Of a stretch of 21,923 bases of DNA, positions 1 through 21,923 are shown in pieces (position 1 is the first letter of the stretch; each line of letters begins with the position of its first letter). The stretch spans positions 1 through 21,923 of IMG/VR virus record IMGVR_UViG_3300021963_000736. One strand, given 5' to 3'. Source of the stretch: a virus. The position numbers were made by a program, and so were the translations under genes. The notes under the pieces were generated by a model. The model was not told the origin of the DNA and ran no database searches. It saw only the letters and a program-made list of their open reading frames with translations.

Positions 1-155
1 TCGGGTGGATTGCACCTAACACAGTTAATGTAGTCAGGTACTTCTTTTAGTTTATTCACACTCGTATCATTTACGAATGAGTGGTTACACGATGGTGTTA
101 CCAAATACTTGTTGAACTTTAATAGCTCAACTGATTTTACTTTTACCCTGCGCAT
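1..155 (-). CDS. Partial unknown phage protein with CxxC motif (3' end outside window)
   Basis: This reading frame starts at the ATG at 155-153 and stays open to the window edge, so its C-terminus is missing. The upstream gene's stop lies 12 bases away and overlaps an AAGGA-type ribosome binding site (TAAGGATAGG), which supports the start. About 51 residues are visible. They begin MRRVKVKSVELLKF and later contain a Cys-x-His segment (SCNHS) and a CVRC motif. The spacing would suit a small zinc-binding fold, but that is inference. It is the last visible member of a close-packed minus-strand run of small genes. I do not recognise a family. Confidence 0.6.
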   Translation of the reverse strand, partial: MRRVKVKSVELLKFNKYLVTPSCNHSFVNDTSVNKLKEVPDYINCVRCNPP

Positions 156-167
156 TTTAACCTATCC

Positions 168-374
168 TTACCGGACTAGGCTGGCAAGGTCATATGCCCT
201 TAGCAGTCTGTCTGGCAGCTTGTACCTTTGTTCATACAGCGTCCTGACCCTTTCACACCAATCTTCATCTAAGAATTGGTCGTTAGAGAAATGTTTATTG
301 AACAGCTTAGAAGCCATTCTTCTGCTGCTTAATATTATAATCCTTTGGGCCTTCTTCTGCCTACTTTTTTTCAT
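168..374 (-). CDS. Small basic unknown protein, 68 aa
   Basis: The 68-residue product has a strongly basic N-terminus (MKKSRQKKAQR), a short hydrophobic stretch, and a helical Arg/Leu-rich second half (YEQRYKLPDRLLRAYDL). Its ATG lies one base after the stop of the upstream gene (TAATATG), so it is probably translated by coupling; the local ribosome binding site is poor. A second Met at residue 20 is a possible alternative start. It sits in a run of small minus-strand accessory genes. The basic head suggests nucleic acid binding, but nothing more specific is visible and I recognise no family. Confidence 0.6.
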   Translation of the reverse strand: MKKSRQKKAQRIIILSSRRMASKLFNKHFSNDQFLDEDWCERVRTLYEQRYKLPDRLLRAYDLASLVR

Positions 375-375
375 A

Positions 376-738
376 TTAATTCTTCTGCGTTAAGGCCGCT
401 TTATTGGACTCAAGTTGACTCAGCTCTTCTTTGAGCGCTGTTATTTTATTTTTTAGCTCTTCAGCCATCTTATCGACATTAGTCAGAATTTCCAGCATCA
501 CGTCGGCTTGATGCTTAGATAGCTTTGCTGTTTGAATCATAAGACTGTGAAGCTCTCCAGGAAGCCTTACTGACCCTTGTCTGCCTATCATCAAGCCGTA
601 TGGAAAGTCGTTCTGAGCAACGTTCCAATCTAGCACTACCGCACATGATCTTAGCTCTGGAATCTTTTCTAATAAGCTTAATATCTTCTCGCTAAGCTCG
701 TCTGTCACTTCTATATGTCTAAGCTTCTGTTCCGTCAT
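376..738 (-). CDS. Unknown protein with C-terminal coiled coil, 120 aa
   Basis: The product has two parts. Residues 1 to about 75 form a mixed alpha/beta region (SCAVVLDWNVAQNDFPYG, then GRQGSVRLPGELHSL). Residues about 75-115 are a heptad-like helix rich in Lys, Glu and Leu (KMAEELKNKITALKEELSQL) that should form a coiled coil, suggesting an oligomer. The start overlaps the end of the preceding gene by 20 bases. The next gene starts one base after its stop, so the trio is translationally coupled. I recognise no family; a structural or regulatory role is equally possible. Confidence 0.65.
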   Translation of the reverse strand: MTEQKLRHIEVTDELSEKILSLLEKIPELRSCAVVLDWNVAQNDFPYGLMIGRQGSVRLPGELHSLMIQTAKLSKHQADVMLEILTNVDKMAEELKNKITALKEELSQLESNKAALTQKN

Positions 739-1057
739 CTTTTCTCCTTAGTGCTAGCTCGATGTGATACTCCATAGCTCTGGCGGCCAGAGCTGTTGGG
801 ACTAAGAGTACAAACTCGTAATTCCTAAAGCAACACAAAAATGATAGCCAGAAACATACATGATAACCTAAACAGAATCTACAAGTCATTAGGTCGCCTA
901 TAAGTGCTATACCTTTTCGGTCTGAGTATTTCCAAACCTCTGTGTGTGCTCTAGCCGTAGCAAATATGGTTCCTTCGAACCATGCGTCTAATGCAGCCTT
1001 GCTTGCTAAAGCTACGACTACAACTGCTAAAAACACATCTCCCATTTCGTATTCCAT
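719..1057 (-). CDS. Membrane protein with CxxCxGYH motif, about 112 aa
   Basis: The start is set at the ATG at 1057 because AGGAGG lies eight bases upstream; an in-frame TTG six bases earlier is less likely. The N-terminus (FLAVVVVALASKAALDAWFEG) forms a first membrane helix. A second hydrophobic region carries the motif CRFCLGYHVCFWLSFLCC, and a third hydrophobic stretch (VLLVPTALAARA) follows. A Cys-x-x-Cys-x-Gly-[YF] motif entering a membrane helix resembles the DUF1360 type of small membrane protein seen in bacteria and phages, a tentative match. A short sequence similar to its N-terminus occurs at 1471-1542. The AGGAGG leader resembles that of the gene at 15346-15669. Confidence 0.65.
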   Translation of the reverse strand: MEYEMGDVFLAVVVVALASKAALDAWFEGTIFATARAHTEVWKYSDRKGIALIGDLMTCRFCLGYHVCFWLSFLCCFRNYEFVLLVPTALAARAMEYHIELALRRKDDGTEA

Positions 1058-1092
1058 AACCAAGACCTCCTGTTTAAAGATTACTAACCGCG

Positions 1093-1165
1093 CCTGCCGA
1101 GCCGCGCCTTGCCTTTCCTCAACTCACCTTGTCATGCCTGCCTTGCCTCGCCAAGCCGTGTCGCA
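1093..1165. repeat. C-rich CCNNG array, block 1
   Basis: This intergenic stretch between two minus-strand genes repeats the pattern of the larger array further on: a CCTG unit followed by five-base CCNNG units. Two CCTGCC phase-reset points lie at 1093 and 1137, exactly 44 bases apart. The pattern fades after about 1165 into ordinary A/T-richer sequence before the next gene. Both strands are largely free of stop codons here, but no start with a good ribosome site is present, so I treat it as non-coding. Confidence 0.7.
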
Positions 1166-1190
1166 TAGAGTAACCACCGCAATCAACCCT

Positions 1191-1424
1191 TTATTTTTTC
1201 CCTTTAGAGACATGACTTGGCTCCTCTTCTATTATTTGTAGCCCCCGCTCCTTAGCGAGCCTCTTTATGCTTTTTGTATTACTTTTTTCTCGTTCCTTAG
1301 CAGCAGCTACCCGCTCGTAAAAGAGGGGAACGCCTTTGATTTCAATGCCGTTTGCTTCTGCGTACCTAAATAGCCTAAGCGCATCGTCTTGGTCATCTTC
1401 AGGGGTACCTTTTATCCATATCAT
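1191..1424 (-). CDS. Small acidic/basic helical unknown protein, 77 aa
   Basis: The ATG at 1424 follows an AAGGAG ribosome site at good spacing, so the start is well supported. The N-terminal half (MIWIKGTPEDDQDDALRLF) is acidic and looks like a compact alpha/beta fold. The second half is a charged helix (ERVAAAKEREKSNTKS) and ends in a Lys-rich tail (SKGKK). It lies between array block 1 and a tiny reading frame upstream. I recognise no family. It is typical of the small charged host-takeover or accessory proteins carried by large phages, but that is only context. Confidence 0.65.
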   Translation of the reverse strand: MIWIKGTPEDDQDDALRLFRYAEANGIEIKGVPLFYERVAAAKEREKSNTKSIKRLAKERGLQIIEEEPSHVSKGKK

Positions 1425-1470
1425 GAGTGTGCTCCTTCAAGGGTAGTGTAGATACGAAAAAAGCCGTGAC

Positions 1471-1542
1471 TCAACAAGAGTCCAATACAGCCTTACTTGC
1501 GGCCGCAACTATAATCACCGTCAATATGGCTTCTAACATCAT
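1471..1542 (-). CDS. Micro-gene or truncated paralogue of the 719-1057 membrane protein, 23 aa
   Basis: A 23-residue frame starts at a doubled ATG (1542-1540 and 1539-1537) with a GAGAGGAAC ribosome site upstream. It overlaps the stop of the preceding gene. Its sequence (MMLEAILTVIIVAAASKAVL, then DSC) matches the first membrane helix of the protein at 719-1057, which reads VFLAVVVVALASKAALD. The DNA is also close there (GCAGCCTT and CTTGC against ACAGCCTT and CTTGC). It stops just after the helix, where the longer copy continues WFEG. It may be a decayed duplicate or a real single-helix micro-protein. Confidence 0.45.
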   Translation of the reverse strand: MMLEAILTVIIVAAASKAVLDSC

Positions 1543-1709
1543 GTAACGTTCCTCTCGTTTATCTTATAGTTGCAAGCATCCATAAGATTAATCCTACCTT
1601 CCCTACGATTGAGCCGTGAGTGCGCCTTTTTAAGGGGCGCTCTCAAGTGCCTTACCGAGTTCTTGGCCCGATGTCTCCAAGCCTTTTCGAATCCAGTAGT
1701 GTCTGCCAT
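1539..1709 (-). CDS. Small highly basic unknown protein, 56 aa
   Basis: The start is placed at the ATG at 1709, which has AGAGGA nine bases upstream. A longer upstream start would run into the repeat array and has no ribosome site. The product (starting MADTTGFEKAWRHRAKNSVR) is very rich in Arg, Lys and His, with a central RAPLKKAHSRLNRREGR segment, and is probably helical and nucleic-acid binding. Its stop overlaps the doubled ATG of the next small frame, so the two are translationally coupled. I recognise no family. Confidence 0.6.
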   Translation of the reverse strand: MADTTGFEKAWRHRAKNSVRHLRAPLKKAHSRLNRREGRINLMDACNYKINERNVT

Positions 1710-1743
1710 TATGTAAGTCCTCTTTGTTATTAGGTTACCCAAG

Positions 1744-1915
1744 CCTGCCATGCCTGGCCTTGCCGTGCCTCTTCGGGCCTGGCCATGCCTGCCAAGTCCG
1801 TGCCTTGCTCCGCCGCGACCCGCCGGGCCTGCCGGGCCATACAGAGCCTTGCCATACCACGCCTTGCCTGCCGCGCTTTTACCAGCCGCACCATAACGAG
1901 CCGCGCCTTACTTTT
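1744..1915. repeat. C-rich CCNNG array, block 2
   Basis: Four CCTGCC phase-reset points lie at 1744, 1788, 1828 and 1867, giving intervals of 44, 40 and 39. The 40 can be read as a 39 with one inserted base. Between them run five-base CCNNG units with variable middle bases. The last unit decays toward the tRNA gene that begins at 1926. The block lies between a small basic gene and the tRNA, in what is otherwise a spacer. I see no gene in it: frames on both strands are open only because the five-base unit rarely makes a stop. Confidence 0.8.
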
Positions 1916-1925
1916 GAAACTATAT

Positions 1926-1997
1926 TGGGCCACCTCGGATTCGAACCAAGAACCAAGGAATTATGAGTTCCCTGCTCTGCCTTTGAGCTAGTGGCCC
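1926..1997 (-). tRNA. tRNA with CAU anticodon (Met or lysidine-type Ile)
   Basis: The minus strand folds into a full 72-base cloverleaf. The acceptor stem is GGGCCAC/GTGGCCC with discriminator A, the D stem GCTC/GAGC, the anticodon stem GGGAA/TTCCT and the T arm CTTGG-TTCGAAT-CCGAG. The anticodon loop is CTCATAA, giving CAU. The 1-72 pair is G-C, so it is not an initiator tRNA. Elongator Met and lysidine-modified Ile2 both use this loop and cannot be separated by eye. The 3' CCA is not encoded. The gene interrupts the C-rich repeat array, with block 2 on one side and block 3 on the other. Confidence 0.93.
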
Positions 1998-2006
1998 TAT
2001 GAGTTG

Positions 2007-2660
2007 CCTGCCTCGCCTCGCCGGGCTTCGCCCTATCTCGCCATGCCACGCCTGCCAAGCCACGCCATGACTCGCCGCGACGTGTCTAACCTAGCCTGCC
2101 GAGCCCAGCCTCGCCGAGCCTTGCCTTACCGAGCCTGCCGTGCCACGTCTCACCTATTCTTGCCCCGACATGCCTGCCGCGCCTCTCCCGAACGGGCCTC
2201 ACCATGCCTAGCCTGCCAAGCCGATCGCAGCCGGACCGCGCCGCGCCTCGCCTGCCGCTCCTCGCCGCGCCTCACCTCGCCTAGCCGTGCCTGCCGTGCC
2301 TTGCCTGGACCTGCCCCTCCAAACCGTGCCCCGCCTAGCCTGCCTCGCCACGCTCTGCCGAGCCTGGCCCTACCGAGCCCCGCCTGCCTCGCGTTGCCAT
2401 GCCGCTCCATTACAAACCCGGCCGTGCCTGCCATACCTCGCCGAGACAGACCTTGCCGAGCCGCACCGCGCCTGCCGCGCCGAACCTCGGCTGACCTCGG
2501 CTTACCGTGCCTGCCTCGCCTCGCCAGGACCAGCCTTGCCTGACCGTGCCTGCCGCTCCTCACCACGCCTCGCCGAACCTGGCCCAGCCTAGCCTGCCTT
2601 GCCACGCTCTGCCTAGCCGGGCCATACCTCGCCAATCCTGCCGCGCCCTGCCTTGCCTTA
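2007..2660. repeat. C-rich CCNNG array, block 3 (16 units)
   Basis: This stretch is built from five-base CCNNG units in which CC and G are favoured and the middle two bases vary. Every 7 to 9 units a shorter CCTG unit resets the phase. Reset points lie at 2007, 2051, 2095, 2134, 2173, 2212, 2251, 2290, 2339, 2383, 2427, 2471, 2510, 2549, 2593 and 2637. The 15 intervals are seven of 39, seven of 44 and one of 49 bases, all 5n-1, with mean 42.0. On the strand of the flanking genes the pattern is (CNNGG)n-CAGG. Because 44 is not a multiple of three, no protein frame is kept from unit to unit. Open frames on both strands are by-products of the scarcity of stops, so I call no gene here. Confidence 0.9.
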
Positions 2661-2680
2661 ATTTAGCAAGTTACCTTGCC

Positions 2681-2968
2681 CTAATTTCTTCTACTTCTTT
2701 TCTTACTGCGATAGCCACTGCCGTTATATCGACCCTTTGAGTTTCTGATATAGGAGTCTTGAAGATGTCTGGAGAACTTTCCTGGAGTCCAGTAAGGTTT
2801 TCCAGCCTCCATGTTGCTATCGGTCCGTAAGAACATGTAGCACAGAACTATACTAAATAACATAAAAACGAATGACTTCAATACGATAGAGGCCACTATG
2901 CCCCCGACAATAATCCAAAAGGATATTGTTGTATTGTCATCGTTTGCCGTATATTGTTTGTAGCTCAT
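2681..2968 (-). CDS. Small membrane protein with basic tail, 95 aa
   Basis: The start is put at the ATG at 2968, two bases after the stop of the upstream gene (TAAAATG), so it is probably translated by coupling; a GTG further up would overlap that gene. Residues 14-47 are hydrophobic (ISFWIIVGGIVASIVL, then FVFMLFSIVLCYMFL) and form one long or two short membrane helices. The C-terminal half is hydrophilic and ends strongly basic (YRSKKRSRRN), so it should stay in the cytoplasm by the positive-inside rule. It ends just before array block 3. I recognise no family; a holin-like role cannot be excluded but has no direct support. Confidence 0.65.
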   Translation of the reverse strand: MSYKQYTANDDNTTISFWIIVGGIVASIVLKSFVFMLFSIVLCYMFLRTDSNMEAGKPYWTPGKFSRHLQDSYIRNSKGRYNGSGYRSKKRSRRN

Positions 2969-2969
2969 T

Positions 2970-3179
2970 TTATATAATCCCGAAGGGCCACTCACGTGAT
3001 ACACCTCTGTCCGGAGGAATGTCTCCCTCGTTAGGGCGATTATGCTCCGGGGGATAAGGAGGTTTAAGAGGATATCTTATAGAAGCCAGATTACCAATGG
3101 CCATGCGGCTAGAGGGCAGTCTTTGAGTAGTTATCAATCCACTACGCTCTAAGAATCTTCTTGGTGATCGGCTAGCCAT
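2970..3179 (-). CDS. Small Arg/Pro-rich unknown protein, 69 aa
   Basis: The ATG at 3179 has a strong AAGGGGG ribosome site five bases upstream. The product is basic at its N-terminus (MASRSPRRFLERSG) and proline-rich in the middle (YPLKPPYPPEHNRPNEGDIP), with no membrane helix, and is probably largely unstructured. It lies between a single-helix membrane protein upstream and a second membrane protein downstream. The three are spaced as one transcript. I recognise no family. Confidence 0.6.
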   Translation of the reverse strand: MASRSPRRFLERSGLITTQRLPSSRMAIGNLASIRYPLKPPYPPEHNRPNEGDIPPDRGVSREWPFGII

Positions 3180-3209
3180 AGTAACCCCCTTAAACTAACG
3201 AAATAGGCA

Positions 3210-3344
3210 TCAGAATGCAGCGTAACCAATTATGATCAGCAAAGCTACAACACAAATTATAGCAACTGGTTCCATAGAATCGGCACTGCTACATTCACTT
3301 TCTCCATATTCGTCTTCGCACCTATCCGAGATTTTGTAAAACAT
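3210..3344 (-). CDS. Single-helix membrane micro-protein, 44 aa
   Basis: The frame starts at the ATG at 3344-3342. An AGGGG ribosome site lies about eight bases upstream, inside the beginning of the divergent terminase gene. The first 25 residues are acidic and Cys-containing (MFYKISDRCEDEYGESECSS). Residues 26-44 form one hydrophobic helix (EPVAIICVVALLIIIGYAAF). The start codon shares three bases with the terminase start on the other strand. Small acidic-head, single-helix proteins are common in phages, but I cannot assign a role. Confidence 0.6.
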   Translation of the reverse strand: MFYKISDRCEDEYGESECSSADSMEPVAIICVVALLIIIGYAAF

Positions 3345-5151
3345 GATAAATACCCCTAATCAAACGTCCAGCGCTTCTTCTAATCAAAAAGCCTTAAACG
3401 AAGTTATAACACGTATAAAGAAAGGCTCGTTTCCAAACCTCTCTTCGCTTCTACCGGCAATGCTAAACCTCGATGGAAAGCCTTATAGCCTTGAGAAACA
3501 CTATCAGTTTGAGCCTCTTTTCAATATTTATATGCCTAGACGAACCATATTGAAAACTGGTCGTCAGGTGGGTAAGAGCACGGTCATCTCCGCGCATGGA
3601 GTTATAACCTGCGCTACCGTTCCGTACTTTCGAAACCTCTATATTACTCCTTTGTTTGAGCAGGTGCGCCGCCTGTCTAGTAATTACGTAAGACCCTTCA
3701 TAGAGCAATCTCCGGTCAAATCTATTTTAATTGGCCCTGAGACCGAGAACAGCGTGCTGCAAAGAAGCTTTCGCAACAACAGCATGATGCAGTTCTCATT
3801 TGCTCTACTCGACGCCGATAGAATTCGTGGTATACGGGCCGATCAGGTTATCATCGATGAAGTTCAGGATATGGATGGAGATCACATACCTGTTATTCGA
3901 GAAACCATGTCGGCCAGTGAATGGGGTAACATGAAAATCGCAGGTACCCCTAAGACCTTAGATAACACCATAGAGCGAGAATGGTTGTCGTCATCTCAAG
4001 CTGAATGGTGTATAGTATGCAGAGCTTGCAAGTACACAAACGTCTCATCGATTAATCATGACCTTATTCGCATGATTGGCCCTGTAAGAGCGGATATATC
4101 AGAGCATAGCCCTGGAACCGTTTGTGCAAAATGTAGCAAGACTATTTACCCTAAAGATGGAAGATGGATTCATAAACATCCGGAGAGAAGACTCAATTAC
4201 GCCGGATACCATATTCCTCAACCAATAATGCATATTCATTACTCTCGACCAGATAAATGGGCGGAGCTGAATGCAAAGAGAGAAGGGATGGGAAATTATA
4301 CGCACGAAAGATTCCTAAACGAAGTTTTAGGAGAAAGCTCTGGAGCAGGGCTACAGCTCGTATCACTTCTTGAGCTGCAAGCGGCATCCAACCCTGACCT
4401 TAAGAACAACCCAAGAGACCCATCCGCAAATTGTAAGGATGAGATTCTTAAAAAGTACGCTCACCGAATACTTGCAGTTGACTGGGGTGGCGGTGGTGAG
4501 AAGGGCGTAAGCCTTACCGTCCTTGCCGTCATGGGCATTACATCCACCGGTGTCATAGAGGTCATATGGTCTAAGCGCCTTCTCACTCCTCATGACCACA
4601 TGGCTGAAGCTGCAGAGTGCCTTAAGATTCATCGCATGTTTAAATGCGAGTTTATAACTCATGACTTCTCTGGAGCGGGCGTAGTCCGAGAAACTGTTTT
4701 AGTTCAATCGGGAATATCGCCTACTCAACTGCTACCTGTACAGTACGTAAGAGCAGCCAGCAAAGGTATGTTTACTTACATACCGTCAGCGCCCGCTCAC
4801 CCCAGGGCTCATTACAGAGCCGATAAGACACGAAGCTTACTAACCACATGCTCAGCCATACGCACTAAGAAGCTTAGATTCTTTGCCTATGACTACGTTA
4901 GCTCAGAAGACCCGGGCCTTATTCAAGACTTTCTAGCCTTGATTGAAAGCAAAGCCACTACAGCGGCTGGGTCTGACATATACACTATTCAGAGAAACCC
5001 AGCCTTATCCGATGACTTTGCTCAGTCGGTTAACATAGGCTGCTTATGCCTGTGGCATATGACTGGAAGATGGCCTGACTTTAAAACAGATAGATACTCT
5101 GTAACTAGAGAGCAAGCTATGGAAACTGGAATGGGTGGATGGAACACCTAG
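3343..5151 (+). CDS. terL: Terminase large subunit (packaging ATPase-nuclease)
   Basis: This is the motor that cuts and pumps phage DNA into the prohead. The 602-residue product has a Walker A loop (GRQVGKST, 73-80), a Walker B strand with catalytic Glu (VIIDEVQD, 169-176) and a coupling motif (AGTPKT, 200-205). The C-terminal nuclease shows its acidic residues in VDWGGGG (D380), THDFSG (D441) and SDDFAQSV (D557/D558). A Cys-rich insert between the domains (C223, C226, C229, C261, C264) looks like a zinc ribbon, as in some lambda-type terminases. The ribosome site is weak (CGAGAT), and the ATG shares bases with a minus-strand start. The stop overlaps the primase-like gene's stop in CTAG. No small terminase subunit is recognisable nearby. 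Confidence 0.95.
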   Translation: MINTPNQTSSASSNQKALNEVITRIKKGSFPNLSSLLPAMLNLDGKPYSLEKHYQFEPLFNIYMPRRTILKTGRQVGKSTVISAHGVITCATVPYFRNLYITPLFEQVRRLSSNYVRPFIEQSPVKSILIGPETENSVLQRSFRNNSMMQFSFALLDADRIRGIRADQVIIDEVQDMDGDHIPVIRETMSASEWGNMKIAGTPKTLDNTIEREWLSSSQAEWCIVCRACKYTNVSSINHDLIRMIGPVRADISEHSPGTVCAKCSKTIYPKDGRWIHKHPERRLNYAGYHIPQPIMHIHYSRPDKWAELNAKREGMGNYTHERFLNEVLGESSGAGLQLVSLLELQAASNPDLKNNPRDPSANCKDEILKKYAHRILAVDWGGGGEKGVSLTVLAVMGITSTGVIEVIWSKRLLTPHDHMAEAAECLKIHRMFKCEFITHDFSGAGVVRETVLVQSGISPTQLLPVQYVRAASKGMFTYIPSAPAHPRAHYRADKTRSLLTTCSAIRTKKLRFFAYDYVSSEDPGLIQDFLALIESKATTAAGSDIYTIQRNPALSDDFAQSVNIGCLCLWHMTGRWPDFKTDRYSVTREQAMETGMGGWNT

Positions 5152-7631
5152 ACCTGACTTGACCAGTCTTCCCATTTCTTTGGTTCTATTACCCAGGCAG
5201 GAACTTCGTACTCACGGTGCATACGGCAATCAAGTATAGCCTTAGCCGATATAAGCGCTTGAGTTATACGGCCTGGCTCTGCTATGGGCACTCCATAGGC
5301 TTTGCACATGTTGAACAGCTCTCTGCACGGAACCCATACCTTGTCTGGAAACAGAAGCCCGTATCCTCTAACTTCGTAGCTGTTAAACCCTCTTACCGCT
5401 ATAAACACGCTGCATAGTTCTACTACTGCATTTGCTATAGACTTGTTCTGGCTTTTCTCAAGATCCGAGTCTATTAGCATAGCTCCCTTTATTAACCCAT
5501 CGGTTTGAATTCCTTCATGCTCACACCACTTCTCTAGTGCGTCTATTGTCTTAGCAATAAGGTCAGTACCCGAAGCCTTGTGCCCAGACGTTATAAGCCA
5601 AGGCAGAAAGTGTAAAGCCACCTTTGAGAGAGAGGGCAGCAAGGTAACGCCGAAGTTAAAGGTTGATTGAGATATGTACACCCATCTAGATATGGTGCGG
5701 CAACCTAAGAAGGGCAAACGCTCCATTGGCATTATGCAGTTTCTAGGGCCTCCTACTCTTTCCAAGGTTATCTTCTTTGAAGCGCTTGCCTTTAGCGGCG
5801 CTACAATTACGGGTAAGTGCATGTCGGCTTCGTACTTCATTGACGTAGTTATAACCGACTTAGCGAACTCCAGCCCGCCTAGCTTGTTGACATAGCACCC
5901 AAGTCCTTCTGCTATCGCTTTAACGCTTTCAAAGCACTCTGGGTCTACGGCTATACCTACAGTCTTTGCCTTCAAGCTATCAGCTATGGCGTTGGCCATG
6001 CAGCATATTATGGTAGCCCACGCTAATCCAGCCCCTTCGTCTTCAAGTGCACCCTTTTCAAACATACTAAAAGGCTCGTCTTTAAGAGCTTCCGCCCCGT
6101 CATTCAGCCTTTTCTTCTTAGCCTTAATCACTTCACCTGTAAGGGATATGTCGTAGCTAGAGAACCTGTAGGCGTTCTTTTCCTCCATAGCTGTAGACGT
6201 TATTATCTCTCTGTCTGGTGGATGTAACAGCATGGCCACCTTTGCCGCAGCCTTACCGTACTTAAAACCACACACTGGTATGCTTAGATCGTTCTTAATG
6301 CAGAACTGCTTAATCCAGTAACTGTACTTGTTATCCAGCATAGAAGTCTTTTCTTTAAACGTAGCCTCCTCTCCTCCGCATCTAACTGACCCTTGATAGA
6401 AGTGTTTTTGGCCTTCTATAGATATTTTTTCTATTCGAAGAATCGCGTCGCATACTATCTCTTCTTCGCAATATATTCCGTCTGCTCTTTCTTCGTACTT
6501 TCTACCTCCGTACTCTGTTCTCTTCATTCCGCATTTAAGTGGAGACGTCTCCACTACGGGCGATTCGCTTCTTTTGCTTGTTTCTATTACCTTGTTGATC
6601 CACTTCATGGGGCCCATCCATGTAGCCTCCCAGTCACCAGGGCTCTCTCCTTTCTGAATGGCCGAACTAGAAGCTAGTATGTGCTCTGACTTATCGCCTA
6701 GGGCTGTAACTGTTTTGCCTTCTCCTCTAAGCAGCTTCCAGGCTACTGACGACCTACTATCATCCTCTGCTATAGTAACCACTGGAGGTATTGAGTTGTG
6801 CTTGCTGGCATAGTCCAGAACAAGCCTAATCGTCTCAAACATACCTCCCGATATTATTATGTCTTTACTATCTGACTTTACCGCTTCCTCTAGAAACACT
6901 GTACCGCACTCGTTATCGTGCTTTCCCCAGAACTTATAAGCCACATGCCTTACGGACACCTGAAGCTCAGGCTGATTAGTAGGGCCTATGAATGTAAATG
7001 TCTTAATTCTTCCAGGCATGTCAAAGGCGGGTATTACACATATGTGATTCCACCCTTCTCCTGGAAACGGCCTGTTGCAGCCGCTATTAGGCCCGCCAGC
7101 TCTCTCTGACAGTGTTAGAGCGTTAGCGGCTTCATCCTTGGTTGAGAACCCTATCAGCTGGCTACCTAGAGTACTCCAGTTGGTACCTACGTTAAAGTTG
7201 AGCCTAGCCGCTATCTGTATATGTTCTGTAAGTAAATCTATACTGTTTTTCTTACACTTTTTCCAGAATTCTGCCAGCTTCTTTCTTAGACCTACCGTCC
7301 TCATAATGTAGTCATTTAGCTTTCTCTCGTACCCTGATACCCCTTCATCTATAACCTTTTTGCGTACCATAAGGCTTATGGTTTTTTCTAGACTTAGGTT
7401 AAGGTAGGCTGCAGTCAGCTCTATCATATCCCCAGCCTCCCCGCACGTTTTGCAGTAGAACCATTGCCCTGTTGCAGACACGTCCTCGCATATGGTAAGA
7501 TTATCTAAGCAGAAGGCGCACGGGCACTGGCACGGTAAAGCGTTGCCGCTAGGCGTAATACCTGTTATAGAAAGCATATGCTTCCAGGTTACACCGCCAT
7601 GAAAATTTATATTTATCGGAGTACTTGCCAT
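5148..7631 (-). CDS. Phage DNA primase-like protein with CHC2-type zinc finger
   Basis: The likely role is priming of phage DNA replication. Using the ATG at 7631, the 827-residue product opens with a zinc-finger region (CPCAFC at 36-41, then FYCKTCGEAGDMIEL from 58) that matches the DnaG-type 'fyCFgCGxxGD' ending. A weak Toprim-like region follows (VFLEEAVKSDSKDIIISGG, then VVTIAEDD). The C-terminal half is unrecognised and shows no clear Walker A, so I do not call a helicase. A linker carries VVETSPL, encoded by an 18-bp palindrome. An in-frame upstream ATG would add 16 residues; no start has a good ribosome site. The gene is convergent with terL and divergent from the next gene. Confidence 0.75.
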   Translation of the reverse strand: MASTPININFHGGVTWKHMLSITGITPSGNALPCQCPCAFCLDNLTICEDVSATGQWFYCKTCGEAGDMIELTAAYLNLSLEKTISLMVRKKVIDEGVSGYERKLNDYIMRTVGLRKKLAEFWKKCKKNSIDLLTEHIQIAARLNFNVGTNWSTLGSQLIGFSTKDEAANALTLSERAGGPNSGCNRPFPGEGWNHICVIPAFDMPGRIKTFTFIGPTNQPELQVSVRHVAYKFWGKHDNECGTVFLEEAVKSDSKDIIISGGMFETIRLVLDYASKHNSIPPVVTIAEDDSRSSVAWKLLRGEGKTVTALGDKSEHILASSSAIQKGESPGDWEATWMGPMKWINKVIETSKRSESPVVETSPLKCGMKRTEYGGRKYEERADGIYCEEEIVCDAILRIEKISIEGQKHFYQGSVRCGGEEATFKEKTSMLDNKYSYWIKQFCIKNDLSIPVCGFKYGKAAAKVAMLLHPPDREIITSTAMEEKNAYRFSSYDISLTGEVIKAKKKRLNDGAEALKDEPFSMFEKGALEDEGAGLAWATIICCMANAIADSLKAKTVGIAVDPECFESVKAIAEGLGCYVNKLGGLEFAKSVITTSMKYEADMHLPVIVAPLKASASKKITLERVGGPRNCIMPMERLPFLGCRTISRWVYISQSTFNFGVTLLPSLSKVALHFLPWLITSGHKASGTDLIAKTIDALEKWCEHEGIQTDGLIKGAMLIDSDLEKSQNKSIANAVVELCSVFIAVRGFNSYEVRGYGLLFPDKVWVPCRELFNMCKAYGVPIAEPGRITQALISAKAILDCRMHREYEVPAWVIEPKKWEDWSSQV
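6538..6555. repeat. Perfect 18-bp palindrome inside the primase-like gene
   Basis: AGTGGAGACGTCTCCACT equals its own reverse complement. Its central 16 bases, GTGGAGACGTCTCCAC, recur exactly at 16946-16961 inside the glycosyltransferase gene, in the same reading frame (VETSP). Both lie in polar linkers between domains. This could be a binding site for a dimeric protein, an RNA hairpin or a small mobile palindrome. Confidence 0.85.
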
Positions 7632-8763
7632 GATAATTGACCAATCTAACGATGGATCCGGCGTAGGATTACACAGCATGACCAAGCTTTACGCCGTTCC
7701 AGAGTTTGTAAAATCAGCCTCTGCTTCATCTATTACTGGGCAGGGTGAAGACCTTCCACCTAATGTCTACGGCGATACTAGAAGCTTAAAGTTCCCATGC
7801 CATAGCTCACCAGCCACTTACGTATCCATGGCTTACTTTTTAGACCAAGAGAAGAGTTTTGGCAAGATCGCTTCAGCCATTAAGGCAAGAATCCTACGAT
7901 CAGCTGACTACTTTGGAATAAGAGGCAGCATAGACGAACTCATGGCTAAGCACGCTGCTGCTCAGTCCCATTCAGAAGAAGACCTTAACGACTCTGACTT
8001 TGCCATGGTGGTTAAGTTCGAGACCGGTAATAAGTCAAGAAGCTACCCACTAAGGAATGAAGACGAAGTTAAAGCCGCTGCAAGTTGGATTGAAAAGTTT
8101 GCAGAAGACCTCAACTTCCATGACCGTAAAGTTATTGCTTCTAAGATATTAGATAAAGCCGCCGAACTTGGCGCCAACCTACCTAACTCTGAAACTCTAA
8201 ATAAGTACGCGGCCAACGGACTAGTGTCTAGGGTTAAGGTCGCTAATATGTTGTTTGATAGAGCCAAGGCTCTTAAGATGCTAAACAAAGATTCAAATGT
8301 GCAAGAGCTTCTGGCAAAGACTGCACAGAAGGTATTACAGGACAAAGGCTCCGACATGGACAAAGCCGCCTCTATAATCGACTCTGTAGATAAGACCTAC
8401 AAACTTAAGTCGCTTGGCAATGCCTCTGACCTATACTCTTTGTCTATTAAGCAAGCATCCGATATGCTTAGCGATAACGTTCAGCTAACCAACGGTTCTG
8501 TGTATAAAAAAGCCGAGCTGGATAATATTAATCTCGATGAGATTAAGGGAGTCTTCGGAGAAGACTTCGCAGATAGGGTATCCAGCGGCGGCTTGTTTGT
8601 CGATTCTGAGAAGCTAGCGGAAGAGCTGGCTACTTTCCCTAGGAATGACGCTAACCTATTTGATAAGCTCGTAGGCAGTCTTGGAGTTAAGACGGCCTAC
8701 AAGCAAGCTAGCGGCAACCCTATAAGGGTCGAAGACTATTTAGCAGGTACTAGCCTCAGCTAG
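7630..8763 (+). CDS. Unknown phage protein, 377 aa, helical
   Basis: The ATG at 7630 has a GGAG ribosome site eight bases upstream, located inside the start of the divergent primase-like gene, and shares CATG with that gene's start. The product has no signal peptide, membrane helix or metal motif. The N-terminal 60 residues are mixed (YAVPEFVKSASASS). The rest is Ala/Lys/Leu/Asp-rich and helical (e.g. AAASWIEKFAEDLNFHDRKV and DKAAELGANLPNSETLNKY). It ends YLAGTSLS and overlaps the VWA gene's 3' end by 24 bases tail to tail. It shares the terminase's strand, so a virion or assembly role is possible, but I recognise no family. Confidence 0.8.
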   Translation: MIIDQSNDGSGVGLHSMTKLYAVPEFVKSASASSITGQGEDLPPNVYGDTRSLKFPCHSSPATYVSMAYFLDQEKSFGKIASAIKARILRSADYFGIRGSIDELMAKHAAAQSHSEEDLNDSDFAMVVKFETGNKSRSYPLRNEDEVKAAASWIEKFAEDLNFHDRKVIASKILDKAAELGANLPNSETLNKYAANGLVSRVKVANMLFDRAKALKMLNKDSNVQELLAKTAQKVLQDKGSDMDKAASIIDSVDKTYKLKSLGNASDLYSLSIKQASDMLSDNVQLTNGSVYKKAELDNINLDEIKGVFGEDFADRVSSGGLFVDSEKLAEELATFPRNDANLFDKLVGSLGVKTAYKQASGNPIRVEDYLAGTSLS

Positions 8764-10677
8764 CTGATTAAAGAACCTACCGATGAAGCCAATACTGCTC
8801 ATGACATCTTGAATCACAATACTATTACCAGCTCCGTACATAGTGTCACCGAGAGACTGAGGGTAGGCCCCAGCAACACCTATCGCATATACCTCTACGC
8901 CAAACCGTGCCCTAGCGTCCTTCCTGCAAAGGTTCACATGCTGAAAAGCTGATTCATAACCGTAGCCATTAGCATTGGGCTGCCCGTCGCTAATTACGAC
9001 CATGATCCTTCTCTTATAATCTTCCCTTGTATAAGCTAGGTGCTTTGAAGCATGCCATATTGCAAACCCATCGGTGTTGTTTGCATGGTGAGTTATCTTC
9101 AAGATGTTATGAAGATCCTGAATGCCAGGCTTTGTCTCGTCGTAGATCTGGCGAAGAGTAAGCTCATTGAACGTCGGAACGCCCAACACTTTGCCCTCTG
9201 CAGACCCCTCCTGAGCACTAAAGCCAGTGACCGATAAATCGAGCCCACTAACACCCTTGCACAGCTTTGCCAGAATATAACCGACCTCAGCTGCGTCTTG
9301 GATTTTATTACCACTCATAGACCCCGACTGGTCTATGAGCAGGTTGACTGCAATCTTATCGCTTCTATGCGAGCTATTCCTATAGAAGACCTTATCGCTA
9401 TCCATAGCCACTTTATAGATGCTCCCTAGATGCAGCTTACCGGACGGATTGCCATAAACCTTTCTAGTGAGTTCCTTAGAGCTAAACGCAAAGCTCTCAG
9501 CCAGCCTCTCTGCAGAGTTGTCCATTCTGCGAATTCGCCCTAAATCCCAGTGCTTAGATAAAACTTCATCTGGCTTGCACCAGACTGGTTTCATAGTTAT
9601 AGAGTTCTCATCCCGACCATGAAAAGGAACAGCAGGAGCCGACCCCGCTTCTTTCGCCTCTTTTCCGGAAGTACCCGACAAGCTCTCTATATCTTTTGCC
9701 GTTAAGCATTTTTTGTTTATAACCGGCACTGTACCAAATAAACCTTCATCTACTCCGAGGAACTTTACGTCCCAAGTAGACAGAGGGTTATCGCCTAAGT
9801 CAGCCCCAAACGCCTGCTCCACCGTCGAAGATCCTTCTTCATCGTAGAATTCTTCTTCTTTCTCATCATATAAGTCCTTTATGCGTTTCACTACCTCTAC
9901 GCAGAATTTCCATCGCTCCTTAGGAGTTCTTATAGAAGCCAGCCCATCGGCTATCATCTGCTTACCGTCGTTATAGCAGGATGGAATTCTTATAGGATCA
10001 TGCGAGTTGTATAAATTCCAAGCTAAGCCTTTGATAAAAGCCTTGCTGGATGTACCCTTACCCTCCATTCCATTCTTGCTACTTAGCATTCTTTTCATAG
10101 CCGTTGCGGCATTGTTTGACTGCATTCGAGCATATGTATCAAAGTATGGCTTGAAGCCAACCCACTCAGACACAATACTGCTTCGAGCAACAGCAAACTC
10201 AATCGCCGTCCATAGAGATTTTACCTCTAGGTCCTGCTCCGCCAAAAACTTTCTATGGGTATTAGCATCTATTTGGCGCTTCAGCTGCGCCGCTAGCATA
10301 ACCTGCCCGCAGAGGGCATCTGTAGCGTCTCCAACCCCTTCTTTATTTTTTGCAGAAATCAAATCATCCGGCGAAACAAATATCGTGTTGTTACTCGGCT
10401 TGTTAACATCCGTGCCGGACGAGAACTTAACATTCAATAGACGTTCGTTTTCTTCACCGCTATTGAGAACCACGTTCGCACTACGAACGATTGCCCTTAG
10501 CGTGTCTTCGCATAGCTTCTTATTTACATCCGCTTTAGGCCGATCTAAGATGCCCTTGTATAAAGAATCGTAGGAATCTTCGAAGTCGTCAAAATTATAC
10601 CAACTATTCCAATAATTCTTTTTCTCAGTCTTTCCTACTTTATATATAGGATCCTTGTACCAGTCACTGTAGCTCAT
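8740..10677 (-). CDS. CobT-like VWA-domain protein, partner of AAA+ ATPase
   Basis: The 645-residue product ends in a von Willebrand A domain with a metal-ion site DQSGSMSG (D449, S451, S453) and a later VVISDGQPNANGYG segment. Just before it, a region (RKVYGNPSGKLHLGSIYKVA, then DKVFYRN) resembles the CobT linker. The N-terminal 300 residues include an acidic stretch (DEKEEEFYDEE, about 271-281). The CobS/MoxR-type ATPase gene lies immediately upstream. Such pairs form chelatase-like machines that insert metals or remodel proteins; phage copies are often labelled CobT without proof of cobalamin synthesis. AAGGAG precedes the start, and a hairpin and candidate promoter lie just upstream. It is the last gene of its operon. 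Confidence 0.85.
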   Translation of the reverse strand: MSYSDWYKDPIYKVGKTEKKNYWNSWYNFDDFEDSYDSLYKGILDRPKADVNKKLCEDTLRAIVRSANVVLNSGEENERLLNVKFSSGTDVNKPSNNTIFVSPDDLISAKNKEGVGDATDALCGQVMLAAQLKRQIDANTHRKFLAEQDLEVKSLWTAIEFAVARSSIVSEWVGFKPYFDTYARMQSNNAATAMKRMLSSKNGMEGKGTSSKAFIKGLAWNLYNSHDPIRIPSCYNDGKQMIADGLASIRTPKERWKFCVEVVKRIKDLYDEKEEEFYDEEGSSTVEQAFGADLGDNPLSTWDVKFLGVDEGLFGTVPVINKKCLTAKDIESLSGTSGKEAKEAGSAPAVPFHGRDENSITMKPVWCKPDEVLSKHWDLGRIRRMDNSAERLAESFAFSSKELTRKVYGNPSGKLHLGSIYKVAMDSDKVFYRNSSHRSDKIAVNLLIDQSGSMSGNKIQDAAEVGYILAKLCKGVSGLDLSVTGFSAQEGSAEGKVLGVPTFNELTLRQIYDETKPGIQDLHNILKITHHANNTDGFAIWHASKHLAYTREDYKRRIMVVISDGQPNANGYGYESAFQHVNLCRKDARARFGVEVYAIGVAGAYPQSLGDTMYGAGNSIVIQDVMSSIGFIGRFFNQLAEASTC

Positions 10678-10694
10678 AACATCTCCTTAATAAT

Positions 10695-10720
10695 AAGACG
10701 GCCTAGTGAAAGGCCGTCTT
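10695..10720. terminator. Hairpin between AAA+ ATPase and VWA genes
   Basis: A perfect 10-base-pair inverted repeat (AAGACGGCCT / AGGCCGTCTT) with a 6-base loop can extend through A/T bases on both sides. It sits in the only sizeable gap between the paired ATPase and VWA genes. The U-tract on the minus transcript is weak (UUAUUAUU), so it may attenuate rather than stop transcription. Confidence 0.65.
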
Positions 10721-10721
10721 T

Positions 10722-10730
10722 ATTATAACA
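10722..10730 (-). promoter_or_regulatory. Candidate extended -10 promoter for the VWA gene
   Basis: The minus strand reads TGTTATAAT, a perfect extended -10 (TGn plus TATAAT), with no clear -35. The predicted start near 10715 falls inside the first arm of the adjacent hairpin, so transcripts starting here would lack that arm. The AT-rich setting means a chance match is possible. Confidence 0.4.
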
Positions 10731-10733
10731 TAG

Positions 10734-11696
10734 TTAAAGGTTAATAAGGTCGCTGGCTGTTGCCATCTTGCCGTCGGTGCCGTCAAGGCTACCGAACTTA
10801 CCCTTCAGCATTTCCAATACCTGTGCTCGCTCACTATCGGCACCTGTACCGCCTGAAAAGTGATTTACTAAAGAAAAGCGTAACATACTAGCTCCGCCTT
10901 CAAGAAACTTTTCAGCTGCGTTGAGAAGCTCGCGCGTTGATAGAGTATTCTCAAAGATGCTATCAATACCCTTCGACTTTCGACGAATTGTGTCAGCGAT
11001 ATCCACAAGTTTCAGAGCTGATTCTGGGTCGATCCCTGTGCGGACAATAAGCAAGTTGACCTCTGCATCTTTTGGAAGATACGTTAGCTCAACCACGTCG
11101 CCGAAGCGAGCACGAAGCGCACGGTCGAGCTTGGTGGTGCCTGTGTAGGCGGCACCTTGATTCATTGTGGCGAACCAAACGGTACCACCGCCGTCTTGGA
11201 GGATGGGGCTAGGACGACGATCTTGAATCAAGCATGACCTTGATGTATCTAAAAGAGGCAGCAGTACATTCAAGACTTCGGGAGCGGCCCGATTTATTTC
11301 GTCTAGTAATATCACATGATTGCCTTCAGACACTACTCGGTCAAATGGGGTCTCCTCCCATGAGATAGAGCCGGCTTGAATATCCAAACGGCCGAACCAC
11401 TTCTCGGCTTCGGTGATGTTTGAGCAGTCCATTTTTAACAGAGACAGACCTTTGCGAGCAGCGAACTGCTTCGCGAACTCAGTTTTCCCGCAACCAGTCG
11501 GTCCGACGATCATGACATTCTGGGACTTCTTTTGGCGAGCCCTATCAATCACATCGCAGAATACTGCGCCGTCTGGAGGCATTACATAGGATGGATCCAC
11601 CTCATATTGAGCAGCACCGGTTCGCTGATTATATTTTACCGCTGCAGCGGACATATCAACTACTACGGTCTTTGAAGATTTAGCTTCTTTAATCAT
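10734..11696 (-). CDS. CobS/MoxR-type AAA+ ATPase
   Basis: The product (about 320 residues) is a AAA+ ATPase. Counted from the second Met, it has Walker A GPTGCGKT (65-72), Walker B ILLDEINRA (129-137), a sensor-1-like WFATMNQG strand and an arginine-rich ALRARFGD segment typical of the MoxR/CobS group. I prefer the ATG at 11696, with GAGG nine bases upstream; the ATG at 11702 is too close to it. The start overlaps the upstream gene by 8 bases. The downstream gene encodes the VWA partner, so the two probably act as one complex driven by ATP. Several long stretches look richer in G/C than the neighbours, hinting at separate acquisition. Confidence 0.9.
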   Translation of the reverse strand: MIKEAKSSKTVVVDMSAAAVKYNQRTGAAQYEVDPSYVMPPDGAVFCDVIDRARQKKSQNVMIVGPTGCGKTEFAKQFAARKGLSLLKMDCSNITEAEKWFGRLDIQAGSISWEETPFDRVVSEGNHVILLDEINRAAPEVLNVLLPLLDTSRSCLIQDRRPSPILQDGGGTVWFATMNQGAAYTGTTKLDRALRARFGDVVELTYLPKDAEVNLLIVRTGIDPESALKLVDIADTIRRKSKGIDSIFENTLSTRELLNAAEKFLEGGASMLRFSLVNHFSGGTGADSERAQVLEMLKGKFGSLDGTDGKMATASDLINL

Positions 11697-12018
11697 TTTC
11701 ATATTCCTCTTGAAATTCTCCGAACATATCTACGTACTCCTGCTCCGCTACATCGATAGCGAAATGTTTCAGGGGTAGTAGATTTTTTAAATCTGAAGAT
11801 TCTTTATCTATCTCTGAGTCTAAAACGCAGAGTAATCTATAATGCCTATCCGACTCTTTTTTAGATATGCAGTCGGTAGGTATTACCTTTATAATCTCCC
11901 AGCTGTATTCCTGCTTTAAACCTATAAGGCTTTTGTACTCCAGCGTTGATAATTTCTTATCATACTTTCTACGAAGGGCATCTTTCTGTAGCTCTATTAC
12001 TTTCTCGTTGTTCAACAC
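11689..12018 (-). CDS. Unknown acidic protein, 109 aa, GTG start
   Basis: The frame begins with GTG at 12018, preceded by AAGGAGG at five to seven bases, so a non-ATG start is well supported. The product is helical and charged. It has a basic N-terminal third (LQKDALRRKYDKKL), a central CVLDSEIDKE segment and an acidic end (MFGEFQEEYEND). It lies between two operon members and its stop overlaps the start of the AAA+ ATPase, implying coupled translation with it. It could be an adaptor for that ATPase, but this is inference from position only. Confidence 0.7.
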   Translation of the reverse strand: MLNNEKVIELQKDALRRKYDKKLSTLEYKSLIGLKQEYSWEIIKVIPTDCISKKESDRHYRLLCVLDSEIDKESSDLKNLLPLKHFAIDVAEQEYVDMFGEFQEEYEND

Positions 12019-12032
12019 TTTGCCCTCCTTTC

Positions 12033-12227
12033 TTACCTAAACCCAAAGTAGAATAGAGGTTCTTCTTGCTTATCACAGTGGCCTACTTCGCCTGTAGCTT
12101 TATCTTTCAGCACTGCAAAGCTTTTGGTCTCCGTCCTTATTTCAAACTTCCTCATCACTTCTTCTAGGGTTAGAACGTCTCCATACTTTGCCTCTAAATA
12201 CTCCCTAGGGGCTTGGGGTGTTTTCAT
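12033..12227 (-). CDS. Small unknown protein, 64 aa
   Basis: The ATG at 12227 is chosen because GGGGG lies six bases upstream. A Met six codons earlier would overlap the previous gene and lacks a ribosome site. The product starts MKTPQAPREYLEAKYGD, contains a helix (LTLEEVMRKFEIR), and ends in what looks like a small beta sheet (KSFAVLKDKATGEVGHCD, then LFYFGFR). The start lies two bases from the preceding stop (TAGCATG). It is part of the ATPase/VWA operon. I recognise no family. Confidence 0.65.
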   Translation of the reverse strand: MKTPQAPREYLEAKYGDVLTLEEVMRKFEIRTETKSFAVLKDKATGEVGHCDKQEEPLFYFGFR

Positions 12228-12228
12228 G

Positions 12229-13152
12229 CTAGTCCCCCATTTCATTTAGCCTGTTTTTAAACTTATTGCCCGTGGGCGCTTTGCCTTCTTCCTGAGAGGG
12301 CCTATTTTTCTTAACAAAATCTTTTATAATTTCGCTATCTTCCCTAGCTTTGAACTTTATTCCATCAGGGTTGTCTTTATTAATGGCATCGCATATTTGC
12401 ATCGACACCCACTTATTATGAGAGTAGGCATCATCAAAACTCTTTAAAGCCTCTGTGGACATATCATCCCCATCTTCACTACACTTAAAGTAATGAATGT
12501 GGTAGACCCCCAGATCGTCATCCCCCCTAACTCTTACCACCATTCTAATCTTGTCTATGAACACTCGCCTGATTTCTATCACAGCGGATTTTTCCTCTGA
12601 CTCCTTTTCAATAAGGGCCTCTATGGCCTCATCAAAGTCAGATTCTTTATTTTTGTTATAGTGAAATCCCTGCGTGACCTTAAAGTTAGCCTCTTCCACA
12701 CTAAATATGAAGACGCACGGCATTGCACCGAACTCGCTGATCGCCTTCTTAAATAGGCTGATTGCTCCACCCATGCCTAGACCGTTTATCAACCTTGCCC
12801 TTATGTCTCTTGGTGCGGACTTGAAAAGATACTTCTCATCCTCATCCATTGGAATTTTACGTACGGTGCACATAATCCCAGCTTCTGATGAGATCTTCCC
12901 GCCTAAGGTCTCACTGATCATGTCCGGGCGTTTCTTTTCCATGTACGCCATCACTTCTTCCACTTCGATATCGTGCCGCTCGATCTCTTCCTTTGCATTT
13001 TCTAGAATGCCTTTTAGCTCGGCGTCCAGACCTATTACTGAGCTCATTTCTTTTGCCGACTGTATATTTAGTCCGTTAACTTTATCAGAGGCTGCAATTA
13101 GCTTGTGCGCAATTGAAGCAATGATCTCTTCTCTTTCCATTGATTCTTCCAT
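12229..13152 (-). CDS. Unknown operon protein, 307 aa
   Basis: AAGGA lies upstream of the ATG, and the previous gene's stop is one base away (TAAAATG). The first 80 residues are acidic and helical (IENAKEEIERHDIEVEEV-like), suggesting a coiled coil. The middle, about 95-230, looks alpha/beta (CTVRKIPMDEDEKYLFK, then CVFIFSVEEANFKVTQGF and VVRVRGDDDLGVYHIHYF). The C-terminus is basic and polar (KKNRPSQEEGKAPTGNKF). No catalytic motif is evident and no membrane helix is present. It belongs to the operon that ends in the AAA+/VWA pair and may be its client or adaptor; that is inference only. Confidence 0.75.
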   Translation of the reverse strand: MEESMEREEIIASIAHKLIAASDKVNGLNIQSAKEMSSVIGLDAELKGILENAKEEIERHDIEVEEVMAYMEKKRPDMISETLGGKISSEAGIMCTVRKIPMDEDEKYLFKSAPRDIRARLINGLGMGGAISLFKKAISEFGAMPCVFIFSVEEANFKVTQGFHYNKNKESDFDEAIEALIEKESEEKSAVIEIRRVFIDKIRMVVRVRGDDDLGVYHIHYFKCSEDGDDMSTEALKSFDDAYSHNKWVSMQICDAINKDNPDGIKFKAREDSEIIKDFVKKNRPSQEEGKAPTGNKFKNRLNEMGD

Positions 13153-13153
13153 T

Positions 13154-13747
13154 TTACTTTTCCTTTTTAATAGGGCCTGCCAAGATAAATAAGAAATCCC
13201 CCAGAAATCCCCACATGTCGTTTAAATATTGTAGATAGGCCTGACCGCTTAGTTTAGGCCACTCTACCGTAGTAGATACTATGTGCATCTCCCGTCCAGC
13301 AAAGTTTGGGCGCCTGCTTCTGGCAGACTCCCCAACCTGTATAACCGGCACTGAGCTTCTATACTGGTCCGTCAGTATAGAGAAGACGTCACTACCTATC
13401 TCTATAGCTGGGTCTATAAGCACTATGTGTCTTATCGTGCTTGACACCGGCTCGTAAGACCCAAATATGCTTAGACTCACCTGAGGCCTAGTGTACATCG
13501 TTATGCCACCTAAGTTTACCTCATTCGAAAACTCGTCACCGCATAAATTAACCAGGTCAAACGACAGAGCCTTGTTTACAGAACATATTAGTGGGCTTAC
13601 TTTATCTTTAGTCTCAGTAGCCCATCTCATCATCTTGGGTATGAGAACGTCTTTGGCAAAGCCCACTCTGATCTCCATCAGCGTGTTCTTTTCCGCGTCC
13701 CTACCACGTTGGCTGATAGCATCAGCAATGGCTTGACTTACGCCCAT
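13154..13747 (-). CDS. Unknown operon protein, 197 aa
   Basis: AAGGAGG sits seven bases before the ATG. The product opens with a helical segment (MGVSQAIADAISQRGRDAEK). It then shows beta-rich stretches (EVNLGGITMYTRPQVSLSIF, then STIRHIVLIDPAIEIGSD) and ends with an aromatic, hydrophobic region (WGFLGDFLFILAGPIKKEK) that could be a membrane-associated tail or a packed core. I recognise no catalytic motif and no family. Spacing of one base to the next gene and ten bases from the previous one places it firmly in the same transcript as the AAA+/VWA pair. Confidence 0.75.
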   Translation of the reverse strand: MGVSQAIADAISQRGRDAEKNTLMEIRVGFAKDVLIPKMMRWATETKDKVSPLICSVNKALSFDLVNLCGDEFSNEVNLGGITMYTRPQVSLSIFGSYEPVSSTIRHIVLIDPAIEIGSDVFSILTDQYRSSVPVIQVGESARSRRPNFAGREMHIVSTTVEWPKLSGQAYLQYLNDMWGFLGDFLFILAGPIKKEK

Positions 13748-13757
13748 AACGTCCTCC

Positions 13758-14087
13758 TTAAATTAAGATAAGTTCAGATACCTCTACCGCTGCTTTATTA
13801 ATCCAAGCCGGAACGTTCGTCTCATTTCCCGACTTATCCCATGCGCCCGTAATCACTACGGGACCGTGGACATTATTTAAGTCTATGCCTATAGCCTTAC
13901 CTACCTCTTCGGCTAGGTAGTTTCTTTCTAGGTTTTTAAACCTAGCTAATTCTCCAAACCAAGCTACTACTTCTTTGGAAGCAACCGTGTCCATGCATCC
14001 ACCTACAAGCTCTTGAATCTGTTCGAATTTTTCCACATTCAGATGTTGAACAGAATTGTCCACAATCACAAGTGCTGTAATACGCAT
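13758..14087 (-). CDS. Unknown protein, possibly DUF3846-like, 109 aa
   Basis: The start has TAAGGAG upstream. The product reads MRITALVIVD, then FEQIQELVGGCMDTVAS, and later NYLAEEVGKAIGIDLNNVHG and PVVITGA. The order 'LQ-x-x-VGG', then an 'EEGK'-like element, then 'GP-x-x-x-TG' resembles the DUF3846 family of small phage and plasmid proteins. I rate this match as tentative because the central NEEGK element is altered. The function of that family is unknown to me. It sits in the operon between the 242- and 197-residue unknowns. Confidence 0.7.
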   Translation of the reverse strand: MRITALVIVDNSVQHLNVEKFEQIQELVGGCMDTVASKEVVAWFGELARFKNLERNYLAEEVGKAIGIDLNNVHGPVVITGAWDKSGNETNVPAWINKAAVEVSELILI

Positions 14088-14108
14088 AGCTTCTCCTTAA
14101 ACGGGTTA

Positions 14109-14136
14109 AAGCCCATAGATTGCTCCATGGGTTCTT
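14109..14136 (-). other. Small hairpin in the 67-base operon spacer
   Basis: The minus strand forms CCCAT / ATGGG with a 10-base loop, and outer AAG/CTT bases can add to the stem across a two-base bulge. No U-tract follows, so it is unlikely to be a terminator. It lies in one of the operon's larger gaps and could be an RNA processing or stability element. Confidence 0.35.
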
Positions 14137-14154
14137 GGGTTTAAACACAGATAA

Positions 14155-14883
14155 CTAGTTTATTTTATCGGCTTTATCTACGGCCATTTTTCGAACTGCG
14201 TTGGCCGCGTCACCATTATTGAGCTTAAGCTGCCCAATCTGGGATACTAGACTCTTAAGGTTATCCTTAACATAGCTTCTGATCTCTTCTGACTTTTCTT
14301 GCTGTACTTTCCATACAGCCGAATACATCTCAGGATCATCTGAAAACGTCTGAGCAACGTTTTCTGCTATGCTAGCAGCGTCTGCTCTTAGGCCTACCTT
14401 TAGAACGTCAGGAGGATTTTGTATTCCCCTAGACTTAACCACCTCTGCTATATAACCGACTATCTCTTCAGCGAAGGGATTCTCTTCGTCATTATCCGGA
14501 GGTGATATAAACATGGCCTCCGTAATACCCCATGCGCACTCTGCAGGGTCTGCGGGGTCGAACCATCTAGGGTCGAGAACATCCCCTGATAAGATATTGC
14601 ATAGGTCTATGAACTCTGGCAAGTTCTTGTAGAATTGATCCGTGGAAGCTATATTGATGCCGGCCATAAGCTTATTGAAGTTAGTCTCTGACAACTTGAT
14701 ATTGTTGTCTTCCTCTATCTCCTGCCTAACCGTCATCGGGTCCCACTCCAACCCTTCAGTGCCGTAAGCATCTATATAACACAACAAAAGCGTAGTTGCG
14801 TACGCCTCTGGGTTTAACCACACGGCTTTTAGGGATTCCCTATTACCGTGAGGTTTAGTTTGACTGCTGCCCTGATCGTGCAT
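14155..14883 (-). CDS. Unknown operon protein, 242 aa
   Basis: The ATG overlaps the previous stop (TAATG), with GAAGGA upstream. The product has a polar N-terminal 15 residues, then a helical region (LNPEAYATTLLLCYIDAYG) and an aromatic, Pro- and Asp-rich stretch (DPRWFDPADPAECAWG, about 103-118). It ends in a long charged helix (VQQEKSEEIRSYVKDNLKSL). It has no signal or membrane segment. The second gene of its operon, it may be a structural or assembly protein, but I cannot name the family. Confidence 0.75.
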   Translation of the reverse strand: MHDQGSSQTKPHGNRESLKAVWLNPEAYATTLLLCYIDAYGTEGLEWDPMTVRQEIEEDNNIKLSETNFNKLMAGINIASTDQFYKNLPEFIDLCNILSGDVLDPRWFDPADPAECAWGITEAMFISPPDNDEENPFAEEIVGYIAEVVKSRGIQNPPDVLKVGLRADAASIAENVAQTFSDDPEMYSAVWKVQQEKSEEIRSYVKDNLKSLVSQIGQLKLNNGDAANAVRKMAVDKADKIN

Positions 14884-15167
14884 TAGAGTCCTTCTTGAAG
14901 CGGCCAGCTAATATGCACCGTCCTGTCTTTAGCCTCAACTGCTTCGAATGCCTTCTGGTTGGACAAGGAGTTTCCGCCTTGATCAACCCATTCCATCCAA
15001 GGTGTTCCTGAGATGCCGGGCCTGTTCATTCCAAGCTTCATAGTCCCATGCTCGATAGCTGCTTCTCTTGAGGCCTTTGATTGGGCCTCCTCTAAGTTGT
15101 CAGCTTGCACGGTAACGTTAGCTTTTTGACCGACTCTCTCAGACTTAATAGCAATAGCCTTAATCAT
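14883..15167 (-). CDS. Unknown protein, 94 aa, first gene of operon
   Basis: An AAAGGAG ribosome site precedes the ATG, and a candidate promoter lies 25 bases further up, so this is probably the first gene of the operon that runs to 8740. The product begins with a beta strand (MIKAIAIKSERV), then a helix (NLEEAQSKASREAAIEHG) and a Gly/Pro-rich loop (GMNRPGISGTPWMEWVDQGG), ending in a strand (DRTVHISWPLQEGL). The strand-helix layout hints at a small alpha/beta sandwich. I recognise no family. Confidence 0.75.
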   Translation of the reverse strand: MIKAIAIKSERVGQKANVTVQADNLEEAQSKASREAAIEHGTMKLGMNRPGISGTPWMEWVDQGGNSLSNQKAFEAVEAKDRTVHISWPLQEGL

Positions 15168-15191
15168 AGTTAGGCTCCTTTCTTGAACCTA

Positions 15192-15220
15192 ATAGTACAA
15201 GAGGCGTAACTACAAGACAA
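15192..15220 (-). promoter_or_regulatory. Candidate sigma70-like promoter for the 15167-8740 operon
   Basis: The minus strand reads TTGTCT, a 17-base spacer, then TACTAT. Each hexamer matches four of six consensus positions at ideal spacing. It lies between the terminator of the upstream operon and the first gene of the next, exactly where a promoter is expected. The match is by eye only. Confidence 0.5.
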
Positions 15221-15231
15221 GTGCTAATAGC

Positions 15232-15292
15232 TAAAAATTTACCGACCTCCCCTGCAGATCTTGAAATTACTCAAGACCAGCAGGGGAGGTCG
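15232..15292 (-). terminator. Rho-independent terminator of the fibre/glycosyltransferase operon
   Basis: A perfect 13-bp inverted repeat (CGACCTCCCCTGC / GCAGGGGAGGTCG, 15243-15292) encloses a second 6-bp stem (TCTTGA / TCAAGA). On the minus strand it is followed by GGTAAATTTTTAG, a T-run. It lies 54 bases past the last gene's stop. The A/T side also makes it plausible only in this direction. Confidence 0.85.
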
Positions 15293-15345
15293 AATGCTAC
15301 AGTGTAGCACTAGATTATGACGCGATTTAGCCCTGAATTTAGCCC

Positions 15346-15669
15346 TTAGAACGTTAGCTGAATAATCTTACCTGATTCGTTAGAGTAGACTATTCTAGCT
15401 TGGTCCGCTTTGAGTAATCCCTTTAGCTTAAGCTTATCCGCGTCTGATAGCCTGGCTATAGCTCTCTTTACTATCATTAGGTTGACTGCTAGGTTTCTAG
15501 CCTTAGCCTGGCATGGCCTGCAGCCAGCGCTCTTCATGCCTGCGCTTGATTTTGACTTAGCGTTGTCTACAGCTATCTTTAGAGCGTATATGCTTCCAAG
15601 GACCTTAGGGTCGTTCATTATGTTTGTTACTGCGTTATCGTTTATAATGTAAAGCTTGTTTTCTGCCAT
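15346..15669 (-). CDS. CxxC protein, paralogue of the 18129-18449 gene, 107 aa
   Basis: AGGAGG lies nine bases before the ATG. The product contains GCRPCQ (C50, C53), followed by a helical region (AVNLMIVKRAIARLSDADK) and a strand-like C-terminus (ARIVYSNESGKIIQLTF). The same layout and many identical residues occur in the 106-residue product at 18129-18449, so the two arose by duplication. The CxxC pair could bind metal with a partner or form a disulfide; a single pair alone is not a full zinc site. It is the last gene before the strong terminator. The AGGAGG leader closely resembles that of the gene at 719-1057. Confidence 0.8.
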   Translation of the reverse strand: MAENKLYIINDNAVTNIMNDPKVLGSIYALKIAVDNAKSKSSAGMKSAGCRPCQAKARNLAVNLMIVKRAIARLSDADKLKLKGLLKADQARIVYSNESGKIIQLTF

Positions 15670-15686
15670 TTAGATAAACCTCCTGT

Positions 15687-16175
15687 TTAATTTAAAGGGC
15701 TGCCTATGACTACAACCTTTTCTGGCTGTATAGAATCCATTATATCTAGAGTGCTTACTAGTACAGATACATCTTTAACTATCATATCCCATGTCTCGTC
15801 TGCGGTGGTCTGAGACCTGAACACAAGATCAACCGTGGATAGCCGAAACCAAGCTGGGTTGGCCCCTGCGTATGGCTCTGACTCTTGAAACTCTTCAAGG
15901 TCTGAAGGAGAGCACACTCCATCAAAGTCATCTGGGTAAATAGGCGAGTGAGCGCCCATGGGCCCCCTTATGTACCTAAATATAGCGTTACTCATTCGGT
16001 TAGCGTCATAAGCTTCTATCTTCATTCTAAAGCCATCAACGTTGTTTATGACGTACTTGGTCTGGACTAGCTTTCTTAGCTTAATGCCGTGAAGGTCAGG
16101 AGCTACCTGAGATGATGAGCTAGATACACTTAATGAGCTAGATGTACTTAAAGATTCGCTAGAGCTACTACTCAT
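15687..16175 (-). CDS. Protein with Ser-rich N-terminus, 162 aa
   Basis: The first 23 residues are a serine tract (MSSSSSESLSTSSSLSVSSS, then SSQ), 16 Ser in all, encoded by mixed Ser codons, so the amino acid rather than the DNA appears to be maintained. The rest (from VAPDLHGIKLRKLVQTKYV) looks like a beta-rich domain, with segments such as FRMKIEAYDANRMSNAIFRY and LSTVDLVFRSQTTADETWDM. No signal peptide is clear. It sits immediately downstream of the glycosyltransferase, whose acceptor the serine tract might be; that is inference. AGGGG and CAGGA lie upstream of the ATG. I recognise no family, but a virion-surface role is plausible. Confidence 0.75.
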   Translation of the reverse strand: MSSSSSESLSTSSSLSVSSSSSQVAPDLHGIKLRKLVQTKYVINNVDGFRMKIEAYDANRMSNAIFRYIRGPMGAHSPIYPDDFDGVCSPSDLEEFQESEPYAGANPAWFRLSTVDLVFRSQTTADETWDMIVKDVSVLVSTLDIMDSIQPEKVVVIGSPLN

Positions 16176-16190
16176 GTCCTGACCCCTATA

Positions 16191-18119
16191 TTATTTTAAA
16201 CCGAATATACTTTCTCTGTGGCCCCTTCTTGGAACACTCGACCAGAGAATGACTCTCTTATCGTTGTTCCAGTTCTTAAGGTTCCATCCATTTTGCCATA
16301 TTTGCTCGCCTATGCATATATCTCCCCCGTTATGGCTTAGCCTAACGTCAGGTATATCGCATTCTACTATGCATGATGATTTTACCATCCAGCATGACCC
16401 CGAAGCAAAATGTATCTTAAACCCGTTGGGAGCTTGGTTTCCTGCCTTATCTCTAAACTCTCTTCCCTTATACCAGCTGGCTTCTTTGACCCAGTCCATA
16501 TGAGGCTTGTTCATACTGAAGAAATACCTAGACCCTATCATGCCTAATTTAGAGTCTAGCCTTGAATGGTCTATGGCTACTTGACACAGCTTTTCAAGCC
16601 AGTAGTTATCTACGTCGGCCATAGTGTCATCGTCGAACCAGATAGTCCAATTGGTTTTTATTGGGTTATCCTTATCGTGGAACATCTGCCGCATACATGG
16701 GTACTTAAACTTATTCGTGTCCGATCTATACAAGACTTCTATTCTCTTATCGCTGTGCATCTTTTCAGCCATACTTATAGTTAAAGGGCTGGCTTGGTTT
16801 AGGTAGACTCGAAGCTCCAGCTTTTCTCTCGGTACTTTGGCTAAGGCGCTCAAGCAGCGCTTATGCATTTCATGAAACTCGCCATACATAAGCAAACACA
16901 GGGTTACCTTGCCACCTATGATGTCGTGGTCTAGCGGAGTAACTTGTGGAGACGTCTCCACTAAGTTGACTTTGAGCGGTTCGTTCTTCTTCTCAGCGCT
17001 TGCCATGATCAGCTCTAACTTGCGCTTACCTGTAACGCTTGGGTTATCCTCTATAGATACTTCTATTTTTACGCTTCTTCCGTCTGGAAGTACGAGCGTT
17101 GTAGGTTTGTCCACGGCTGGGAGCATGTTACAGGAACTCCAATCTGGCAGGGGTTTTAAGGTCTCAGTAAGGTAATAGTATAGTACGGATTCGGTTATTC
17201 TGTTAGCGCCTATCATGTGCTGGCATAGTGGCACAGTCTGCCCCTCTGGTTCTACGTGAGGATAACTGCAGAAAGACTTATCCCCTTCAGACTTTAATAC
17301 CTTATTCTTCCAGCAAGCTCTAGGGCCTCGGCAGCAATCTAACAGGCCCATAGTATGAAGGTATCTATGAGGTACCGCTACGTTTAGACCTTTGAACGCA
17401 GGGTTCTCCCTAACGTAGCCTTCCCACCACCATTCTTCTCTTCCACCTGCTAGGACTACACATGGCTTCTCTAAAGCAGCTGCTGCGTGCATAGCAAAGG
17501 TTATGGTGCATATGACTCCATCAGCATGATGTATTAAAGACAACAGATCCCTTAGAGATGTCTGCCCTCTAAGGTCTATAGCCCCGTTAAGGGTTCTATG
17601 CATACTTGCTGGCTTACCGGTCTTTGCTCCTACCTGTACAAACTTAATACCCATTTGACTAAGTACGTCAACTGAGTCTTGTATATCAAAGAACCTAGGG
17701 TGCTTGGTAGTAAAATCGGCTTTGCCCCCAGAGAGCACTACCCAGTACCTGCCGTCTATGATCTTTGTATTCTTTTCTTTTTCTGATAGGTGTATGTCTG
17801 GCTTAGCTTCTGTCATAGGAAGTTTAAGATTTGATTTCTTTTCAAAGTCGTTATGAAAAGCCCTTAAGAAGTGTATGGGCTCTTTTCCAGCTTTCTGAAT
17901 ACCGTCGCCGTAGCTTAACGAGTAGACCGACGCGCCTAACCTCTTGTCTTTAAGCTTTATAATGTAAGGGTTGTTTTCCCATAGCTCAGAAAAAGAGGTC
18001 TCTACCCCTATGTCGAATCTATCTGAATATGCTCTGTGTATGTCCCTAACGACGGCAGTCATTACAAGGATGTCCCCAGCCGCCCTATTGTGCTTTATGA
18101 TTATAGTGCGCTTAGACAT
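16191..18119 (-). CDS. Two-domain glycosyltransferase (GT9-like plus GT2-like)
   Basis: The 642-residue product probably transfers two sugars. Residues 1 to about 330 resemble GT9 (heptosyltransferase-type) enzymes: an N-terminal Rossmann strand with AAGDILVMTAVVRDI, a central WVVLSGGK segment and the donor-site region VICTITFAMHAAAALEKPC followed by VVLAGGREEWWW. Residues about 400-640 look like a GT-A fold of GT2 type, starting VTLCLLMYGEF and carrying the metal-binding WFDDDT at about 491-496. The polar linker contains VETSP, coded by a 16-bp palindrome. AAAGG precedes the start. Phage glycosyltransferases may decorate virion proteins, modify phage DNA or alter host surface sugars; its place among fibre and Cys-rich genes favours virion decoration. 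Confidence 0.85.
   Translation of the reverse strand: MSKRTIIIKHNRAAGDILVMTAVVRDIHRAYSDRFDIGVETSFSELWENNPYIIKLKDKRLGASVYSLSYGDGIQKAGKEPIHFLRAFHNDFEKKSNLKLPMTEAKPDIHLSEKEKNTKIIDGRYWVVLSGGKADFTTKHPRFFDIQDSVDVLSQMGIKFVQVGAKTGKPASMHRTLNGAIDLRGQTSLRDLLSLIHHADGVICTITFAMHAAAALEKPCVVLAGGREEWWWEGYVRENPAFKGLNVAVPHRYLHTMGLLDCCRGPRACWKNKVLKSEGDKSFCSYPHVEPEGQTVPLCQHMIGANRITESVLYYYLTETLKPLPDWSSCNMLPAVDKPTTLVLPDGRSVKIEVSIEDNPSVTGKRKLELIMASAEKKNEPLKVNLVETSPQVTPLDHDIIGGKVTLCLLMYGEFHEMHKRCLSALAKVPREKLELRVYLNQASPLTISMAEKMHSDKRIEVLYRSDTNKFKYPCMRQMFHDKDNPIKTNWTIWFDDDTMADVDNYWLEKLCQVAIDHSRLDSKLGMIGSRYFFSMNKPHMDWVKEASWYKGREFRDKAGNQAPNGFKIHFASGSCWMVKSSCIVECDIPDVRLSHNGGDICIGEQIWQNGWNLKNWNNDKRVILWSSVPRRGHRESIFGLK
16946..16961. 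repeat. Perfect 16-bp palindrome inside the glycosyltransferase gene
   Basis: GTGGAGACGTCTCCAC is its own reverse complement and is identical to the core of the palindrome at 6538-6555. Flanking AACTT and AAGTT extend the stem with one bulged T (16941-16967). It encodes VETSP in the linker between the two glycosyltransferase domains, in the same frame as in the primase-like gene. Confidence 0.85.
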
Positions 18120-18128
18120 TTATACCTT

Positions 18129-18449
18129 TCAAAACTCTATCTTGGTGATTTTATTATCTTCTGATCGAAATATAATCCTGACCTCGTCTGTCTTCAAGAA
18201 CTCTTTCATCTTAGCTTTATCCTCATCGGAGAACCGAGCTATGGCTTTTTTGACTGACATGAGGTCTATGGACATCTGCCTTGACCGTAGCTGGCATGGT
18301 TTACATCCTTGCTTTACTACCATACTTGCAGCTTTGTTCTTAGCTGCTTCTAAAGCGGCTTTTATGTTTGGGAACTGTTCTAAAAACTCTTTGTTATTTA
18401 GCAGCCCAAAAGTAACCTTATCGTCTAACATTACAAATTTACTGTTCAT
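18129..18449 (-). CDS. CxxC protein, paralogue of the 15346-15669 gene, 106 aa
   Basis: GAGGAAC precedes the ATG, nine bases from the stop of the Cys-rich gene. The product has GCKPCQ (C49, C52), then DLMSVKKAIARFSDEDK and a strand-like end (VRIIFRSEDNKITKIEF). It aligns with the 15346-15669 product over most of its length, with the motif, the helix and the C-terminus conserved. The two copies bracket the glycosyltransferase and Ser-rich genes. A shared role with the neighbouring Cys-rich protein or the glycosyltransferase is possible, such as a thiol or metal-handling partner, but unproven. Confidence 0.8.
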   Translation of the reverse strand: MNSKFVMLDDKVTFGLLNNKEFLEQFPNIKAALEAAKNKAASMVVKQGCKPCQLRSRQMSIDLMSVKKAIARFSDEDKAKMKEFLKTDEVRIIFRSEDNKITKIEF

Positions 18450-18458
18450 AGTTGTTCC

Positions 18459-19823
18459 TCAACTGCACCCGCATTTGCATGGTGCATCTACAAGCGTTGA
18501 TTTCTTAACAAACTCAGGTTGAGTAGGCTGATCGCTGCAGCATGCTCCAGGGCAACCATCTAACAATATCCATTTAACTTTGTAAAGGCCTTCTTCATTT
18601 GGTTTTCCTGACGCTTCTGCCATCCATGTAGAAACATGGGCTTCGCACTCTTCCTGAGAGCACGGGCCATCTGCTATTGATGGCCCTAGGTTTGGCATCA
18701 TTTCTGGTTGTTTAGTTACAGAGGCAGGTGCGCTGTCGCAATTTGGGTCTGGGTCGGGAGGCCCATCTCCTTCTTCACAAGCGCAGTCTCCGTTACAAGG
18801 GTATGATACTGTTTCACCGTCAAAAGCTCCTGGCCTGTCTGGCATTTCAGCGCTGCACGCGCAGTCTTGAGGGCAGGCGGTCGTTAGGGCCCATGATCCA
18901 GCGCCCCCGCCTCCTCCACCGCCACCACCATCACACGGCCCTGCAACCCATGTGTTGTACTGACTGTGATTTTCCACCATCAGAGCATCACACGGAATTG
19001 ATGGATCAGCCTGGCCCGGGCCCCCTGCGGCACAATCGGCTTCCGACAGGCTGAAGGGGGCTGAGGACGAATATGGGCCTACGAAAAGGCAGTGCCAATG
19101 GGTACAGCAGCCCTCTAAAGAAACGCAAGGAACATAAAACACAGCTCCAGTATGCTGTGTGCAATAAACGTCCCCTCCTGAGTTTGTATACTCTTCAGGG
19201 AAGGCGCCTAAGGTGTAACCCTCAGGGCAGGTAGAACCATTAATACACGGTGTTGCTGAATTGTTGGGCTGATCACAGACAAAACATATCTCTCCTCCCC
19301 CAGTCCAAGTCCACGTGCAAGAGTTAGCAGCACAATCAATAACGCACTCACCATCTACGCATATATAACCTGCTTCACATACTGTTCCACAGCCCCCGCA
19401 GTTATTATTGTCTGTTTGAAATGAATCTGTAGCTACACAAGTTGTTCCATAACAGCATGTTTCCGTGGGGCCGCAGTTAGACTCACCGCAGTTGCCGCTG
19501 TCTACGCATGTGCAGGCTACATCAAAGCAGCCTATCCCTGTTCCGGTTATATCAGTTCCGGGTACCTCTTGGCAGTCTACTCCAGGTATTTCGCCAAATT
19601 CGCTGCACAGCCACGTATGATACGCGGCGAAGGCTCCGCCGCAGGAACCTAATATAGGTCCTGGCGGAGTTGAATTAGAAGGAGAACATATGTAGTCATC
19701 TCCAGAGGCGTTGCAGTCGGACACTAAAGCCCAAGAGCCACCGCTATAATAGGGGTTTGCAAATACGTTTCCGTAAACCCATTTGTATCTACGTACCCCA
19801 CAATTGGCTGATGCGCATGGCAT
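18459..19823 (-). CDS. Cysteine-rich phage protein with EGF/Dickkopf-like repeats, 454 aa
   Basis: By hand count about 49 of 454 residues are Cys. Features include NNCGGCGTVCEAGYICVDG and GECV, a pattern common in secreted bacterial cysteine-knot modules, a run of nine Gly (about 303-311), and an end rich in CxC (CKCGCS). GGSWALVSDC near the N-terminus and AGSWALTTAC after the Gly run suggest an internal duplication. There is no clear signal peptide (starts MPCASANC). The family is unrecognised; a virion adhesin with disulfides or a metal-binding protein are the main options. It sits between fibre genes and the glycosyltransferase operon segment. Cysteine-rich virion proteins are unusual because phages assemble in the reducing cytoplasm. 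Confidence 0.8.
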   Translation of the reverse strand: MPCASANCGVRRYKWVYGNVFANPYYSGGSWALVSDCNASGDDYICSPSNSTPPGPILGSCGGAFAAYHTWLCSEFGEIPGVDCQEVPGTDITGTGIGCFDVACTCVDSGNCGESNCGPTETCCYGTTCVATDSFQTDNNNCGGCGTVCEAGYICVDGECVIDCAANSCTWTWTGGGEICFVCDQPNNSATPCINGSTCPEGYTLGAFPEEYTNSGGDVYCTQHTGAVFYVPCVSLEGCCTHWHCLFVGPYSSSAPFSLSEADCAAGGPGQADPSIPCDALMVENHSQYNTWVAGPCDGGGGGGGGGAGSWALTTACPQDCACSAEMPDRPGAFDGETVSYPCNGDCACEEGDGPPDPDPNCDSAPASVTKQPEMMPNLGPSIADGPCSQEECEAHVSTWMAEASGKPNEEGLYKVKWILLDGCPGACCSDQPTQPEFVKKSTLVDAPCKCGCS

Positions 19824-19825
19824 GA

Positions 19826-20377
19826 TTAACCTACCTGTTCAATTGTAGTGGCATCTGAGACAGCTTTTCGTCTAGCAGCAAAGGAGCTAGCCATGTTAGA
19901 ACGAGCTTGACCATATTGAAGAAGGAGAAGGGTCATTTCTTGTATGGTGGAGAAGCTAATGGGTGTATTAGCCATACTGATTAGGTGAGGAAGTTCTAAG
20001 CCCAATGCTGCTGCTTCTTTTGCAAGAGAGAACACACCTACGAGAAGTGCTACATCAGAGGGAGTAATGCCAAGATAATAACCTTGACCAGAATCCCATC
20101 CTGTTTTTTCTAGAGCAATCCATTCATTGTTTATTTCGTTTAACTTTTTATATTTTGCTAACTCTAATGTATTAGCAAGTGGAGCATAGCTTAACAATAA
20201 AAAAACAAGCTCATCTATTTTAGTAGAAATGTCTTCTGTGTTTTTTATTTTGTAAACATTGGTTTTATTTGAACCATCAGCATCTGATTGAACAATTGCT
20301 ATTTGATATGAATTTCCAATGTCGTTTGGATCATTTGAAATAGCTTGTATATTAGAAACACTAAAATGATTTAACAT
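19826..20377 (-). CDS. Fibre-associated unknown protein, 183 aa, DUF4376-like C-terminus
   Basis: TAAGGAG precedes the ATG. The N-terminal half is polar, with strand-like segments (SYQIAIVQSDADGSNKTNVY). The second half is helical and ends MTLLLLQYGQARSNMASSFA then ARRKAVSDATT. A C-terminal 'QYG' and Arg/Lys-Ala helix resembles the DUF4376-type helical tail found next to tail fibre genes, but I rate this as tentative. It follows the collar-tip gene and may be a fibre assembly factor or a tip component. The DNA is clearly A/T-richer than the genes on the other side of the Cys-rich gene. Confidence 0.75.
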   Translation of the reverse strand: MLNHFSVSNIQAISNDPNDIGNSYQIAIVQSDADGSNKTNVYKIKNTEDISTKIDELVFLLLSYAPLANTLELAKYKKLNEINNEWIALEKTGWDSGQGYYLGITPSDVALLVGVFSLAKEAAALGLELPHLISMANTPISFSTIQEMTLLLLQYGQARSNMASSFAARRKAVSDATTIEQVG

Positions 20378-20387
20378 AATTTTCTCC

Positions 20388-21095
20388 TTAAGCCTTGATT
20401 ATAAAGTTGATTGCTATTGCTGGTTGCATAAGGCTTACTGCGGTTGCAGTTCCATTACCATTACCTGTTGTTCCACCAGATCCTGTGAATGTATGGGTAT
20501 GACCTGTGTTACTATTTGTTGATCCGTGACTATGATCACCATTATTTTGTATAGTAGCATTCAAGTTATAAATTTGATAACTATTTCCAGCACTTAGATT
20601 TGCACCACCACCAGAACCAACATACATTAGTAAAGAGTTGTTTGAAGTGTGATTATGACTTCCCGCATTGGCACTACCATGAGTATGACTGCTTTCAGTT
20701 TGCAACGATCCGGAAGGAGTAAAAGAGTGAGCATGAGATGGAAGATTTGCTTCTAATAATGTTGCCGTTTCCGCACCAGTAGTTGCAGCCAATGTTCTAG
20801 CTGTTAAACCAGATCCAGTACCCACACCAATCGGGGTTCTTCCCCTCATATCTGGTAAAGTAAATGTGGTGTTAGAATTACCAGCACCATAAGTAGTACC
20901 AATAATTTTAAATAAATCGCTATAAGCACTTCTACTGACAGTACTTCCGTCACAAACAAGCCATCCATTAGGGGCGGTAGAACCAGCGAACATTTGAATA
21001 ATCCCAACAGGAATTACAGAAGGTTGTACTGCTTGAAATGCAGAACCTTTTGGAGAGTTAGTCGGAGTCATGCCGTAGGCAAACGCTCCAGCCAT
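20388..21095 (-). CDS. Tail collar domain fibre tip protein
   Basis: The 235-residue product contains a phage tail collar domain: PVGIIQMFAGSTAPNGWLVC (29-48) and DGSTVSRSAYSDLFKIIGTT (49-68), then TFTLPDMRGRTPIGVG (77-92). The C-terminal part holds five HxH motifs (HAH 121-123, HTH 137-139, HNH 147-149, HSH 188-190, HTH 199-201) within Gly/Ser/Asn-rich sequence, as in short tail fibre and receptor-binding tips that bind metal ions along their axis. It likely sits at the end of a tail fibre and touches the host. The start overlaps the stop of the upstream fibre gene (TAATG). The AT-rich base use matches the other fibre genes. Confidence 0.9.
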   Translation of the reverse strand: MAGAFAYGMTPTNSPKGSAFQAVQPSVIPVGIIQMFAGSTAPNGWLVCDGSTVSRSAYSDLFKIIGTTYGAGNSNTTFTLPDMRGRTPIGVGTGSGLTARTLAATTGAETATLLEANLPSHAHSFTPSGSLQTESSHTHGSANAGSHNHTSNNSLLMYVGSGGGANLSAGNSYQIYNLNATIQNNGDHSHGSTNSNTGHTHTFTGSGGTTGNGNGTATAVSLMQPAIAINFIIKA

Positions 21096-21541
21096 TAGTA
21101 ACTTCCTCCCATTACACAGACTTGCAATGCAGTAGTACTAGCAGTAGTAGTAACACTAACAGAGGCATATAACTTAAATGTTGAAGGTAAAACAAGAGGG
21201 TTGGCAAAAGTCAATGTAGTAGTAAATCCAGCTACAGTAGTCGAAGGAGTTACAGCGGTCACAAGTATTTCAGTAAACAAGAAAGCTGTAGTTCCATCCC
21301 ATACCCATATGCCCACTATATTACCAGCAGTAGCTGCGACAAATGAAGTAGAGCAAGCATTGACTTGAATAGAGTCGATTCTTAGCCCATTCGTAGAAGT
21401 AGGAACGATTTGCACAATGTTTGCTGCTGCCAATGAAGCGGTTGCAGTCGGGCCTCTTGTCGTACAAGCTGTTTGTGCTGCTAGTGTTGTGCAAACCATG
21501 TAAGGGGCTTGAGCAAAGATCGGTGTTGCGGTTACTGGCAT
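21095..21541 (-). CDS. Small beta-rich fibre protein, 148 aa
   Basis: The start overlaps the stop of the collagen-like fibre gene by one base (TAATG), and its own stop overlaps the next start in the same way, so the three are translated as a coupled set. The sequence is rich in Thr, Ala, Val and Ser with almost no charge (for example SLAAANIVQIVPTSTNGLRI and VSVTTTASTTALQVCVMG) and looks like a jelly-roll or knob of beta strands. Two Cys sit near residues 17 and 25. It is probably a fibre shaft or knob subunit carried with the collagen-like fibre. I recognise the layout but not a family. Confidence 0.8.
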   Translation of the reverse strand: MPVTATPIFAQAPYMVCTTLAAQTACTTRGPTATASLAAANIVQIVPTSTNGLRIDSIQVNACSTSFVAATAGNIVGIWVWDGTTAFLFTEILVTAVTPSTTVAGFTTTLTFANPLVLPSTFKLYASVSVTTTASTTALQVCVMGGSY

Positions 21542-21923
21542 TATAAACCTCCAAAGTTAGTTGCTAAGTAAATTGTGTCTGCTGTTCCTTGGTTTCCTTG
21601 CGTTCCTTGCGTTCCTTGATTTCCTTGGTTTCCTTGCGTTCCTTGCGTTCCTTGATTTCCTTGGTTTCCTTGGTTTCCTTGCGTTCCTTGCGTTCCTTGA
21701 TTTCCTTGGTTTCCTTGCGTTCCTTGCGTTCCTTGATTTCCTTGGTTTCCTTGCGTTCCTTGCGTTCCTTGATTTCCTTGAGCTCCAATAACTCCTTGGA
21801 ATCCTTGATTTCCTTGAGCTCCAATAACTCCTTGGAATCCTTGATTTCCTTGAGCTCCTACTGATCCTTGAAATCCTTGGTTTCCTTGAGCTCCTACTGA
21901 TCCTTGAAATCCTTGGTTTCCTT
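21541..21923 (-). CDS. Partial collagen-like (Gly-X-Y) tail fibre protein, C-terminal part
   Basis: The frame runs in from the window edge, so its N-terminus is missing, and stops at TAA 21543-21541. The visible part is about 110 residues of perfect Gly-X-Y triplets (GNQ, GTQ, GFQ, GVI, GSV, GAQ), followed by a short end (GTADTIYLATNFGGL). Collagen-like segments form rigid triple helices in phage fibres and tail shafts. Its stop overlaps the next start (TAATG), giving tight coupling. An opposite-frame minus-strand Lys/Glu-rich reading of the same bases is only a shadow of the nine-base repeat. Confidence 0.9.
   Translation of the reverse strand, partial: GNQGFQGSVGAQGNQGFQGSVGAQGNQGFQGVIGAQGNQGFQGVIGAQGNQGTQGTQGNQGNQGTQGTQGNQGNQGTQGTQGNQGNQGNQGTQGTQGNQGNQGTQGTQGNQGTADTIYLATNFGGL
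21591..21923. repeat. 36-bp tandem repeats coding the collagen-like shaft
   Basis: Nine 36-bp units lie at 21591, 21627, 21672, 21708, 21744, 21780, 21816, 21852 and 21888, with one extra nine-base GNQ triplet at 21663. Units 1-5 code GNQ-GTQ-GTQ-GNQ variants, units 6-7 carry GVI and units 8-9 carry GSV. Identical adjacent copies suggest recent slippage. The window ends exactly on a unit boundary, which may reflect an assembly break at the repeat. Confidence 0.9.

Follow-up and report, generated by a model that had tools for sequence, protein, structure and literature searches.

A phase-reset array of YNNGG units in a large phage and its probable identity as a VIPR guide-RNA array

The closest described relatives of the repeat analyzed here belong to VIPR (Viral Interference Programmable Repeat), in which a phage-encoded ancestral RAMP protein, Vipr, operates with guide RNAs termed vrRNAs (preprint 2026, PMC13142463). 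According to the accessible text of this preprint, a vrRNA consists of 9-16 YNNGG repeats with a conserved GGY and a hypervariable NN; Vipr subunits sit on GGY, the NN pairs read double-stranded DNA with one base skipped per unit, and the function of the complex is the transcriptional silencing of rival elements (PMC13142463). The same source proposes VIPR both as the ancestor of CRISPR effectors and as a weapon between phages, lists the accessory genes vap1-6, and describes a structured 3' tail on the vrRNA in some clades, including that of SUSP1, alongside other array layouts elsewhere; 'staggered arrays with overlapping vrRNAs' are mentioned as well (PMC13142463).

Here, we examine a stretch of viral DNA of 21,923 bp (referred to in its entirety as the window) for which an initial annotation had noted a two-level repeat and had known of no described system with this layout, a statement now overtaken by the YNNGG guide RNAs of the 2026 preprint (PMC13142463). 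We regard it as highly probable (about 0.93) that the feature is a VIPR guide-RNA (vrRNA) array of a large phage. Computed here in favor of this reading are the anatomy of the array, the match between its strand and that of vipr, the assignment of a sister-phage protein to the Vipr family together with its predicted fold, and the turnover of whole modules; the putative link of the window array to vipr runs through sister contigs.

Architecture of the array

The elements of the window that matter for the argument are the following.

1086..1160, minus strand: short array piece with two resets
1735..1905, minus strand: continuation of the array beyond the tRNA, four modules on the same lattice, one of them with a 6-nt unit
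1926..1997, minus strand: tRNA-Met gene with CAT anticodon, between the array block at 1735-1905 and the main array (ARAGORN; Rfam 63.3 bits)
2007..2657, minus strand: main vrRNA-type array, about 15 modules of (YNNGG)7-9, each with a 4-nt CAGG phase reset (CCTG on the plus strand)
2681..3004, minus strand: 107-aa ORF on the strand of the array, ending just upstream of it, without family match
3343..5151, plus strand: terminase large subunit (phrog_675), the query used to find sister genomes

The main array ends at about 2657, which refines the previously assigned end at 2660. Its 16 reset words (CCTGCC) stand at 2007, 2051, 2095, 2134, 2173, 2212, 2251, 2290, 2339, 2383, 2427, 2471, 2510, 2549, 2593 and 2637; an additional CCTGCC at 2310 keeps the phase and is no reset. 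Recomputation of the 15 reset-to-reset intervals exactly reproduced the values of the initial annotation, all of the form 5n-1 (39 bp seven times, 44 bp seven times and 49 bp once; sum 630, mean 42.0), and the autocorrelation that it had recommended showed the anticipated excess at lags 5, 39 and 44 (0.525, 0.596 and 0.557, respectively, versus 0.32 ± 0.02 in shuffled sequence). Likewise, GCCNNGCC occurs 44 times in the array, versus 3.3 ± 1.8 (maximum 9) expected from 500 dinucleotide shuffles. Since the 5n-1 intervals follow from the lattice itself, the informative second-level signal is the regularity of the modules: each holds 7, 8 or 9 units, and a range this narrow never arose when the resets were placed at random among the 114 units (100,000 trials).

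The entropy across the five positions of the unit is 0.71, 0.30, 1.88, 1.89 and 1.06 bits. At 1.88-1.89 bits, the middle pair comes close to randomness, as opposed to 0.3-1.1 bits at the skeleton positions, which bears out the earlier observation of a preserved skeleton with varying middle bases. In minus-strand orientation, the array takes the form (YNNGG)7-9 plus CAGG, repeated, with a conserved GGY and a hypervariable NN. A register-tracking parser found that all of the 17 four-base steps read GGCA on this strand, and the minus strand is the meaningful strand of the array.

A CRISPR array is recognized by near-identical repeats with unique spacers between them; these are missing from this region, where the variation is spread across every five-base unit. 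Tandem-repeat calls in the array region yielded just short, low-copy rows, the tRNA was the sole Rfam match in the window, and scans for promoters and terminators returned counts at chance level. A structured RNA had been among the roles initially considered: the RNA part of this suggestion persists in the reading as a VIPR guide array, but structure in the sense of folding was rejected, given that the array folds little better than its composition predicts (z = -1.28).

Elsewhere in the window, an AAA ATPase-like gene (10734-11702, minus strand) lies adjacent to a gene with a VWA-like metal-binding motif (8740-10677, minus strand), both as judged from their translations. A collagen-like Gly-X-Y stretch (GNQGTQGTQ...), built from a 9-bp/36-bp repeat in one open frame, occupies 21564-21923 on the minus strand, where it is cut by the end of the window; it is possibly part of a tail fibre.

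Vipr in sister phages and beside related arrays

Through the terminase, we found a sister genome of 181,489 bp (IMGVR_UViG_3300032233_002657; hereafter G001), whose terminase is 96.8% identical to that of the window. G001 carries the array of the window at 51,590-52,540 and another array at 42,548-42,974. G001 is 100% identical over the tRNA and the sequence immediately flanking it, and among the lineages scanned it is in this one alone that a tRNA lies within the array. As the second array is contiguous in G001, the piece at 1086-1160 of the window has the look of an array divided by an insertion of about 570 bp.

A homologue of Vipr is encoded in G001 at 43,635-44,384 (L208:3635-4384) on the minus strand, which is the strand of the arrays. 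It is situated about 660 bp from the array at 42,548-42,974, with a 167-aa gene in between; relatives of this small gene, a candidate accessory (vap) gene, adjoin vipr in other loci. No vipr gene is present within the 21.9-kb window, itself a fragment; judged by synteny with G001, that of the window phage would lie about 6-7 kb past the left end. A third relative, the 102-kb contig G009, encodes a Vipr that is 98% identical.

For comparison, the record of Escherichia phage SUSP1 (NC_028808) holds a 195-aa gene flanked by GGT-NN tracts, which is taken to be its Vipr and belongs to phrog_4652. The G001 protein falls into the same PHROG (E 3.4e-22) and matches SUSP1 Vipr in a phmmer search (E 1.3e-7) and with an iterated profile (E 2e-48); searches of Vipr against PADLOC and Pfam gave no match. 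An AlphaFold2 model of G001 Vipr, built from a 52-sequence alignment, reached a pLDDT of 87.5. In Foldseek this model matched Csm3/Cas7 RAMPs (E 1.4e-7), and all 50 matches listed were CRISPR effector complexes or their subunits; structural matches to Csm3/Cas7-type chains extended up to Z 12.9 over 161 residues (rmsd 3.7 Å). G001 Vipr is thus predicted to have a RAMP (Cas7-like) fold.

Two further features of the G001 locus deserve mention. Upstream of vipr, a stretch on the minus strand (L208:4558-9980) holds a run of small look-alike ORFs, at least 14 in number and 51-67 aa long; each begins with MIRR, MIRK or MIRN (a ATGATAAGAA-like start), and most have a high content of Trp and Ser (W+S up to 0.36). 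Between the gene at the side of vipr and the first G001 array, an inverted repeat, CGGCTAAACCA ... TGGTTTAGCCG (L208:2975-3090, minus strand), is possibly a processing or terminator element.

The search for related arrays that the initial annotation had called for was carried out in IMG/VR with the protein-blind DNA pattern CCTG(CCNNG)5 and fetched at least 120 viral loci; together with GenBank phages, these independent contigs establish that such arrays are not confined to one assembly. By iterated profile, Vipr is encoded in 79 of the 120 pattern-fetched loci listed. As this profile was trained on the same loci, we also give the number of ORFs in them that match the single SUSP1 Vipr sequence, which is 57. 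Control loci fetched with unrelated gapped patterns encoded Vipr in 0 of 52 cases. Where an array and vipr are within 3 kb of each other, they share a strand in 113 cases and differ in 2. The layout is also present in the cluster F1 mycobacteriophages Donkeykong, Saal, Philus, BobaPhett, Zizzle, Quico, Brocalys and DRBy19 and in the cyanophage Cy-LDV1; two of these phages, Donkeykong and Cy-LDV1, were checked for Vipr, and both gave a profile match.

In Donkeykong, the profile match is gp49, annotated as a hypothetical protein and adjoining the phase-reset array. Saal gp51, Philus gp52, BobaPhett gp52 and their relatives are hypothetical proteins at the same place beside phase-reset arrays, and in several F1 phages part of the array has itself been annotated as a short hypothetical protein. 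Two distant relatives identified by their terminases (54% identity; L028 and L029, about 9167-10762) have Vipr and a weaker array of ACC-NN type near the terminase; their Vipr comes from a different branch of the Vipr tree, which raises the possibility of more than one entry of VIPR into this phage family.

These distributions bear on two rival explanations. The regular spacing and conserved skeleton would suit a DNA-level array of helix-phased sites for a phage DNA-binding protein serving packaging, partition or compaction, and the mean interval of 42 bp had been related to four helical turns. Lag 42, however, is depleted in the autocorrelation (0.215 versus 0.324), and reset spacing among relatives runs from about 34 to 74 nt, so the phasing idea lacks support. 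The arrays, moreover, co-occur with the gene of a RAMP-family protein and are locked to its strand, and this partner has a predicted fold like that of crRNA-binding effector subunits; we therefore consider a DNA-binding array highly unlikely. The second explanation, a functionless degenerate tandem repeat produced by slippage, accords with the fact that units and modules do expand and contract. Yet a low-entropy skeleton carrying near-random NN positions is unlike the drift of a duplicated unit, and the layout turns up again beside one protein family in mycobacteriophages, in a cyanophage and in many IMG/VR contigs; such a functionless repeat is hardly credible. The vrRNA array is the reading with which we proceed.

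The phase reset, module turnover and target searches

Mapped onto a Vipr tree of 76 rows, loci with at least three resets (33 in number) require 7 changes, versus 25.1 in shuffles, and 29 of these 33 are located in one supported clade of 39 (98/96). Within this clade, two loci use other words for the four-base step (GGCTGA in L195 and GGCAGC in L204), from which it follows that the register shift is conserved rather than the letters. Since the fetching pattern holds one CCTG, it guarantees a single GGCAGG in each locus, but neither its regular recurrence nor the other words. As putative punctuation, the CAGG reset extends across one Vipr clade.

The comparison with G001 reveals how the modules change. 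Positions 2660-3342 of the window are 98.2% identical in G001, and the flanks overall are 96.8-100% identical. In the arrays themselves, several modules are identical or one base apart and others have been replaced; some are present in one of the two phages only, with edges that fall at resets, and one module of the window array sits in the other array of G001. In the F1 phages, whole modules and single units have been gained and lost. Given that single modules are gained, lost and moved with their edges at resets, modules behave as the unit of turnover. A contrast between substitutions at NN and at GGY was set aside, the pairs having included non-homologous modules.

Searches for targets returned chance-level results throughout. 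When 37 single-module guides were decoded with a 1-nt skip against the collected viral loci, there was no excess over shuffled guides, and the same 37 guides found no target above chance in four related genomes, self included. Two 16-base guide patterns gave 21 and 31 matches in IMG/VR, a chance-like outcome in which no contig was matched by several guides, and a further pattern of 20 bases, derived from a long sister module, gave 0 matches in IMG/VR. All-against-all decoding of the collected arrays produced 61 exact matches (skip 1, n=8), but these include 52 loci fetched with those very patterns, so that 9 are left, within the 5-10 of shuffles. Guides of the cluster F1 mycobacteriophages likewise performed at chance level, their single genome match being an unrelated Clostridiales contig. 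These nulls speak neither for nor against a guide function. A seven-pair guide specifies 14 bases, which is not enough for searching very large collections, and the sequences searched may lack the rivals that this phage meets in its habitat.

Within the VIPR reading, a vrRNA might span two or more modules, the reset then being an internal register shift in a longer guide. The modules of the window are short (7-9 units), two of them would comprise 14-17 units and hence come near the published 9-16 (PMC13142463), and the searches with single-module guides gave no targets. Modules of relatives, on the other hand, reach 11-13 units, and the turnover of single modules at reset edges is what one functional unit would be expected to display. 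We regard the multi-module guide as possible but doubtful, and continue with the single module as the putative guide.

A putative guide format and its comparison with known systems

The data lend themselves to the following model. The array would be transcribed from the minus strand, expression of this copy being presumed, and each reset-to-reset module, (YNNGG)7-9, would represent one guide of 39-49 nt. Following the description in PMC13142463, the GGY triplets would hold successive Cas7-like RAMP subunits of Vipr along the RNA, and the NN pairs would read double-stranded DNA as NN-x-NN-x, covering 21-27 bp per module (PMC13142463). The 4-nt CAGG would break the 5-nt register and thereby mark the guide boundary. 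As a pure proposal, the embedded tRNA could provide a point at which the transcript is cleaved by RNase P and by tRNA 3' processing. The complex of Vipr and RNA would then repress genes of rival elements, presumably phages or satellites.

A bolder view, which we hold at less than even odds, may be added: phase-reset arrays might be a distinct VIPR guide format, in which a single-base register slip with a lineage-specific word cuts a continuous, tail-less transcript into guides of 7-12 units, the tRNA embedded in the array of this phage may help in the cutting, and whole guides are exchanged between arrays of sister phages. If true, guides would turn over without an adaptation module. The findings place VIPR, on the reading preferred here, in a large-phage lineage in which guides change as whole modules while the surrounding genome stays 97-100% identical, and the register reset offers a simple, visible rule for cutting such arrays into candidate guides. 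The same layout in cultured mycobacteriophages (Donkeykong, Saal and others) makes guide boundaries testable now.

As a kind of system, VIPR is already known; the tail-less phase-reset punctuation and the embedded tRNA do not appear in the accessible text of the preprint, whose 'staggered arrays' may be this very layout (PMC13142463). With VIPR the locus shares the YNNGG repeats and their GGY/NN pattern, its location on a phage, an array on the strand of vipr, a phrog_4652 Vipr (that of the sister phage) predicted to adopt a RAMP fold and, next to its gene, a small candidate accessory gene. It differs in having 7-9 repeats per reset-delimited module, as opposed to 9-16 per vrRNA (PMC13142463), and in modules that are continuous and free of a structured tail, with the 4-nt CAGG register reset between them. 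The tail has been described for some clades only (PMC13142463), and its absence is therefore no bar to membership in VIPR. Further differences are the tRNA gene inside the array and the distance of about 7 kb between vipr and the G001 array at 51,590-52,540. The SUSP1 system resembles that of the large phages in its homologous Vipr and in the GGY/NN repeats that flank the operon; its guides, however, form individual tracts that have 12-16 units and no resets, and they carry a conserved structured tail (PMC13142463). Class 1 CRISPR-Cas systems, with their Csm3/Cmr4/Cas7 RAMP effectors, are similar in the predicted effector fold and in possessing arrays of exchangeable guide units, whereas the array studied here is without CRISPR repeats and spacers and alternates hypervariable and constant positions inside every five bases.
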